Assembly (NCBI GenBank): GCA_001447805.1
Contig: CP013099.1
Location: forward strand, 3,459,181 to 3,523,180
DNA length: 64,000 nucleotides
Reading direction: 5' to 3'
Origin: Candidatus Tenderia electrophaga
GTDB taxonomy: Bacteria; Pseudomonadota; Gammaproteobacteria; Tenderiales; Tenderiaceae
The notes beneath the pieces were generated by a model. The model was not told the DNA's origin, searched no databases, and saw only the letters and a program-made list of their open reading frames with translations. Made by a program: the position numbers and the translations under genes. Shown in pieces: positions 1 to 64,000 of this stretch (within the stretch, counting starts at the first letter, position 1; each line of letters begins with the position of its first letter).

Positions 1-651
1 ATAGGCCAGGGCCTGCTGCATGGTCTCCTGATCGCGGATCTCGCCGATCATGATTACGTCCGGCGCCTCGCGCATGGCGCGCTTCAGGGCATGGGCATAA
101 CTCAAGGTGTCCAGACCCACCTCGCGTTGATTGACGATGGCCTGGCGGTGTTGATGCAGGTATTCGATGGGATCTTCGATGGTGAGGATATGGCCGGTCT
201 TGTGACGGTTGCGATGCTCGATCATGGCGGCCAGGGTGGTGGACTTGCCCGAGCCGGTGGTGCCCACCACCAGCACCAGGCCGCGCGCGGCCATCACCAG
301 TTCCTCGAGGATGGGCGGCAGGTTCAAGCTCTGCACCGAAGCGATGTCGGCCTTGATATAGCGCGCCACCATGGCGACCTCGCCGCGCTGGCGGAACACG
401 TTGATGCGAAAGCGGCCGATATCCTTGGCCGAAATGGCCATGTCCATCTCCATGGTCTGTTCGAATTCTTTGATCTGTTCATCGGTCATGATGGAATAGG
501 CCAGTTTTTGCACCGCCCCGGGCGGCAGTGGGTTGTGACCCAGATGGGCGGTAACCCCCTCGATTTTGATGCACGGCACGGCATTGGTGGTGAAATAGAG
601 ATCGGAGGCGTTTTTGTCCATCATGATCTTCAGGAAGGGCAGGATATCCAT
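1..651 (-). CDS. pilU: Type IV pilus retraction ATPase PilU (3' end outside the window)
   Basis: Hexameric secretion-type ATPase at the inner-membrane base of type IV pili, assisting PilT-driven pilus retraction and twitching. The 217 codons present run from an ATG at 651-649 to the window edge. The N-terminal PAS-like region begins MDILPFLKIMMDKNASDLYF; then come the Walker A motif GTTGSGKSTT, the Asp-box segment IEDPIEYLHQH, and the Walker B region APDVIMIGEIRDQETM. The reading IEDPIEYLHQH followed by NQREVGLDT fits PilU better than PilT, where I expect a different sequence after IEDPIE. The C-terminal third lies beyond base 1. The gene is divergent from oxyR across 150 bp. Assignment to the PilT/PilU family is certain; PilU over PilT is from remembered family sequences. 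Confidence 0.88.
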   Translation of the reverse strand, partial: MDILPFLKIMMDKNASDLYFTTNAVPCIKIEGVTAHLGHNPLPPGAVQKLAYSIMTDEQIKEFEQTMEMDMAISAKDIGRFRINVFRQRGEVAMVARYIKADIASVQSLNLPPILEELVMAARGLVLVVGTTGSGKSTTLAAMIEHRNRHKTGHILTIEDPIEYLHQHRQAIVNQREVGLDTLSYAHALKRAMREAPDVIMIGEIRDQETMQQALAY

Positions 652-801
652 GGCACTGTCTCGCTGACTGAATGGCTTTGAGGTTATCGTCCGGCGTGTC
701 GCGAAGGTTAAAGGCGCGCCGCGCTGTGGCGCTTGGGCACGTCGGGTGATAGCATCGTTAGAACGGCTTAATCATTAATTATCGATCGGGAATTACGATT
801 T

Positions 802-1704
802 ATGCACTTGCCCTCCATGCGCCAGCTGCAATATTTCCTAGCGGTGTTCGAGTCGTGCCACTTCGGTCAGGCGGCGGAGAGCTGTTTCGTCACCCAGTCC
901 ACCCTCAGCGCCGGCATTCAAGAGCTGGAATCGCTGCTGGGTGTGCAGCTGTTCGAGCGCAACAAGCGCAAGGTCATGGCCACGCCCATGGGCCTGGCCC
1001 TGGCCGAGAAGGCGCGTGAGATCATCGATCTGGGCGGCGAGATGGTGCAGCTGGCCGAGGGCGGTAAAGGCACCCTGGTGGGGCCGTTGCGCATGGGTGT
1101 GATCCCCACCATCGGCCCCTTTTTGTTGCCGCGCGTGCTGCCGGGTATCCGTCACCGCTATCCCGAGTTGCAGTTATTGCTGGTGGAGGAACAGACCGCG
1201 CGTCTGGTGGAACGGCTCAACAACGGCAAGCTGGATTGCGCCATCCTGGCCCTGCCTTACGACCTGCCCGGTCTGGAATACCAGGTCTTTTTCGATGAGC
1301 TGTTTCACATCGCCTTTCCCAAGGGCCACCCCTTAAGCAAGGGCGGGCCCATCCCGTCCACCGATCTGCCCGCCAATGAAATCATGTTGCTGGAAGAAGG
1401 CCACTGCCTGCGCGAGCACGCCCTGGGCGCCTGTCACACCAAGGGTCTGAAGCGCAACACGGCGGTGCAGGGCACCAGTCTCTACACCATGATCGAGATG
1501 GTCGCCGGCGGCCAGGGCATCACCTTCATCCCCGCGCTGGCGGTGGACTCCGCCCTGGTCAAACAAAGCGACATCAGCCTCAGGCCGCTGGCCGAAAAGG
1601 GGCCGCATCGGCAGATCGGCCTGGTGTGGCGCCCCACCTTCCCGCGCCAGGACGACCTGCAGCTGCTGGCCGATGAGATGGGCAAGGCGCTGAAGGCAAA
1701 ATAA
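802..1704 (+). CDS. oxyR: Hydrogen-peroxide sensor/regulator OxyR (LysR family)
   Basis: LysR-type regulator of 300 aa, the usual length. The N-terminal winged helix-turn-helix spans about residues 6-65 (core AAESCFVTQSTLSAGIQELE). The effector domain has C202 and C211 in the segment GHCLREHALGAC. This is the nine-residue spacing and context of the redox pair C199/C208 of E. coli OxyR, followed by the family signature GTSLYTMIEMVAGGQGITFI. These cysteines form a disulfide on H2O2 exposure and switch on antioxidant genes. There is no peroxidase or catalase gene beside it, so its targets lie elsewhere. The 150-bp gap to pilU must hold its promoter; no clear Shine-Dalgarno is visible before this ATG. 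Confidence 0.93.
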   Translation: MHLPSMRQLQYFLAVFESCHFGQAAESCFVTQSTLSAGIQELESLLGVQLFERNKRKVMATPMGLALAEKAREIIDLGGEMVQLAEGGKGTLVGPLRMGVIPTIGPFLLPRVLPGIRHRYPELQLLLVEEQTARLVERLNNGKLDCAILALPYDLPGLEYQVFFDELFHIAFPKGHPLSKGGPIPSTDLPANEIMLLEEGHCLREHALGACHTKGLKRNTAVQGTSLYTMIEMVAGGQGITFIPALAVDSALVKQSDISLRPLAEKGPHRQIGLVWRPTFPRQDDLQLLADEMGKALKAK

Positions 1705-1949
1705 GTCGCCTAACCCACCCGGGTTTCATCGCGAAGATATCCATCCGTCACCCCCGACTTCCTTGTGCGGAGCAAGACCTGATGCCCGGGACGGTCTGGT
1801 GTGGGAACAGATCAAGGGGGCTGGCCGTCACCGCCGCGGGTGACGCCCTGGTAGTGAACGCCAACGACGGTGTCGACGATTCCATGCCGACTGTTTGGCC
1901 GGCCCGGGCCTTTTCAGGGTGCTGTACTTAGCCCGGTGAGCAATGCGGC

Positions 1950-2387
1950 TTAGCGCCGTTTGATGAGGCTGCGTATCCGTTCGCGATAGGCGGCATGACA
2001 GGCGCTGCAGCTCTCGGCCAGCGCGGCGAACTTTTCGATGACCGCTTCCGGGTCGCGCGCGCTGGCCGCCTTCTGCAGGCGTAGCGCGTTCTGCCGGATG
2101 CGGTCTTCGTGGAGGGTGAATGACTTGGCATCCATGCCGAGTTTTTTCAACAGCGCCATCTGCCGGCCCATGTCCGGCTCGGGGTGAAAGGCGATGGCCT
2201 CGGCAAGCACGGCCACTTGGTCGTAGTCCTCCACCATGATGCCGAACACGATGTCCTGCATATTGCCCACCATCTCCTGCATGATCTCGGTGTAACCGCT
2301 TTCCACCAGCACATCCTCCGCCTGGGCGGCGGGGCCGGTCAGTAACAGCACGGCGCAGGCCAGGGCCTTCATCGGTTTGCTCAGCAT
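1950..2387 (-). CDS. Periplasmic cytochrome c'/c556-like protein
   Basis: 145-aa exported monohaem cytochrome. Residues 1-23 form a signal peptide (hydrophobic core ALACAVLLLTGPA, cleavage after AQA). The mature part is predicted helical, and the haem site is C127-S-A-C130-H131 close to the C-terminus, followed by AAYRERI. A CxxCHxxYR near the end of a four-helix bundle is the arrangement of the cytochrome c'/c556 family. These are electron carriers or NO/redox-responsive proteins of the periplasm. It is a single gene, convergent with oxyR and divergent from the 2525 operon. The 245 bp between oxyR and this gene hold no convincing gene. A longer overlapping frame on the same strand (1828-2454) lacks any family feature and was ignored. 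Confidence 0.8.
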   Translation of the reverse strand: MLSKPMKALACAVLLLTGPAAQAEDVLVESGYTEIMQEMVGNMQDIVFGIMVEDYDQVAVLAEAIAFHPEPDMGRQMALLKKLGMDAKSFTLHEDRIRQNALRLQKAASARDPEAVIEKFAALAESCSACHAAYRERIRSLIKRR

Positions 2388-2524
2388 GGTGTGTAACTCC
2401 CGTTTTCAGTTGCTTCTGTAATTGGCGTCGCGCCACTGCGACATTATGCCGCATTCCCTCACCTGAAACAGGGCCATACCATAAGCGTTATCACAAAAAC
2501 TAATTAATTCGGCAGGAGTTAACC

Positions 2525-4336
2525 ATGCAGTTCAAACCCTTCGTTCCGGCCGCCCTGGCCGCCCTGGCCGCCATGACGCTCGTCGCCTTGACCGGCTGCG
2601 GCGCCAACAGCAGTGCTGGCGGCGCCAATGCCAGCGCCACAACCCGCATCAGCGGCAGCGCCATCGCCGGCGCCGTTGACGGCACCGTGGTGATCAGCGA
2701 TGCCGACGGCGATAGCATCGCCAGCGCCGCGGTGAACAACGGCGGCTTTTCCGTGAGCCTGCCCAATGCGGCCCTGGACGCGATGCTGAGCTTCACCGTG
2801 ACCGGCAGTTATGTGGATGAAGTCTCCGGCGATACGGTGACCCTGAGCAGCGCTGCCCCCCTGGCCCTGACCTTGGCCGCCGGCCACTTTAACGCCGGTC
2901 AAGCGGGGCATGCACCGGTGACGCCGGACAGCACCGTCATTCATCATCTGGTGCGCACCCATGCCATGAGCCTGACACAGGCCCGCAACGCCTTTCAGAA
3001 CGCCTTCGGCTACCTGCCGGATCTAGAGGCGGTGCCCTTCGACCCGTCCGCCACCGACAGCGCTAGCGCCGCCGCCCGGCCCCAGGCCGATCGCGATGCC
3101 GCCTTTCGCGCCGGGGTGTTCAGCCAGCTGGCCAGCGACCTCGGTCTGAGCCAGGACGACATCGCCGCCCTGCTGACGGCCCTGGCCGCCGACCTGAGCG
3201 ACGGTGATCTGGACGGCAATGACGGCGTGGGCGCGGTGAACATTGGCGCCGCCGGCGTCGATCTGCAGGCCCTGCACCAGGGCAACCCGCTGGCGGCGCG
3301 GCTGCTGGCGGCCTATGGCGGCTTTGCCGGTCACGGCAATAACACGGCCGCTGTGACGGCGCCGAGCAGCGGCCTGCCGAGCATGGCGTATGACGCCCCG
3401 GGCGCCAGCAAGACCATTACCAGCGCCTCCGGGCGCCTGCTCACGGTCACCCTGGATGCGCCCGCCAACGACCCCATCGGCGCGGGCTTTTGGACCGCCC
3501 GCGTCAAGCATCAAATCACCCTCACCGATGCGGCGACGCAACAACCCATCGATCTGGCCAGCGACCCCAACTTCAAGGGCGTCAGTCATCATCCCTACAT
3601 GCACATGCTGAGTGGCCACGACCACAGTACGCCCCATGGCCACGCTGCCGTGGCAGTCGGAGGTGGTGTCTACAATCTGGACGCCTATTACGTGATGGCC
3701 TCGCAGATGGGCATGGGGGCCGCCGCCGCGCCCATGGGGGTATGGGACTATCCGGTCAATATCAGTGAAGACGTGGATGCCGACGGCACGGCCGATGTCA
3801 CCACCACGGTGATGTTCCATCCCCAGGTGCGTATGCCCATGGACGGCAGCCTCTTTTTTGCCGGCGTGAATAACGCCAATCATCGCTGGACCACCATGAT
3901 GGGCATGACCCAGCCGCGCCCGTATCGAGTCTGGCTGCACCAGATCAGCGCCAATAACGGCGGCGGTCACGACTTGACGGTGTTTGTCTCCACCCGTGAT
4001 ATCGGCAACATGGACATGGGCGGCGGCCACAGCATGATGCGTTTTCCCGCCGCCTATAGCGGGCAAACCTTGCACGGCCCCTTGGCCAACGGCAGCCGTC
4101 CGGACGTGACCCTGGCCAGCGTTGGCGTGGAGGTGTTTGACCTCGGCAGCCAACAGTGGCGCCCCATGACTGAGAGCGCCAACAGCGGCCTGTTCAGCAT
4201 TACCGCTGTGAGCGGCCTGAGCGGTGTATCCGCCGACACCCTGAGTTTTCGTCTTACCATTAACGACGGCAGCGGCGACCACGTCATGACCACCGCCACC
4301 GGCGGCAATGCCGAACTCAGCTTCATTGCGCCATGA
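2525..4336 (+). CDS. Large His/Met-rich lipoprotein, first gene of an envelope operon
   Basis: 603-aa exported lipoprotein of unknown function. The signal peptide ends in the lipobox LTGC with C25 as the lipidated residue. Residues about 40-120 resemble a beta-sandwich carboxypeptidase-regulatory-like module. Residues 130-270 are helical, with several D/N/G-rich stretches. Residues 300-600 form a second beta-rich domain with a strikingly His/Met-rich stretch: GVSHHPYMHM at 352-361, GHDHSTPHGH at 364-373, ASQMGMG at 392-398, then further Met and His up to GGGHSMM at 499-505. Such clusters are typical of extracytoplasmic Cu or Fe/Zn binding; that role is inferred. The ATG follows GGAG by 6 bases. 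Its stop overlaps the next gene (ATGATGA), so translation is probably coupled. I do not recognise the family as a whole. Confidence 0.75.
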   Translation: MQFKPFVPAALAALAAMTLVALTGCGANSSAGGANASATTRISGSAIAGAVDGTVVISDADGDSIASAAVNNGGFSVSLPNAALDAMLSFTVTGSYVDEVSGDTVTLSSAAPLALTLAAGHFNAGQAGHAPVTPDSTVIHHLVRTHAMSLTQARNAFQNAFGYLPDLEAVPFDPSATDSASAAARPQADRDAAFRAGVFSQLASDLGLSQDDIAALLTALAADLSDGDLDGNDGVGAVNIGAAGVDLQALHQGNPLAARLLAAYGGFAGHGNNTAAVTAPSSGLPSMAYDAPGASKTITSASGRLLTVTLDAPANDPIGAGFWTARVKHQITLTDAATQQPIDLASDPNFKGVSHHPYMHMLSGHDHSTPHGHAAVAVGGGVYNLDAYYVMASQMGMGAAAAPMGVWDYPVNISEDVDADGTADVTTTVMFHPQVRMPMDGSLFFAGVNNANHRWTTMMGMTQPRPYRVWLHQISANNGGGHDLTVFVSTRDIGNMDMGGGHSMMRFPAAYSGQTLHGPLANGSRPDVTLASVGVEVFDLGSQQWRPMTESANSGLFSITAVSGLSGVSADTLSFRLTINDGSGDHVMTTATGGNAELSFIAP

Positions 4337-5307
4337 TGAAGGCGGCGCGCTTCCAAGCGCTTGCGGCGGCCATGGCGGCGCTGGCGTGTAGCGGACAGAC
4401 CTGGGCCGCCTCCTGCTGCGGCGGCGGCTCGTCCACCTCCCTGGTGTTGCCCAAGTTTTCCCAGGCCATGATCGATGTCAGCGTGGATTACGAGCGCTAC
4501 GACGGGTTCTGGAACAGCAGGGGCGACTGGGTGGCCGATCCGCCCGGCGCCGATCTGAAGCAGTACCGCCTCAATCTGGGCTATGCCCGGCGCCTGGCGC
4601 CGCGCTGGCAGGCATCTGTTTCGCTGCCCTATGTCTGGAACCAGAATCAATACACCGGCTTCGAACGCAACACCCACGGCGTCGGCGATACCAAACTTTC
4701 CATCTGGTATGAACAGTTCGACAAGGTCGCCTGCGTCTGGAACGTCAACCGCTGGGAAGACCTGATCCCCGCGATCTACTGGGGCGGCACCCTCACCGTG
4801 CCCACCGGCACCTCGCCTTATGATGACGTGGCCGACAACTTCGACATCACCGGCCTGGGCATGTACCGCCTCGACGCCAACTTGCTGCTGGACAAGACCG
4901 TCTATCCCTGGAACGCCACCTTCAGCGCCAGTTACGGCACATATCTGGAACGGCCGGTGAACCGCGAATACGGCAACGATGTGGAACCCTATGACCGCCA
5001 GCGCGGCGATCGCGTCAACACCCTGCTGTCATTCGGCTATACCTATTTCACCGACCGCATGGAATCGCTCACCGCCACCGTGGGCTATGCCTATCTGAAA
5101 GAACGCGAGAGCACCATCGACGGCGTCATCGATCCCACCTCGGGGTTGCGCAAGCAATCGCTCTCCGCCACCTTGGCCTGGGCCACCGACGACCGCGACT
5201 GGGTGACCAAACTGACCTGGAGCCATGCCATCGACCAGGACGGCTGGGGGCGCAACTTTCCCACGACCGATATCATCAGCGTAGGAGTCAGCCATGTGTT
5301 GCGTTAA
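4333..5307 (+). CDS. Outer-membrane beta-barrel protein (MetA/porin-like)
   Basis: 324 aa. The signal peptide ends near TWAA. The mature protein starts with a vicinal cysteine pair (SCCGGGSS, C27-C28) and continues as a long series of alternating amphipathic strands rich in Tyr and Trp, e.g. YRLNLGYARRLAPRWQASVS and TATVGYAYLKERES. It ends in the strand SVGVSHVLR. This is the look of a 12- to 16-strand outer-membrane barrel of the transporter/MetA_phenol type. It overlaps the upstream lipoprotein gene by 4 bp and the downstream thioredoxin gene by 14 bp, so it is part of the same transcript and probably of the same envelope complex. Substrate unknown. The CCGGG start could bind metal or be a non-canonical lipidation site (AASC). 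Confidence 0.72.
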   Translation: MMKAARFQALAAAMAALACSGQTWAASCCGGGSSTSLVLPKFSQAMIDVSVDYERYDGFWNSRGDWVADPPGADLKQYRLNLGYARRLAPRWQASVSLPYVWNQNQYTGFERNTHGVGDTKLSIWYEQFDKVACVWNVNRWEDLIPAIYWGGTLTVPTGTSPYDDVADNFDITGLGMYRLDANLLLDKTVYPWNATFSASYGTYLERPVNREYGNDVEPYDRQRGDRVNTLLSFGYTYFTDRMESLTATVGYAYLKERESTIDGVIDPTSGLRKQSLSATLAWATDDRDWVTKLTWSHAIDQDGWGRNFPTTDIISVGVSHVLR

Positions 5308-5872
5308 GTCATGCCTGGCCATGTTGGCGGCCGGTTTGCTGCTGGTCGGTTGCGGCGACCTGACCGACGACCTCAATCCCAGCGACAAGGATCAGCGCCC
5401 GGCGGTCACCGCCGGCAGCAGCGGTTACATGCCGGGGCAACTGGCACCGGACTTCGCCCTGCAGACCAGCGTCGCGGGCGAATTCCAACTGTCCGATTAT
5501 TTGAGCGGTGGCAGTCAGGCGTCCGACGCCGTGGTGCTCTACTTCACCATGTGGTGCCCCATCTGCCTGGCGCACAGCGATCACATGTACAATGAGGTCA
5601 TCCCTCAATTCCGCGGCCGCGGCAGCGTGGTCTACGCCCTGGTGGACTACGTCTCCGGCAGCGTCGCCGTGGCGCGCGCCGCCGAAACCGCCAACGGTTA
5701 CGCGGGGTCTGAATTCGTCACCCTGGTGGACGCTGGTCAGGCGGTGATGGATCAGTTCAACGCCGCCATGGGCACGGTGGTGGTCATCGCGCCCGACGCC
5801 ACCATCGTCATCAACGAGGACTACCGCAACGGTGAAGCACTGACGGAATCATTGGACGGCTTGTTGCCATGA
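5294..5872 (+). CDS. TlpA/peroxiredoxin-like thioredoxin-fold lipoprotein
   Basis: 192-aa membrane-anchored thiol protein facing the periplasm. The signal peptide ends in the lipobox LLVGC (C20). The fold is the AhpC/TSA-TlpA type: MPGQLAPDFAL opens the domain at about residue 46, and the active-site motif is MWCPIC with C88 and C91. The C-terminal strand VVVIAPDATIVIN completes the fold. A CPIC motif suggests a disulfide reductase or metallochaperone-like exchange. It starts inside the end of the barrel gene (14-bp overlap) and ends on an ATGA overlap with the cytochrome gene. A likely job is keeping cysteines or a metal site reduced in the partners from the same operon; this is inference from context. 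Confidence 0.8.
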   Translation: MCCVKSCLAMLAAGLLLVGCGDLTDDLNPSDKDQRPAVTAGSSGYMPGQLAPDFALQTSVAGEFQLSDYLSGGSQASDAVVLYFTMWCPICLAHSDHMYNEVIPQFRGRGSVVYALVDYVSGSVAVARAAETANGYAGSEFVTLVDAGQAVMDQFNAAMGTVVVIAPDATIVINEDYRNGEALTESLDGLLP

Positions 5873-6312
5873 AACGTAAACTAATGGGCATCTCTAATTA
5901 TATTGAGTGCATCAGATTGGACATTCACCTGTGTGCCATCAAGGCATCGATGCCCGATAGGGTGCAAAGCGGGGCTGTTGCGAAATCTTGCAAGGCCGAG
6001 CGCGCGCGGGTGAGCGTGCAAGCGGCATGCTCACCAATATCTAGAGGCGTCCTGATCATGTTGGCCGCACTGTTGAGTGTCCTGCCGCCCGCCTTGCGGG
6101 CCGACGCGGCCGATGTGCAGGCGGGCGCGGAAATCTTCGAGCAGCGCTGCGCCGGCCTGTGTCATCAGGCCCCGGCGGCCCGGCAGTTGAAGCCGCAGCA
6201 ATGGCGCATCGTGCTCAACACCATGCAGACGCGCATGGAGCACGCGGGCATGACGCCCCTGAGCGAACAGGAACTGGAACAGGTGTTCCGCTACTTAACG
6301 GCATCGAGATGA
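5869..6312 (+). CDS. Small periplasmic cytochrome with an atypical CxxxCH haem motif
   Basis: Short class I-type cytochrome. Read from ATG 5869 it has 147 aa, but residues 1-63 look unlike a leader. A second ATG at 6058 (residue 64) follows a weak AGAGG and opens a good signal peptide, MLAALLSVLPPALRADA, giving an 84-aa product. The 5869 start is supported by the coupled ATGA overlap with the previous gene; the 6058 start gives the better protein. The haem site is C-A-G-L-C-H (C31, C35, H36 from 6058), three residues between the cysteines instead of two. A distal Met is offered by HAGMTPLSEQE, followed by a C-terminal helix ending in YLTAS, as in ordinary cytochromes c. It overlaps the next gene by ATGA. 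Probably an electron carrier for the operon. Confidence 0.7.
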   Translation: MKRKLMGISNYIECIRLDIHLCAIKASMPDRVQSGAVAKSCKAERARVSVQAACSPISRGVLIMLAALLSVLPPALRADAADVQAGAEIFEQRCAGLCHQAPAARQLKPQQWRIVLNTMQTRMEHAGMTPLSEQELEQVFRYLTASR

Positions 6313-6806
6313 ACATAAAGCACATCAAACACGCCCTGGCCATCGTCTTGTTGGCGTGCTGCAGCCTGGCCCAAGCCGAGATCGATGCGGGCGACAATCA
6401 GCCGCTGCCCGACTTGCGTTGGTCCGACGGGAAAACCGAACATAGCCTCTACGCCATCGACGGCAAGCCCAAAATACTGCACTTCTGGGCCGCCTGGTGC
6501 ATTCCCTGTCGCGAAGAGATGCCGGAAGTGATTGAATGGCGCAAACAACATCCCGACATCGAGGTGCTGGCCTTGTCGCTGGATGAACGCATCGCGCAGA
6601 CTGAACACTTCATCAAGAAATTCGGCCTCGATATGCCGCCCTTACTGCTGCATGAGCAAGACAGCCGCGCCCTCGGGGTGCCCGTGGTGCCGTACACCCT
6701 CTTCGTATCCGAAGATAATCGCTTCGTCGGGTCCTATCTCGGTGTTGCGCCGTGGGGCGATCCCGGCTACACCGAGCAAGTGCGTGAGTTACTGCTTGGC
6801 GAATGA
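6309..6806 (+). CDS. TlpA/ResA-like periplasmic thiol-disulfide oxidoreductase
   Basis: 165 aa from the ATG that overlaps the upstream stop (ATGA); a longer frame upstream has no leader and was rejected. The signal peptide is 1-23 (ending SLAQA). The thioredoxin fold has the active site WAAWCIPC with C64 and C67, and the cis-proline loop GVPVVPYTLFV. The family reduces apocytochrome c thiols or other periplasmic disulfides. Placed directly after a cytochrome with an odd haem motif, it may keep that CxxxCH site reduced for haem attachment. It is the second thioredoxin-fold protein of this operon and the last gene; no strong terminator is seen after it. Confidence 0.85.
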   Translation: MNIKHIKHALAIVLLACCSLAQAEIDAGDNQPLPDLRWSDGKTEHSLYAIDGKPKILHFWAAWCIPCREEMPEVIEWRKQHPDIEVLALSLDERIAQTEHFIKKFGLDMPPLLLHEQDSRALGVPVVPYTLFVSEDNRFVGSYLGVAPWGDPGYTEQVRELLLGE

Positions 6807-6884
6807 TCCGGGCATCGAACCGCTATGCGCGCCAACATCGTGAACATTCGCTCTCGCCCGCCCCCGATCCTCGCTACAACCCCG

Positions 6885-7511
6885 CTATATCAGACCGTCT
6901 TTTTCCAATTGCTCGGTGATTATCTCTGATAGCTCTTCGATGATCTGATTGGCGCTATTCGGGTTGAAAGATTTCGACGTCAGTGACCAGATCAAGGTGT
7001 CCTTCCGGGTCTCGTACACGTTGGTTTCCAGTGAGACGATGGTGTCATCCACCAGATAGGCCGGTGAATACACGATCGGGCGCGTGCGCAAATGATAATC
7101 GTAGAAGTTGTAATAATAGTCATGCGGCGGGGGGTAATAAAACGGTGAGCTGACGACGTGCCCCGGCACGTATCGGGTGTCCTTTTCCACATCGACCAGG
7201 CGTGTTACCAGCATGGCGTCGAACGATTCTCTTTCGAGCACGGGTTCGAGAACGTCTTGGCTCAATTCCTGGTCCGCGGCGAAGAGGGTGGCGGATGACA
7301 CCGCCGTGACGCCTTTTTGCTCCAACTTTTGCACCAAGGTGTCTTCATATATACGCCGCCGCGTCTGGTCCTTGGACATGCCGATGACCAGCATCTTGTC
7401 TATGCTCTGGGTGTATGTCCTGTCTTTCCATTTGCCGGTGATCTCGGTCGAGGCGCAGGCCGCGATAAAAAGGGGAATGACGATCAAGGTCAGTCTGAGT
7501 CGCTTATTCAT
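6885..7511 (-). CDS. DUF4136-like lipoprotein
   Basis: 208 aa from ATG 7511, which has GGAG five bases upstream; a start 36 bases further out has no ribosome site. Signal peptide with lipobox FIAAC. After it the segment STEITGKWKDRTYTQSIDKM and the later KDTLIWSLTSKSFNP resemble the DUF4136-type lipoproteins of unknown function attached to the inner leaflet of the outer membrane. A Tyr/Pro-rich loop (SSPFYYPPPHDYYYNFYDYH) sits in the middle. Single gene, convergent with the 2525-6806 operon. Family assignment is by general pattern only. Confidence 0.6.
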   Translation of the reverse strand: MNKRLRLTLIVIPLFIAACASTEITGKWKDRTYTQSIDKMLVIGMSKDQTRRRIYEDTLVQKLEQKGVTAVSSATLFAADQELSQDVLEPVLERESFDAMLVTRLVDVEKDTRYVPGHVVSSPFYYPPPHDYYYNFYDYHLRTRPIVYSPAYLVDDTIVSLETNVYETRKDTLIWSLTSKSFNPNSANQIIEELSEIITEQLEKDGLI

Positions 7512-7881
7512 CGATACTCCTTCGGTGATGGAAATGGGGTATGTCACCAGAATTGTACGTCAATACGGTCGCCACGGCGTGGATATAAAAAGTCCGCCGG
7601 TTCTACCAGAGACAACCTCATCTCAGTTTTGTTTTACGTGAATCCGGCAATGGTTTTCGATTCGCCGCCCAGAAAGCGCCTGGGATCAGGTCTTGCCCTT
7701 TGCCGTAGCCACACTCCGGCTGACGCTTGAATAGCGTAACCCAACATAATCGCCTATCGCCTTCAGACTAGATGCGCCGCTTTGACACGCCAGAGCGCTC
7801 GCGTGATCTCGATCTTTATTCTTTTTAGCGGGGTACTCAAGTGATTGCAGAACCTGGGGAAGGTTTAACCTGACCCTGTTA

Positions 7882-8016
7882 CCGTGTGTTTAATGATTCT
7901 CTCGTTGTTATTTGAGATGAGCGTTACCTCGCTGGGTTTTAATATCAGTTAGCACTTCCATCAAAACAGGTAACCCTGACTTTTTCCAGTCAGGTGCCAG
8001 ATCAAGTCGAGACTAA
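7882..8016 (-). mobile_element. Relic of an IS481-like element (left end plus first codons), inverted copy
   Basis: Read on the minus strand this stretch parallels 12251-12386 at roughly 80% identity: an end starting TTAGTCTCGACTTGATCTGG, a leader, then a coding start that reads ISNNNERIIKH against MSNSNERIIKH in the other copy (ATG changed to ATC). Homology stops soon after. The element boundary falls exactly at 8016, inside the EAL gene, so the last four codons and the stop of that gene are IS sequence. The rest of the gap 7548-7881 holds no gene; a piece near 7675-7725 resembles part of 12985-13045. Confidence 0.7.
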
Positions 8017-9213
8017 CTCACCTAAACCACCATTGGCTTGATTTTGGATTGTCTGCGTTATTGTCTCTGATGACACTGGATTACTAAAGAAATAGCCTTG
8101 GGCACTATCACAATTGAGCTGTCGCAATAGGTTGAGCTGCGCCTGACTTTCCACCCCTTCAGCCACCACTTGCATATTGAGTTCATGGCCTAGCAGGATG
8201 CAAGTCTTGACGATAGCCCTGGCCTCGGTGTCCTCGACCATATTGGCGACAAAGCTCTGATCTATCTTAAGCTCTGTGAATGGAACACGATGTAACTGTG
8301 ACAGTGACGAGTAACCTGTTCCGAAATCATCAATCGACAGGCGAATGCCTTTCAAACGCAAACGAGTGAGAATATCCAGAGAAGTCACCAGCTCCCCCAT
8401 CAATGCGCTCTCAGTCACCTCGAGCACCAGCATGTTTGGGTTCAGTCTTTTATCCGCTAATAGTTCAGCAAGATGCTCCGGCAAAGTGAGACTGGTAATA
8501 TTTTCAGCCGACACATTCACTGCGACCGGCAGCTGTAACCCGGCGTCTTGCCACTGCTGCTCCTGAACGACGGCTTTCTCAATCACCTGGTGTGTAAACT
8601 CGCCGATTAAACCATTCTTTTCAGCAACAGCGATAAAGCGATTCGGGTAGATCAAGCCCTGAGTGGGATGCTGCCAACGTGCCAGCGCCTCTACACCGCA
8701 AACAGCACCGCTGCCAATATCGAGCTTAGGCTGATAATGTAATGTCAGCTGATCGTTTTCTATCGCATCACGCAATTCCGCCGCAGTCACTTCAAACTCC
8801 GGCGCGGCCAAATCAATAGGCTTGTCTGTGATAACAAATGCCTTGAGCAGCTGCTGAAGCTGTTCCAGGGAAACGGGTTTGGGTAACGACCCTACTATCT
8901 CAAGCTGATGCGCCCTGGCCAGCTTTTCGGCTGCGTGTAATACACCGGAGTCTTGGCCGCTGATTAGTATCAAAGCAGGAGTGTGTGCCATTGAGGCCAT
9001 CCGTCGCATCACCTCAATGCCATCCATTTCCGGCATCTGAAGGTCCAGCAACAGAATAGAATTCGGTTCAACCACCTGTGTCTGTTCGAAGAACCGACTT
9101 GCCAAGGTATAGCCCTGGGCTTCGAAGCCGAACAAGTTCACTGCCTGACTGAGCAGTTCTACCAACGCTGGCTCGTCATCAATCACATAGACGGTCATCT
9201 CGCTCAAGACCAC
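8002..9213 (-). CDS. Response regulator with EAL domain (c-di-GMP phosphodiesterase)
   Basis: 403 aa. The receiver domain is residues 5-125 with the phosphoacceptor D57 in LLLDLQMPEMDG and the conserved K in SLPKP. The EAL domain is about 145-390 with intact catalytic motifs: EALARWQHP, DDFGTGYSSL, KIDQSFV, VAEGVE and QGYFF. It should hydrolyse c-di-GMP in the cytoplasm under control of phosphorylation, most likely by the kinase encoded just upstream, whose reading frame overlaps the start by 10 bp. The last residues LVST and the TGA stop are encoded by the end of an IS relic, so the natural C-terminus has been replaced. The EAL core itself is complete. Confidence 0.88.
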   Translation of the reverse strand: MVLSEMTVYVIDDEPALVELLSQAVNLFGFEAQGYTLASRFFEQTQVVEPNSILLLDLQMPEMDGIEVMRRMASMAHTPALILISGQDSGVLHAAEKLARAHQLEIVGSLPKPVSLEQLQQLLKAFVITDKPIDLAAPEFEVTAAELRDAIENDQLTLHYQPKLDIGSGAVCGVEALARWQHPTQGLIYPNRFIAVAEKNGLIGEFTHQVIEKAVVQEQQWQDAGLQLPVAVNVSAENITSLTLPEHLAELLADKRLNPNMLVLEVTESALMGELVTSLDILTRLRLKGIRLSIDDFGTGYSSLSQLHRVPFTELKIDQSFVANMVEDTEARAIVKTCILLGHELNMQVVAEGVESQAQLNLLRQLNCDSAQGYFFSNPVSSETITQTIQNQANGGLGELVST

Positions 9214-9572
9214 CCCCCTGATTCAGGACCTTCATCTGCTTCTATCAGCGCCCTTTCAATCAATGCTTCCTTACCTCTGCAGCTTGAAGCGTAATCTAAA
9301 TCCATACTCTGAATATGTTCTAGCAACCAGTTGCGTAAAAAATACAATACTTCATCGCTGGCAACCCCTCCTTGCTGAAATTGTTGTTTTATATCTTCGA
9401 GCTGCCTGATTAACAGTCGATGCACTTGGCGATGATTTTCGAGTTGAGGGTATTTGCAGGCAGTCATCATCGCTTCTTCACGACAAAAATGAGTCTCAGT
9501 GCAATACTGAAGTTCCTCGATAACGGCCTCGACATTTTCAAGCTTCAGGTGATCCGCCTCGCCTGCTTTTAT
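9204..9572 (-). pseudogene. C-terminal part of the hemerythrin domain, cut off by an in-frame TGA
   Basis: Reading straight on from the TGA at 9575-9573, the same frame stays open for 122 codons to 9204. It continues the hemerythrin fold: THFCREEA, PQLENHRQVH, then LEHIQSMDLDY. Together with H803 before the stop, these supply the full set of His, Glu and Asp ligands of a di-iron bacteriohemerythrin. As a separate gene it could start only at ATG 9470 (88 aa), which would lack the first ligands. So this is either the tail of a gene broken by one recent nonsense change (for example TTA to TGA), a readthrough product, or a sequencing error. Confidence 0.75.
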
Positions 9573-12011
9573 TCAGTGATTGAAAATTGCCAGTAACGCC
9601 TTGTGATCCTCGTCCATTGGCTCAATACCCGTGCTGAATTCTTCTGACCATATGATCGACGATAAATCTGGCTTTAGCTCAGCTCCAGATGACTGTCCAG
9701 GCTGATTATCTCCCATGATAGTTTGAATCTGTTGTGCCAACTCTGTCTGTGTATAGGGTTTTCTGAGCAAGTTAGCTTTAGAGCGTACCTGACCATCCGC
9801 CCCGACGACCTTCTCTGTGTAGCCGGAGGTTAGCAATACCTTAAGGCCTGGGTGGCTGCGAGTCGCCTGTTCAGCCAACTCATAACCATTCATGCTGCCT
9901 GGCATCACGACGTCACTGACTAACATCGCAACATCCGCTTCTGTCTTCAAACACGTCAACGCCTGATCTGCATTGTTTGCAGTAATAACTCGATAACCCA
10001 GTGAGCGCAATGAGATCTCCGCCAGTTTCAACAGGCTTTCTTCATCATCGACCACCAGAACGGTCCCGTGGCCACGAGGCAGCTTACTTGGCTGCTCGTT
10101 ATTTAGTACCGGCTTCTGGACTTGACCAATGGCACGCGGCAAATAGAGATGAATGGTAGTGCCGATACCCACCTCTGAATCAACCTTAATATAGCCTCCG
10201 GAACGTTTTACAAACCCAAATGCCATTGCCAGACCCAGGCCGGTGCCCTTGCCGTAAGGCTTGGTGGTAAAAAATGGCTCAAATACCTGATCCAGCTGCT
10301 CTGGAGGGATGCCGGTACCACTGTCGCTCACTGCCAGCTCTACATATTCCCCTGCTGTGGCACCTGCATTGATTGAGCAGTAATCCTCGTCGAGGATTCG
10401 ATTGCAGGTTTCCAAAGTGAGTCGACCGCCCCGCGGCATCGCATCTCGGGCATTGATGATCAGGTTGAGCAGAGTATCTTCGAGGTCGCCGGAATCAATA
10501 TTGCAAAGCCACAAATCTTCCGCCAAGTGAGACTCCACAATTACTTTCGGGGTCAATGAATGTGTAATTAGGCTATCCATTCCCTTTACAACACTGTTCA
10601 TGTCGGTGATAGCCGATTTATCAGACCGGCGGCGCGAGAAACCCAGTAAATTTTTGGTAAGCTCAGTCGCCCGCAATGCCGCTTTACGAGCCTCATCGAT
10701 ATGCCCCTGCGCCGCTTTATTATCCGTTATCGTCAAATTGAGTAAATCCAGGTTCCCTATAATGATGCCCAGAATATTATTAAAATCGTGAGCGATACCG
10801 CCCGTAAGTTGACCAATGGCGTCCATCTTTTGCGCGCGGCGTAAAGCATTCTCAGCCTGTTTTCGTTCCGTGATATTTTCGACCACCACCAAAATTTGTT
10901 GAATCGTGCCATCCCCAGATTGCAAAGGAACAGTCCGGTAAAAATGATATTGGTTATTATGAAAAAATTCGAAAGCGCATCCCTTGCCGTTAAAGGTCTC
11001 TTCATAATGGGAGCGAATGATCGCGGCATCTTCGCCATATATCTCATCCAGACTAAGACCTACAAAATCTTCTGGATCAAGTTGCTGATTCTTGAATTCC
11101 TGTCCGGATAAAAAACTAACTGTAAAATCGTGTTCTATGATCGCGACATAGGAGTTCGGATAATTTTCAGCGATAGTGTTTAGAAGTTTCTCGCTTTTTC
11201 GCAGATCTTCTTCAGCTTGCTTGCGTTCAGTAATATCCATTACTGCACCGATTGCATAGAGCAATTGGCCATCTGCATCTCGAATCATCCGGCCGCGGTC
11301 ATAAACCCACAGGGTCTCGCCATCTTTACGAATCAGCCGATGTTCCACTGAATACAGCCCCGTTTCCAGCCCTTTTTCCCAGGCCAATTTCATTGGCTCA
11401 GCATCGTCCGGATGTACATAGGTAAACCAGTCACTTAATGGCTGCGTGGTCGGCTCAGCGGGCAACCCAAGCAAACGGTTTAGAGAAGCATCACGCGTAT
11501 CATTGCCTGTGCTCATGTCAACACGCCAGGTGCCGGCATGGCTGGCCTCAAGCGCCCCCTGTAGCCGTTCGTTCGTCTCTAATACAATTTCCTGCAGATG
11601 ATATTTTTCAGTAACATCTCTAAACACCAACACCACTCCGGCAATATTGCCGTTGGTGTCTCGGATCGGTGCGGCGGAATCGGCTATTTGGTATTCAGCA
11701 CCGTCTTTAGCTATCAACATGGTGTGGTTAGCAAGGCCCACCGTTTTACCCAGCTCAAGCACTTTAGTAACTGGGTTTACCACAACCTCTTTTGTTTTTG
11801 CATTGACAATATTAAATACCTCGGTCAATGGCCTGCCTTGGGCGCTTTCAAAAGTCCAGCCGGTCAGCTTCTGGGCGGCTGGGTTAATTTGAGTCACATT
11901 GCCGTCGGTATCGGTCGCAATAACCCCGTCGCCAATCGAGTCGAGCGTAATGCGGAGGTTTTCTTCTTCCATCTTCAGCCCTTCATAAGTGTGAGCCATT
12001 AAACATAACAT
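9573..12011 (-). CDS. PAS-PAS-PAS histidine kinase with receiver and N-terminal half of a hemerythrin domain
   Basis: 812-aa soluble hybrid kinase. Three PAS domains lie at about 17-135, 150-262 and 275-383. The phosphoacceptor H408 is in GGIAHDFNN, followed by an HATPase domain with the N-box NLIINARDAM (about 516-525), DSGTGIPP and GKGTGLGLA. The receiver is about 649-765 (D700 in MLVSDVVMPG). From 788 the hemerythrin start reads WSEEFSTGIEPMDEDHKALL, and the frame then hits TGA. It probably senses O2 or redox state through PAS and hemerythrin and signals to the EAL protein downstream. No membrane segment is present. The first PAS starts almost at the N-terminus, so upstream domains may have been lost. 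The 240 bp before it hold no gene. Confidence 0.85.
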   Translation of the reverse strand: MLCLMAHTYEGLKMEEENLRITLDSIGDGVIATDTDGNVTQINPAAQKLTGWTFESAQGRPLTEVFNIVNAKTKEVVVNPVTKVLELGKTVGLANHTMLIAKDGAEYQIADSAAPIRDTNGNIAGVVLVFRDVTEKYHLQEIVLETNERLQGALEASHAGTWRVDMSTGNDTRDASLNRLLGLPAEPTTQPLSDWFTYVHPDDAEPMKLAWEKGLETGLYSVEHRLIRKDGETLWVYDRGRMIRDADGQLLYAIGAVMDITERKQAEEDLRKSEKLLNTIAENYPNSYVAIIEHDFTVSFLSGQEFKNQQLDPEDFVGLSLDEIYGEDAAIIRSHYEETFNGKGCAFEFFHNNQYHFYRTVPLQSGDGTIQQILVVVENITERKQAENALRRAQKMDAIGQLTGGIAHDFNNILGIIIGNLDLLNLTITDNKAAQGHIDEARKAALRATELTKNLLGFSRRRSDKSAITDMNSVVKGMDSLITHSLTPKVIVESHLAEDLWLCNIDSGDLEDTLLNLIINARDAMPRGGRLTLETCNRILDEDYCSINAGATAGEYVELAVSDSGTGIPPEQLDQVFEPFFTTKPYGKGTGLGLAMAFGFVKRSGGYIKVDSEVGIGTTIHLYLPRAIGQVQKPVLNNEQPSKLPRGHGTVLVVDDEESLLKLAEISLRSLGYRVITANNADQALTCLKTEADVAMLVSDVVMPGSMNGYELAEQATRSHPGLKVLLTSGYTEKVVGADGQVRSKANLLRKPYTQTELAQQIQTIMGDNQPGQSSGAELKPDLSSIIWSEEFSTGIEPMDEDHKALLAIFNH

Positions 12012-12250
12012 TCAGCTCAGACTGCTGGGCGTTGGTTTGAAGATGAAACGTAGTGAAGTAATTCATCTTTGATTCTCTTTTGTTTCGAACAAAATAAACG
12101 TAATAACTCGCGACTCAGAATCAGGCTTACCCACCTTTAAGTAAGGGCTTGTCAAGCGTGCCTGCAGTGGCTGATACGATCCGGGCCGGATTAAGACTAG
12201 CTATATAAATGAAAATATTCCCTTGAAATAATATAAAAAAGTTATCTAAA

Positions 12251-12810
12251 TTAGTTTCGACTTGATCTGACACCTGAGTTGAAAAAGTGTGGGTTGCCGG
12301 TTTTGATGGAGCTGCTAACTGACTATAAAAGGCCAGAAAGGTAACCCTTATGTCAAATAGTAACGAGAGAATCATTAAACACAAGGTCGGCCTGTTGAAT
12401 TTGGCCGAAGAGTGGGTCAACGTGTCGCAAGCCTGCACGGTGATGGGGCCGCCGCGCGGCACCTTGTATCGCTACAAAGCGGCCGTCGAACACGGTGGCG
12501 TTGATGCGCTGCCGGAAAACACCCGCCGCAAGCCCAATCTCACGGGCCGGACGGATGAGGCAACCGAGGCGGTATGCTATTGATTTTCCTGCTCATGGTT
12601 AGGTGCGCACCAGAAACGAGCTGAGGAAACAGCGTTTTTGTTTTCCCCGCCGGTGTGCGCGGGGCCTGGTTGAGCCATGGGCCGGCCTGCTTCCGGGATC
12701 GCCTGAAGGCGCTGGAACGGAAGGTTGCCGAGGAAGGCACTGTCCTGACCGAGGCGCGGGTCGCTGCCCTGGAGCGCAAAAAGATTGAATGAGATGCTGG
12801 GAATGCTACA
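12251..12810 (+). pseudogene. Decayed IS481-like transposase with its left end
   Basis: The left end TTAGTTTCGACTTGATCTGA at 12251 is followed by a leader and an ATG at 12350. The first 77 codons read as an IS481-type helix-turn-helix N-terminus (SNERIIKHKVGLLNLAEEW, then VSQACTVMG). After that the frame breaks. VRTRNELRKQ (from about 12603) and RLKALERKVAEEGTVL (from about 12700), in other frames, are later parts of the same transposase, with stops and frameshifts between them; the catalytic DDE part is missing. It is the counterpart, in opposite orientation, of 7882-8016. Confidence 0.7.
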
Positions 12811-12992
12811 GCGTCGAAGTGCCAAGCTTTCCGTTAACCAAGGGGGGCACCGTTGAAAATTGCCAAATTCTTTAATACATCAAAGAAGAACTATTTGCCT
12901 TCCTCCTATTGCGCTCTAACGCTCGCGGTGAGCGGCAGGGCGGAGCAGCGCACGGCCTGCGCCAAGATGAGCGAAGCGAACGCGAAAGCCTG

Positions 12993-13076
12993 GGATCAGG
13001 CCTTGCCCTTTGTCTTTGCCTTCGCCACGCTCCGGCTGACCCTGGTTCGGGGTAGGCAAAGGGCAAGGCCTGATCC
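12993..13076. repeat. Perfect 20-bp inverted repeat with 44-bp loop
   Basis: GGATCAGGCCTTGCCCTTTG at 12993-13012 is mirrored exactly by its reverse complement at 13057-13076. A diverged single arm with the same continuation (CTCCGGCTGAC) occurs near 7679-7725. It lies between IS debris and the chemoreceptor gene; the rest of 12811-13157 has no credible gene. Could be a small non-autonomous element or, less likely, a terminator. Confidence 0.55.
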
Positions 13077-13157
13077 TGTTGCGTGTGCTATCAATAAAAA
13101 TTCCGGGCCAGCATAAAGCTGACCCGAATTCTGTTTACCTAAGAAGTTTTAAAAAAA

Positions 13158-15188
13158 CTAAACCTTGAACTGACCTACCAAGCCTCGCAATTGCTCACTA
13201 AGTCTTGCCAGCTCATTACTGGAAATAGAGATCTGCTGAGATCCAGTTGAGGTCTGTTCAGAGATGCTCTGGATATTCACCACACTACGATTTATCTCCT
13301 CGGCAACCGCTGTCTGCTCCTCTGAAGCCGTCGCAATCTGAGTATTCATTTTCAGGATAGTATCCACCGCAGTGGTAATAGAGTTCAACGATGCGCCCGC
13401 CTCCTGTGCTTTCGACACAGTCTCACTGGCACGCCCTTTACTCTGCTCCATCGAATACACAGCATTCTCTGCACCATTTTGTAGTGCGGCAATCAGCGTT
13501 TCAATCTCCTGAGTGGACTCCTGAGTACGTTGTGCCAACGTTCTGACTTCATCAGCTACGACCGCAAAGCCTCGTCCCATTTCACCCGCACGCGCTGCCT
13601 CGATCGCCGCGTTCAGTGCCAACAAGTTTGTCTGGTCTGCGATATCTTTGATAACATCCAGCACAGTGCCAATATTTTCACTGTCATCTTTAAGTTGACT
13701 GATCACACCTGCAGAGCTTTCAACCTCTTTAGCCAATAACTCAATAGCAGAGACGGTACTGCTAACCACCTGGTTACCCGCTTGTGCCTCATTATTTGCC
13801 TCACCCGCAGCGGTAGACGCCTGTTCCGCACTTTGTGCAACCTCCTGCGCCGTTGCCGTCATCTCAGTAATCGCAGAGGCCACCTGTGTAGTCATCATCT
13901 TCTGATTCTCTACACCGGTAGAGGTTTGTTCAGTCGTTGCGGCCATCTCTTCGGAAGCCGATGCCAACTGAACGGTTGCGCCACTGATCTCGCGAATGAG
14001 TCCTTGCAACTTATCGAGAAACTGATTGAAGTTGTTTCCCATATCACCAATCTCATCCTGAGTATTCACGGGAATGCGTTTGGTTAGATCACCCTCACCT
14101 TCCGCAATATCCTTCAGCATCTTGTTGGTTGCATTCAATGGACCATAAATGCCCCGTATTACAATCGTTGCGACAACCAGGCCAACCACGATGGCCAAAA
14201 CAGTTCCAATCACCGTCACGCTGGTCGCGAACATGGAGGTTTCTTCCTGGTCCTGGGTACGCACACCAATCAGCACCTCTTCAGCATCGATAAGATCCTG
14301 CAATTTAACCCGTAATCCATCCATGATGGTTTTTCCCTTGCCGGTTTTCATCATGTGCGCAATATCTTCAATGCTGGCGTCATGCTGATTCATTGCACGG
14401 CGCGCTTCGATCTCAGGATCAGCCGCCTTTTCCATCCACGCATCGACTCTGTCTTCAACACGTTGAACATCAGCATCTGTAACTGCCGTACCACGTACGG
14501 CACGACGTAAATCCGCTAGATGAGCCTTGAAGGATTTATTCCCTTTGATATAAGGCTCCAAAGACTCTTCCTTGCCAGACAACAAAAAGCCACGCTGCCC
14601 CGTTTCCATATTCACTAGATCAAGCGTTGTCACCGCCACCAGAAACTGACCGCGCTCACTGTCACCAAACTTTCTTTCCAGCACACCAAGCGCTTCACGA
14701 ATACTGTCAAAAATCTCTTTACCCACAGTGCGGGAGGAAATCTCTTTAAAGTGAGCCCTCGCCTCAACCCCCTCAGTGACTTCACGACGGGCGGCTATCT
14801 CAGGTTCAGCCACCTCGGCCAACCAGCGCCCCTTCATCGCTGCGACTTCTTTCCAACGAGCCACCTGTGCAGGGTTATCACTAGTCAGCTCCTGGCCTTT
14901 TATAATAAGTTCGTCAAACACCTTTTGCCCAGCGTGATAGGGCTCCAGGTATTCATGCTCGCCTGTAATCATAAAACCGCGCAGGCCAGTCTCCATGTCT
15001 ACCATGGCCGCACCCACGGACTCAGCATTACGTATCACTTCATAGGTGTGATTCACCCACTTGGATGACTTAACCAAAGAATTAACACTGACAAATACCA
15101 CTGAAGAGACAACGGCCATTAACAACAGAATGACAGCAAAACCACCACCTAATTTAATGCTAAGCTTCATTCGATTCAGAACGTTCAT
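13158..15188 (-). CDS. Methyl-accepting chemotaxis protein with two CHASE3-like sensor segments
   Basis: 676 aa from ATG 15188, chosen because GAGGT lies six bases upstream. TM1 is about residues 10-32 ([20 protein letters not shown]). The periplasmic part contains two related CHASE3-type repeats, each with the hallmark [13 protein letters not shown] or [15 protein letters not shown]2 is about 325-350 ([20 protein letters not shown]), then a HAMP linker and the methyl-accepting signalling domain with the hairpin tip [25 protein letters not shown] split across its conserved core (tip Glu and Arg residues present). It relays an extracellular signal to CheW/CheA, none of which is nearby. There is no C-terminal CheR-tethering pentapeptide; it ends GLVGQFKV. 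The 240 bp upstream carry only its promoter. Confidence 0.92.
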
Positions 15189-15429
15189 GAATACCTCACA
15201 CATCCATATTTATGAATTACGGGACCGTCTATTCATTCGGCTGAATCAGGCTTTTATTTAACAGATAAAAAATGAGCGTTTTGTTGAAAAACAATAATAT
15301 ACAGACGGTTTTGTACGGCAATTAACCCAAGCTACTGAATCTTAATAAGTAAACAAAGTGATACGGGATAGACCAAAACAAATAATAAAGGTCGGGTAAT
15401 CAGGGGCAGACCACGATGGGTAATCAGCA

Positions 15430-15705
15430 GGTAATCAGAACAATGCCGAGGGGAAGAGCAATGCTCTAATCACTCCGCATGAACAATATCTGCGATTAGA
15501 CAAACCATCGCTGAAACGGCGCAAAGCCTACCGTGATCTATTCAAGGCATATATTGATGGTGAGATTGATAATCAAATAAGGTCGGCCACCAATGGCAGT
15601 TATGTGCTTGGCAATGATAAGTTTCAGGAACAGATAGCAAGCATGTTGGGGTGTCGAGTAACAAAAGGCAAAGCAGGGCGGCCGAAATTAAGGGAGACAG
15701 ACTAA
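15430..15705 (+). pseudogene. C-terminal fragment of a REP-associated (IS200-like) tyrosine transposase
   Basis: An open frame without a start reads EGKSNALITPHEQYLRLD, then RKAYRDLFKAYIDGEID, SATNGSYVLGNDKFQEQI and finally GCRVTKGKAGRPK before TAA at 15703-15705. This is the end of a RAYT/Y1 transposase (LITPHxxYL and GRP tail). The catalytic HUH and Tyr parts are absent, so it is a dead remnant. The following 250 bp to 15959 contain no gene. Confidence 0.7.
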
Positions 15706-15959
15706 TAATCGTCGTCTGTCCCTTATATGGTCTGCTTATTAAAGCTGGGGCGACTAAATCCATGATCGTGTCGGCAAGCTCAATGCCCCCCAGGTCGATA
15801 CCTCGGGTGCCGGGCGGGTTATCCAAGTGTAACAATAAGGTATACAGCCTATCCGAAAAGCCGGCACAGCCCGGCTGGAACGCTCAGACCAAAACGGGCT
15901 GCCAGGCGCGAAATATTGTCTATGCTGTAGGGAAGACATCACGACACAAGGAGGGCGTT

Positions 15960-16625
15960 ATGGCTAAGTCGATTCTGATAATCGTAACCAGTCACGGCCG
16001 GATTGACGCGCAGCATCGTACCGGCCTCTGGTTCGAGGAGTTCGCAGCGCCCTACACCCTGTTCAAGCAAGCGGGCTACCAGGTGACGGTGGCTAGTCCC
16101 GCCGGTGGGGATACCCCCATCGATCCGCGCAGCCTGGAGGGCTATGAGGCCACGCCTGAAAACGAAGCGGCGCAATCGGCGTTACAGCAACGCCCGCACC
16201 TCGATGAGGGATTCACGGCCGATGATTATGACGCCGTATTCTTTCCCGGCGGCCACGGCACCATGTTCGATCTGCCGGATAGTCCTCAGGTGCAACGCCT
16301 GGTCAAGGAGTTTTTCGTGCGCAACAAGGTCATCGCCGCTGTCTGTCACGGGCCCGCCTGTCTGGTCAACGTGGTGCGGAAAGACGGCGAGCCACTGGTG
16401 CGCGGCAAGCGGATCGCGGCCTTTACCGACAGCGAAGAGCGCGCCGTGGAGCTGGATCAAGCTATGCCCTTTTTGTTGGAAAGCAAGCTGCGCGAGCAGG
16501 GCGCGCACGTGGTGGCGGCGGAAGACTGGCAGGATAACGTGGTGGTGGACGGCAATCTCGTGACCGGCCAAAATCCCCAGTCCAGCGCCAGCGCGGCCAG
16601 GGCGGTAATTGAGCTGTTGTCTTAA
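15960..16625 (+). CDS. DJ-1/PfpI family protein (Hsp31/glyoxalase III-like)
   Basis: 221 aa from ATG 15960, preceded by AAGGAGG six bases upstream; an open extension to 15651 has no ribosome site and was rejected. The class I glutamine-amidotransferase-like fold shows the nucleophile elbow AAVCHGPACL, an upstream acidic/Gly loop FFPGGHGTMFD, and the motif HGRIDAQHRTGLWFEE near the N-terminus. That last motif is typical of the type related to Hsp31 and GATase1 PfpI. Likely roles are methylglyoxal detoxification or stress protection in the cytosol. The next gene starts 51 bp downstream with its own strong ribosome site. Confidence 0.85.
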   Translation: MAKSILIIVTSHGRIDAQHRTGLWFEEFAAPYTLFKQAGYQVTVASPAGGDTPIDPRSLEGYEATPENEAAQSALQQRPHLDEGFTADDYDAVFFPGGHGTMFDLPDSPQVQRLVKEFFVRNKVIAAVCHGPACLVNVVRKDGEPLVRGKRIAAFTDSEERAVELDQAMPFLLESKLREQGAHVVAAEDWQDNVVVDGNLVTGQNPQSSASAARAVIELLS

Positions 16626-16676
16626 GCTCTCGCAATCACGGCGATCGCACCTTATTTATTCAGCAAGGAGGCGGAT

Positions 16677-17207
16677 ATGGCAATGTCCTTAGTGTTTGGC
16701 GAGCGCTCCCTCAGCAAAGTGGCCGCGCTATTCAGTGAAAAGCAAGGTGCCCAGGCGGCGGCGGAGCAAGTGATTCATGATGTGGGTATACGATCGGATC
16801 AAGTGAAGGTGGTGCATCCCGGCGACACGGCGCTGGGCCCCAAACTGGAGCCGGAAAGCCAGGGCATCTATCACACAATCATCAGGGCCCATGCAGCGTT
16901 GGGCTTGGCCGGTCTGGTCGCAGGGCTTCTCATCGGTGGCGCCTTGCTGTTGGCCGAACTGCCCTTGGCGGCAGCCAGCCCTTACCTTACCGTGGTGCTT
17001 ACCACAATCTTTGGCGGTGTGGTCGGCCTTATGGTCGGAGGGTTGGTGGCGATCCGGCCCGATCATGACAAAATGATCGTTAAGGTGGAAGAGGGGGTGC
17101 ACAGCGGCCGCTCAGCGGTCATAGTCCATGCCGATGATCATGAGCAGGAACGGCGGGCCCAGGAGGTCCTGCAGCACTCCGGTGGCGATGTAGTGAAAAC
17201 GCTTTAA
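16677..17207 (+). CDS. Two-span membrane protein with a general-stress-type N-terminus
   Basis: 176 aa; AAGGAGG stands upstream of the ATG at 16677. Residues 12-60 (AALFSEKQGAQAAAEQVIHD onward) look like the short domain of GspM/general stress 17M-like proteins, which flank glycine-rich membrane hairpins. Two transmembrane segments follow at about 70-94 (LGLAGLVAGLLIGGALLLAE) and 101-125 (LTTIFGGVVGLMVGGLVAI), then a soluble tail. No enzymatic motif. Probably co-transcribed with the PfpI gene and stress related; function unknown. Confidence 0.65.
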   Translation: MAMSLVFGERSLSKVAALFSEKQGAQAAAEQVIHDVGIRSDQVKVVHPGDTALGPKLEPESQGIYHTIIRAHAALGLAGLVAGLLIGGALLLAELPLAAASPYLTVVLTTIFGGVVGLMVGGLVAIRPDHDKMIVKVEEGVHSGRSAVIVHADDHEQERRAQEVLQHSGGDVVKTL

Positions 17208-17215
17208 GTGAGGGG

Positions 17216-17260
17216 GCTTGAGCAAACGGGACGGAGGTTTACTCCGTTCCCTTTGCTTGA
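17216..17260. terminator. Convergent rho-independent terminator
   Basis: An imperfect hairpin with arms of about 19 bases (GCTTGAGCAAACGGGACGGA paired with CCGTTCCCTTTGCTTGA) lies between the convergent genes 16677-17207 and 17262-17774, with T-rich sequence on the right side. It can serve both strands. Confidence 0.65.
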
Positions 17261-17261
17261 T

Positions 17262-17774
17262 TTAACCATTTGCCGTGAAGGCCTCATGAAAAGTGACCAC
17301 CCCGTGCGGAATGTGCCCGTCGAAAGACAAGGCGAAGAATACCTCCGGCGGCACTCCCTCGCACACAAGTTCTGGGACATTCCGAAACCCGAATTTTCTG
17401 TAGTAATCCGGATGTCCAACCAGACAACATCCTCCCGCATGCAGTTCTCGAAGCCGTGACAAGCCTTCATTTATCAGCGCCTTGCCCACACCCTGCCGTT
17501 GGAACTCGGGTAATACTGATACAGGCCCGAGCGCGTACCACCCTCGCGTGCCATCCGAAATCGTGAGCGGCGAAAAGGCGATATGCCCAATCACGCGCCC
17601 ATCTACTTCTGCCACCAGCGAGATAGAGAGAGCGTTTGCGGCACGCAGGGCCTCGATAATAAAGTGCTCAGTCTGGTTGCTAATCTTAAGAGACTTAAAG
17701 GCCGCGACCGTCACATCGGTTATCGCTGTGACATCAGCAACGGTTTCGCTTCTTATAGTAAGCTTCAGGTTCAT
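17262..17774 (-). CDS. GNAT-family N-acetyltransferase (YhbS type)
   Basis: 170 aa. The GNAT core shows RGWYALGPVSVLPEFQRQGV followed by GKALINEGL, i.e. the Q-x-x-G-x-G/A acetyl-CoA pyrophosphate loop at about residues 91-98. Later GHPDYYRKFGFRN and the tail matching YhbS-like proteins identify the subgroup. The acceptor substrate is unknown. Single gene, convergent with 16677-17207 and sharing its terminator. Confidence 0.85.
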   Translation of the reverse strand: MNLKLTIRSETVADVTAITDVTVAAFKSLKISNQTEHFIIEALRAANALSISLVAEVDGRVIGHIAFSPLTISDGTRGWYALGPVSVLPEFQRQGVGKALINEGLSRLRELHAGGCCLVGHPDYYRKFGFRNVPELVCEGVPPEVFFALSFDGHIPHGVVTFHEAFTANG

Positions 17775-17821
17775 GAGTATCTCGCCGGGCTAATAATACG
17801 GTGCCTTCATCTTTATCCTAG

Positions 17822-17950
17822 CATTGCCGCCTTTGCTCAGGACAGCACCATCGCGCAGCGCGTGTGGAGGCATAGCGCGCCGGCTTGAGGTCGTGCAAGC
17901 CTGGGATCACCAAAGCTTGGGGGAGGTTTACGCTGACCCCATTGATGGGT
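17822..17950. repeat. Diverged copy of sequence 35270-35351 plus dispersed TGACCCCATTGA motif
   Basis: CAGGACAGCACCATC and the following 45 bases match 35289-35351 with a few changes. On the minus strand both encode DLKP-[AV]-RYA-[SA]-TR, so this is the relic of the last codons of a gene like 35287-35511. It runs into CTGACCCCATTGATGGG at 17933-17949, one copy of a motif found at several IS borders here. The rest of 17775-18117 has no gene. Confidence 0.55.
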
Positions 17951-18117
17951 CGGGCCTTCCATGTATAGGGCTGTTCAATCCCGGTTGCGCGACACGCGCT
18001 CCCCCCTTCCTGTGTTACCTTAGGCGCGACACATCTTTTCACGAGAATCAGTGGCTTGCCGTGGTCGTTGCCGGCGCGCGCCAAGGCATGGCCAGCGCCC
18101 ACACCGCAGGAGGAATA

Positions 18118-19365
18118 ATGTCGTTACCGGATTGGCTCATCCACTGGGCCGATGAGCAGCCATGGGCCTATACCGTGATGGCCCTCGCCGTGCTGCTGGG
18201 CGCGGTCTGGCTCACCAACCTGATCACTAAACACGTGCTGATGCAGTTGGTGCGCCGCATGCTGGCCGCCACCGCGCTCGGCAAAGATCCCACCATCGGC
18301 CTGGAAAAGGTGATCACCCGGCTGGCCCATATCGTGCCCGCCCTGGTGTTGTGGGTGGGCATCGGTGCGGTGCCCGACCTGCCGGAGAGCGCGATCATTG
18401 TGGTGCGCAATGTCAGCAACGCCTATATCGTTCTGACAGTGGCGCTGGCGCTCAGCGCACTGCTGTACACCATCAATGTCATTTACAGTCGCCGACCCGA
18501 AGCCAATGACCGGCCCATCAAGGGCTATCTGCAGGTCATCCAGATCATCGTGTTCGCAGTCGCGACCATCCTGATCATTGCCTCGTTGCTGGATCGCTCG
18601 CCGCTCATCCTGCTGTCCGGTCTCGGCGCCATGGCGGCGGTGTTGATGCTGATCTTCCAGGACACGCTGCTGTCACTGGCCGCCAGCGTGCAGATCTCAT
18701 CCAATGATATGGTGCGGGTGGGCGACTGGATCGAGATGCCCCTGCTCAATGCCGATGGCACCGTCATCGACATCGCCCTGCACACCGTAAAGGTGCAGAA
18801 CTGGGACCGCACCATCACCACCATTCCCACCAAACGCTTGATCGCCGATTCGTTCAAGAACTGGCGCGGCATGGAGGAGAGCGGCGGACGCCGCATCAAG
18901 CGCGCCCTCCATATCGACCAGAACAGCCTTTGCTTTCTTTCCGAGGAAGAACAAGCCAAGCTGCGACGCTTTGCAGTACTGGGCGACTACCTGGACGAAA
19001 AGCACGCCGAGCTGCAGGAGTGGAATGCCAAACTGATCGCCCAGGGGCAGGACCCCATCAACAATCGCCAGGTGACCAATCTCGGCACATTCCGCGCCTA
19101 TATCGTAGGCTACCTGCGGAAGCATGCCGGCGTACATCAGGAGATGACGCTGATGGCTCGACAGCTCAGCCCCGGTCCACAAGGGCTGCCGATCGAAGTC
19201 TATTGCTTTACCCGGTCCACGGCCTGGGTAATCCACGAAGGCGTGCAGTCAGACATCTTCGATCACCTGTTGACGGTACTGCCAGAGTTCGGACTGCGGG
19301 TCTTCCAGCAACCCAGCGGACCCGATGTGCGCATGGCGCTGGCGCGCATCGATATGGGCAACTAA
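18118..19365 (+). CDS. MscS-family mechanosensitive channel (YbdG-like)
   Basis: 415 aa from ATG 18118, four bases after AGGAGG; a longer open frame to 17824 crosses repeat debris and was rejected. Five hydrophobic spans precede residue 185 (e.g. AYTVMALAVLLGAVWLTNLI and IQIIVFAVATILIIASLLD). The pore helix/beta region then reads LSGLGAMAAVLMLIFQDTLL and SLAASVQISSNDMVRVGDWI, the MscS signature. The soluble C-terminal domain continues to residue 415. Length and the long insertion in the C-terminal domain match E. coli YbdG (MscM). It protects against hypo-osmotic shock in the inner membrane. Confidence 0.88.
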   Translation: MSLPDWLIHWADEQPWAYTVMALAVLLGAVWLTNLITKHVLMQLVRRMLAATALGKDPTIGLEKVITRLAHIVPALVLWVGIGAVPDLPESAIIVVRNVSNAYIVLTVALALSALLYTINVIYSRRPEANDRPIKGYLQVIQIIVFAVATILIIASLLDRSPLILLSGLGAMAAVLMLIFQDTLLSLAASVQISSNDMVRVGDWIEMPLLNADGTVIDIALHTVKVQNWDRTITTIPTKRLIADSFKNWRGMEESGGRRIKRALHIDQNSLCFLSEEEQAKLRRFAVLGDYLDEKHAELQEWNAKLIAQGQDPINNRQVTNLGTFRAYIVGYLRKHAGVHQEMTLMARQLSPGPQGLPIEVYCFTRSTAWVIHEGVQSDIFDHLLTVLPEFGLRVFQQPSGPDVRMALARIDMGN

Positions 19366-19400
19366 AAAGGGCTGCGCGCCCTTTAAGGATAACGGGGTAC

Positions 19401-19491
19401 GGGATCAATAGCGGATCAATGCGGATCACTAGCGGATCGGATCAATAAGATGGATCAATAGGGCCGGATTGACCCCATTGATCATTGATCC
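19401..19491. repeat. Cluster of short GGATCAAT repeats
   Basis: Six imperfect units of GGATCAAT or close variants follow one another at intervals of about 10 bases (19402-19460), then a TTGACCCCATTGATC motif and an inverted ATTGATCC. They lie downstream of the MscS gene; 19366-19739 has no gene on either strand that I can support. The units share their core with motifs at 17933, 28475 and 31283. Confidence 0.5.
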
Positions 19492-19739
19492 GAGTAAAGC
19501 AGAGAAATCCGGACTGAAGCCGCCATTTTAACCCAAAAATTGAGCCGTTAAGCACGATTTTGGGGCCCGGTTTCAGGATCAATATTCGATGAATCATATG
19601 GTTACGGCGGTCCGACCCTGGGCGGCTGCCCCCGGGGTGATAAACACCGTTCAATCGACGCTGTCTATTGTCAAATAGGTGGACTATCCTGACTGTCCGT
19701 CCGCAAATAATGCACAAAAACTGGCTTTGGAGATGAATT

Positions 19740-21050
19740 ATGAAACGATTCGGAATTTGGGTTTTGGCTGCATTATTCGGCGGCCAATTGGTTGGAATCT
19801 CACAAAATGCCTTGGCCCAGGCCAATGACCGGGAAGAGAGCCAAGGCATTGTTCTTCTGCGTTCTCTGCCGACGCTTAGCGACCATCACAGCGTCGCGAT
19901 CATAGAACTCGATCCCGAAGCCGAGACTTTTGGCGACATCATTCATGAGCATGAAATCGAAATCGAAGGGATGAAAGAACCGCTCCACCATCTCTACTAC
20001 AGCCCGCAAGGGCGTCTATATGCGACCGGTCTCGACGCCGCATGTAGTCTCGCGGAAATCGGTCTCCACCGGGGGGCGACCGGTTCGCCGAAGATCACGG
20101 GAGTGGACTGCATCGACACCAAAGGCATGACGGTCGGCGAAGACATCATGTGGCATATGTCCAAGGGGACCGAGTACATGTTCGTCACCTTCATGGGCGG
20201 CACCGGCGGCGATGACGGCGGGGCACTGGGTGTCTTCGATGCGCAGACCAACGAGGTCGTCAAGATCATCGAGGCCCGCAAATCGCAAGTTGGCGATGGC
20301 AAGCCTTATATCATGTATCCGCATGGCATCTCGGCCTATCAGGATCGCATGGTGATCTCCTCCACGATTCATCCGGATCTGGCCACCGGGGTCGGCAATA
20401 CGATCACCATCATTGACTTGAATACCCTCGAGCCCATCCAAACAATCACGGTGGAGGACGCGAAGCCGGTTGGCTTCCCGTCGTCGCCGGTCGAGGTGCT
20501 CTTTGTGCGTCCGTCTATCCATCCGGAGGCTGAACCGGCGGTTCTGGTCAACACGATGTTCGGCTTCGAGACCTGGAAGATTCCCTACGACGCCGATTCC
20601 AAAGAGTTCGGAACGCCTGTGGTCGTCTACAGCGGGGTTGAGAACAACACCGGTGTACCGCTGGAGTTCTATGGCAACAAAACCGATCTGTTCATCAGCC
20701 ATGCCTTGCCCGGGGTCGTGAAGCGCTATGATCTGTCGAAGCTCCCAGATTTGGTGCCGAGCGGCCCCGATATCGTCGCTGATCCTGGCGCGCATCATCT
20801 GATCTTCTATACGTCGAAATCGGGGCGTAATCTGATCGCCGTGCAGAACAATCTGTTGAATCTGGGGAACGCCGCGGACAAAGATCCGACCGACATAGAC
20901 TTTATCGCTTCGGTGAACGCACACACGATCAGCGTTCACGATCTCGAAACCGGCAAACGTCTTGCAACGGTGAATTTCAAGCAGCGTTATAAAAAAGGTG
21001 TGGAGTACGTCGATGCCTTGTTCGGTTCGGGTTTCGTCCACCATCACTAG
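19740..21050 (+). CDS. Periplasmic beta-propeller protein of an MbnP/MbnH-type operon
   Basis: 436 aa. Signal peptide ends at LAQA (residues 1-27). The mature part is made of repeating beta-sheets with GNTITIIDLNTLEPIQTI, GALGVFDAQTNEVVKII and HTISVHDLETGKRLATV, i.e. YVTN/WD40-like propeller blades. Conserved-looking His residues occur in EPLHHLYYSPQG, YPHGISAY, PGAHHLIFY and at the very end (VHHH). The size, the His pattern and the neighbouring di-haem gene recall the copper-containing methanethiol oxidase/selenium-binding protein group, but I cannot confirm this by eye. GGAG precedes the ATG. The next gene begins on the base after its stop. Confidence 0.7.
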   Translation: MKRFGIWVLAALFGGQLVGISQNALAQANDREESQGIVLLRSLPTLSDHHSVAIIELDPEAETFGDIIHEHEIEIEGMKEPLHHLYYSPQGRLYATGLDAACSLAEIGLHRGATGSPKITGVDCIDTKGMTVGEDIMWHMSKGTEYMFVTFMGGTGGDDGGALGVFDAQTNEVVKIIEARKSQVGDGKPYIMYPHGISAYQDRMVISSTIHPDLATGVGNTITIIDLNTLEPIQTITVEDAKPVGFPSSPVEVLFVRPSIHPEAEPAVLVNTMFGFETWKIPYDADSKEFGTPVVVYSGVENNTGVPLEFYGNKTDLFISHALPGVVKRYDLSKLPDLVPSGPDIVADPGAHHLIFYTSKSGRNLIAVQNNLLNLGNAADKDPTDIDFIASVNAHTISVHDLETGKRLATVNFKQRYKKGVEYVDALFGSGFVHHH

Positions 21051-22205
21051 GTGATTTCAAAGATTCGTCTTAACGTTTCGACAAGAGTAAAGGCGCTTTT
21101 CATCGGCGGTATCGGCCTTGTGGCTGCTGCCGCCGCTGGCGTGTATTTCTTACAGTCTCCTCCGGAGCCGACGCCGGTGGCCGATTTTTCGGCGCCCTTT
21201 GTGTTCGGGAAATTTTCGATTCCGAAGGATAATCCGCTGACCGAGGAAGGCTTCGAACTCGGTCGCCGGCTTTTTTACGATCCGCGCCTGTCAGGGCCAA
21301 ACACCACCTCTTGCGCCAGTTGTCATCTCCAAAAGCTCGCATTTACCGATGGGCTCGCGAACTCCGTCGGGGTGCACGGTGGCCAGACGGCGTTCAGTTC
21401 AATGAGCCTGGTAAACCTGTTATGGGGCCCTCAGCAGTTCTTTTGGAACGGCCGCGCGCAGAGTCTGGAAGACCAAGTTCTGCGTCCGATTCAGGATCCG
21501 ATCGAAATGGACCAGGACCTCGAACGCCTCGTCGAGGAGCTCCGCGAAGACGAGGTTTATCAACAGCTTTTTCGTGTTGCCTATGGCGGGGTTTCAGCCG
21601 ACGCCATAGCTAAGGCCCTGTCGACTTTCATGAGGATGCTGATTTCATCGAACTCGAAGTATGATCAGTTCCTGCGCGGGGAGCTCAGGCTGAGTGAACA
21701 GGAGGAGCTGGGCCGGAAGTTGTTCGTTGCGCATCCCGACGTCTCCGCATCCTTGCGCGGCGGCAATTGCGTCGACTGTCATGCGCAGTTCCATACCGCA
21801 GGGTTCTCCGACGGTCTCGACGGCTTCAGCAACAATGGATTGGACGTGGATGAAGACCTGCGGCCGGGGTTGATGACGGTGACCGGAAACTCTTCGGACC
21901 GTGGCAAGTTCAAGGTGCCGAGCCTTCGAAATATTGCGGTCACAGCGCCGTATATGCATGATGGCCGTTTCGCGACGCTGGAGGAGGTCATGGAACACTA
22001 CAATCGAAGGATTCAACATAGCGAAACGGTCAGTCCATTGATCCTGCAGGCCGACAACCAGAAGATCGACCCCGATGCGGCACAGGGATTGAATCTGGGG
22101 CCCGACGAGGTCGAGGCGATTATCGCGTTTCTCCATACCCTCACCGATGAACACTTTCTGTCGGATTCGAGATTCTCGGATCCGTTCGCCGGGGAACGCG
22201 AATGA
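21051..22205 (+). CDS. Di-haem cytochrome c peroxidase/MauG-family protein, MbnH-like
   Basis: 384 aa starting with GTG directly after the propeller stop. An N-terminal anchor or uncleaved signal spans residues 14-35. Haem site 1 is C88-A-S-C91-H92 in the context CHLQKLAFTDG; haem site 2 is C240-V-D-C243-H244 followed by AQFHTAGFSDG. The segment VPSLRNIAVTAPYMHDGRFATLE, read in two parts, is the standard second-domain signature with its Met/His ligand region. Members either reduce peroxide or, like MauG and MbnH, oxidise tryptophan in a partner protein. Its 4-bp overlap with an MbnP-like gene makes the second role the better guess. Confidence 0.9.
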   Translation: MISKIRLNVSTRVKALFIGGIGLVAAAAAGVYFLQSPPEPTPVADFSAPFVFGKFSIPKDNPLTEEGFELGRRLFYDPRLSGPNTTSCASCHLQKLAFTDGLANSVGVHGGQTAFSSMSLVNLLWGPQQFFWNGRAQSLEDQVLRPIQDPIEMDQDLERLVEELREDEVYQQLFRVAYGGVSADAIAKALSTFMRMLISSNSKYDQFLRGELRLSEQEELGRKLFVAHPDVSASLRGGNCVDCHAQFHTAGFSDGLDGFSNNGLDVDEDLRPGLMTVTGNSSDRGKFKVPSLRNIAVTAPYMHDGRFATLEEVMEHYNRRIQHSETVSPLILQADNQKIDPDAAQGLNLGPDEVEAIIAFLHTLTDEHFLSDSRFSDPFAGERE

Positions 22206-22930
22206 AAAAGTCATTTATGCTTGGCTGGGGTGTCGGCATGTTGGCCGCCGCCGCTGTTGCGGCGAGCGTTTACTGGTGGAGCCGCCCGACACAACTATCC
22301 CTGGTGTTTGCCGTAGAATTGGATGGTGCGCCGCTGGCCTTTGACGAGTATCGATACGACAACCCCGGCGGCGAGGGGACGTTCAAGATCAACGACTTCC
22401 GGTTCCTCGTTTCGAACCTGGTATTGGAGGGCAGTGGCGGTCGGTATGCTGTGCCCGACAGCTATCATCTTGCCCGTTTCGATAATGCCGCCCGGACTTA
22501 TGAAATTCGAATAGCCGAGATTCCTCTTCGACAGGTGGAAACGGTTCGGTTCTCGATCGGGGTCGACGAGAAGGCAAACACCTCGATCATGAGCGTGGGC
22601 GACCTGGACCCGAATAGCCGAATGGCCTGGAATTGGGAGATCGGGTACAAATTCATCCTGCTCGAAGGGGCGTTGAAAACTGCCCGGGAAAGCATCCCCC
22701 TGGCCTATCACGTCGGCTTTAGTGAAAACCGCCGCGACTTCGTTTTCAAAGCATCCGAACTTCAAACGCATGCCGGAGACGAACGCCTGTTTCTCAATGT
22801 CGACGTTATGAAGCTGTTCGTCGGCGATAAAAGGATCGATCTTTCGCAGATGCCATCCGTGATTATGAACAAAGAGGATGCCCGAACGGTCGCGGATAAT
22901 TACTCGGCATTGATCGCCCCCGTGGAATAG
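22202..22930 (+). CDS. MbnP-family copper-binding-type periplasmic protein
   Basis: 242 aa. An N-terminal membrane anchor lies at residues 7-27. The beta-sandwich shows the family landmarks in order: KINDFRFLVSNLVLEG (about 62-77), DSYHLARFD (H89), VRFSIGVDEKAN (about 115-126), GDLDPNSRMAWNWEIGYKFI (133-152, W143 and W145) and AYHVGF (H170). In MbnP of methanotrophs one tryptophan of the MxWxW region is turned into kynurenine by MbnH and helps bind Cu(I); the matching Trp residues are present. Unlike the four-Cys subgroup it has no cysteine at all. Translationally coupled to the di-haem gene (4-bp overlap). No methanobactin genes are nearby. Confidence 0.82.
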   Translation: MKKSFMLGWGVGMLAAAAVAASVYWWSRPTQLSLVFAVELDGAPLAFDEYRYDNPGGEGTFKINDFRFLVSNLVLEGSGGRYAVPDSYHLARFDNAARTYEIRIAEIPLRQVETVRFSIGVDEKANTSIMSVGDLDPNSRMAWNWEIGYKFILLEGALKTARESIPLAYHVGFSENRRDFVFKASELQTHAGDERLFLNVDVMKLFVGDKRIDLSQMPSVIMNKEDARTVADNYSALIAPVE

Positions 22931-22972
22931 CGAGCGCCTCTATAGTTTCCGGTTAGAGTAATAGGGGACCAA

Positions 22973-23167
22973 AATGGCACTACTTAAGCGGATTGAATTG
23001 CCAATTCAATAAGTTATCGACGGGTGCCTAGTAATTTCTTTTTACCCAATCTTATCTACGGTCAGTGAGTTGTGGGGGGGTTAGTCAAATTGCCGTTCGA
23101 AACCGGCACCGTCACTCACGTCATAACACAATGTATTTATTATATATTTCTTTAAGTAAGTGCCATT
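22973..23167. mobile_element. MITE-like relic with ends of the neighbouring IS4-type element
   Basis: AATGGCACTACTTAAG at 22973-22988 is the left end of the IS at 23179 with one base missing. TTTAAGTAAGTGCCATT at 23151-23167 is its right end with one change. The 160 bp between them do not encode anything and share only scraps (ACCGGCACC) with the IS. Inside is a 9-bp-arm palindrome ATTGAATTGCCAATTCAAT (22992-23010). Its right end is followed by TATCTGACC, the target sequence of the next IS. Confidence 0.55.
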
Positions 23168-23178
23168 AGTATCTGACC

Positions 23179-24683
23179 CGAATGGCACTTACTTAAGCCC
23201 AAGCACTTGATTATCAAATAGAAAGACCGGCACCATGGTAGGGTGTAAATCGCCAAACCCACAACCTACCAAAAGGAACCGGTCTCGATGAAGCTTAGCC
23301 ATACTGCCAAAAAACATCAACATACTCGAGTTGAGGCATACCGTGGAAACAGCAACAGCTATCGTTTCTTCAATCTTCTCACCAGCGACACGCTGCTGGA
23401 CAAAGTGGAAGCGCTCTTGCCCGAGCACCGGGAACGCCTCTATCCACCTACGGAAACCTTATCCATGTTCCTGGCCCAAGCCATGAGCGCCGATCGTTCC
23501 TGTCAGAGCATTGTTAACCAGGCAGCAGTCCAGCGACTCGCCGGCGGGTTTAGCGCCCGAAGCACATACACGGGTGGCTATTGTCGTGCCAGGCAACGGT
23601 TGCCTTTGACGATGGTCGCAGAACTGACCCAACATCTGGGCGACCAGCTTGACGAACGAGCGCCTGATGAATGGCAATGGCAGGGTCGACACATCAGGAT
23701 TATCGACGGCACCACCGTCACGATGCCCGACACGGCTGCCAACCAAGCCGTATTCCCACAACAACGCGGTCAACAGCCTGGTTTAGGGTTTCCCATTTGT
23801 CGCATCGTCGGCATCACCAGTCTGGCCAGCGGTGCGCTATTGAATGCAGCGATCGGCCGTTTCAACGGCAAGGGGGGTGACGAACAAACCCTGTTGCGCG
23901 CCATACAGAACACCTTGCAGCCCGGCGATATCGCGCTCGGCGATGCCTTCTTTGCCACCTATTTCTTTATTGCCGCCATGCAGGCCGACGGGATCGATAT
24001 TCTAATGGAGCAGAACGGTTCCAGAAAGCGCGTGACAGATTTTCGTCTCGGTCAAAGGCTGGGAGAACGCGATCATCTGATCCTGATCGACAAGCCCAAG
24101 CGACGACCGGAGTGGATGAGTGAAGAGGACTATAACGCGGCGCCAGAAAGACTCACGGTCAGGGAATTCCAGGCCGGCGGCAAAACAATGATCACGACTT
24201 TGGACGATCACAACAACTACCCGAAAGAGAAGCTAAAAGCCCTGTACAAAATGCGCTGGCATATCGAGCTGGACCTGCGCAACATCAAAGACACTATGGG
24301 CATGAATGTGCTCAGTTGCAAAACGCCCGAGATGGCGATCAAGGAAATATGGATCCATCTACTTGCCTATAACCTGATCCGCCTCATGATGGCACAATCC
24401 GCCTTGCTGGCGGATATCAGCCCAAGACGTATAAGTTTCAAGCACTGCTTGCAGATATGGCTGATCTATCTACAAAACGCGCAGTATTTGGATGATGAAT
24501 ATATCGGTTATTTATTCCGCATGATGGTGCAGAAAAAGGTGGGGAATCGTCCCGGCCGAATCGAACCGAGAGCGGTGAAGCGAAGACCGAAAGCCTATCC
24601 CTTATTGACGAGAACACGGCATGAAGCAAGAGCGGAAGTGATGAAAAATGGTCACCCTAAGAAGCTTAAGTAAGTGCCATTCG
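23179..24683 (+). mobile_element. IS4-family element A, copy 1
   Basis: 1505 bp with 19-bp perfect terminal inverted repeats CGAATGGCACTTACTTAAG and its reverse complement at 24665-24683. The direct 9-bp duplication TATCTGACC flanks it (23170-23178 and 24684-24692). A second copy lies at 28494-29998. Confidence 0.9.
23288..24673 (+). CDS. IS4-family transposase (element A, copy 1)
   Basis: 461-aa DDE transposase filling the element; its last codons reach the right inverted repeat. The first catalytic Asp is in IRIIDGTTVTMPD, the second in ALGDAFFATYF, and the Glu in the IS4 signature YKMRWHIELDLRNIK, which fits Y-x2-R-x3-E-x6-K exactly. It catalyses cut-and-paste transposition of its own element. 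It differs from the second copy at two residues (I instead of V in LILIDKP, and A instead of T in EDYNAAP). It looks intact and active. Confidence 0.93.
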   Translation: MKLSHTAKKHQHTRVEAYRGNSNSYRFFNLLTSDTLLDKVEALLPEHRERLYPPTETLSMFLAQAMSADRSCQSIVNQAAVQRLAGGFSARSTYTGGYCRARQRLPLTMVAELTQHLGDQLDERAPDEWQWQGRHIRIIDGTTVTMPDTAANQAVFPQQRGQQPGLGFPICRIVGITSLASGALLNAAIGRFNGKGGDEQTLLRAIQNTLQPGDIALGDAFFATYFFIAAMQADGIDILMEQNGSRKRVTDFRLGQRLGERDHLILIDKPKRRPEWMSEEDYNAAPERLTVREFQAGGKTMITTLDDHNNYPKEKLKALYKMRWHIELDLRNIKDTMGMNVLSCKTPEMAIKEIWIHLLAYNLIRLMMAQSALLADISPRRISFKHCLQIWLIYLQNAQYLDDEYIGYLFRMMVQKKVGNRPGRIEPRAVKRRPKAYPLLTRTRHEARAEVMKNGHPKKLK

Positions 24684-25097
24684 TATCTGACCCTGTTTTC
24701 GCTCCCTTCACGTTAGGTGTGGATGAAAAACACATGAATTTAGTAAATTGGAAAATAATATTTAATATTTGGGGAGTTATTTTCGTTCTCACAATTATTT
24801 CTAATTTATCTGAAGGAACAATTGATATTTTTAATACCGTGATATTAGCAATTGGCTTAACTGGGTTATATGGTTTGGCTTATGAAAAAGCAATTTGGTC
24901 ACAAAGATTCTGGAAAATATTCTTTATAGCCTTATTGGCATTAACTGGCATTATTTTTGTAATGGTAGGTCTGTCCGTGGTTGTTGACTTATCTAGCCCT
25001 AGTGAAGAGGTTCAGTCATCTGGTATATCTGTATGGCAAGTTTTAATTGGGGGTATATATTTAGTTTTTTATTTCCTCCAAATTTATGGGTTGTACT

Positions 25098-26370
25098 CAC
25101 TGCTGTCCCATAAACATGGAATAAAAAAGGCTTAAATCCCAACAAGTTGTTACAATGAAAGTGCGACCAAACACTGTAATAACAGAGAGATTTAAGCCAT
25201 GGCACATCATAATACTATTTTCGCACAATTGCTAAAATTCGTACCGAGACATGAATTTGAAAGCCTCTCAAAAACGCATCATGAAGGTAGACAGTTGCGG
25301 AAAACAAGCCGCTGGTCCCAGTTTGTCGCGTTGTCTCTGGGGCAATTGGCAGGCCGCCATAGCCTAAGGGATATTGAGAGCAATATGAGCGCACAATCCA
25401 GTCGTCTTTATCACTTAGGAGCCAAACCCATTGCACGCTCAAGCCTGGCCAGATTAAATGAAAAGCAACCTGCTAAGTTATATGAGGCCTTGTTTGCAAA
25501 GCTTTATGCCAACTGTCAGAAGCTGACGTCCGGCCACCGGTTCCGTTTCAAGAACAAGCTCTATTCATTAGACGCCTCCTTGATTGACTTATCACTAAAA
25601 ATATTTCCCTGGGCCCACTATGCCTTGGGAAAATCAGCAATGAAACTCCACCTGAGTTTAGATCATGATGGATACATCCCGAATTTCGCAGCTATTACCG
25701 AAGGTAAAGCATCCGATATAGAAATAGGGAGAACACTCCACTATAGCAAAGGCAGCATCGTCGTCTTTGACAAAGGATATACGGACTATGAATGGTTTAA
25801 GGCCCTTAATAACAAGGGTATTTTCTTTGTTACCCGGATCAGGAAGAATGCCATATGGAAGATTGAAGAGCGAAGAGCCGTCGATAAATCCAAAGGACTG
25901 ACATCGGATCAAACAATCGTTTTAACAGGTGTTAAGCCAAAAAAGATCGGCATGCCAAAGCTACGACGAATTGGCTATCGAGATCCTGAGAGCGGAAAAG
26001 CCTATGAGTTCCTGACAAATAATTTCGCTTTAAGTGCACAGACCATCGCAGAGATTTATAAAGAACGGTGGCAAGTAGAATTATTCTTCAAATGGATCAA
26101 ACAAAATCTAAAGATCAAGGCCTTCGTGGGCAATAGCAAGAATGCCATTATGACGCAGATATGGATCGCGCTCTGTACCTATTTGATACTGGCCTATTTG
26201 AAATTCAGTGCCAAGCTAGGATGGTCCTTACAAAGTATGTTGCGATTATTGCATCTGAATTTGTTTCTACGAAGAGACCTGATGGCATTACTTCGTGGTG
26301 ATCCGCCAAAACAAAATGCTCTGGAAATACGGCAGCTATGCTTGGTGTAAAAGTTTATGGGACAGCAGTG
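25098..26370 (+). mobile_element. IS4-family element B, copy 1
   Basis: 1273 bp with 18-bp perfect inverted ends CACTGCTGTCCCATAAAC (25098-25115) and its complement (26353-26370). It is flanked by the 9-bp duplication GGTTGTACT (25089-25097 and 26371-26379) and interrupts a membrane protein gene. An apparently identical copy is at 30008-31280. Confidence 0.93.
25199..26350 (+). CDS. IS4-family transposase, DUF4372 type (element B, copy 1)
   Basis: 383 aa. The N-terminal DUF4372-like region (MAHHNTIFAQLLKFVPRHEF, FVALSLGQLAGRHSLRDIE) is followed by the DDE domain: LYSLDASLIDLSL for the first Asp, IVVFDKGYTDYEWF for the second, and YKERWQVELFFKWIK for the Glu, matching Y-x2-R-x3-E-x6-K. Distinct from element A in sequence and size. 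Protein identical to copy 2, so both insertions are recent. Confidence 0.93.
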   Translation: MAHHNTIFAQLLKFVPRHEFESLSKTHHEGRQLRKTSRWSQFVALSLGQLAGRHSLRDIESNMSAQSSRLYHLGAKPIARSSLARLNEKQPAKLYEALFAKLYANCQKLTSGHRFRFKNKLYSLDASLIDLSLKIFPWAHYALGKSAMKLHLSLDHDGYIPNFAAITEGKASDIEIGRTLHYSKGSIVVFDKGYTDYEWFKALNNKGIFFVTRIRKNAIWKIEERRAVDKSKGLTSDQTIVLTGVKPKKIGMPKLRRIGYRDPESGKAYEFLTNNFALSAQTIAEIYKERWQVELFFKWIKQNLKIKAFVGNSKNAIMTQIWIALCTYLILAYLKFSAKLGWSLQSMLRLLHLNLFLRRDLMALLRGDPPKQNALEIRQLCLV

Positions 26371-26631
26371 GGTTGTACTTGTATTCGTATAAACGCGATT
26401 CTATCTGGGCGAATACACCTAACCATACCAATTAGTTCGGACAGTCTTCCGCGGTGCTCGTTTGTGGCCGAATGCTACAAGGAGGGTGTTCAAAACTCTG
26501 TGTCAACCAACGCTCAAAGCGCCAGATGGTCATCCAAGCGCCCCCAAAATAATCTTTAAAACGTCAATCCGCACCATTACAAGGCACACGCCGTTGCCTT
26601 AACTTACGCGAGTCAGACCCCGCCCAGGTCT

Positions 26632-28362
26632 TCATGACGAGCAGCTCATATGCGACACCCCACCGAGCTCCTTGAATTCAGGGGGTTTCGGTCGATAGTA
26701 TTTCTCTTCCACCTCTGGCGATTGCTCGGCGTAAGGTTGCGTCATCACGTCTTGCAGTTCTCTGATTAGCGCGTAGTCACCCAGGGCCGCTTGCTGATAT
26801 GCGGGGGCAAGCAACCATTCTCGCAAACTGTATTTTGGATTAACGCGTTTCATCTGTGCTGAAATGTCTTCCAGCGTGCGCGGTGTATCGGTAACGAGCG
26901 ACTTCCATTTTGTCAGCCATTCAGACCAGTGCTTTTCCATCTCTGCATTCAAATGACTGTAGAAGCTCTTTTTAAGTGGGCCAATATCACCCGGTATCGA
27001 CGAGAGTTCGCGAAAGAAGATGGTATAATCGACAGACGTTTTCATCATGAGTTTGACGAGTTCACCGAACAACTCTGTGTCAAACGCATCCAGTCCCAGC
27101 TTGTCCGCAAACACCTTTTCAATTTCCGTTTGCATCACTGCGGCAAAGCCATTTCGCAGCTCGTCAAGCTGTTGCAACATTTCAGAATGCTTTTCCAGTA
27201 ACGGCATCAACGCCGTACAGAACATCTCGAAGTTGCGTTCCGCTGCCACGGGTTGATTCCAGAACGCGAAGTGCTCCCCGCCGCCCGTCCAGGGCTGGTA
27301 ATAGGGATCAAAGACTTCCATGAAGCCGAACGGGCCGTAATCCAGGGTAAAGCCACCGGCGGCGCAGTTGTCGCTGTTGAAATTGCCCTGGCAATAACCG
27401 ACACGGATCCAGTTCGCCACCAGTGAGGTCAGGCGGCTGCGAAATTCCCGCGCCAGCGACACCACTTTCTCGGGGGTGCTCAGATTCCGGTCGATGACAT
27501 CCGGGTACTCACGGTCAATCAGGTGCAGCACCAGCTTTTCCAGCTCCTCTATCGCAGCGGGGTGTTCCTGCTTACGCGCACGGCGACCAAACAGCTCGAG
27601 CTGACCCACCCGAATGAATGACGGTGCCACGCGCGTCGCGATCGCCACCGCTTCAGAGACCATTCTGTCGGGATCGCGTGAGCGCGAGCCCTCCGAATAC
27701 CAGGGCCGCTGCACCTGCTCCGTTTTCGATACATACAGGCTCAAAGACCGGGATGTCGGTACCCCCAGGGCGTGCATGTGCTCCTGTGCCAGGAACTCCC
27801 GGACACTCGAGCGCAACACCGCGCGGCCGTCTCCGCCGCGGCAGTAGGGCGTGCGACCGCCCCCTTTGAGTTGCATCTCCCAGCGTCGACCCCTGTTCCG
27901 ATCCCCGTTCCGATCAGGCATCACCGCTTCAAGCACAGACACGGCACGGCCATCACCATAGCCATTCCCAGTCTGAAACGGACACTGCCGGACGTATTCA
28001 GTGCCGAAAATAGAGAGGGCGTAACCCGTCGCCCAGCCCACGTTGCGCATCGGTTCCGGAACCTGCGAAAGGTCGCCGCTGAACACACGCATAAACCCGT
28101 CGGACTCTGCCAGGCTGTCGGCAAAGCCCAGTTCCTGAAAAAAGTGCTTGCTATGCGCGACGTACTCGGGGTTATCGAGGGGCGTGGGTTTAACCGGGAC
28201 ATAATGTCCCGAGAACACCTGACGCGGTGCGTGATCAGCGCCGCTTTCATTCGCCTCAGGATCGCTATTGAGCGTGTCCATGAAGGAATAGTCGGCGAGT
28301 TTAGCGAGGTCTTCTAACGTCGAGACGCTAGGGGCAGATTCCTGGAATAGTTGATTTTTCAT
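26632..28362 (-). CDS. selO: Protein adenylyltransferase SelO (YdiU)
   Basis: 576 aa, full length for the family. A pseudokinase with ATP bound in flipped orientation that AMPylates proteins under oxidative stress. Family motifs are clear: [12 protein letters not shown]-like [20 protein letters not shown] (split by context), [30 protein letters not shown] and [14 protein letters not shown], which holds the metal-binding DFG equivalent. It ends SCSS: a Cys stands third from the end, where animal SelO carries selenocysteine. The gene lies alone between the two direct copies of element A, in opposite orientation to them, with GC content like the chromosome. The 200 bp before its stop and 130 bp after its start show no other gene. 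Confidence 0.93.
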
Positions 28363-28493
28363 AGGGCAATTTAGACGCTTTTAAATCCAAGCTTAAATAT
28401 GACATGCAAACAAATGCGTTGCGAATAAGACTATAGATCAACGCAGGCGTTCAAAAGGACATGGTGCCAGACAAGGGTCAATGGGGTCAGATA

Positions 28494-29998
28494 CGAATGG
28501 CACTTACTTAAGCCCAAGCACTTGATTATCAAATAGAAAGACCGGCACCATGGTAGGGTGTAAATCGCCAAACCCACAACCTACCAAAAGGAACCGGTCT
28601 CGATGAAGCTTAGCCATACTGCCAAAAAACATCAACATACTCGAGTTGAGGCATACCGTGGAAACAGCAACAGCTATCGTTTCTTCAATCTTCTCACCAG
28701 CGACACGCTGCTGGACAAAGTGGAAGCGCTCTTGCCCGAGCACCGGGAACGCCTCTATCCACCTACGGAAACCTTATCCATGTTCCTGGCCCAAGCCATG
28801 AGCGCCGATCGTTCCTGTCAGAGCATTGTTAACCAGGCAGCAGTCCAGCGACTCGCCGGCGGGTTTAGCGCCCGAAGCACATACACGGGTGGCTATTGTC
28901 GTGCCAGGCAACGGTTGCCTTTGACGATGGTCGCAGAACTGACCCAACATCTGGGCGACCAGCTTGACGAACGAGCGCCTGATGAATGGCAATGGCAGGG
29001 TCGACACATCAGGATTATCGACGGCACCACCGTCACGATGCCCGACACGGCTGCCAACCAAGCCGTATTCCCACAACAACGCGGTCAACAGCCTGGTTTA
29101 GGGTTTCCCATTTGTCGCATCGTCGGCATCACCAGTCTGGCCAGCGGTGCGCTATTGAATGCAGCGATCGGCCGTTTCAACGGCAAGGGGGGTGACGAAC
29201 AAACCCTGTTGCGCGCCATACAGAACACCTTGCAGCCCGGTGATATCGCGCTCGGCGATGCCTTCTTTGCCACCTATTTCTTTATTGCCGCCATGCAGGC
29301 CGACGGGATCGATATTCTAATGGAGCAGAACGGTTCCAGAAAGCGCGTGACAGATTTTCGTCTCGGTCAAAGGCTGGGAGAACGCGATCATCTGATCGTG
29401 ATCGACAAGCCCAAGCGACGACCGGAGTGGATGAGTGAAGAGGACTATAACACGGCGCCAGAAAGACTCACGGTCAGGGAATTCCAGGCCGGCGGCAAAA
29501 CAATGATCACGACTTTGGACGATCACAACAACTACCCGAAAGAGAAGCTAAAAGCCCTGTACAAAATGCGCTGGCATATCGAGCTGGACCTGCGCAACAT
29601 CAAAGACACTATGGGCATGAATGTGCTCAGTTGCAAAACGCCCGAGATGGCGATCAAGGAAATATGGATCCATCTACTTGCCTATAACCTGATCCGCCTC
29701 ATGATGGCACAATCCGCCTTGCTGGCGGATATCAGCCCAAGACGTATAAGTTTCAAGCACTGCTTGCAGATATGGCTGATCTATCTACAAAACGCGCAGT
29801 ATTTGGATGATGAATATATCGGTTATTTATTCCGCATGATGGTGCAGAAAAAGGTGGGGAATCGTCCCGGCCGAATCGAACCGAGAGCGGTGAAGCGAAG
29901 ACCGAAAGCCTATCCCTTATTGACGAGAACACGGCATGAAGCAAGAGCGGAAGTGATGAAAAATGGTCACCCTAAGAAGCTTAAGTAAGTGCCATTCG
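28494..29998 (+). mobile_element. IS4-family element A, copy 2
   Basis: Same 1505-bp element and 19-bp ends as at 23179. The flanks are not a direct duplication: left GGTCAGATA, right ACTCTGACC. The left flank is the reverse complement of TATCTGACC, the duplication around copy 1. Confidence 0.9.
28603..29988 (+). CDS. IS4-family transposase (element A, copy 2)
   Basis: 461 aa with the same DDE and YREK signatures as the first copy (IRIIDGTTVTMPD, ALGDAFFATYF, YKMRWHIELDLRNIK). Two amino-acid differences and at least one silent base change separate the copies, so they are not the product of a very recent duplication. Intact. Confidence 0.93.
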   Translation: MKLSHTAKKHQHTRVEAYRGNSNSYRFFNLLTSDTLLDKVEALLPEHRERLYPPTETLSMFLAQAMSADRSCQSIVNQAAVQRLAGGFSARSTYTGGYCRARQRLPLTMVAELTQHLGDQLDERAPDEWQWQGRHIRIIDGTTVTMPDTAANQAVFPQQRGQQPGLGFPICRIVGITSLASGALLNAAIGRFNGKGGDEQTLLRAIQNTLQPGDIALGDAFFATYFFIAAMQADGIDILMEQNGSRKRVTDFRLGQRLGERDHLIVIDKPKRRPEWMSEEDYNTAPERLTVREFQAGGKTMITTLDDHNNYPKEKLKALYKMRWHIELDLRNIKDTMGMNVLSCKTPEMAIKEIWIHLLAYNLIRLMMAQSALLADISPRRISFKHCLQIWLIYLQNAQYLDDEYIGYLFRMMVQKKVGNRPGRIEPRAVKRRPKAYPLLTRTRHEARAEVMKNGHPKKLK

Positions 29999-30007
29999 AC
30001 TCTGACC

Positions 30008-31280
30008 CACTGCTGTCCCATAAACATGGAATAAAAAAGGCTTAAATCCCAACAAGTTGTTACAATGAAAGTGCGACCAAACACTGTAATAACAGAGAGA
30101 TTTAAGCCATGGCACATCATAATACTATTTTCGCACAATTGCTAAAATTCGTACCGAGACATGAATTTGAAAGCCTCTCAAAAACGCATCATGAAGGTAG
30201 ACAGTTGCGGAAAACAAGCCGCTGGTCCCAGTTTGTCGCGTTGTCTCTGGGGCAATTGGCAGGCCGCCATAGCCTAAGGGATATTGAGAGCAATATGAGC
30301 GCACAATCCAGTCGTCTTTATCACTTAGGAGCCAAACCCATTGCACGCTCAAGCCTGGCCAGATTAAATGAAAAGCAACCTGCTAAGTTATATGAGGCCT
30401 TGTTTGCAAAGCTTTATGCCAACTGTCAGAAGCTGACGTCCGGCCACCGGTTCCGTTTCAAGAACAAGCTCTATTCATTAGACGCCTCCTTGATTGACTT
30501 ATCACTAAAAATATTTCCCTGGGCCCACTATGCCTTGGGAAAATCAGCAATGAAACTCCACCTGAGTTTAGATCATGATGGATACATCCCGAATTTCGCA
30601 GCTATTACCGAAGGTAAAGCATCCGATATAGAAATAGGGAGAACACTCCACTATAGCAAAGGCAGCATCGTCGTCTTTGACAAAGGATATACGGACTATG
30701 AATGGTTTAAGGCCCTTAATAACAAGGGTATTTTCTTTGTTACCCGGATCAGGAAGAATGCCATATGGAAGATTGAAGAGCGAAGAGCCGTCGATAAATC
30801 CAAAGGACTGACATCGGATCAAACAATCGTTTTAACAGGTGTTAAGCCAAAAAAGATCGGCATGCCAAAGCTACGACGAATTGGCTATCGAGATCCTGAG
30901 AGCGGAAAAGCCTATGAGTTCCTGACAAATAATTTCGCTTTAAGTGCACAGACCATCGCAGAGATTTATAAAGAACGGTGGCAAGTAGAATTATTCTTCA
31001 AATGGATCAAACAAAATCTAAAGATCAAGGCCTTCGTGGGCAATAGCAAGAATGCCATTATGACGCAGATATGGATCGCGCTCTGTACCTATTTGATACT
31101 GGCCTATTTGAAATTCAGTGCCAAGCTAGGATGGTCCTTACAAAGTATGTTGCGATTATTGCATCTGAATTTGTTTCTACGAAGAGACCTGATGGCATTA
31201 CTTCGTGGTGATCCGCCAAAACAAAATGCTCTGGAAATACGGCAGCTATGCTTGGTGTAAAAGTTTATGGGACAGCAGTG
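30008..31280 (+). mobile_element. IS4-family element B, copy 2
   Basis: 1273 bp with the same 18-bp ends as copy 1. It is flanked by the 9-bp duplication ACTCTGACC (29999-30007 and 31281-31289). It inserted immediately beside the right end of element A copy 2, one base pair beyond its terminal CG. Confidence 0.93.
30109..31260 (+). CDS. IS4-family transposase, DUF4372 type (element B, copy 2)
   Basis: 383 aa, identical in sequence to the product at 25199-26350, with the same DDE residues and the YKERWQVELFFKWIK signature. The identity and the fresh target duplication argue for recent activity. Confidence 0.93.
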   Translation: MAHHNTIFAQLLKFVPRHEFESLSKTHHEGRQLRKTSRWSQFVALSLGQLAGRHSLRDIESNMSAQSSRLYHLGAKPIARSSLARLNEKQPAKLYEALFAKLYANCQKLTSGHRFRFKNKLYSLDASLIDLSLKIFPWAHYALGKSAMKLHLSLDHDGYIPNFAAITEGKASDIEIGRTLHYSKGSIVVFDKGYTDYEWFKALNNKGIFFVTRIRKNAIWKIEERRAVDKSKGLTSDQTIVLTGVKPKKIGMPKLRRIGYRDPESGKAYEFLTNNFALSAQTIAEIYKERWQVELFFKWIKQNLKIKAFVGNSKNAIMTQIWIALCTYLILAYLKFSAKLGWSLQSMLRLLHLNLFLRRDLMALLRGDPPKQNALEIRQLCLV

Positions 31281-31367
31281 ACTCTGACCCTATTGATCCC
31301 TTGTCATTTGAACACTCCTTGCCCAGCATTGTCGCTGATTTAAAGTGTCCGTTAAACTTTAGCCATA

Positions 31368-31931
31368 TTATGGTGATACTACCCTGAACCAATCTCGCAT
31401 CACCTGCTTTGTTCTTTCCATTTCTTCATCACTAATTTCTGTCATGTGGCATATGGTGTTGCGTAGGTGGGCAATTAAACGTGCTTCTTGGACCAAAGCT
31501 TTATCTCGCACTATATCTTTGAAATAATCTTTCCAGCAATGATCGATAACTCTTAAAAGCTGCGGATATGTCATTAACGCTGATTTATCTCTAGATCCGA
31601 GCGACATCCAGCCCTTTATTTCTTCATTTTCTTCGAGTTTGTCAATCTCCTGCTGGACATCTGGGGGCACTTTTTCCCACCATGTTTCCGTTCCATTTTT
31701 TGTTATAGTTTCAACAATAAATTCTCTTAGATATTTCTCAAAAACAAAGAATAATCGATAGGCTTCAGATGCTCTATTGGCTGATTTTACGGCATCAGGA
31801 AGTGATGTGGTTAGATCATAATGATCGGAAATCATTAATGGCTTTCCATCTGCGACTTCAGGGATTTCTCCAGTAATTTTTGTCGCAGTTTGTCCAAGCA
31901 TTAAGAAAAGCGCGAGATTGCCATCATTCAT
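31368..31931 (-). CDS. HEPN-domain protein, Swt1-type
   Basis: 187 aa. The helical C-terminal half resembles the Swt1-type HEPN domain: LVQEARLIAHLRNTICHMTE contains R157 and H162 in the RxxxxH arrangement used as the RNase active site of HEPN toxins. It is followed by EEMERTKQVMRDWF. The N-terminal half (LPDAVKSANRASEAYRLFFV) is also helical. It starts inside the stop of the DUF5343 gene (4-bp ATGA overlap), so the two are made together. A role as RNase effector in phage defence or a toxin is inferred from domain and partner. Base composition is lower in GC than the neighbouring chromosome. Confidence 0.72.
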   Translation of the reverse strand: MNDGNLALFLMLGQTATKITGEIPEVADGKPLMISDHYDLTTSLPDAVKSANRASEAYRLFFVFEKYLREFIVETITKNGTETWWEKVPPDVQQEIDKLEENEEIKGWMSLGSRDKSALMTYPQLLRVIDHCWKDYFKDIVRDKALVQEARLIAHLRNTICHMTEISDEEMERTKQVMRDWFRVVSP

Positions 31932-32560
31932 TGTTTAAATACCTTCCGTATGGCATTGAAGATATTCATGTATGTTTCTTCTGTTCCATTGGATGGCAGA
32001 TGAACTTGGAGATTATAATGAAACTCTGGCTTAAGTCCTTGGCCAATGCCATCTGGACTGACGCCAGGTATAGTGACCGATTCTAATTCCTCTACACCGG
32101 TATCCTTTTTCTTATCATCTTCCCTAAGTGTTTCGTCAGATTCAAAGTCTGATAAAGCAATTAGCGCTTTAAATGTGCCAACTATTTTTGTCGTAGTGCC
32201 TGTATCTGCACCTGAGACCTGTGCAACCAAACCCTTTAGTTCCGATTGTTGAAGTGAATATGCATTTTCATTTGCATCGAAAAGCGGTTGAAACGCTTCC
32301 CTTACTCCTCTTGCGATTTCAATCCCAGCAATATTATCATTCTTTAGTGCAGCATAACGTGACGTGGGTTTTCCACCATTGTCTAAAAACCCGAGTTGCT
32401 TGAGAAGATTTATTAAGGGTCTGTCGCCTACTCCTTTTAATCCTATCGTGTGGTAGAGATACTTATGTGTGAATGTTTCCGGTATCTTAGCGGCTTTTAT
32501 TTTTTCGAATAACTTCCCCACATTCTTGTATGAGGGTAAATACGGTAATTCTTTCGCCAT
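31928..32560 (-). CDS. DUF5343-family protein, partner of the HEPN protein
   Basis: 210 aa with AAGGAAG eight bases before the ATG. The N-terminal 80 residues match the DUF5343 pattern: YLPSYKNVGKLFEKIKAAKI, TFTHKYLYHTIGLKG, DRPLINLLKQLGFLDNGGKP. This looks like a winged-helix module that may bind nucleic acid or sense a cue. A charged linker (ESDETLREDDKKKD) leads to a beta-rich C-terminal part, FHYNLQVHLPSNGTEETYMN. DUF5343 genes are often next to HEPN-type partners, which supports a two-gene sensor/effector or toxin/antitoxin unit. It directly follows an attC-like hairpin. Confidence 0.72.
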   Translation of the reverse strand: MAKELPYLPSYKNVGKLFEKIKAAKIPETFTHKYLYHTIGLKGVGDRPLINLLKQLGFLDNGGKPTSRYAALKNDNIAGIEIARGVREAFQPLFDANENAYSLQQSELKGLVAQVSGADTGTTTKIVGTFKALIALSDFESDETLREDDKKKDTGVEELESVTIPGVSPDGIGQGLKPEFHYNLQVHLPSNGTEETYMNIFNAIRKVFKQ

Positions 32561-32581
32561 GGCTTATCTTCCTTTTCGAAT

Positions 32582-32640
32582 GGCTAACATCTAAGCATTT
32601 ATACGCCGTGCCGCGCATGGCGTATAAATGTCTGTTGGAC
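32582..32640 (-). other. attC-like (integron cassette recombination) hairpin
   Basis: A 12-bp perfect stem CATTTATACGCC/GGCGTATAAATG (32596-32607, 32619-32630) is bracketed by short complementary core sites. Read on the minus strand: GTCCAAC, which fits RYYYAAC, and GTTAGCC, one base off GTTRRRY. Total length is 59 bp, in the range of small attC sites. It lies 20 bases upstream of the DUF5343 start codon, as the border of a gene cassette would. It could also be a chance hairpin or a terminator. Confidence 0.4.
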
Positions 32641-32884
32641 TAAGCCGCGGCGCCACGACTGTCATATATAGGGGATTGTATTTTGTCGGGCCATGGAAAC
32701 CAAGCCCATTATGTGGTTTTGTTGGGACTCTTTTCAGCTCGATATCGAATTGGCAAGGTAATTTTTCATACGCGACTCGGTCTTCTGGTGATTGAAATGC
32801 CGTCTGTTTTGGGTGTTGACGCGTGCAGCCCCAGGGGGCTCTGCCCTGTATAAACATCAGCCGGCTGTAATATTGGGTTTAGGG

Positions 32885-34045
32885 TTAATCGGTCCCCTCT
32901 CGTCGTCGTTGGGGCAACAGCGTTGCAATGATGACAAGTCTTCCGTTTTTGCAGCGTGGGCAGCGACAGACCGTTGCCGCGGGTGGAATAGGCGCCGGGC
33001 TGTGAGGACTGTCTTGATCGCGCGTATCTACATCGAGTTCAGCCGTGACGGCCAGGGCGTGCTTGATGGAGTCGGTTCGCTGTTGCCGACAGCGGTTGGC
33101 GAGAATGCCGTAATGGCGGATGCGCATGAAGCCGTCGGGCAGGATATGTTGCAGGAAGCGGCGGATGAATTCGCCATGCTCGAGCTGCATGATTTTGTGC
33201 TTGTCGTGGTCGCGGTAGTCTTTGTAGCGGAAGCGTACATGCTGGTCATCGCTGTCGATGAGACGGTGGTTATCCATCGCGATCTTGTGAGTGTAGCGGG
33301 CGAGGTAGTTGATGATGGTCTCGGGACGCTGGATGTTGGCTTGGGTGTAGACCACCCAGTCGGTCTGCATGAGTTGTTTCAGGGTATCGTTGAAGTGTTT
33401 GTCATCCGTGAGGCGATGCAGCGCCTGCGCTTGACGTGATTTCCTCAAGGCATTGACCATCGCGCCTCTAAATTTTCGTGACAGGGCGCGCACCGGGAAG
33501 AGGTAGCTGCTCTTGGCCGGGTGCCATTGCTGTGTCTCTTCGTTCCAGGCGCCGCCGGGGATCAGGCAGTGGAGATGGATATGGCGGCTGAGGTTTTGGC
33601 CCCAGGTATGGAGGACGGCGATCATGCCGAGGTCGCCGTCGAGCCGTTTGGGGTCGTTGGCGAACGTCTTGAGGGTCGACCAGACGCATTGAAACAGCAG
33701 GCGGTAGATCACCTCGGGGTGCAGGTCGACCCAAGGGTTGAGCTGATGCGGCAAGGTGAACACCAGGTGAAAATAGGGCACCGGCAGTAGTTGGGCGGTG
33801 CGTTGCCGGCTCCAGGTTTCACTGGCATTGCGCTGACATTGCGGGCAGTGGCGGTTGCGACAGGAGTGGTAGCGGTATTGTTCGAAGTCGCATTGGCTGC
33901 AGCGGACCTGTTCGCCGCCCAAGGCGGCGCTACGGCACAACCCGATGCGATGACAGGCCCGGGCCTGTTGTGGGGTAAGCGTATGATGTTGGCGATAGTG
34001 GTCCAGATGGGTGGCGAGGATGGATTGCATTGAGACATTACTCAT
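32885..34045 (-). CDS. IS91-family transposase (HUH, Y2)
   Basis: 386 aa. The N-terminal zinc-binding region has CSQCDFEQYRYHSC then RNRHCPQCQ. The HUH metal site is HIHLHCLIPGG, and the paired catalytic tyrosines are in INYLARYTHK (Y-x3-Y). Such enzymes move by rolling-circle transposition from one end of the element. The gene overlaps the upstream recombinase gene by 8 bp, forming one operon. C-terminal CRCPRCKNGRL is a second small zinc-type motif. About 300 bp beyond its stop (32561-32884) carry the hairpin above and no credible gene. Confidence 0.92.
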   Translation of the reverse strand: MSNVSMQSILATHLDHYRQHHTLTPQQARACHRIGLCRSAALGGEQVRCSQCDFEQYRYHSCRNRHCPQCQRNASETWSRQRTAQLLPVPYFHLVFTLPHQLNPWVDLHPEVIYRLLFQCVWSTLKTFANDPKRLDGDLGMIAVLHTWGQNLSRHIHLHCLIPGGAWNEETQQWHPAKSSYLFPVRALSRKFRGAMVNALRKSRQAQALHRLTDDKHFNDTLKQLMQTDWVVYTQANIQRPETIINYLARYTHKIAMDNHRLIDSDDQHVRFRYKDYRDHDKHKIMQLEHGEFIRRFLQHILPDGFMRIRHYGILANRCRQQRTDSIKHALAVTAELDVDTRDQDSPHSPAPIPPAATVCRCPRCKNGRLVIIATLLPQRRREGTD

Positions 34046-34886
34046 GACCCACCTCCAATCCTTGAATCAGGTCCGTCCCATGAGCTTTGGTGTATTGCGG
34101 TACCCAGTGGAGATAGCGCATGGTCGAGTGCAGGTCGCCGTGTCCCAGCATTGCTTTCAGTTGCGGTAGCGGCATGCCCGCCGCCAGCTGATGGGTGGCA
34201 TAGGCGTGACGCAGGCTGTGGATGCCGCCGACCTTTTCTATTCCCGCCCTTTGCTTGGCTGCCTGAAACACCTTCTGCGCCGTGGTGATACTCAGGCGCG
34301 TCAACGGACTGCGGCCATAGAAGAGCCACGTCGTAGGATGGAAAACAGACCAGTAACGGCGCAACAGATGCAGCAACGATTGGGAAAGCAGCACCTGTCG
34401 GTCTTTGCCGCCCTTGCCTTGGGTCACGCGCAACAAAGCGCGTTCGCCATCGATGTCACTGACCCGCAGCGCCACTAACTCGCTGACCCGCAGACCACAG
34501 CCGTAACAGGTGGTCAACATCATGCGGTGTTTGCGGTTCTCCACCACTGCCAGCAGCCGCGCCACCTCGTCGCAGCTCAACAAGTCGGGGATGCGTTGCT
34601 TGCGTTTGGGCGTATTGATCTCCAACGCCATCTCGTCCCAGCCCACCACCTTGAGGTAGAGAAAGCGGATCGCATTCAAATACAACCGGCAGGTCGCCGG
34701 TGATAGTTGCCGTTCCTTCGCCAGATAGAGAAAATAGTCCTGCAATTGCGCTGTCGTTAACTGCTCGGGTGAACAGCGGTAATACTTCACCAGCTGAATC
34801 ACGGCATCCAGATAACTGCGTTGTGTCCGCACCGCAAAACCACGCACCAGCATGGCATCGATCATTTTTTGACGTAGTGGGGTCAT
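34038..34886 (-). CDS. Tyrosine recombinase paired with the IS91-type transposase
   Basis: 282-aa phage-integrase-family enzyme. N-terminal SAM-like core-binding domain about 1-90, catalytic domain from 105. Catalytic residues are visible: Arg in YGCGLRVSELVAL, HSLRHAYATHQL (HxxR), LGHGDLHSTMRYLH with the nucleophile Tyr. Recombinases of this type are commonly encoded upstream of IS91-family transposases, probably to resolve or aid transposition. The start codon lies next to a hairpin that contains its ribosome site. Confidence 0.9.
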   Translation of the reverse strand: MTPLRQKMIDAMLVRGFAVRTQRSYLDAVIQLVKYYRCSPEQLTTAQLQDYFLYLAKERQLSPATCRLYLNAIRFLYLKVVGWDEMALEINTPKRKQRIPDLLSCDEVARLLAVVENRKHRMMLTTCYGCGLRVSELVALRVSDIDGERALLRVTQGKGGKDRQVLLSQSLLHLLRRYWSVFHPTTWLFYGRSPLTRLSITTAQKVFQAAKQRAGIEKVGGIHSLRHAYATHQLAAGMPLPQLKAMLGHGDLHSTMRYLHWVPQYTKAHGTDLIQGLEVGHE

Positions 34887-34887
34887 G

Positions 34888-34930
34888 ACTTATCTCCTGG
34901 GTTAACCCCCGGGATGGGGTGGAGATAAGT
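34888..34930 (-). promoter_or_regulatory. Hairpin covering the ribosome site of the recombinase gene
   Basis: ACTTATCTCC (34888-34897) and GGAGATAAGT (34921-34930) are perfect 10-base complements. In the mRNA read leftwards, the second arm, next to the ATG, contains the GGAGAU Shine-Dalgarno, so folding would hide it. It may also be part of an element end. Beyond it, 34931-35286 has no gene that I can support. Confidence 0.5.
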
Positions 34931-35286
34931 ATGGAAATTATGGTGCGGTAAATCGAAGGGAAAAAGCCCCGCGTAAGCGGTTTAGTTCAACGTATATTAG
35001 ACAGAATTAGTAAGTATTGTGCTAGACAGAATCTACCTAGTCCCCCATATCCAAGTGCTATACAGAAAAACCCGCTCTTCAAGCCCACGTGATAAATAAT
35101 TATGGGAGAGGTTGGAAAGGAATATGATTCCCCCGCAAGATTCTGCGCGAGAAAAAGATTAGAGATGGCGGCTACACACCAATGCCGCGCCCGACCTTGC
35201 ATAAGTTGACCCCCTCAACCGTTTACTTGGTCATTGCGTTCCATATTCCCAATAGTTGGCCTAAGCGAGATTGCCGCCCTGATGGT

Positions 35287-35511
35287 TCAGGACAGCACCA
35301 TCCCGCTGCGCGCTTCGCGTGTGGCGGCATAGCGTACGGGCTTGAGGTCGCGCCATCGCGTCAGGCTGATGTAATAGCGGCCCCCGTTGAGTGGCTGGAT
35401 GACTACTCCGTTGAGCCGGCCGTATTCGTAGACGCAGCCCCAGGCCCGGATGAAGTGGCCGTCCATGTTGATGTACCAGTCACCGATGACCGGCTCTGAA
35501 TAAGTCGCCAA
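35287..35511 (-). CDS. Small conserved-looking protein of unknown function
   Basis: 74 aa, beginning MATYSEPVIGDWYINMDGHF and ending RYAATREARSGMVLS. The pattern of a short Trp-rich beta protein (GDWY, NGVVIQPLNGGRYYISL, TRWRDL) resembles small one-domain proteins with a tandem beta motif, but I do not recognise it. AGGAG-type sequence (AAAGGAGGGG) lies about 10 bases before the start. The last third recurs as a relic at 17822-17893. It stands alone between the island and nrdJb, 80 bp from the latter. Confidence 0.5.
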   Translation of the reverse strand: MATYSEPVIGDWYINMDGHFIRAWGCVYEYGRLNGVVIQPLNGGRYYISLTRWRDLKPVRYAATREARSGMVLS

Positions 35512-35591
35512 TTGGAGCCCCTCCTTTGTTGTTGGACCTTGCCGGGACGGCCGCGTCCCGCCCGTTGATTTACCGTTCTAGCCATGGCGTC

Positions 35592-36296
35592 TTAACCACA
35601 TTTGGAGTCGCCGCAATTCAGGCAGGTCATGCAGCCGTCCATCTTGATCATGGCCTTGGTGTTGCACTTCATGCAGAGTTGGGCGCCGTCGGGGAATGAG
35701 CTGGCGGACTCCTCTTCGGCGTTTTTGACTGAGTCGTCGAACTGCTTGCGCTTTTCCTCCACCAGTTTTTTCTGGTGTTCGTCCAGACCGTCGTCTTTCA
35801 GCAGGCCGATCATACGCAGATGCGATTCGATGGCGTCGCCGATCTCGGCCACCAGCGAGGGCATGAACTTGCCGCCCTTTTTGAAGTAGCCGCCGCGCGG
35901 ATCGAACACCGAGCGCATTTCATCCACCAGAAAGGTAACATCGCCGCCCTTGCGGAACACTGCGGAGATGATGCGCGTCAGGGCTACGATCCACTGGAAG
36001 TGGTCCATGTTCTTGGAGTTGATAAAGATCTCGAAGGGGCGGCGCAGTTCGTGCTCGGTGCCCGGATTCAAAATGATGTCATTGATGGTGACATAGAGTG
36101 AATGCTCGGACAGCGGTGTCTTGATCTTGTAGGTCGAGCCGATCAACATCTCCGGGCGTTCGACCTTTTCGTGCATCTGGACCACATTGGACTCGGCCGC
36201 GATGAGTTCCTGTTGCTTGCTTTCTTCCGCCGGCACCTCTTCCTCGGGCTTGATGACGTTGAAGCCGGTAATTTTCTTGCTGATTTTGATAGCCAT
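35592..36296 (-). CDS. nrdJb: Class II ribonucleotide reductase, C-terminal part NrdJb
   Basis: 234 aa. It carries the TSCPD-type domain (LRRPFEIFINSKNMDHFQWI, VALTRIISAVFRKGGDVTFL) and the C-terminal cysteine-rich tail CMKCNTKAMIKMDGCMTCLN followed by CGDSKCG. In one-chain class II enzymes this region is fused to the catalytic chain; its cysteines pass electrons to the active site. Here, as in Pseudomonas, it is a separate gene placed 27 bp after nrdJa. Needed together with NrdJa for dNTP synthesis. Confidence 0.88.
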   Translation of the reverse strand: MAIKISKKITGFNVIKPEEEVPAEESKQQELIAAESNVVQMHEKVERPEMLIGSTYKIKTPLSEHSLYVTINDIILNPGTEHELRRPFEIFINSKNMDHFQWIVALTRIISAVFRKGGDVTFLVDEMRSVFDPRGGYFKKGGKFMPSLVAEIGDAIESHLRMIGLLKDDGLDEHQKKLVEEKRKQFDDSVKNAEEESASSFPDGAQLCMKCNTKAMIKMDGCMTCLNCGDSKCG

Positions 36297-36323
36297 GTGT
36301 GTTGCTCCGTAAAATGCGTCTGA

Positions 36324-39300
36324 CTAGAACTTGCCGTAATAGCCTTCTTTGAGGGCGTCGTAGAGATTGGCGGCGCTGTGAACTTCACCGTCGTATTCGA
36401 TCTCTTCATTGCCCTTGAGTTCGACCACCGAGCCGTCGTCCAGGGTGAAGCGGTAGGTGGTGTTGGCCAGATCCTGTTCCTTCACCAGCACGCCCTGGAA
36501 GGCCTCCGGGTTGAAGCGGAAGGTGGTGCAGCCCTTCAGGCCTTGTTCGTAGGCATAGAGATAGATGTCCTTGAACTGCTCGTAGGGAAAGTCTGTCGGT
36601 ACGTTGGCGGTCTTGGAGATGGAGGAATCGATCCATTTCTGCGCCGCCGCCTGGATGTCGACGTGGGCCTTGGGCGAGATGTCGTCGGCGGTGATGAAGT
36701 AGTCCGGCAACAGACTGTCGGCGTCTTCGGTATAGGGTGAGGCCTTTTTGTTGATCAGCTCGCGGTAGGCCAGCAGTTCGAAGGAGAACACGTCCACCTT
36801 TTCCTTGCTCTTCTTGCCTTCGCGGATGACGTTGCGCGAATACTGATGGGCGAAACTGGGCTCGATGCCGTTGCTGGCGTTGTTGGCCAGGCTCAGCGAG
36901 ATGGTGCCGGTGGGGGCGATGGAGCTGTGGTGGGTAAAGCGCGCGCCCACTTCGCTCAGCTCGGCCACCAGGTCGGGTTCGGCCTCGGCGACGCGCTGCA
37001 TATAACGACTGTACTTGGCGTGTAATACCTTGCCTTTGACCGTGTCGCCGACTTTATAGCCGTCGCGCTTCATCTCGGGACGCTTGCGCAGCATCTCGGC
37101 GCTGACCTCGAATTCACGCTCCATGATCGGCGCCGGGCCTTTCTCCTTGGCCAGGTCCAGGGCCGTGCGCCAGCCTTCCAGGGCCAGTTCACGGGTGACG
37201 CGCTCGGTGAATTTCAGTGATAAGTTGTCGCCGTATTGCATGCGCAGCATGGTGAGGGTGGAACCCAGGCCCAGATAGCCCATGCCGTGGCGGCGCTTGC
37301 TCATGATCTCGTCGCGCTGGCCCTCCAGCGGCAGGCCGTTGATCTCCACCACGTTGTCGAGCATGCGGGTGAAGATGCCGACGGTCTGGCGGAATTCGTC
37401 CCAGTCGAAATGGGCCTTGTCGGTGAACGGGTCGCGCACGAACTTGGTCAGGTTGACCGAGCCCAGCAGGCAGGAGCCGTAGGGCGGCAGCGGTTGTTCG
37501 CCGCAGTTGTGGGCATGCAGGCCGTTGGCATCGAAGGTGTTGATGCCGGGCACCTGCACGTCATACACATCCTCCACGCCGTCGGCCTCGATGCCGGTGA
37601 CGCGGGCGACGAAACGCTCGCGATTGAGGCGGCGTTGATAATGCGCCAGGCTCGTCTCCAGGCGTTGCGCCTTGTCGCTGTCGGCAAAGCCCACCTGCTC
37701 GGCGAAGCTGATCAGGTTTTCACCGCTGACGACCAGTTCGTGCTGGGCTTGGGTGGCGTATGTCGCCATGCCGCCTTTGCCGTCCGGCAACAGTTGCTCG
37801 CCTGCGCTGCGACGGTCGCGATAAATGGTGGCGCGCACGCCGAGGCGCAGCAGCATGCGCTGCACCGCTTCCAGGCAGGCCAGGCTGGACTGGGCCAGGC
37901 GCACACTGACGCCTTTCTGTTGCGATCCCTGAACCGAGCCGTCGGCATCGAACAGGCCGCGCAGGAAGCCGCGGTGGAAGTCGCTGGAACTCTTTTCCAT
38001 GGTGGGCGTGATGCGCTTGTCGCCGGGGGACATGCCCAGGTCGGTGGCGAGGCTCTTCAGCGCGCCCAGCGAGAGGCGGTATTCGTTGCGACCGGGCACT
38101 GCGTGCCAGCCGCTGAAGTCGCTGCGATGGGGCAGTGTGCGGGCGGCCTGTTCGGCTGTTTCCATGAGCGCGTGGATGCCGTCGCCGAGCCGGGCGGCGG
38201 CGCCGTTGGCCACGGCGGCCGGCTGCCAGACCGACAGCACGGCCTTGTCCGCCTTGAGGGTGCCGTCCCCGATCAGCAGTCCGGTGAGGTAGCCCTCTTC
38301 AAAGGTATGGGCGCCGTCCCAGCGGGCGTTGTCGCGATGGTCGTTGAGCAATACCCGGTCGCCCGTCCGGAGTTCGCCGGCGGCACACCATTCGGTGTCG
38401 CTGCTGTGGCGGGTGAAACGGCTTATGCGGCGCACGCGGTGGTCGGCGGTCAGGCGCAGGGCATAGCCTTCCGCCGTCTGCAGGCGTACCACCGCTTTGG
38501 TGGCGGTTTTGAAAAAGCCGGCGGCGCCGCTGGCATGATCCTGGCCGTCGATGCGCGCCACAAAGGGGGTGCCGATGAGGTCGCTGACCTGGCGTGGACC
38601 CTGGGCGGTTTGTACCCAGGTATCGGCGGTCACACAGGGATTGGTGGCGCGAATATCCTCGCAGAACCAGTTGTTGTTCTGCTCGTTGACCTTGTCGATG
38701 AGGATGAAGCCCGGCTCGGCATAATCATAGGTGGAGGCCATGATCACGTCCCACAGGCGCCGCGCGCGAATGGATTTGTAGACCTTGCAGGCCACCAGGC
38801 CTTCCTCGTTGGAGACGTAGTTGTGCTTGGTGGGCCAGTCGCGCCAGACGATCTGGCTGGGGTCGTTGAGATCGAGCTTGTCCAGTTCCACCTCTTTCTC
38901 GGTGACCGGGAAGGAGAGGGGCCAGTGATCATCGTGTTTGACCGCCTCCATGAATTCCTGGGTGATCAGCAATGACAGGTTGAACTGGCGTAGGCGGCCC
39001 GATTCGCGCTTGGCGCGGATAAAGTCCATGACATCCGGATGGCTGCAGTCGAAAGTGGCCATTTGGGCGCCGCGGCGGCCGCCGGCGCTGGATACGGTAA
39101 AGCACATCTTGTCGTAGATATCCATGAACGACAGCGGCCCCGAGGTATAGGCGCCGGCACCGGAGACATAGGCGCCGCGCGGGCGCAGGGTGGAGAATTC
39201 ATAGCCGATGCCGCAGCCGGCCTTCAGGGTCAGGCCGGCCTCGTGGACCTTCTGCAGGATATCGTCCATGGAGTCGGTGACCGTGCCGGAGACCGTGCAG

Positions 39301-39608
39301 TTGATGGTGGAGGTGGCGGGTTTGTGCTCCAGTGCGCCGGCATTGGAGGTGATGCGGCCGGCCGGGATGGCGCCGTGGCGCAGGGCCCACAGAAATTTGT
39401 CGTACCACTCGTCCTGCTTTTCATTATCGGTTTCCACGTCGGCCAGGGCGCGGGCGACGCGCTGGTAGGTGCCGTCGATGTCTTGATCCACGGCAGCCCC
39501 GTCCTTGGCCTTGAGGCGATACTTTTTATCCCAGATATCCGCGGAGGCGGCCTGGAATGCGATTTCGGTAGGATTGATGGCAACGGCTTTCAAGTGAGCG
39601 CCTTTCAT
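36324..39608 (-). CDS. nrdJa: Adenosylcobalamin-dependent ribonucleotide reductase NrdJa with an intein
   Basis: 1094-aa precursor; removal of the 377-residue intein leaves 717 aa. N-extein motifs: ITSNAGALEHKPATSTINCT, with the partner Cys C104, and GCGIGYEFSTLRPRGAYVSG. The C-extein starts with CGEQPLPPYGSCLLGSVNL, whose first Cys (C702) is the thiyl-radical cysteine of class II enzymes. Later TGTISL and NASNGIEPSF are conserved. The enzyme makes deoxynucleotides independent of oxygen. Transcribed with nrdJb; an NrdR box and DnaA boxes lie upstream. The start ATG 39608 has only weak ribosome-site sequence. A GC-rich open frame on the opposite strand (37236-38975) is a shadow. Confidence 0.93.
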   Translation of the reverse strand: MKGAHLKAVAINPTEIAFQAASADIWDKKYRLKAKDGAAVDQDIDGTYQRVARALADVETDNEKQDEWYDKFLWALRHGAIPAGRITSNAGALEHKPATSTINCTVSGTVTDSMDDILQKVHEAGLTLKAGCGIGYEFSTLRPRGAYVSGAGAYTSGPLSFMDIYDKMCFTVSSAGGRRGAQMATFDCSHPDVMDFIRAKRESGRLRQFNLSLLITQEFMEAVKHDDHWPLSFPVTEKEVELDKLDLNDPSQIVWRDWPTKHNYVSNEEGLVACKVYKSIRARRLWDVIMASTYDYAEPGFILIDKVNEQNNNWFCEDIRATNPCVTADTWVQTAQGPRQVSDLIGTPFVARIDGQDHASGAAGFFKTATKAVVRLQTAEGYALRLTADHRVRRISRFTRHSSDTEWCAAGELRTGDRVLLNDHRDNARWDGAHTFEEGYLTGLLIGDGTLKADKAVLSVWQPAAVANGAAARLGDGIHALMETAEQAARTLPHRSDFSGWHAVPGRNEYRLSLGALKSLATDLGMSPGDKRITPTMEKSSSDFHRGFLRGLFDADGSVQGSQQKGVSVRLAQSSLACLEAVQRMLLRLGVRATIYRDRRSAGEQLLPDGKGGMATYATQAQHELVVSGENLISFAEQVGFADSDKAQRLETSLAHYQRRLNRERFVARVTGIEADGVEDVYDVQVPGINTFDANGLHAHNCGEQPLPPYGSCLLGSVNLTKFVRDPFTDKAHFDWDEFRQTVGIFTRMLDNVVEINGLPLEGQRDEIMSKRRHGMGYLGLGSTLTMLRMQYGDNLSLKFTERVTRELALEGWRTALDLAKEKGPAPIMEREFEVSAEMLRKRPEMKRDGYKVGDTVKGKVLHAKYSRYMQRVAEAEPDLVAELSEVGARFTHHSSIAPTGTISLSLANNASNGIEPSFAHQYSRNVIREGKKSKEKVDVFSFELLAYRELINKKASPYTEDADSLLPDYFITADDISPKAHVDIQAAAQKWIDSSISKTANVPTDFPYEQFKDIYLYAYEQGLKGCTTFRFNPEAFQGVLVKEQDLANTTYRFTLDDGSVVELKGNEEIEYDGEVHSAANLYDALKEGYYGKF
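37506..38636 (-). other. Intein with LAGLIDADG homing endonuclease inside nrdJa
   Basis: Residues 325-701 of the precursor. Splice block A starts CVTADTWVQT after ATNP; block B is LRLTADHRVRRIS (T-x2-H). The endonuclease motifs are YLTGLLIGDGTL and FLRGLFDADGSV (two LAGLIDADG helices). Block F is EDVYDVQVPGINTFDANGLH, then A-H-N with the +1 Cys. All residues for protein splicing and homing are present, so it should be active. Confidence 0.93.
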
Positions 39609-39859
39609 GCAGTGATGTCCCCTATAGTTATGGTTGTTTCAACTAAAATTCCAACCCACCGTGGCGATGGGGGAGATGTTCGGATGCCCTGCTGACCTTC
39701 TGAGGGGGTGACCACAAGATGTTGTGGTATCCAAGAAATTTATGCGCTGCTCGACCTATTGTCAACTGCTTTGCTGAATTTTATTTTAAATACAATTAAA
39801 ACATTATGTTATGTATATTTTTCTGTTTCCGAAAGCGGTGGACAGGGTTCTGGATAGGC

Positions 39860-39868
39860 TGTGGATAA
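39860..39868. promoter_or_regulatory. DnaA box upstream of nrdJa
   Basis: TGTGGATAA is the exact complement of the consensus DnaA box TTATCCACA. A second exact box lies at 39956-39964, and a one-mismatch box, TTTGGATAA, at 39902-39910. Confidence 0.6.
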
Positions 39869-39878
39869 AATATGCCAA

Positions 39879-39894
39879 ACACAATATATTGTGT
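39879..39894. promoter_or_regulatory. NrdR box upstream of nrdJa
   Basis: ACACAATATATTGTGT is a perfect 16-bp palindrome and fits the NrdR consensus acaCwAtATaTwGtgt. NrdR represses ribonucleotide reductase genes when dATP is high. It stands 271 bp before the nrdJa start codon and 186 bp before degQ on the other side. Confidence 0.8.
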
Positions 39895-39955
39895 TTCTAT
39901 ATTTGGATAATTTCAGCCAATCAAGGGCTTAGGCACGCCATCCGGCTGGCGGCCC

Positions 39956-39964
39956 TGTGGATAA
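39956..39964. promoter_or_regulatory. Second exact DnaA box in the nrdJa-degQ gap
   Basis: TGTGGATAA again, same orientation as the box at 39860, 96 bp away. The region 39609-40079 otherwise has an AT-rich stretch (39775-39830) suited to a promoter and no gene. Confidence 0.55.
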
Positions 39965-40079
39965 GCGGATGTTTTATGATGCCAATGTCCGGCGCATGGC
40001 ATGCGACGTGCGGCGCGAACGAAACCCCATATCTTGTGTCTTTTAGCGCGTATCGCGCTTCACCGACAAAGGAGGAATA

Positions 40080-41453
40080 GTGAAACAGCTCGCGATGAAA
40101 GGGACCCTGGTGCCGCTGCTTGCCATCCTGTGTGTGTCTCTGGTCCAGGCCGCCCTGCCGGCGCAGGACAGTCAGGGCCGGCCCCTGCCCACCCTGGCGC
40201 CGCTGCTCAAGCAGGTCACCCCCGCAGTGGTCAATATCTCCACCCAGAGCTATGTGGCCGAGCGCGACAACCCCTTGCTGCAGGACCCCTTTTTTCGCCG
40301 TTTCTTCGGCCTGCCGGAGCGCCAGCCGCGCCAGCGCCGCAGTCAGAGCCTGGGCTCCGGTGTGATCGTCGACGCCGAGAACGGTTACGTGCTCACCAAC
40401 AACCACGTGGTGGGCAAGGCGAGCGAGATCAGTGTGCAATTGCTCGACGGGCGGGTGCTGGCGGCGGAGTTGGTGGGGGCTGATCCCGAGGCCGACGTGG
40501 CCGTGGTGCAGATTCCCGCCGAGGGGCTCACCGCCCTGCCCATGGCCGATTCCGATGTGCTGCAGGTGGGCGACTTCGTGGTCGCCATCGGCAATCCCTT
40601 CGGCCTGGGCCAGACCGTCACCTCGGGCATCGTCAGTGCGCTGGGGCGCAGCGGGCTGGGTATCGAAGGTTACGAGGACTTCATCCAGACCGACGCCTCC
40701 ATCAATCCCGGTAACTCGGGCGGCGCCTTGATCAACCTGCGCGGCGAACTGGTGGGCATCAATACCGCCATCGTCGCCCCGGGCGGCGGCAATGTGGGCA
40801 TCGGCTTTGCCATTCCCGCCAACATGGCGCGCGCCCTGATGGAACAGCTGGTGGCCTTCGGCGAGATCCGCCGCGGCCGCCTCGGGGTGTCGGGTCAGAC
40901 CCTCAACAGCGCCCTGGCCAAGGCCTTCGATCTCGATATCAGCAAGGGCGTGTTGATCTCCAGTGTGGAGCCGGGCGCCGCCGCCGATCGCGCCGGCCTC
41001 AAGGTGGGCGACGTGGTGGTCGGCATCGACGGCCGTGAGGTGGAAGACACCGCCGACCTGCGCAACGCCCTGGGGGTGCTGCGGGCCGGCGCCGAGGTGG
41101 AGTTGGAGGTAATGCGCGCCGGCCGGCTCGAGCGCGTGCGCGCCAAGATCGACGCCCCGGCCCAGCAACAGTTCGAGGGACGGCAGCTGAGCCCGCGCCT
41201 GGAGGGTTTGCTGTTGGGCGATATCGGCGAGGATTCACCGCTCTATGGCAAGGTCGACGGCCTGTTGGTGTTGGACGTGGCGCCGGGCAGTTACACCTGG
41301 CGCGCCGGTCTGCGCAAGGGCGATGTCATTGTCTCGGTCAACCGCCGGCAGGTGACCAGTCGTGAGGCCATGATTCAGGCCCTGCAGCAATCGCCCAACC
41401 GGGTGCTGCTCAATATCCGCCGCGCCAACCGCGCCTTGTTCGTGTTGCTCTAG
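40080..41453 (+). CDS. degQ: Do/DegQ-family periplasmic serine protease
   Basis: 457 aa from GTG 40080, with AAGGAGG upstream. Signal peptide 1-25 (ending VQA). The trypsin-like domain has His in TNNHVVG, Asp in PEADVAVVQ and Ser in NPGNSGGALINLRGE (PGNSGGA). Two PDZ domains follow at about 255-345 and 365-455 (GRLGVSGQTLNSALAKAFDL opens the first). Degrades or refolds misfolded envelope proteins. The short LA loop (ERDNPLLQDPFFRRFFGLPE) is of DegQ/DegS size rather than the longer DegP loop. Monocistronic; the downstream hairpin serves the convergent gene. Confidence 0.9.
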   Translation: MKQLAMKGTLVPLLAILCVSLVQAALPAQDSQGRPLPTLAPLLKQVTPAVVNISTQSYVAERDNPLLQDPFFRRFFGLPERQPRQRRSQSLGSGVIVDAENGYVLTNNHVVGKASEISVQLLDGRVLAAELVGADPEADVAVVQIPAEGLTALPMADSDVLQVGDFVVAIGNPFGLGQTVTSGIVSALGRSGLGIEGYEDFIQTDASINPGNSGGALINLRGELVGINTAIVAPGGGNVGIGFAIPANMARALMEQLVAFGEIRRGRLGVSGQTLNSALAKAFDLDISKGVLISSVEPGAAADRAGLKVGDVVVGIDGREVEDTADLRNALGVLRAGAEVELEVMRAGRLERVRAKIDAPAQQQFEGRQLSPRLEGLLLGDIGEDSPLYGKVDGLLVLDVAPGSYTWRAGLRKGDVIVSVNRRQVTSREAMIQALQQSPNRVLLNIRRANRALFVLL

Positions 41454-41460
41454 CCCGACG

Positions 41461-41487
41461 AAAAAAAAGCCCGCGCGCAGCGGGCTT
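41461..41487 (-). terminator. Rho-independent terminator of the HPF/cold-shock gene
   Basis: On the minus strand: AAGCCCGC, a 5-base loop, GCGGGCTT and then eight T. Perfect 8-bp stem with a T run, 22 bases after the stop codon. Confidence 0.85.
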
Positions 41488-41508
41488 GGCGGGCCGGATT
41501 GACAAGGC

Positions 41509-42078
41509 TCAGCCGACGATATGGTGTTTGCCGATCAGGCTGACGCTGGTGGCCTTGGGGCCCATTTCGCCGTCTTCTTCGTTGAAGCGGACTTCGGTAC
41601 CGATCTCCAGCTTGTCGAACTCGCCGTTGACCAGGCTGTTGCGGTGAAAATAGATATCGCGTCCCAGCGGGGTCTCGATACGGCCGTAATCCTCTTCCGG
41701 CACCAATTGGCTGACGCGGCCGTGGGGCGGCACTTCGTGCGTCTTGACCTTGCCCTTCTGGCGACGATGGTGCGCCTCCAGTTGGCGCCGCATGGCGTCG
41801 AAGGCGTCGCGCACCGCCACGTAGGCATCTTCATGGGCCTGGTGCAGGTCGGACTCACGGCTCACCACCAGCTCCTTGCTCGGCGGCGTGGTGAGATCGA
41901 TGCGGATCTGAAACAGATTGCCCTTGTGTTTGTTTTGATGCTTGGGTTCGACCACCACACGGCAGCTCATGATCTTGTCGTGAAACTGGTCCAGCTGCTC
42001 CGCACGCTTGCGGATGGCGGCCTCCATGGCCTCGGATTTTTCCATGTGACGAAAGGTGATTTGCAAAGGCAGTTGCAT
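41509..42078 (-). CDS. HPF/RaiA ribosome-hibernation domain fused to a cold-shock-like domain
   Basis: 189 aa. Residues 1-105 form the HPF/RaiA beta-alpha fold (LQITFRHMEKSEAMEAAIRK and FQIRIDLTTPPSKELVVSRE, then HEDAYVAVRDAFDAMRRQLE). Residues 118-187 read as a cold-shock/OB domain: HGRVSQLVPEEDYGRIET, DIYFHRNSL, EIGTEVRFNEEDGEMGPKAT. The first part should bind the 30S subunit; the second binds RNA. Likely a stress-related ribosome factor. This domain pair occurs in other proteobacteria. AGAGAGA-type leader precedes the ATG; strong terminator after it. Confidence 0.88.
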   Translation of the reverse strand: MQLPLQITFRHMEKSEAMEAAIRKRAEQLDQFHDKIMSCRVVVEPKHQNKHKGNLFQIRIDLTTPPSKELVVSRESDLHQAHEDAYVAVRDAFDAMRRQLEAHHRRQKGKVKTHEVPPHGRVSQLVPEEDYGRIETPLGRDIYFHRNSLVNGEFDKLEIGTEVRFNEEDGEMGPKATSVSLIGKHHIVG

Positions 42079-42218
42079 GGGGTTCTCTCTCTGTTACTGG
42101 GTGGGTTTTATTATTCTTGCTTTTACCTAATGATAGGACTTCGTTGCAAGCGCCGCCAGTGTTTGCGCTATAGGGTATCGGGTTGCGAAAGGCGGACTTT
42201 AAAAGCCGGGAGACAAGG

Positions 42219-43076
42219 ATGGAAACCATGACTATGTCCGGGATATGGCGTAGCGCCGGCAATTTGGTGTTCGTGCTGCTGAGCGCCTATGCGCTCATGT
42301 GCTTGTATCTCTATTTCAACCAGAGCGGCATGTTGTACCTGCCCGGTTACGGTGGCGCAAACAAGCAGGCTACGCCGGCCGACGCCGGGCTTGTGTACGA
42401 GGAACTGCAACTGGTCACGGACGATGCGCTGCAATTGCACGCCTGGTATGTGCCGGCGCGGCAAGCGCGCGGCGTCATCTTGTTTTGTCATGGTAATGCC
42501 GGCACCATCGCCGATCGTCTTGCCACGCTTGAACTATTAAACGAATTGGGCTTCGCCGTGTTGATCTTCGATTATCGCGGTTATGGCCGCAGTGACGGCG
42601 AGCCTTCCGAACAAGGCACATATCATGACGCCGAGGCCGCCTGGCAATATCTGCGCGCGCGGGACTATGCAGCGGACGAGATTGTCATCATGGGGCGTTC
42701 ACTGGGGGCGGCGGTGGCGGCCCAGTTGGCCGATCGCCATACGCCCGCGGCGCTGGTGCTGGAGTCCAGCTTTACCTCGGTGCCCGACGTGGCCGCCCAA
42801 CTCTATCCGCTGTTGCCGGTGCGGCTTCTCAGCCGTTTTAGTTACAATACCCTTGAGCGTCTGCCAAGGATTCAGGCGCCGCTGTTGATCGTGCACAGTC
42901 GTGACGATGAAATCATTCCCTACAGTCACGGGCGGCGACTGTTCCAGGCCGCCAATGAGCCCAAGCAGTTTTTGCCGCTCAAGGGCGGTCATAACGACGC
43001 TATTTATGTCAGCGGGATCGATTATTATCGACGTGGGCTGGATGAGTTTTTCCAGCGCTATGTCGACGGCGTTTAA
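42219..43076 (+). CDS. Membrane-anchored alpha/beta hydrolase (BEM46/ABHD13-like)
   Basis: 285 aa from ATG 42219, chosen for GGGAG just upstream. N-terminal span at residues 10-30 (NLVFVLLSAYALMCLYLYF). The hydrolase fold has the oxyanion region FCHGNAGTIADR, FDYRGYGRSDG, the nucleophile elbow GRSLGAAVA, the acid in HSRDDEIIPYSHG and the His in KGGHNDAIY, so the triad is complete. Acts at the inner membrane on an unknown ester or amide. Its end overlaps the convergent DUF2784 gene by 68 bp. Confidence 0.85.
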   Translation: METMTMSGIWRSAGNLVFVLLSAYALMCLYLYFNQSGMLYLPGYGGANKQATPADAGLVYEELQLVTDDALQLHAWYVPARQARGVILFCHGNAGTIADRLATLELLNELGFAVLIFDYRGYGRSDGEPSEQGTYHDAEAAWQYLRARDYAADEIVIMGRSLGAAVAAQLADRHTPAALVLESSFTSVPDVAAQLYPLLPVRLLSRFSYNTLERLPRIQAPLLIVHSRDDEIIPYSHGRRLFQAANEPKQFLPLKGGHNDAIYVSGIDYYRRGLDEFFQRYVDGV

Positions 43077-43419
43077 TGATCCAGGCGTAGAGCGCGACAT
43101 TGATGATCAGCACGCCAAGCCCCAGCGCGATCTGCAGGGTGCCGGTGAGATGGGCGGGATAGATGACGGCCGCGAGATAATGTTCGATAAAGCTCTCTTC
43201 ATACTCGGCCGCCCCGCCCATGCGCCGCAGCCGGTTTTCCAGGGGTGTTAACGGACACACGCCGCCGTAAAATTCGATGGCCGCCGCCCACATCACCGCC
43301 GGTAGATGCAACCACGCCAGTCGCGGCCGGCGCGCCACCCACAGCGCTCCCAAGACCGCAAACAGAATAAAGCCGAAGTGCAGCAGCATGACCAGGTGGG
43401 CGAGTAGATAATAAAGCAT
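43009..43419 (-). CDS. DUF2784 family membrane protein
   Basis: 136 aa with three to four spans (YYLLAHLVMLLHFGFILFAV, then LHLPAVMWAAAIEFYGGVCP and TGTLQIALGLGVLIINVALY). The family signature CPLTPLENRLRRMGGAAEYE is present, followed by SFIEHYLAAVIYP. Function unknown. The last 68 bp are antisense to the end of the hydrolase gene. Gap 43420-43653 holds no gene. Confidence 0.85.
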   Translation of the reverse strand: MLYYLLAHLVMLLHFGFILFAVLGALWVARRPRLAWLHLPAVMWAAAIEFYGGVCPLTPLENRLRRMGGAAEYEESFIEHYLAAVIYPAHLTGTLQIALGLGVLIINVALYAWIIKRRRHSAGKTHPAHVDNNRSR

Positions 43420-43653
43420 GACATGTCCCCGAGCGCGTGTCGCATTATAGCGCGCGCATATGAGCTATGCAGGCGTGCACCGTGGTGCAGCCTGTGTTGT
43501 CCGCTGAATATGCCGTCACGTCATTCTCGGTGAGCAGGTGTGCCGTTTTTTTGCGGCGGCCTGGTAACTGTCGTCGAGCGTTCTATAGTTACTTCGTCGA
43601 CAGCAGGATCTTGGCTGTCGATTTCGTGACATCTAAACTAAGGAGAACAAACG

Positions 43654-43905
43654 ATGAACAACATGCAAATCAGAATAACCAATCGGGGACTGTTTTTCGT
43701 CGTGATCTTCACCGTCTTGGCGCTGGGCGGGTGCAGCAATGGCCGTAACGGGAATGACGGCCAGATGATGGCCGACAGCGGTCAATGCTGGTCGCAAAAG
43801 GGCGGGGTCGGAAATCTGCTCAAAAATTCGTCTACCAAGGCAGAGTGTGAGGAACTGGGCGGCAAGTCATGGTGCCCGGTGGGCGGCGGCTGCGAGAATC
43901 TATAA
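43654..43905 (+). CDS. Small cysteine-containing lipoprotein
   Basis: 83 aa. Signal peptide with lipobox LGGC (C27). The mature 57 residues contain four further Cys (GQCWSQ, AECEELGG, SWCPVGGGC), which may form two disulfides. AAGGAG lies before the start. The following gene starts 26 bp downstream and may share the transcript. No family recognised. Confidence 0.6.
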   Translation: MNNMQIRITNRGLFFVVIFTVLALGGCSNGRNGNDGQMMADSGQCWSQKGGVGNLLKNSSTKAECEELGGKSWCPVGGGCENL

Positions 43906-43931
43906 GCGGCAGCCCGGCAGGGGAGGGGAAC

Positions 43932-44879
43932 ATGGCACAAGCGAATCGATCCATCAGCAATGACTGGCCCGAACTGCCCTTCGCGGCCTGGCGCGATACC
44001 TGCGCCACGCTGCATTTGTGGACCCAAATCGTCGGTAAGATCCGCTTGGCGCAAACGCCGTGGATCAACCACTCCTGGCATGTGCCGCTGTATGTCAGCG
44101 GGCGCGGCTTGAGCACGTCGCCGATTCCCTATGGCGGTTCGGCGTTTCAGATCGACTTCGATTTCATCGATCACGCGCTGCTCATCCACAGCAGCGATTG
44201 TTTGAGCCGGCGTGTGCCGCTGCGGCCGCAATCGGTGGCGGACTTTTACCGAGCGCTGATGGCGACGCTGGGCGAGCTGGGCTTGGACATCCGCATCAAT
44301 CCCATGCCTAACGAAATACCCGATGCCATCCGCTTCGATCAGGATACGACGCATGATCACTACGATGCTGAGTCCGTGACGCGCTTCTGGCGCGCCCTGG
44401 TACAGGTGGATCGGGTGTTTAAGGAATTTCGCGCGCGCTTCTTGGGCAAGTGCAGCCCGGTGCATTTTTTCTGGGGCAGTTTCGATCTGGCAGTGACGCG
44501 CTTCTCCGGCCGCCCGGCGCCGCCCCATCCCGGCGGTTTTCCCAATATGCCCGACTGGGTGGCGCGCGAGGCCTATTCCCATGAGGTCAGCAGCGCCGGT
44601 TTCTGGCCCGGTGGGGGCGGCATCGATCACGCGGCGTTTTACAGCTATGCCTATCCCACGCCAAACGGCTTTGCCGAGGCGCCGGTGCGCCCGTCGGCGG
44701 CTTACTTTTCCAAGCAGCTGGGCGAATTTATCCTGCCCTACGACGACGTGCGCCAGGCCGCCTCGCCGGACGAGTTGTTGCTCGGTTTTTTGCAAAGCAG
44801 CTACGCGGCGGCGGCCGACCTCGCGCAATGGGACCGGGACGCGCTGGAGCGCGACATGGTCGACGTGGCCACGCCCTAA
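43932..44879 (+). CDS. DUF5996 family protein
   Basis: 315 aa from ATG 43932, with GGGGAGGGG upstream; the open frame continues further up but overlaps the lipoprotein gene. Characteristic segments: WPELPFAAWRDTCATLHLWT, PWINHSWHVPLYVSGRGLST, CSPVHFFWGSFDLAVTRFSG and YSYAYPTPNGF, as in DUF5996 proteins. Soluble, no signal peptide, function unknown. It ends 4 bp into the convergent HDAC-like gene. Confidence 0.85.
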   Translation: MAQANRSISNDWPELPFAAWRDTCATLHLWTQIVGKIRLAQTPWINHSWHVPLYVSGRGLSTSPIPYGGSAFQIDFDFIDHALLIHSSDCLSRRVPLRPQSVADFYRALMATLGELGLDIRINPMPNEIPDAIRFDQDTTHDHYDAESVTRFWRALVQVDRVFKEFRARFLGKCSPVHFFWGSFDLAVTRFSGRPAPPHPGGFPNMPDWVAREAYSHEVSSAGFWPGGGGIDHAAFYSYAYPTPNGFAEAPVRPSAAYFSKQLGEFILPYDDVRQAASPDELLLGFLQSSYAAAADLAQWDRDALERDMVDVATP

Positions 44880-45829
44880 ACCGGGTCCAGCAGACCCTCG
44901 ACCAGCGCCGTCCAGCCGGCCTGGATATTGGCCTTTTCATAGCCCCCGCCGCCCACCGCCAGCAGACGGCCCGGGGCGAATCGTTGCGCCAAGCTGTTAA
45001 GACGCCGGGCCGCGTGTCGGTGACACTGAGGTGAAAACTGCAAATGGGTCAGCGGGTCGCCGGCCAGGCTGTCGACGCCGCATTGCAGCAGAATGAATTC
45101 CGGTTCGGCGGCCGTGATGAAGGACTCGACTTGGCCCCAGGCCTCGAAAAAAGCAGTCGCGCCGGCATTGGGCGGCAAGGGCAGGTTGAGCTTGGTTTTT
45201 TCGGCCGCCCCTGTGCCCGTTTCGTCGCTGCGGCCCGTGCCGGGATAGAGATAATGGCCGTCTTCGTGGATGTCGGCGATGATCACGCGTGGCTCATGCT
45301 CGAAACCGTAGTAGACGCCGTCGCCGTGGTGGGCGTCGATGTCCACGTAGGCGATTTTCGCCAGACCGTATTGCTGCAACAGGGTCTCGATTACCACGCC
45401 GCAATCATTGAAGACGCAAAAGCCGGCGGCGCGGTCGCGGCGGGCATGATGTAAACCGGCGATGGGCACGAAGGCCGGGCCGCATGCGCCACGCATGATC
45501 TGTGCGACGGCATCCAGGCAGCTGCCCACCACCGTGGCCGCGGCCTCGTAGACACCGGGGAAGGCGGGCGTGTCGCCGTCGTCCAGATAGCCCGTTCCGG
45601 ACGCGGATTGTCGTTTCACCTGTTCCACATAGGCATGGTCGTGGAAGCGTTCAATCTCGCTTTGGCTTGCCGGGGTCGGCGTACGCAATGTGATCTTGGG
45701 CCCCAGGCCCGCTTGATCCAGCGCCTCGCTAAATGCCTGCATGCGCCAGGGACCGAAGGGGTGGCCGTTGGGAAAGCCATAGTCCCCGAGTGTTTCGCCC
45801 AGATAGACACAGAGTTTGGACATGGTCAT
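44876..45829 (-). CDS. Histone-deacetylase-family hydrolase (AcuC/acetylpolyamine type)
   Basis: 317 aa if started at ATG 45829 (MTMSKLC); 45823 and 45859 are alternatives, none with a good ribosome site. The zinc hydrolase motifs are complete: PIAGLHHARRDRAAGFCVFN (catalytic His pair), VDIDAHHGDGVYY (Asp/His metal ligands), QCGVDSLAGDPL (Asp ligand) and VGGGGYE. It removes acetyl groups from small molecules or protein lysines; the substrate is not evident. N-terminus MSKLCVYLGETLGDYGFPNG is typical of bacterial homologues. Confidence 0.88.
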   Translation of the reverse strand: MTMSKLCVYLGETLGDYGFPNGHPFGPWRMQAFSEALDQAGLGPKITLRTPTPASQSEIERFHDHAYVEQVKRQSASGTGYLDDGDTPAFPGVYEAAATVVGSCLDAVAQIMRGACGPAFVPIAGLHHARRDRAAGFCVFNDCGVVIETLLQQYGLAKIAYVDIDAHHGDGVYYGFEHEPRVIIADIHEDGHYLYPGTGRSDETGTGAAEKTKLNLPLPPNAGATAFFEAWGQVESFITAAEPEFILLQCGVDSLAGDPLTHLQFSPQCHRHAARRLNSLAQRFAPGRLLAVGGGGYEKANIQAGWTALVEGLLDPV

Positions 45830-45854
45830 CAAGCTTAGGTGATTATGGCAAAAG

Positions 45855-45886
45855 TGCAAAAAGGAAAGGCCCGCAGTTGCGGGCCT
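45855..45886 (-). terminator. Rho-independent terminator of sat
   Basis: On the minus strand AGGCCCGCA, loop AC, TGCGGGCCT, then TTTCCTTTTTTG. 9-bp perfect stem, 25 bases after the sat stop codon. Confidence 0.8.
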
Positions 45887-45910
45887 GTCTTGTTACCACG
45901 GCTGTGAAGC

Positions 45911-47128
45911 TTACTTGGCCGAATGACCGCTCAGCTTGACCTCGACCTTTTCATCGTCGGCGATGCCTTCGTAGTACTCGCGCAGGATGGCCAGCACCTC
46001 GGGACGGGAGAACTCGGCCGGGACCTCGTCGCCCTCGGAGAGCAGCTTGCGCAGCTTGGAGCCGGACAGCAGCAGGCGGTCGCCGGCCTCATGCGGACAG
46101 GTCTTCATGGAGGCCATGCCGCCGCACTTGTAGCAGAAGAAGGTCCAGTCGATCTTGAGCGGCTGGGTCTCCAGGGCGCCTTCGGGCAGTTCGTCGAAGA
46201 TGTGATGGGCGTCGAAGGGGCCGTAGTAGTCACCCACGCCGGCGTGGTCGCGGCCCACGATCAGGTGCGAGCAGCCGTAGTTCTGGCGGAACAGGGCGTG
46301 CAGCAGGGCCTCGCGCGGACCGGCGTAGCGCATGTCCAGCGGATAACCGGATTGCAATACGGTGTCCTTGACGAAATAGTTTTCCACCAGCGAGTTGATG
46401 GCCTTGACGCGTACGTCGGAGGGGATGTCGCCGGGCTTGAGCTTGCCCAGCAGGGAATGGATCATGACGCCGTCGCAGATCTCGATGGCGATCTTCACCA
46501 GGTATTCGTGCGAGCGGTGCAGCGGGTTGCGGGTCTGGAAGGCCACCACGGTGCTCCAGCCCTTTTCCTCAAAGTGTTTGCGGGTCTCGGCCGGGGTCAT
46601 GTAGATGTCACCGAAATCGGTGGGGAAGCGGCCCTGGGACAGCACCTTGACGGGGCCGGCCAGGTTGACCTCGCCCTGCTCCATGACCATCTTTACGCCG
46701 GGATGCTCGATGTCGGTGGTCTTGTAGACCATCATGCACTCGTGCTCTTTATCGATGGCGTATTTCTCGGTGACGGTCATGGTGGCCATGATCTCGCCGC
46801 TTTCGGCGTCGACCAGGGCGATGTCCTCGCCCAGCTTGAGGGTGTCGGCCTCGGCCTGAGGGGTGGACAGGGTGATGGGGATGGGCCAGAACAGGCCGCT
46901 GGCCATCTTCATACCGTCGCAGACGCCCTCCCAGTCGGCGCGGGTCATGAAACCGTCCAAGGGGGTGAAGCCGCCGATGCCCAGCATGATGATGTCACCG
47001 ACTTCGCGCGAGCTGACGTTGAGCTTGGGCAGGGTCTCGGCGCGCGCCAGCTCGGCCGTCAGGGCCTCGCCTTCCAGCAGTAGCGGCTTTAATTCACCGC
47101 CGCCATGGGGATTTACCAGTTTGGACAT
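45911..47128 (-). CDS. sat: Sulfate adenylyltransferase (ATP sulfurylase), dissimilatory type
   Basis: 405 aa. Interconverts sulfate + ATP with APS + pyrophosphate. Motifs: [15 protein letters not shown] (QTRNP plus HxxH at the nucleotide site), [13 protein letters not shown] and [10 protein letters not shown] zinc-type site is formed by [15 protein letters not shown] near residue 340. This monomeric Sat type is used by sulfate reducers and, in reverse, by sulfur-oxidising bacteria to make ATP from APS; the assimilatory CysDN type is unrelated. No apr or dsr genes are in the window. Own ribosome site (GGAG) and terminator, so monocistronic. Confidence 0.93.
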
Positions 47129-47558
47129 AAGTTGAACTCCTTCGAGGTATGAATGAAATCATCGGCCCACCGGCCACTTGGGTCGCAATTATAGCGCGAA
47201 GCCAACAGGGGCATAAGGATCGCCGCTACACTCTATAAACGATGCTCTAATCTATACGCCCCGATGGCCCTTATGCCCCCGCTTTTGTGCGCATCCATGG
47301 GCGCGTTCAGGTGCTTGTGCCAAGAGCCCGCGATTGTTTATAAGTCTTTGTAAAAAGGCCGTTAATCGGGTGCGGCCGTGGGCGCGGGCTGCGCCAAGGG
47401 AGGCGTTTGTCCGGACCCTTGAAGTGTCGCGCCATGCACGGCAGTGAGTACTCCGCTTAAGCCAGCGTGTCACTAGGATGGTGAACAACTAGGTTTCTAT
47501 AATCCTGACTGAGCCGGCCGATAGGGTTTGAAAGACGATTCAACCGGGAAACCTGCCT
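47129..47558. other. Intergenic region without a recognised gene
   Basis: 430 bp between the divergent sat and diguanylate cyclase genes. A 78-codon open frame at 47252-47488 has no ribosome site or family feature. Promoters of both neighbours must lie here; no clear operator or RNA was seen. Confidence 0.4.
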
Positions 47559-49184
47559 ATGGTGGACAACAAGCAACTCCAGGCCCAATTGGAGGCCTTG
47601 CGCGAGAACTTTATCGCCAAACTGCCGGAGCGCCTGGCGGCCCTGGAGGCGGGGCTGGAAACGTGGCGTGCCAGCGGTGATGAGGCGGCCTTGTCCGAAT
47701 TTCACCGCATCGCCCATTCGCTTACGGGCGCGGGCGCGACCTTCGGCTGCGAGCTGCTGAGCACGGCGGCGCGCGCCCTGGAGCGGCAGTTGGTAGGCGT
47801 CGACTCGGCCCGTGATTTCGCGGCGCTGGAGGCCTTGCTGGAGGCGGTACGGCGCGCTGTCGACGAGGCCAAGCGCGAAGACTATGTGAAGCCGGAGCCG
47901 GTCGTGGCCCTGCCCTTGGTCAAGCACGAGGCGCGCGTGGTGTACATCCTCGAGGAAGAGGCGGCCGAGCGCGCGGGTCTGGCGCGGCAACTGGAACACT
48001 TCGGTTACACCGCCCAGGTCTTCGCGACGCCGCTGGCCCTTAAAGATGCGGTGGCCGTGCAGCGACCGGCGGCCATGATTGCGGAGATCACCCTGACGGC
48101 CGGCGGTCTGGCCGGTATCGAGGTGGTGAGGACTATCAACGCGGAGTTGGAGGCGCCCATCCCGGCCATTTTCGTTTCCTCCCATGGGGATTTCGAGGCG
48201 CGCCTGGAGGCGATGCGCGCCGGCGGCCGGGCCTATTTCACCAAGCCGTTGTCCATCGAGGCGTTGGTGGACATGGTCGATGAGCTGACCTCGGTGGAGC
48301 AGAAACAGCCGTATCATGTGCTCATTGTCGACGACTCGCCGGTCCAGGCCGAGTTTTACGCCAAGGTGCTGGAGCAGGCGGGCATGGCCACCGACGTGGT
48401 CTGCGATTCCATGGAGGTCTCGGATGCGCTGCGCGACACCGCCCCCGAGTTGGTGCTGATGGATATGTACATGCCCTACTGCAGCGGCGTGGAGCTGGCT
48501 GCGGTGATCCGCCAGCAGCCCGCCTATCTGGGCCTGCCCATCGTATTCCTGTCCGCCGAGACCGACCGCCATGCCCAGCTCGAGGCCCTGCGCCTGGGCG
48601 GCGATGATTTTCTCACCAAGCCGATTCAGCCCGCGGAACTTGTCGCCTCGGTCGGCGTGCGCGCCGAGCGTTATCGTCTGCTGCGCTCGCGCATGTCGCA
48701 GGACAGCCTCACCGGCCTGCTCAATCATCGCCGCTTGATGGAGAGTCTCGACAAGGAGATGGCCAGAGTGCAGCGCCACGGCGGCGCACTGGCCTTCGTC
48801 ATGCTCGATATCGATCATTTCAAGCAGGTCAACGACAGCTACGGCCATGCCGTCGGCGACCGGGTGATCATGAGTCTGGCGCGGCTGTTGAAACAACGTC
48901 TGCGCAACACCGATATCATCGGCCGTTACGGCGGCGAGGAATTCGCCGTGATCCTGCCCGAATGCCCGCTGCCGACGGCTACCCAGCTGATGGACGAGAT
49001 CCGGCAGCACTTCGCCGGGCTGGAGCACTGCGCCGGCGAGCGGCGCTTCAACGTCACCCTGAGCGGCGGCATCGCCGCCTGTCCGGCCTTCACCGAGGTG
49101 GGCGAGCTGCGCGCAGCCGCCGACCGCATGCTCTACCGCGCCAAGCACAGCGGCCGCAACCGCATCCTCGCCTATACGCCATAA
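47559..49184 (+). CDS. Hpt-REC-REC-GGDEF diguanylate cyclase
   Basis: 541 aa, cytoplasmic. Residues 10-105: Hpt domain with [16 protein letters not shown] (phosphoacceptor His). Residues 125-245: a receiver-like domain whose phosphoacceptor Asp is replaced by Glu (AAMIAEITL). Residues 262-380: a complete receiver (LIVDDSPVQ, Asp in [13 protein letters not shown], Lys in DDFLTKPI). Residues 390-540: GGDEF domain with active site [13 protein letters not shown] and, five residues before it, the inhibitory site RNTD. It makes c-di-GMP and should be controlled by a phosphorelay. The Hpt domain at the front is an unusual input. No kinase gene is next to it. Confidence 0.9.
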
Positions 49185-49270
49185 TCCCGGCGCCCGCCGG
49201 TCTCCGGGGCGCTTGCCATTTGCTGTACAATGGCACTCTTTTTCCAAGAGTCATTACAAGGAGTGCTGGC

Positions 49271-49819
49271 GTGGAGCAATATCGAGGAACCACCATCCTG
49301 TCGGTGCGCCGCAAGGGCAAGGTGGTGATCGGCGGCGACGGCCAGGTGTCATTGGGCGATACGGTGATGAAGGGCAACGCACGCAAGGTGCGCCGGCTCT
49401 ATAACGAGCGCGTCATCGCCGGCTTCGCCGGCGGCACCGCCGACGCCTTTACCCTGTTTGAACGCTTCGAGGGCAAGCTGGAGAAACACTCCGGCCACCT
49501 GGTGCGTGCCGCCGTGGAGCTGGCCAAGGACTGGCGCACCGACCGCGCCCTGCGCCGCCTGGAGGCGCTGCTGCTGGTGGCCGATGCCAAGGCCTCGCTC
49601 ATCATTACCGGCAACGGCGATGTGGTCGAGCCCGAGCATGAGGAAGACCTGATGGCCATCGGCTCCGGCGGCGCCTTCGCCCAGGCCGCCGCCCACGCCC
49701 TGTTGGACAACACCGAGCTGGACGCCCGCAGCATCGTCGAGAAGGGGCTGAACATCGCCGCCAACATCTGTGTCTACACCAACGGCAACCTCACCATCGA
49801 AGAATTAACCACTGAATAA
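49271..49819 (+). CDS. hslV: ATP-dependent protease subunit HslV
   Basis: 182 aa from GTG 49271, seven bases after AAGGAG. The first residues (MEQYRG) form a short propeptide; cleavage exposes Thr in [11 protein letters not shown], the N-terminal nucleophile. [20 protein letters not shown] and [14 protein letters not shown] match the family throughout. Twelve subunits form the proteolytic chamber served by HslU. 15 bp separate it from hslU. Confidence 0.96.
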
Positions 49820-49834
49820 AGGTTCAATAACGCT

Positions 49835-51163
49835 ATGTCAGCAATGACACCCAGAGAGATCGTCCAGGAGCTGGACAAGCATATCATTGGCCAGTCGGCC
49901 GCCAAGCGCGCCGTGGCCATCGCCCTGCGTAATCGCTGGCGCCGCAGTCAGGTGGACGCCGAGCTGCGCAACGAGATCACCCCCAAGAATATCCTCATGA
50001 TCGGTCCCACCGGGGTGGGCAAGACCGAGATCGCCCGGCGCTTGGCTAAGCTGGCCAAGGCCCCCTTCATCAAGGTGGAGGCCACCAAGTTTACCGAGGT
50101 GGGCTATGTGGGCCGCGATGTGGAATCCATTATCCGTGACCTGGTGGACGTGTCCATCAAGATGACCCGCGAGCAGGCCAAGAAAGAGGTGCGCTACCGC
50201 GCCGAAGAGGCCGCCGAAGAACGCATCCTGGATATCCTGTTGCCACCGCCCCGGGGCGGTTACGACGATGAGGGCCAGGACAAGAGTTCTTCGACACGCC
50301 AGGTGTTTCGTAAAAAGCTGCGCCAGGGCGAGCTGGACGAGCGCGAGATCGAGATCGAGGTGGCCGCCCCCGCTGCCAACGTGGAAATCATGGGGCCGCC
50401 GGGCATGGAAGACATGACCAGCCAGTTGCAGAATATCTTTCAGAACATGGGCCCGGGCAAGACCCAGCGCCGCAAGGTGCCCATCAAGGAGGCCTTTAAA
50501 CTGCTGGCCGATGAGGAAGCGGCCAAGCTGGTCAATGAAGAAGACATCAAGACCCAGGCGTTGCAGAACGCCGAGCAGAACGGCATCGTCTTCCTCGATG
50601 AGCTGGACAAGATCGCCAAGCGCGGCGAAACCTCGGGCACCGATGTCTCGCGCGAAGGGGTGCAGCGTGATCTGTTGCCGCTGGTGGAGGGGTCCACCGT
50701 GTCCACCAAGCATGGCATGCTCAAGACCGACCACATCCTGTTCATCGCCTCAGGTGCGTTTCATCTTTCCAGGCCCTCTGATCTGGTGCCGGAGCTGCAG
50801 GGCAGGCTGCCCATCCGGGTCGAGCTCGATGCCCTGGAAGTGGGGGATTTCGTGCGTATCCTCACCGAGCCGGATGCCTCCCTGACCCAGCAATACTCGG
50901 CCCTGCTGGCCACCGAGGGGGTGACGCTCAGCTTTACCGAGGACGGCATCGCGCGCCTGGCCGAAGTGGCCTGGCAGGTCAACGAGCGCACCGAGAACAT
51001 CGGCGCGCGGCGCCTGCATACGGTGATGGAGAAACTACTCGAGTTGATCTCGTATGAGGCGCCGGACAAGGCGGGCGAACAGCTGACCGTTGACGCGGCT
51101 TACGTCAATGCCCAATTGGATAAGCTGGCCCAGAACGAAGATCTGAGTCGTTATATTCTGTAA
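49835..51163 (+). CDS. hslU: HslU unfoldase ATPase of the HslUV protease
   Basis: 442 aa. AAA+ protein: Walker [15 protein letters not shown], Walker [16 protein letters not shown], sensor 2 [16 protein letters not shown], and the I-domain between residues about 110 and 240. It ends in the conserved tail LSRYIL, which docks into HslV to activate it. Directly behind hslV in one operon. Confidence 0.97.
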
Positions 51164-51207
51164 ACCAATGCCGCTCATCCCCCAGTCTTCAGTGTGCCAT
51201 CATACAG

Positions 51208-51326
51208 CTTCCCCCTTGTCTAAAGGCGCCCACAGATCGGGCATAAAGGGACTGAGGGGGATTTCAGCCGTGGTGAACATCGACAGGTTGTTAAATCCCC
51301 CCCTGCCCCCCTTTTCCAAAGGGGGG
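51208..51326. repeat. Pair of REP-like C/G-run palindromes
   Basis: A perfect 9-bp-arm hairpin CCCCCCTTT/AAAGGGGGG stands at 51306-51326. Two related stretches, one ending GGGGGATTT (51256-51264) and one starting AAATCCCCC (51293), face each other. Sequences of this kind are repeated extragenic palindromes in many gammaproteobacteria. They fill most of the gap 51164-51352. Confidence 0.5.
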
Positions 51327-51352
51327 AATAACACCGTTTGCGAGGATAGATC

Positions 51353-51751
51353 ATGAACACGCCCGCTCCCACCGACATCCGTCTGCATCAGAAATCACGC
51401 TATCTGGAAATCAGCTTTGCCGACGGCCAGACCTTCAAACTCCCCTGCGAGTTCCTGCGCGTGCATTCCCCCTCCGCCGAGGTGCGCGGCCACGGCCGGG
51501 GCCAGGAGGTGTTGCAGGTGGGCAAGGAAGACGTCAATATCGTGGCCATCGAGCCGGTAGGGCAGTACGCGGTGAAACTCTTTTTCGATGATGGCCACAA
51601 CTCGGGCTTGTTCGACTGGGGCTTGCTGCACCGCTATGGGGAACATCAGGATGAGATGTGGCAGGCTTATCTGGAGCGCCTCAAAGCCGCCGGCCACGAA
51701 CGCCGCGCGTCCGGTCCGGCGCCGGTCCAAACCGAAGAGTCAGACTCATGA
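51353..51751 (+). CDS. DUF971 family protein (GBBH-like N-terminal domain)
   Basis: 132 aa. Beta-rich single domain: [38 protein letters not shown] and [20 protein letters not shown], the standard pattern of DUF971. Often found before ubiE or fused to Mrp/ApbC-type proteins, and suspected to have an iron-sulfur-related role. It overlaps ubiE by 4 bp (ATGA), so it is translated with the ubiquinone genes. Confidence 0.88.
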
Positions 51752-52503
51752 GTGACGAACAACACAAGACCACCCATTTCGGCTACCAGGAGGTGCCGCT
51801 GGCCGAGAAGGCCGGCAAGGTACGTGAAGTGTTTGACTCGGTGGCGGACAAGTACGACGTGATGAACGATGTCATGTCCTTCGGCATCCACCGGTTGTGG
51901 AAGCGTTTTACCCTGGAAATGACCGGCTTGAAGCCGGGTCAGCGCGCCCTGGATCTGGCCTCCGGCACCGGCGACCTGGCCGCCAAGTTGGCGCAACAGG
52001 TGGGCGGCACGGGCGAGGTGGTGTCGTCGGACATCAACGGCGCCATGCTCGGCAACGGCCGCGATCGCTTGCTGGACATGGGGGTGGTGGGCAATGTCCG
52101 TTTTGTCCAGGCCGACGCCCAGCAGCTGCCGTTTCCCGACAACACGTTTGACTGCGTCACCATGGCCTTCGGCCTGCGCAATGTCACCGATAAGGATCAG
52201 GCGCTGCGCGCCATCTATCGCTGCCTTAAGCCCGGCGGCCGCCTGCTGGTGCTGGAGTTCTCCAAGCCGACGGCGCCGGGGTTGAAGCCGGTCTACGATG
52301 CCTATTCCTTCCGGCTGTTGCCTTTGATGGGCAAGTTGATCGCCAATGATGCGGACAGTTATCGCTATCTGGCCGAATCCATTCGCGTGCACCCCGATCA
52401 AAAAGCATTGCAGGGCATGATGGCGGCGGCCGGTTTCGAGCGCTGTGATTTTCATAACATGAGTGGAGGCATTGTGGCCCTGCATCGAGGCTACAAATTC
52501 TGA
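51748..52503 (+). CDS. ubiE: Ubiquinone/menaquinone C-methyltransferase UbiE
   Basis: 251 aa. SAM-dependent methyltransferase: [20 protein letters not shown], motif [16 protein letters not shown], and [15 protein letters not shown], all UbiE signatures. Methylates the quinone ring at C2 (DDMQH2). Start ATG 51748 overlaps the DUF971 stop. First of the ubiE-ubiJ-ubiB cluster. Confidence 0.96.
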
Positions 52504-52505
52504 CC

Positions 52506-53123
52506 ATGGTATTACCCATGATGGCGAACGCGGCGCTGGAAAAGGCGCTCAACCAGTGTCTGCGCATGGACCCCGAGACCCTGGCGCGGGTGACCCGGCT
52601 CGAGGGCCGGGTGGTCGCCCTGGAGATCGCCGGGCTGGCACAGACGCTCTACCTGCTGCCCACCGCCAGCGGCCTACGGGTGCAAAGCGTGTTCGAGGGC
52701 GAGCCCGATGTCACTCTCCGTGGCGCCCCCTTCAGCCTGGCGCGCCTGGGGCTGAGCGAGCATCCCACCCAGGTGTTCGGCGATGGCGTGGAGATGAGCG
52801 GCGACGTGCAGCTGGGGCGCAAGATTCAACGCATTCTCGACGGTCTCAAACTGGATTGGGAGGAACAACTCTCCCATGTCTGCGGCGACGTGCTGGCCCA
52901 CCAGCTGGGCAACGGTCTGCGCGGCCTGATCGATTGGGGGCGCCAGGCCGGCGATACGCTGGGCCGCGATGTGGCCGAGTACTTCCAAGAAGAGAGCCGC
53001 GACTTGGTGGTGCGCGCCGAGCTGGCGCCGCTGCTCGACGCCGTTGATGAACTGCGCGCCGATCTCGACCGGCTCACCCAGCGCGTGCAGCGCCTGCAGG
53101 CACGGCTGCGGCCAAAGGAATAG
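52506..53123 (+). CDS. ubiJ: Ubiquinone biosynthesis accessory factor UbiJ
   Basis: 205 aa, starting two bases after the ubiE stop. N-terminal SCP2 lipid-binding domain ([54 protein letters not shown]) and a C-terminal coiled coil ([20 protein letters not shown]). With UbiK it presents quinone intermediates to the soluble Ubi complex. Confidence 0.92.
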
Positions 53124-53131
53124 ACACAGGG

Positions 53132-54796
53132 ATGATGGGATTCAAACAGGCCCTGCGCCTATTAAACATTAACTGGGTATTGGTGAAGCACGGCCTGGAC
53201 GAGGTGGTATTCGCCACCCATCTGTTCCGCCCGGTGCGTTTCCTGCTCTATTTCTGGCCGCCGCACTGGTTCCGCCAGGACAATGCCACGCGCGGCGAAC
53301 GCATCCGCCGCGCATTGGAAGAGCTGGGGCCGCTGTTCGTCAAATTCGGCCAGCTGCTTTCCACCCGTCGTGATCTGCTGGCCGACGACATCGCCGACGA
53401 ACTGGCCAAACTGCAGGACCGGGTGCCGCCGTTTCCCGGATTGCAGGCGCGTCAGTTGATCGAGGCGGCCTATAAACAAGACATCCACGCCGTATTTGCC
53501 GAGTTCGACGAGACGCCGCTGGCCTCGGCCTCCATCGCCCAGGTGCACGCCGCGCGGCTGTTGGACGGCAGCGAGGTGGTGGTGAAGGTGGTGCGACCCG
53601 GCATCAAGCGCGTCATCGAACGCGACGTCAGTCTGCTTTACATCGTCGCCGGCCTGGCCGAGCGCTACTGGCCGCAGGGGCGCCGGCTGCGGCCGCTGGA
53701 GGTGGTGCGCGAATACGAAAAGACCATCCTCGACGAACTGGACCTGATGCGCGAGGCGGGCAACGCCTCCCAGCTGCGGCGCAATTTCATCGACTCGCCG
53801 CTGCTTTACATCCCCGGGATCTACTGGCCCCATTGCCGCCGCGGCGTGATGGTGATGGAGCGCATCAGCGGTATCCCGGTGAGCAACGTGGACGTGCTCA
53901 GACGCCGCGGCGTGGATTTTAAACTGCTCGCCGAGCGCGGCGTGGAGATCTTCTTCACCCAGGTGTTCAAGCACAACTTCTTTCACGCTGACATGCACCC
54001 GGGCAATATTTTCGTCTCGCCCGAGGGCAAGTACCTGGCGGTGGACTTCGGTATCATGGGGTCGCTCAGCGCCGAGGACCAGCGCTATCTGGCCGGCAAT
54101 TTCGTCGCCTTCTTCAATCGTGACTACCGCCGTGTCGCCGAGCTGCATGTGGAGTCGGGCTGGGTGCCCAAGGGGACCCGCATCGACGAAATGGAGGCGG
54201 CGATTCGCACCGTCTGTGAGCCTATCTTCGAGCGGCCCCTGAAGGACATCTCGCTCGGCCACCTGCTGATGCGTCTGTTCCAGGCCGCGCGCCGCTTCAA
54301 TATGGAGGTGCAGCCCCAGCTGGTGCTGTTGCAAAAGACCCTGCTCAATGTGGAGGGGTTGGGGCGCCAGCTCTATCCCGAGCTCGATCTGTGGCAGACC
54401 GCCAAACCTTTTCTCGAGCGCTGGATGAGTGAGCAGCTGGGCAGCCGCGCCTTACTCAAGAATCTCAAGGCCAACCTGCCGTTGTGGGCCGAGACCCTGC
54501 CGCGACTGCCCACTCTGTTGCATGACCTGGCCAAGCGCGCCGAAGAAGGCGAGCTGGAATTGCAGTGGCGCTCGGATGAAATCGCCAAGTTGCGCCGGGA
54601 AGTGCGCAGCGCTAACCGGCGCAGTTTTGCCGCTATCAGTGCCGCCGCGCTGATCGTTTCTGCCGCCGTCATCCTCGGGCTGGACGGTTACGCCCCGCGC
54701 ATGCTCGCCGACGCACCCCTGATCAGCTGGGTGCTGGGGGGGATTGCGCTAGCAATATTAATATCTTACTGGCCCTCGGGGACGCAGCGCGATTAG
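53132..54796 (+). CDS. ubiB: UbiB ATPase/kinase-like protein of ubiquinone synthesis
   Basis: 554 aa. Atypical kinase fold: the KxGQ motif in [16 protein letters not shown], the Ala-rich loop [24 protein letters not shown] and [10 protein letters not shown]. Two C-terminal transmembrane spans ([19 protein letters not shown], and [14 protein letters not shown]). It aids extraction of quinone precursors from the membrane. Starts 8 bp after ubiJ. Confidence 0.95.
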
Positions 54797-54877
54797 TCCG
54801 CGGCGGCGCTGGCAACCTTTTTGCACTTGTCAGAGAACTTGTTAGCGAATTCAATATAACGGGTCTGATTATTGGAT

Positions 54878-55711
54878 ATGTGGTTGTTCTCAACATACGC
54901 AGTCAAACTGCCGCGGCCGCTGCTGGTGCGCTCGGAGACGGGCGACGCCGTGTCGATGTTGGTCAACGTCAAGGGCTGGGACGCCGAGGTCAGGCTGATC
55001 CCCGCTACCCGCCTCGGACGTATCCGACCGCCCGCCAGCGGCGGCTGGCACTACCCGGTGTCGCAGCTGGAGATCACGGTGGCGCGCGACGGTGAGCTGG
55101 GTGATGAGATGGTGCATGAGGAGGGCGCGCGCGCCGTGGTCGAGCGACTGCTGGTATTTCTGCAGCTGCGTCTGCGCCATTCTTTGTTTGAGGCCATCGA
55201 ACGCTATCAGCAGTTTTACGCCGATGCCGATCCCGCTTCTGGCGCCGCGCGCGATTGGATCGAGATCACGCCGCAGCTCAGCCGGGTGGCCGATTACGCC
55301 GAACGCAACAATATGCATGACTATATGTGCGAACTGTTCAGCAAGGCCTTGTGCCGCGGCCTATTGAGTGACGCCGCCAGCTCCATCGCCCACGGCCGCA
55401 GCCGGCGCGCCTGTCTGGAATTGACCATGGCCTGTGAAACGGCCCTGGGGATGCGGTTGGAAGCCGCCGGCCTGGTCAAGGCCGGCATCGGTTCGGTATT
55501 CAGGAACCAGCACAGCGAGGCGGCGGATGAGATCGTACGGCTGTTCCAGGCCCGCGATGCCATGCGCCACGCCGGCGACGGCCTGTTCCGGTTTGTATCG
55601 GCGGCGAGATGGCGTGAGATCGAGGCCAATTTGACCCGGTGGCAGGCTGCGGTAGAATGTTTAGCCGATTGGCTGAATGCGATGAATCAAGGTCTGCAGG
55701 AAGCATTATAA
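54878..55711 (+). CDS. Unknown protein with a HEPN-like RxxxxH motif
   Basis: 277 aa from ATG 54878; TTG 54872 is possible. Residues 10-100 are beta-rich (PRPLLVRSETGDAVSMLVNV, YPVSQLEITVARDGE). Residues 100-275 are almost all helical. The C-terminal part has VRLFQARDAMRHAGDGLFRF with R226 and H231, the RxxxxH spacing seen in HEPN-fold proteins. No signal peptide or membrane span. I do not recognise the family. It stands alone behind ubiB, with a good terminator 50 bp downstream. Confidence 0.6.
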   Translation: MWLFSTYAVKLPRPLLVRSETGDAVSMLVNVKGWDAEVRLIPATRLGRIRPPASGGWHYPVSQLEITVARDGELGDEMVHEEGARAVVERLLVFLQLRLRHSLFEAIERYQQFYADADPASGAARDWIEITPQLSRVADYAERNNMHDYMCELFSKALCRGLLSDAASSIAHGRSRRACLELTMACETALGMRLEAAGLVKAGIGSVFRNQHSEAADEIVRLFQARDAMRHAGDGLFRFVSAARWREIEANLTRWQAAVECLADWLNAMNQGLQEAL

Positions 55712-55760
55712 CAAGCAACAGGGGTGGATGAGGAACGTGATCCGCCACGGACGGTATGCT

Positions 55761-55786
55761 AAGCCGCTCACTGAGCGGCTTTTTTG
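55761..55786 (+). terminator. Rho-independent terminator after 54878-55711
   Basis: AAGCCGCT, loop CACTG, AGCGGCTT followed by a T run. Perfect 8-bp stem. Confidence 0.85.
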
Positions 55787-55803
55787 TTGTCTACGCCTGC
55801 GGG

Positions 55804-56361
55804 TTAATCCCGCAACAGGGGCTGTTCCACCGAGTGTTTCAGGGCCGTGCCGCCCAGCGCCTCGATCAGGGCCAGGGCGAAATCCATGGCCGGGCCGGGG
55901 CCGCGGCCGGTGATAATCCTGCCGTCGACGGTGACGGCTGCGCCGGTGTAGGTCATGCCGGCAATGTCCATCGTGTCCAAGGTGCCCGGATAGCTGGTGG
56001 CGCGTTTGCCTTCCAATACGCCGGCGCGCGCCAATACCCGCGGCGCGGCACAAATGGCGCAGATGTATTTGTCCGCCGCCGCCATTTTCTGTACCAGCTG
56101 GATGATGCGCTCGTCGTCGTTGAGATTATCGGCACCGGGCAGACCGCCGGGCAGGGCGATCATGTCGTAGTCGTCCTGCAAGGCCTCATCCAGGGTGGTG
56201 TCGGGCAACAGCTGGGTGCCGCGCGCGGCCTTCACCGGACTGAGCTGAGTTTCCAGCCCGGCGGTGGTGACGCTGATCTGGCCGCGGCGCAGCAGATCGA
56301 TCATGGTCACGGCTTCGATTTCTTCACATCCCTGTGCCAGGGGTATCAGGACTTTGCTCAT
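55804..56361 (-). CDS. yajL: DJ-1 family protein (YajL/ThiJ type)
   Basis: 185 aa. MSKVLIPLAQGCEEIEAVTM is the family start with the conserved Glu; the nucleophile Cys is in YICAICAAPRVLAR; LPGGLPGADNL and SYPGTLDTM also match. Oxidative-stress chaperone or deglycase-like enzyme of the cytosol. 13 bp after the DUF488 stop, so probably co-transcribed with it. It is distinct from the PfpI-type paralogue at 15960. Confidence 0.92.
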   Translation of the reverse strand: MSKVLIPLAQGCEEIEAVTMIDLLRRGQISVTTAGLETQLSPVKAARGTQLLPDTTLDEALQDDYDMIALPGGLPGADNLNDDERIIQLVQKMAAADKYICAICAAPRVLARAGVLEGKRATSYPGTLDTMDIAGMTYTGAAVTVDGRIITGRGPGPAMDFALALIEALGGTALKHSVEQPLLRD

Positions 56362-56374
56362 GCTGGGGTCTCCT

Positions 56375-56956
56375 TTAAAAGCTCAAATCGAGCTGTTCCT
56401 GATCGAGCCGATCATAGATGGGCAGTCGGTCGCGGCTGCGTGCCAGCGGGTTGAAGCGGTGTTCCCAGCTGAGATTGGCTTCGATTAAATGGATGATGCG
56501 CCAGTCGCGTAGCCACAGGTAGTCGGCGATCATGCGGCGGTGACATTGATAGGGGTCGCGTTCGGCGCACATGATGGCCACGGTCTGGTGGCCGGCCAGG
56601 CTTATCAGCCGTGTCATGCCGGTCTCGAATAGGCCGCTGGCCATGTGGTCGGCATAGGCCCGGAAGCCGTCGCTGGCCAGGGCGGTATGTGGCGAATCGG
56701 TTTTTTCGCGGCGCCGCCCGCCCAGTTCGCGACCCAGCCAGGCGTAGGCGATGCCTTCGTCCTGCAGTGCCAGCTTGAGACTGTTGCGGTTAAATACGGG
56801 AAAACGGCGCGAACTCGGGTGGCTGCGCACATCGACCAGTTGGACCACGGCGGCGCCCTGCAGCAGGTCGATTAACTCGTCCAGGCTGCGATTGCTGTGA
56901 CCGAGGGTGTACAGCGTTCCCGCCGGTTCCTTGGCTGGATAGTGCGTTTCGACCAC
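56375..56956 (-). CDS. DUF488 family protein
   Basis: 193 aa. LYTLGHSNRSLDELIDLLQG, LVDVRSHPSSRRFPVFNR and IMCAERDPYQCHRRMIADYL (the CaExxxxxCHR motif) are the hallmarks of DUF488. Function unproven; sometimes linked to DNA or nucleotide processing. First gene of a two-gene operon with yajL. Confidence 0.9.
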   Translation of the reverse strand: MVETHYPAKEPAGTLYTLGHSNRSLDELIDLLQGAAVVQLVDVRSHPSSRRFPVFNRNSLKLALQDEGIAYAWLGRELGGRRREKTDSPHTALASDGFRAYADHMASGLFETGMTRLISLAGHQTVAIMCAERDPYQCHRRMIADYLWLRDWRIIHLIEANLSWEHRFNPLARSRDRLPIYDRLDQEQLDLSF

Positions 56957-57062
56957 GGGTGCGTCCGCCTTGGGTTGTCGAAAGGTGAGTGTGTAGAGAG
57001 GGATTCTAAGGCCTTTTATCCGCGCGTATCAAATCCCTTCCGGAGGCCGATTTTCGCCGAAA

Positions 57063-57222
57063 TATTGACACATTATGTCAATAATTTGGCTTTATAGTCA
57101 AAATAATGGCGCAGGAAGACAAAAAAATAGGGCACTTATTGACGGTGCCCTATAGAAGGAGGGTAGGAAGAGATGACTACAGTGTCTCAGCAAGACACTG
57201 CTAATTATTTAGCACATTGTGT
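57063..57222. promoter_or_regulatory. Run of four short inverted repeats between DUF488 and the deacetylase
   Basis: TATTGACA/TGTCAATA (57063-57083), AGGGCAC/GTGCCCT (about 57129-57151), AGTGTCT/AGACACT (about 57180-57198) and GCACA/TGTGC (about 57211-57222). The first is operator-like; the others would fold if transcribed. The region 56957-57265 has no larger gene. Confidence 0.45.
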
Positions 57223-57298
57223 GCCAATATTAAAGAAATCGGCGCAAGTGCCGGGGGAGGGTGGTTTAGGGGGTGTTGTCGCCGGCGCTTTCCGATAA
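57173..57298 (+). CDS. Possible 41-aa small protein
   Basis: ATG 57173 is preceded by AGGAGGGTAGGAAG, one of the better ribosome sites of the window. The frame begins MTTVSQQDTANYLAHCVPIL and ends VVAGAFR with TAA at 57296. It overlaps the end of the deacetylase gene on the other strand by 33 bp. No family; could be chance. Confidence 0.25.
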   Translation: MTTVSQQDTANYLAHCVPILKKSAQVPGEGGLGGVVAGAFR

Positions 57299-58135
57299 CC
57301 CGGAGGTGTTGTAAACCAGCGGACCGGGTGGCGCGCCCGCGGGCCGTGCCCACTGCGTATCGGGACTGTCTTGCAGCAGCGTGCTGACCGGTACCAGTGC
57401 AATACCGGCCCGGGCCAGTTGCGGGATCATCACGCTCAATACCGTCAGCGTGCTGTCATAGGGGTGACCGATACCGATGGCGCTGCCCTGGCGGACCGCC
57501 TTGTTGATCAGGCGTTTGAACTGATGGAGGATGGCGTCGGGGCTGGGGTCATCATCCAGAAACACATCGCGCTGGCGCGCGGGGATGTTGTGTTCCCGGG
57601 CCAGTTGAGCGGCCACGCTATGGTGAGTGGTGCGGCTGTCAACGAAATAGAGCCCGACGCGCTGCGTCAGTTCTTCCATCAGCCATTGCATGTGGCCCGG
57701 GTGGCGGGTTAACAGACTGCCCATGTGGTTGTTGATGCCGGCCACATGGGGGACGGCGTTCAGGTCTTGTCGCAGGGTGGTGCGAAACTGGTGTCTGCTC
57801 ATGTCCAAGGTCAGGGCGCCGGGACCGAGAAAGTGGTTCGATTCCATGGCCTGCATGGGCAGGTGCAGCATGACCTCTTTGCCGAGTCGGTGAGCGCTCT
57901 CGGCCAGTGAGCGGGCGTGGGGCGTGTGGGGCAGAAAGGCGTAGGTGACGGCGCCGGGCAGGTCCAGGGCGCGCAGACCGGCTTCACGCTGGTCGCCCAT
58001 GTCATCGATGATGATGCTGATGCGCATTGTAGCGGCGATGTCCGTTTCGGCCTGGGCCGAAAGGGTGAACAGCAACAGCGCAACCCCGCCCGCTAGGCGG
58101 GCGAGTCTGCGCCGTCTGCGAAGGCCGAAGCGCAA
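57266..58135 (-). CDS. Divergent polysaccharide deacetylase (YibQ-like)
   Basis: 289 aa from a TTG four bases after the ctpA stop. Signal peptide ends SAQA (about residue 29). ISIIIDDMGDQREAGLRALD, PHVAGINNHMGSLLTRHPGH and YFVDSRTTHHSVAAQLAREH are the signature segments of the divergent deacetylase family (DUF610/YibQ). Periplasmic; probably acts on peptidoglycan-type sugars. Last gene of gpmI-envC-ctpA-yibQ, the order known from other gammaproteobacteria. Confidence 0.85.
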   Translation of the reverse strand: MRFGLRRRRRLARLAGGVALLLFTLSAQAETDIAATMRISIIIDDMGDQREAGLRALDLPGAVTYAFLPHTPHARSLAESAHRLGKEVMLHLPMQAMESNHFLGPGALTLDMSRHQFRTTLRQDLNAVPHVAGINNHMGSLLTRHPGHMQWLMEELTQRVGLYFVDSRTTHHSVAAQLAREHNIPARQRDVFLDDDPSPDAILHQFKRLINKAVRQGSAIGIGHPYDSTLTVLSVMIPQLARAGIALVPVSTLLQDSPDTQWARPAGAPPGPLVYNTSGLSESAGDNTP

Positions 58136-58138
58136 GAT

Positions 58139-59470
58139 TTATCTTTGCAGGATCTCCAGCCCTTTCAGCAAATTGAGTGCCTCATAGAGCTGGTAATCGC
58201 GCTTGGCCAGGGATTCTTCTTTTTTCTCGTCATCGCTTGCGGCGTCGCTGGCCCCGTCCTCGATGGCGTCCTGCGTGTCACCGTCGCCGTTTTCCAGATG
58301 GCGCGACAGGTTGGCCTCCTTGATGGGTTCGAAGGGGGAGGGCTCAAGCTCGGCCAGCTTGACGTTTTCCAGCGGGATGTCGGGCACGATGCCTTCGGCC
58401 TGGATGGAGCGGCCGGACGGGGTGTAGTAACGCGCCGTGGTCAGTTTGAGGGCGGCGCCGTTGTGCATGGGCAGGATGGTTTGCACCGAGCCCTTGCCGA
58501 AGGTGGTGTGGCCCATGATGATGGCACGCTTGTGATCCTGCAGGGCGCCGGCGACGATCTCGGAGGCGGAGGCCGAACCGCCGTTGACCAACACCACGAT
58601 GGGGGCGCCCTTCATGATGTCGATGGGAGTGGCCTTGAATTTCATTTCCGAATCATCGATGCGACCTTCGGTGTAGACGATCAGGCCGTCTTCCAGGAAG
58701 GCGTCGGACACCGCCACGGCGGCGTTCAGAACCCCGCCGGGATTATTGCGCAGATCCAGTACGATGCCTTTCAGCTTGCCCTCGTTGTCGCGCTTGAGTT
58801 CGCTCAGGGCATTGATCAGGTTCTCGCCGGTATTGGATTGGAACTGGGTGATGCGGACATAGCCGAAGCCCGGTTCCAGCATGCGCGATTTGACGCTGTT
58901 GACCTTGATCACGGCGCGGGTGATGGTGATTTTGAGCGGCCGGTCTTCGCCTTCGCGCACCACGGTAAGCACGATCTTGGTGCCGGGTTTGCCGCGCATC
59001 AATTTCACCGCTTCGCCAAGCGACAGTCCCTTCACCGGCGCGTCGTCGATGCGAATAATAAGGTCACCGGGCTCGATGCCGGCGCGTTCGGCCGGGGTGT
59101 CATCGATGGGTGAGATAACCTTGACGAAACCGTCTTCCATGCCCACTTCGATGCCCAGGCCGCCGAACTCGCCGCTGGTGCCGACCTGGAGCTCCTTATA
59201 GGCCTCGGGGTCCAAATAGGTGGAGTGGGGATCGAGGCCGGAGAGCATGCCGCGGATGGCGCCTTCCAGCAGGTCGCCGTCCTCGGTGGATTCGACGTAA
59301 TCCGATTTGATCTTGCCGAAGACCTCGGTAAAGGTCCGCAGTTCATCCAGCGGCAGCGGCATTTGGCGCGCCTCTTCGCGCTCTGCCAAAACCCCTTGGC
59401 CTATGGTTAAGGAAACGCCGAGGATCAGGCCGAGGCTGACGAGCAGAAGGTTGCGCGTGGAAAATGTCAT
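58139..59470 (-). CDS. ctpA: C-terminal processing protease CtpA (S41)
   Basis: 443 aa. Signal/anchor at 5-27, PDZ domain about 95-175 (FGGLGIEVGMEDGFVKVISP), protease domain with the catalytic Ser in GGSASASEIVAGAL and the Lys in HTTFGKGSVQT. Trims or degrades envelope proteins, including peptidoglycan hydrolases. A charged tail (GDGDTQDAIEDGASDAASDD) precedes the C-terminus. 4 bp before the deacetylase start. Confidence 0.93.
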   Translation of the reverse strand: MTFSTRNLLLVSLGLILGVSLTIGQGVLAEREEARQMPLPLDELRTFTEVFGKIKSDYVESTEDGDLLEGAIRGMLSGLDPHSTYLDPEAYKELQVGTSGEFGGLGIEVGMEDGFVKVISPIDDTPAERAGIEPGDLIIRIDDAPVKGLSLGEAVKLMRGKPGTKIVLTVVREGEDRPLKITITRAVIKVNSVKSRMLEPGFGYVRITQFQSNTGENLINALSELKRDNEGKLKGIVLDLRNNPGGVLNAAVAVSDAFLEDGLIVYTEGRIDDSEMKFKATPIDIMKGAPIVVLVNGGSASASEIVAGALQDHKRAIIMGHTTFGKGSVQTILPMHNGAALKLTTARYYTPSGRSIQAEGIVPDIPLENVKLAELEPSPFEPIKEANLSRHLENGDGDTQDAIEDGASDAASDDEKKEESLAKRDYQLYEALNLLKGLEILQR

Positions 59471-59624
59471 TTATTAATTGCTCCAATCGAAATGGGTGTG
59501 TGGCGTCGCCGTGTCAAGGGAGGATACTCTTTAATAACGTGCACTTACAAGACTATGACCGCTCCAGCCCGTTTTTGTTGCGGCCTGTCGAGCGTGTCTT
59601 TTTGGGCACCTTCTCGATACCGGG

Positions 59625-60755
59625 CTAGCGGCACCATGCTTCCGGATTGATCGGTTTTCCCTTGTGGCGCATTTCAAAATACAGCGCGGCGCTGTTGTTG
59701 CCACCGCTATTGCCCAATGCCGCGACCGCCTCGTTGGCCGCCACACTGTCGCCCGCATCTTTATACAGACTTTGGTTGTGACCGTAGAGGCTCATGAAGC
59801 CGTTGCCATGATCGACGATCAGCATTAGACCGTAGCCGCGGATCCAGTCGGCGAAGATCACTTTCCCGGGGGCGATGCTGCGTACCTCCTGGCCCTCGGC
59901 GGCGGCGATGGTAATGCCCTGCCACTTGAGCCGACCCTGGCCGCGGGTCTCACCGTAATGATTCTGGATACGTCCCTGTGTCGGCCATTTGAGCTTGCCC
60001 TTGAGTTGGGTCAGGTCGCGAAAGTCCTGGGGCACGGCGCCGGGCGCCGGTGTCAGGTCGCGCAGCAGCTCGCTCAGCGCTTGCTCGTCTTCGAGCAGTT
60101 TGCCGAGCCGTTGTTCCTTGCTGTCGATTTCGCGATTGAGCTTGGCGAGTACGGTTTTGCGCTCGCCGCGGCGCTGTTGCAAGGCTTCACTTTGGCGCCG
60201 TTGTTCCCGTTGTAGTTGCTCCAGGCGTGCGCGGCTTTGGCGCAGGCGGGTCTCGGCATTGTCGAGCTGTTCGATATTGCGCCGGGTCTGTTCCACCGCC
60301 TCCAGTTGGGCACGGGTGAAATAGCCGTAGTAGGTCAAGATGCGGCCCGCCGCGCCGGGGTCGGTCTGGTTGAGCAACATCTTGAGCGCCTGTTGCTGGC
60401 CGGCGCTGAAACCGGCACGGACCTGTTGGCTCAAGCTGTCGCGCTGTTCGGCCAGTGTGTTGCGCAGGGTGCGGGCCTCGTGCTCCAGTTGTCGTTGCGC
60501 CTGTTGTTGTTCTCTGAGTTCGGTTTCGGTCCGGCGTTGCGTGCGGCTGACGGCGGCGATGTCTTTCTCGATGCGGCGGAGTTCCTCACGGTAACGCTGC
60601 AGCTGTTGTTTGTCGCCGCTTAGGTGTTTTTGCAGCTGGCCGATGTCCTTGCGCATCTGTTCCAGGCGCTGCTGTGAGTCCGCGACTGCGCTGGCGCTGA
60701 GAATGAGGCCGGGCAGCAGAGCGATGAGGCACGCATGTAGGGTGGGTGTTTTCAA
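59625..60755 (-). CDS. envC: Murein hydrolase activator EnvC
   Basis: 376 aa from a TTG start. Signal peptide ending AVA (1-25); long coiled coil about 27-235; C-terminal LytM domain from 260. The metal-site residues of active M23 peptidases are lost (GRLKWQGITIAA instead of the HxxxD pattern; only SLYGHNQ recalls the HxH). This is how EnvC activates AmiA/AmiB without cutting itself. Placed between gpmI and ctpA, separated from ctpA by 154 bp without a gene. Confidence 0.9.
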   Translation of the reverse strand: MKTPTLHACLIALLPGLILSASAVADSQQRLEQMRKDIGQLQKHLSGDKQQLQRYREELRRIEKDIAAVSRTQRRTETELREQQQAQRQLEHEARTLRNTLAEQRDSLSQQVRAGFSAGQQQALKMLLNQTDPGAAGRILTYYGYFTRAQLEAVEQTRRNIEQLDNAETRLRQSRARLEQLQREQRRQSEALQQRRGERKTVLAKLNREIDSKEQRLGKLLEDEQALSELLRDLTPAPGAVPQDFRDLTQLKGKLKWPTQGRIQNHYGETRGQGRLKWQGITIAAAEGQEVRSIAPGKVIFADWIRGYGLMLIVDHGNGFMSLYGHNQSLYKDAGDSVAANEAVAALGNSGGNNSAALYFEMRHKGKPINPEAWCR

Positions 60756-60823
60756 ACCGGTGCGAGCATTGTTTGTCGAAGCGATAGGCCGATTATGTGG
60801 CCGCGGCGGTGGGCCGGCAAGGC

Positions 60824-62386
60824 TTACTCGTGCGCATCGTCCTGTAGGCGCATCAACGGGTGGCCGCGCATATTGTCGGGAATCTCCAAGCCCATCAGGT
60901 AGAGCATGGTCGGGGCCACGTCGGCCAGGCTGCCCTGGCTTTCGTCCGCCGTGGCGGGGCGTCCGACATAGACGAAGGGCACGACATTATGGGTGTGGGC
61001 GGTATGGGCCTGGCCGGAATCGTGGTCGCGCATGCGCTCGGCATTGCCGTGATCGGCGGTAATCAAGGCCTCGCCGCCCACTTGTTTGAGGGCGCTGAGG
61101 ACCTTGCCCAGGCACGTGTCGATGGTCTCGATGGCCGTGATCGTGGCATCGAAGTTGCCGGTATGGCCGACCATGTCGGGATTAGCGTAATTGCAGATGA
61201 TGGTGTCGTATTTGCCGCTGCGGATGGCCTCGCACAGTTTGTCGGTGACTTCGTAGGCGCTCATCTCCGGCTTTTCGTCATAGGTGGCGACGTCGGGCGA
61301 GGGGATCAGGATACGGTCCTCGCCGGCAAAGGCGATTTCGATGCCGCCATTGAAAAAGAAGGTGACGTGGGCGTACTTTTCCGTCTCCGCGATGCGCAGT
61401 TGGTGCAGGCCGATGTTGGAAATGTATTCACCGAAGCCGTTGCTGATGTCCTCCGGCGGGAAGGCTACCGGAATGTGGAATTCCTTGTGGTACTCGGTCA
61501 GGCTGATAAAGCCGGCCAGCTTGGGTCTGGCGGTGCGCGCAAAGCCGTCGAAGTCGTCCTCGATGAAGGCGCGGGTGATCTGACGGGCGCGGTCGGAGCG
61601 ATAGTTCATGAACACGATCACGTCGCCGTCTTCGATGGTGACCGGCTTGGTGTCTGCCGGGACGATGGCGGTGGCCTTGACGAACTCGTCATTCTCGCCG
61701 CGCTCATAGGCCATGTTCAGACCGGTGATAGCGTCGGGGGCGCTGAACTCGCCCTTGCCCTGGGTCATCAGGTCATAGGCGGCCTGAATGCGCGGCCAGC
61801 GGTGGTCGCGGTCCATGGCGAAATAACGGCCGACAATGGAGGCGATACGCCCATGCCCAAGTTCCTGAAATTCCTTTTCCATGGCCTTGATCGAAGCGCT
61901 GGCGCTGCGCGGCGGCGTGTCGCGGCCGTCCAGGAAGGCGTGCAGGTAAACCTTGTCGGCGCCGCGATCCACCGCCAGTTTAATGAAGGCCTGAATGTGT
62001 TCTTCATGGCTGTGGACGCCGCCGGGCGACAGCAGGCCGAGCACGTGCACCGCCTTGCCATTTTCGACGGCCGTGTCCACCGCCTGGGTCAGGGTATTAT
62101 TGCTGAAAAACGAACCGGTCTTGATGGAGCGGCTGATGCGGGTGAATTCCTGGTACACCACCCGGCCGGCGCCGAGGTTCAGGTGGCCGACCTCGGAGTT
62201 GCCCATCTGGGAGGCGGGCAGGCCGACTTCGGGGCCGGAGCAGCGTAGAAAGGTGTGCGGGTATTCCTTCCAGATCCGGTCCCAGACCGGGGTATTGGCA
62301 TGTTGGATGGCGTTGAATTCCGCTTCTTCGCTGTAGCCCCAGCCATCCAAGATGATCAGGGTCATAGGTTTTACTGAGTCCGGCAT
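60824..62386 (-). CDS. gpmI: 2,3-bisphosphoglycerate-independent phosphoglycerate mutase
   Basis: 520 aa. [15 protein letters not shown] (first metal Asp), [20 protein letters not shown] with the phospho-Ser, [10 protein letters not shown], and [21 protein letters not shown] in the C-terminal metal site. Mn-dependent glycolytic enzyme, cytosolic. First gene of the gpmI-envC-ctpA-yibQ cluster; 230-bp gap to the divergent arsR-type gene. Confidence 0.96.
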
Positions 62387-62632
62387 GATTATTAATGTTG
62401 TTCAGGGGGTTAAGAGTCGTCGTCCGGCAAGAGAAGTCGTGCCCGGTGACAGGGGGCATATTATGACATTAACCACCGTTTCATGATAGCGTACGCCGTT
62501 ACGCGGCATAAATGCTACTTAATACATAATTATATAATGTTTTTTTTAAAACAAAAACCTATAATTCCAGGGGTGTGCACTGGGTGGGCTATTATTGGGT
62601 GTGGGCAGTCATAGTGATTGGGGGTGATCGAT

Positions 62633-62950
62633 ATGTTGCAATTGGATAACGAAGGTCTGTTGGACAAGGATGAAGACATCGATTTGGCGGCGCGTTCGCT
62701 GAAGGCCATGTCGCATCCCATTCGCCTGAAGATACTCTGTACCTTGAGCGACGGCGAGGTGAGCGTGCAGGAGATTGTCGACAATGTCGGCACCTCGCAA
62801 AGCAATATCTCACAGCATTTGGCGATATTGCGCGACAAGGGGATTCTGATGTCACGGAAAGACGCGAATCGTGTATATTACCGCGTCGGCGATCGCCGAA
62901 CCTTGCGCCTGATCAGCATGATGAAAGAGCTGTTCTGCGACGCTGAATAA
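62633..62950 (+). CDS. ArsR-family transcriptional regulator
   Basis: 105 aa from ATG 62633, preceded by GGGGGTGAT; TTG 62618 is a weaker option. Winged helix: LKAMSHPIRLKILCTLSDGE, VSVQEIVDNVGTSQSNISQH, LAILRDKGILMSRKDANRVY. No metal-binding Cys pair of the ArsR type is present; a single Cys is in ILCTL and one in the tail LFCDAE. It may respond to redox or sulfide rather than metal, which is a guess. 70 bp upstream of the rhodanese gene, so possibly linked with it. Confidence 0.85.
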   Translation: MLQLDNEGLLDKDEDIDLAARSLKAMSHPIRLKILCTLSDGEVSVQEIVDNVGTSQSNISQHLAILRDKGILMSRKDANRVYYRVGDRRTLRLISMMKELFCDAE

Positions 62951-63019
62951 GGCCGTCCCCGGTGGCGGCGATCTCCAGAATTCATCAAGTAGTCAAATTA
63001 AGGTGGGATAATCGACTCC

Positions 63020-63445
63020 ATGGGGCAGTATTTGGAATTTGCGCGGAATCATCCGCTGTTGATGGCTGCGCTGGTTCTCGTCATCACCCTATTAGTGATG
63101 AACGAGTTCAAGCGCAAGCTGCTCGGTTTTAAAGAAGTCGGCGCCAATGAAGCGGTGCGGCTGATCAATCATGACGATGCGTTGGTATTGGATGTGCGTG
63201 AAGACAAGGAATTTCGTGACGGACATATCCTGCATGCCAAAAACATCCCGCTCGGTTTGCTGGAGAGCCGCCTCGACGAGCTCGAGGCGCACAAAGATAA
63301 ACCGGTGGTCGTGTACTGCCGCACCGGTCAGCGTGCCGCCAAGGCGGGCGCCGTGTTGCAGCGCCAGGGCTTCAACTCCGTTTACAAACTCAAAGGCGGC
63401 ATGCTGGCCTGGACCGATGCCAATATGCCGCTGAGTCGCAAGTAA
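63020..63445 (+). CDS. yibN: Membrane-anchored rhodanese-like protein YibN
   Basis: 141 aa. N-terminal span about 13-29 ([18 protein letters not shown]), then a rhodanese domain: [20 protein letters not shown] and the active-site loop [14 protein letters not shown] with the catalytic Cys. Sulfurtransferase at the inner membrane; in E. coli its gene also precedes secB. 26 bp before secB. Confidence 0.92.
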
Positions 63446-63471
63446 TCCATTCAACAAACAGGAACACAACC

Positions 63472-63942
63472 ATGGCAGAAGCAGAAAACCCGGCCCAGGG
63501 GCAGTTTTCCATTCAGAAGATTTACACCAAGGATGTCTCCTTTGAGACACCCAATTCGCCGGCGATTTTCGCCGAGCAAAAATGGGAACCCGAGGTCAAT
63601 GTGCAGCTCAACAGCCGCGCCGGCAAGATGGAAAACAATATGCACGAAGTGGTGTTGTCGGTGACCGTGACCGCCAAGGTTGGTGAGCAGACCGCCTACC
63701 TGGTGGAAGTGCAACAGGCCGGGGTGTTTCAGACCACCGGTTTCGATGATAAGCAGACGGGGCATCTGCTCGGCTCATTTTGTCCCAATATACTGTTCCC
63801 CTATGTACGCGAAACCATTTCCGATCTGGTGACCCGCGGTGGTTTTCCGCAAATGCTGCTGCAGCCGGTCAACTTCGATGCCATCTATGCCCAACATCTG
63901 CAACAACAGCAGGCCGAGGGGCAGAAAGAGGTGGCGCACTAA
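63472..63942 (+). CDS. secB: Protein-export chaperone SecB
   Basis: 156 aa. [40 protein letters not shown] (near-exact LxxxCPNxLFPYxR motif), [20 protein letters not shown]. Tetrameric cytosolic chaperone that delivers precursors to SecA. Followed by gpsA, as in many gammaproteobacteria. Confidence 0.97.
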
Positions 63943-63951
63943 AGCCCGGCG

Positions 63952-64000
63952 ATGAGACAGATCGCCACCACAGTCATTGGCGCGGGTGCCTGGGGTACGG
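63952..64000 (+). CDS. gpsA: Glycerol-3-phosphate dehydrogenase GpsA (start only)
   Basis: Only 16 codons are inside the window: MRQIATTVIGAGAWGT, the NAD(P)-binding GAGAWG motif of GpsA. Its position behind secB supports the call. Confidence 0.85.
   Translation, partial: MRQIATTVIGAGAWGT

Follow-up and report, generated by a model that had tools for sequence, protein, structure and literature searches.

A three-gene module of an SBP56-like beta-propeller and an MbnH-MbnP-type pair looks like an undescribed periplasmic copper system

In the window, a 64,000-nucleotide stretch of the Candidatus Tenderia electrophaga genome, three adjoining genes look, from their sequences, like an undescribed periplasmic copper system, with kinship to methanethiol oxidase on one side and the MbnH-MbnP pair on the other. 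The genes are as follows.

19740 to 21050, forward strand: secreted seven-bladed beta-propeller, 436 aa, with a signal peptide that by eye ends ...NALA/QA
21051 to 22205, forward strand: di-haem MauG/MbnH-type cytochrome, 384 aa, N-terminal membrane anchor by eye
22202 to 22930, forward strand: cysteine-free MbnP-type protein, 242 aa, N-terminal anchor helix at residues 3-27 in the model

The di-haem gene has a GTG start immediately 3' of the propeller stop codon (TAG) and overlaps the MbnP gene by 4 bp (ATGA). An earlier note on this DNA had described a di-haem MauG/MbnH-type gene overlapping an MbnP gene that keeps the MxWxW segment, in an operon that starts with a His-rich beta-propeller and has no methanobactin genes, and all of this holds: the two proteins score 194.5 bits against CCP_MauG (PF03150) and 122.5 bits against MbnP (PF20243; cut-off 27), MAWNW is present, the first ORF is a beta-propeller in the predicted structure with 19 His in its 436 aa, and there are zero matches to MbnB/TglH/ChrH (PF05114) across the whole genome, for which reason we reject a methanobactin remnant.

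The three-gene block is not accidental. Among 84,980 species genomes scanned, 33 of 37 propeller loci carry all three genes in the order and on the strand seen here, three of the other four stop at a contig edge, and MbnP lies downstream of the module's di-haem gene wherever the contig extends. The holders are dozens of bacteria from Alphaproteobacteria and Gammaproteobacteria, mostly of marine taxa (Ruegeria among them), and their flanking genes are unrelated between loci; conserved order amid unrelated flanks puts the arrangement beyond chance. The module is a mobile three-gene unit of which the propeller is a near-constant part, so the suggestion that the propeller is served by the pair, one of the options raised in the earlier note, is better supported than that of an incidental neighbour, and the propeller does look like a metalloprotein. 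Pairwise distances of the three module proteins correlate (r 0.71-0.79; 0 of 2000 permutations), as shared ancestry alone would also have them do. One genome (L006) has a propeller without the pair, and a distant propeller relative (L074) has neither pair gene beside it, so the pair is not an absolute requirement for the propeller site. When the flanks of the loci were compared, no gene except the MbnH-MbnP pair was conserved beside the propeller, and no TonB receptor, ABC transporter or copper regulator was conserved beside the module; a regulator or transporter common to all loci is thus rejected. The module had no match in PLSDB as a plasmid-borne copy, and an upstream promoter scored no better than in shuffled sequences.

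Fold and profile searches both lead from the propeller to SBP56. The best Foldseek match of its model is SBP56 2ece (rank 1, E 1.8e-9), with 343 residues superposed (VIA: Z 25.4, a value tied with other seven-bladed propellers; rmsd 3.4), and hhalign against SBP56 profiles gave 343 columns at a probability of 93.4-96.5%, versus 0.3-0.4% for reversed controls. A weak SBP56 match occurs in 26 of 27 propeller members (best E 4.8e-5); against PDB chains, the single sequence found no reliable match and the profile search a weak 2ece match only. Because fold and profile match but the score against Pfam SBP56 (PF05694) is 15.6 bits, under the gathering cut-off of 34, the propeller, judged from profiles and model, belongs to a new family that is sister to SBP56/methanethiol oxidase and stands outside it, with homology at the twilight level. 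The earlier idea of a methanethiol oxidase survives as distant SBP56/MtoX kinship only: the cut-off is missed, and both the HxxH motif and the C-terminal SBP56 signature are absent. Thiocyanate dehydrogenase and AztD were rejected as relatives, being among the fold matches but far below SBP56. Thiocyanate dehydrogenase (rank 50) likewise folds as a seven-bladed propeller, is periplasmic and carries copper in its central channel (PMC9456337), as predicted here, but it has a three-copper centre, and no sequence relation to the module propeller was detected.

A metal site in the central channel of the propeller is very probable, judging from strand assignment and conservation. The positions concerned, together with a C-terminal His triplet, are these.

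19986 to 19991, forward strand: H83-H84, blade 2 innermost strand, invariant in 27/27, LHH aligned to LHH, kept in the distant relative
20139 to 20144, forward strand: E134-D135, blade 3 innermost strand, at the position of the SBP56 HxxH motif
20322 to 20324, forward strand: H195, blade 4 innermost strand, in the region of SELENBP1 D189, exact equivalence uncertain
20493 to 20495, forward strand: E252, blade 5 innermost strand, counterpart of SELENBP1 E252 and of the Glu in PLEV of SBP56
20664 to 20666, forward strand: E309, blade 6 innermost strand
20793 to 20798, forward strand: H352-H353, blade 7 innermost strand
21039 to 21047, forward strand: C-terminal His triplet H434-H436, pLDDT below 50

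Nine His/Asp/Glu residues are thus invariant over six of the seven innermost strands in module propellers, and the distant relative, at 31% identity, keeps 9/9 of them versus 5/18 residues of these kinds elsewhere (p 0.0006). In the triplet, H435 and H436 are invariant in 27 propellers, and the distant relative keeps H436 only. By profile alignment H83-H84 are equivalent to MtoX His89/His90 and SELENBP1 H73/H74, and with E252 they preserve the XHHX motif and channel Glu of SBP56; SELENBP1 activity requires H73, H74, H137, H140, D189 and E252 (PMC10362175). The comparison of His sites with SBP56/MtoX that had been proposed therefore succeeded for the best fold, the HH and the Glu, but not for HxxH, where G-E-D-I-M-W is aligned instead. 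With these copper ligands replaced the metal could differ, and we regard copper as its probable identity.

The di-haem protein has as its closest solved relative MbnH (6e1c, E 1.8e-59), and three positions define its character.

21312 to 21326, forward strand: first haem motif CASCH (C88-H92)
21768 to 21782, forward strand: second haem motif CVDCH (C240-H244)
21999 to 22001, forward strand: Y317, axial tyrosine of the MauG/MbnH type, where the Nitrosomonas-type peroxidase 1iqc has Met

Although the nearest structure and the axial Tyr, invariant in module di-haem proteins, support the MbnH-type label given to it, the protein scores 266 bits against TIGR04039, under the cut-off of 362.85, and in an unrooted tree the module proteins form a clade of their own (support 1.000) beside canonical MbnH and MtoX-associated MauG; the latter is accordingly rejected as close kin.

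The MbnP-type protein superposes on 7l6g over 202 residues (VIA: Z 16.3, rmsd 3.2), the next entry reaching Z 4.8, and it falls below the TIGR04052 equivalog cut-off (34.5 versus 140 bits). Its probable copper ligands, assigned by alignment with canonical MbnP, lie in two places.

22622 to 22636, forward strand: MxWxW segment M141-A-W143-N-W145, each of M141, W143 and W145 invariant in 24/24, aligned to MAWNW of 7l6g, W143 the predicted kynurenine site
22709 to 22711, forward strand: H170, invariant in 24/24, aligned to the HLGS His of canonical MbnP, probable copper ligand

It has no cysteine, versus 7-9 in canonical MbnP, and no four-Cys motif. Its assignment to a cysteine-free subgroup is right for this protein and for most module MbnPs, but several members do have cysteines, either in a lipobox or as a pair at the C-terminus.

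Set against the canonical MbnH-MbnP system (TIGR04039/TIGR04052, the 'metallo-mystery pair'; Methylosinus trichosporium MbnP 7l6g and di-haem 6e1c), the module has the same adjoining di-haem MauG-like protein and MbnP fold and keeps MxWxW, the HLGS-type His and the axial Tyr. It differs in its reversed order (MbnH first, compared with 14 canonical pairs, counted by a six-frame search, with two of the MbnH genes lying beneath overlapping frames), in its propeller, in having neither conserved cysteines nor methanobactin, and in a di-haem protein of a separate clade, with both NCBIfam cut-offs missed. Of 15 canonical loci, just one (L094) has no MbnH nearby, and its MbnP has lost both Trp and the His. 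A second parallel is the mtoX operon, in which SCO1 and mauG are neighbours of mtoX (PMC5739008), an arrangement also seen at three of our loci (L108-L110): there too an SBP56-superfamily propeller is accompanied downstream by a di-haem protein of MauG type and a protein that handles copper, but the module has MbnP for SCO1, and its propeller is a distant relation whose metal site has changed. CorA-CorB and MopE-SACCP of methanotrophs share the Trp-to-kynurenine copper site (predicted here) and the co-transcribed di-haem partner, whereas their copper protein is described without marked sequence similarity to MbnP and with no propeller (PMC3912023, PMC3621798).

One could thus envision a single periplasmic copper module in which the pair matures MbnP and supplies the propeller, a full account that, argued from sequence and analogy, we give an even chance. 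The di-haem protein would quite likely oxidise W143 of MAWNW to kynurenine, as characterised MbnH does; MbnH, the best characterised di-haem relative, is reported by Manesis (2021) to act on MbnP. The modified, membrane-anchored MbnP would then probably bind one Cu(I) via M141, H170 and Kyn143, and the propeller would, with greater confidence, hold a metal, probably copper, in a channel site of H83, H84, E134, D135, H195, E252, E309, H352 and H353. Going by operon conservation and the likeness to mtoX-SCO1-mauG, matured MbnP might or might not, in about equal measure, supply or protect the propeller copper in the role that SCO1 has beside methanethiol oxidase. We are rather doubtful about the last step, in which the propeller, once loaded, would belong to the SBP56 superfamily as a copper oxidoreductase of small molecules, perhaps thiols.

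Alternatively, the module could serve copper acquisition or storage. The propeller, periplasmic or a lipoprotein, would then be no enzyme but would bind metal with high affinity as a chaperone or scavenger, much as AztD does with zinc, and MbnP would be a second carrier. AztD and B12-binding surface propellers among the fold matches, the lipobox on several gammaproteobacterial module propellers, the His triplet, the MbnPH-like genes of copper-homeostasis operons (PMC9426467) and the surface location of CorA/MopE-type kynurenine proteins (PMC3912023) would all suit such a role. We consider it unlikely, however, as no uptake or regulatory gene is conserved beside the module, the inner-strand His/Glu/Asp mix is closer to the enzyme-like SBP56 site than to that of a carrier for Cu(I), and the propeller keeps the HH and Glu that SELENBP1 requires for activity. 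It is quite unlikely that the di-haem protein instead modifies the propeller, making a Trp-derived cofactor with MbnP as copper donor, since the modifiable segment of MbnP is complete and unvaried in 24 members and MbnH reportedly has MbnP as its target. Module propellers always have W138 and W279, which the pair-less distant relative lacks, but this difference may be no more than clade-specific, and the lone L006 propeller has both. A tryptophan-derived TTQ has been proposed in MtoX, with the MauG beside it as the modifying enzyme (PMC5739008), yet SELENBP1 produced in E. coli shows activity with copper (PMC10362175).

A propeller that is a divergent MtoX and nothing more would account for the similarity of fold and profile, the weak SBP56 matches and the mostly marine holders including Ruegeria, but it is very unlikely in view of the missed Pfam cut-off, E-D..W in place of HxxH, the missing C-terminal signature and the pair as sole conserved neighbour. 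True SBP56, which has no match in this genome, moreover co-occurs in 6 of 23 module-holder genomes. Highly improbable, too, is an ordinary cytochrome c peroxidase whose neighbours are not substrates: CCP_MauG takes in peroxidases, and the module proteins keep the FW(D/N)GR motif of 1iqc and not the TWAN of MbnH, but in place of the axial Met stands a Tyr that never varies, which is also the ligand in MbnH, and MbnP is always next downstream where the contig extends.

Under the account of a pair that matures MbnP and supplies the propeller, we tentatively propose a new periplasmic copper-enzyme family, with a channel of 5 His, 3 Glu and 1 Asp, whose dedicated copper donor would be a kynurenine-copper protein matured within the operon. 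No client enzyme is known for MbnP in the systems characterised so far; if the proposal is true, the propeller would be the first for any MbnH-MbnP pair, and MbnP an enzyme-loading chaperone. The role of such pairs outside methanobactin operons is unsettled, and this operon adds a concrete client candidate, in a module that occurs in culturable bacteria (Ruegeria, Leisingera and Alteromonas). The SBP56/SELENBP1 copper propellers, whose metal site and maturation remain debated, would also gain a sister family, and the operon suggests that protein-derived kynurenine copper sites may serve to load copper enzymes.

The three genes of the module have exactly the coordinates, order and overlap that the earlier note gave them:

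19740-21050, propeller (ORF 1); TAG stop, with the GTG of the next ORF directly after
21051-22205, di-haem protein (ORF 2); GTG start abutting the propeller TAG
22202-22930, MbnP-type protein (ORF 3); ATGA overlap with the di-haem ORF

By Pfam, ORF 2 is a CCP_MauG protein (194.5 bits) and ORF 3 an MbnP (122.5 bits; cut-off 27), and ORF 1 matches SBP56 below threshold (15.6 bits; cut-off 34). The nearest solved relative of ORF 2 is MbnH (6e1c, E 1.8e-59), and the NCBIfam models of the MbnH-MbnP pair both match below cut-off (266 vs 362.85 and 34.5 vs 140). A whole-genome search found no MbnB-family gene, in agreement with the proposal that methanobactin genes are absent.

The three genes form a real unit, and a portable one. 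Among 84,980 species genomes scanned, 37 propeller loci came up (64-76% identity), a lower bound since the scan pattern consisted of short exact peptides; holders include Ruegeria, Leisingera, Alteromonas, Bowmanella, Colwellia, Thalassotalea, Simiduia, Vibrio sagamiensis, a SAR86 MAG and others. The di-haem gene lies immediately 3' of the propeller in 34 of these loci, and the complete set of three is present in 33, always in one order and on one strand; three of the four incomplete loci (L021, L032, L033) stop at a contig edge, and the fourth, L006 (5938-7269), is a lone propeller with phage-type genes, including one for a terminase-like protein, within 2 kb 3', in a genome where a search found no MbnP. 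Flanking genes are common to closely related strains only. The three proteins have correlated pairwise distances (r 0.71-0.79), as shared descent alone would also produce. Sampling suggests that the module is rare, with a close propeller in one genome out of 397 others sampled from the phylum (L100, likewise 5' of MbnH and MbnP). Because the propeller is absent from all ten same-genus or same-family genomes of the window lineage, and because transposase genes follow the operon, the module was likely gained there by horizontal transfer. The genes directly downstream are:

23288-24673, IS-type DDE transposase, near-identical to the copy at 28603-29988
25199-26350, IS-type DDE transposase of a different type (PF14294 and PF01609)
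28603-29988, IS-type DDE transposase, second of the near-identical copies

Five GGATCAATAG-like 10-mers, with inverted counterparts, occur 5' of the propeller (19402-19461 and 19576-19585) and may be left over from a small repeat element. A perfect 16-bp inverted repeat, TTAAGTAAGTGCCATT, with arms 13 bp apart (23152-23196; related sequence at 22967), is probably the end of a mobile element.

The MbnP model has a single good structural match, MbnP 7l6g (Z 16.3; next 4.8). As anticipated, the window protein has no cysteine and keeps the MxWxW segment: across 24 MbnPs of the module there is no change at M141, W143, W145 or H170, residues that line up with MAWNW and the VHVGSTGC His of 7l6g. Reportedly, in 2021 work by Manesis et al., the first Trp becomes kynurenine, and His, Met and kynurenine form the Cu(I) site. 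An MbnH gene adjoins MbnP in 14 of 15 canonical MbnP loci examined; at the exception, L094 (5310-6131, minus strand), no MbnH gene lies in the surrounding 12 kb and the MbnP relative has lost both Trp of WxW and the HLGS His, which supports the coupling of MbnH to MbnP. The di-haem protein of the module carries a pair of CxxCH motifs, and a Tyr that never varies occupies the position held by Met in the Nitrosomonas-type peroxidase 1iqc and by Tyr in MbnH. Because it falls, in an unrooted tree, in a clade separate from canonical MbnH and MtoX-associated MauG (support 1.000) and keeps FW(D/N)GR where MbnH has TWAN, it is best described as MauG/MbnH-like, and not as MbnH by membership.

The propeller is modelled by AlphaFold as seven-bladed (mean pLDDT 77, pTM 0.81), from a shallow alignment (27 close sequences) and without its C-terminal His triplet. 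In Foldseek the top hit is SBP56 of Sulfolobus tokodaii (E 1.8e-9, followed by a hit at 4.8e-8); with VIA-align, SBP56 superposes at Z 25.4 across 343 residues, a score that generic propellers tie. The propeller profile, set against 22 SBP56 sequences, scores 93.4% probability across 343 columns. Inclusion of a distant relative raises this to 96.5% (E 7e-10), and reversed-profile controls stay at 0.3-0.4%. That relative, of 394 aa, lies at L074 and is 31% identical; the profile of the module finds it (E 5.7e-26 within its genome), and the SBP56 and MtoX models match it weakly, so that it bridges the two families. It shares a two-gene locus (4844-7504, minus strand) with a 472-aa membrane-like protein for which Pfam gave no match, and neither MbnH nor MbnP was found near it. 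Given the fold match, the profile comparison and this bridging relative, together with the sub-cut-off Pfam score, the propeller is a sister family of SBP56 and falls outside SBP56 itself as Pfam defines it.

Copper-dependent oxidase activity of SELENBP1 needs H73, H74, H137, H140, D189 and E252 (PMC10362175), and His89, His90, His140 and His412 are the proposed MtoX ligands (PMC5739008). In the comparison of His sites that the earlier note proposed, the HH pair (H83-H84) is kept, as is the blade-5 Glu (E252), but Glu-Asp replaces HxxH, and H195, E309 and H352-H353 are additions. H195 falls by eye on the same strand as SELENBP1 D189, and three positions away in the automatic alignment. These nine residues sit on the innermost strands of six blades in the seven-bladed model and are invariant in 27 sequences; all nine are kept in the 31%-identical relative, compared with 5 among the 18 invariant His/Asp/Glu/Cys at other positions (Fisher p 0.0006). 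This conservation points to a putative metal site in the channel.

Canonical pairs in the sampled genomes (L085-L093, L095-L099) have MbnP before MbnH in 14 of 14 cases and no propeller. Many (L086, L088, L090, L092, L095, L097, L098, L099) adjoin a secreted protein of ~900 aa encoded in divergent orientation (HDKARFVA...RPCKTI), and some also lie near a small protein (SGRNTIIHK.RKLDLL..NGD). The module looks more like mtoX loci, which combine propeller, SCO1/SenC and MauG (PMC5739008; PMC6548844), as seen at L108-L110, with MbnP where those loci have SCO1. The mtoX-type locus L108 (2293-7024, minus strand) has two consecutive di-haem MauG-type genes, one (625 aa) possibly a SCO1-MauG fusion.

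Of the suggestion that the propeller is a divergent methanethiol oxidase, an unlikely reading, the distant relation to SBP56 in fold and profiles stands and Pfam membership does not. The module is no replacement for MtoX, because 6 of 23 module genomes searched also have a true SBP56 over cut-off. Two further alternatives, likewise improbable, concern the di-haem protein: it could be a plain peroxidase, against which its axial Tyr counts, or it could modify a Trp of the propeller, against which the invariance of W143 in MbnP counts. One could also envision a system for copper storage or acquisition, a less likely reading against which the enzyme-like set of conserved inner-strand residues in the propeller counts.

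Building on what is read from the sequence (the operon, the motifs, the predicted MbnP fold, the propeller-SBP56 relation and the inner-strand conservation), we favor a chain in which haem-dependent oxidation would convert W143 to kynurenine, MbnP would bind Cu(I) and pass it to the propeller, and the copper seated there would support oxidoreductase activity. We regard this whole chain as evenly poised between right and wrong, and a thiol as a rather unlikely substrate of the propeller.
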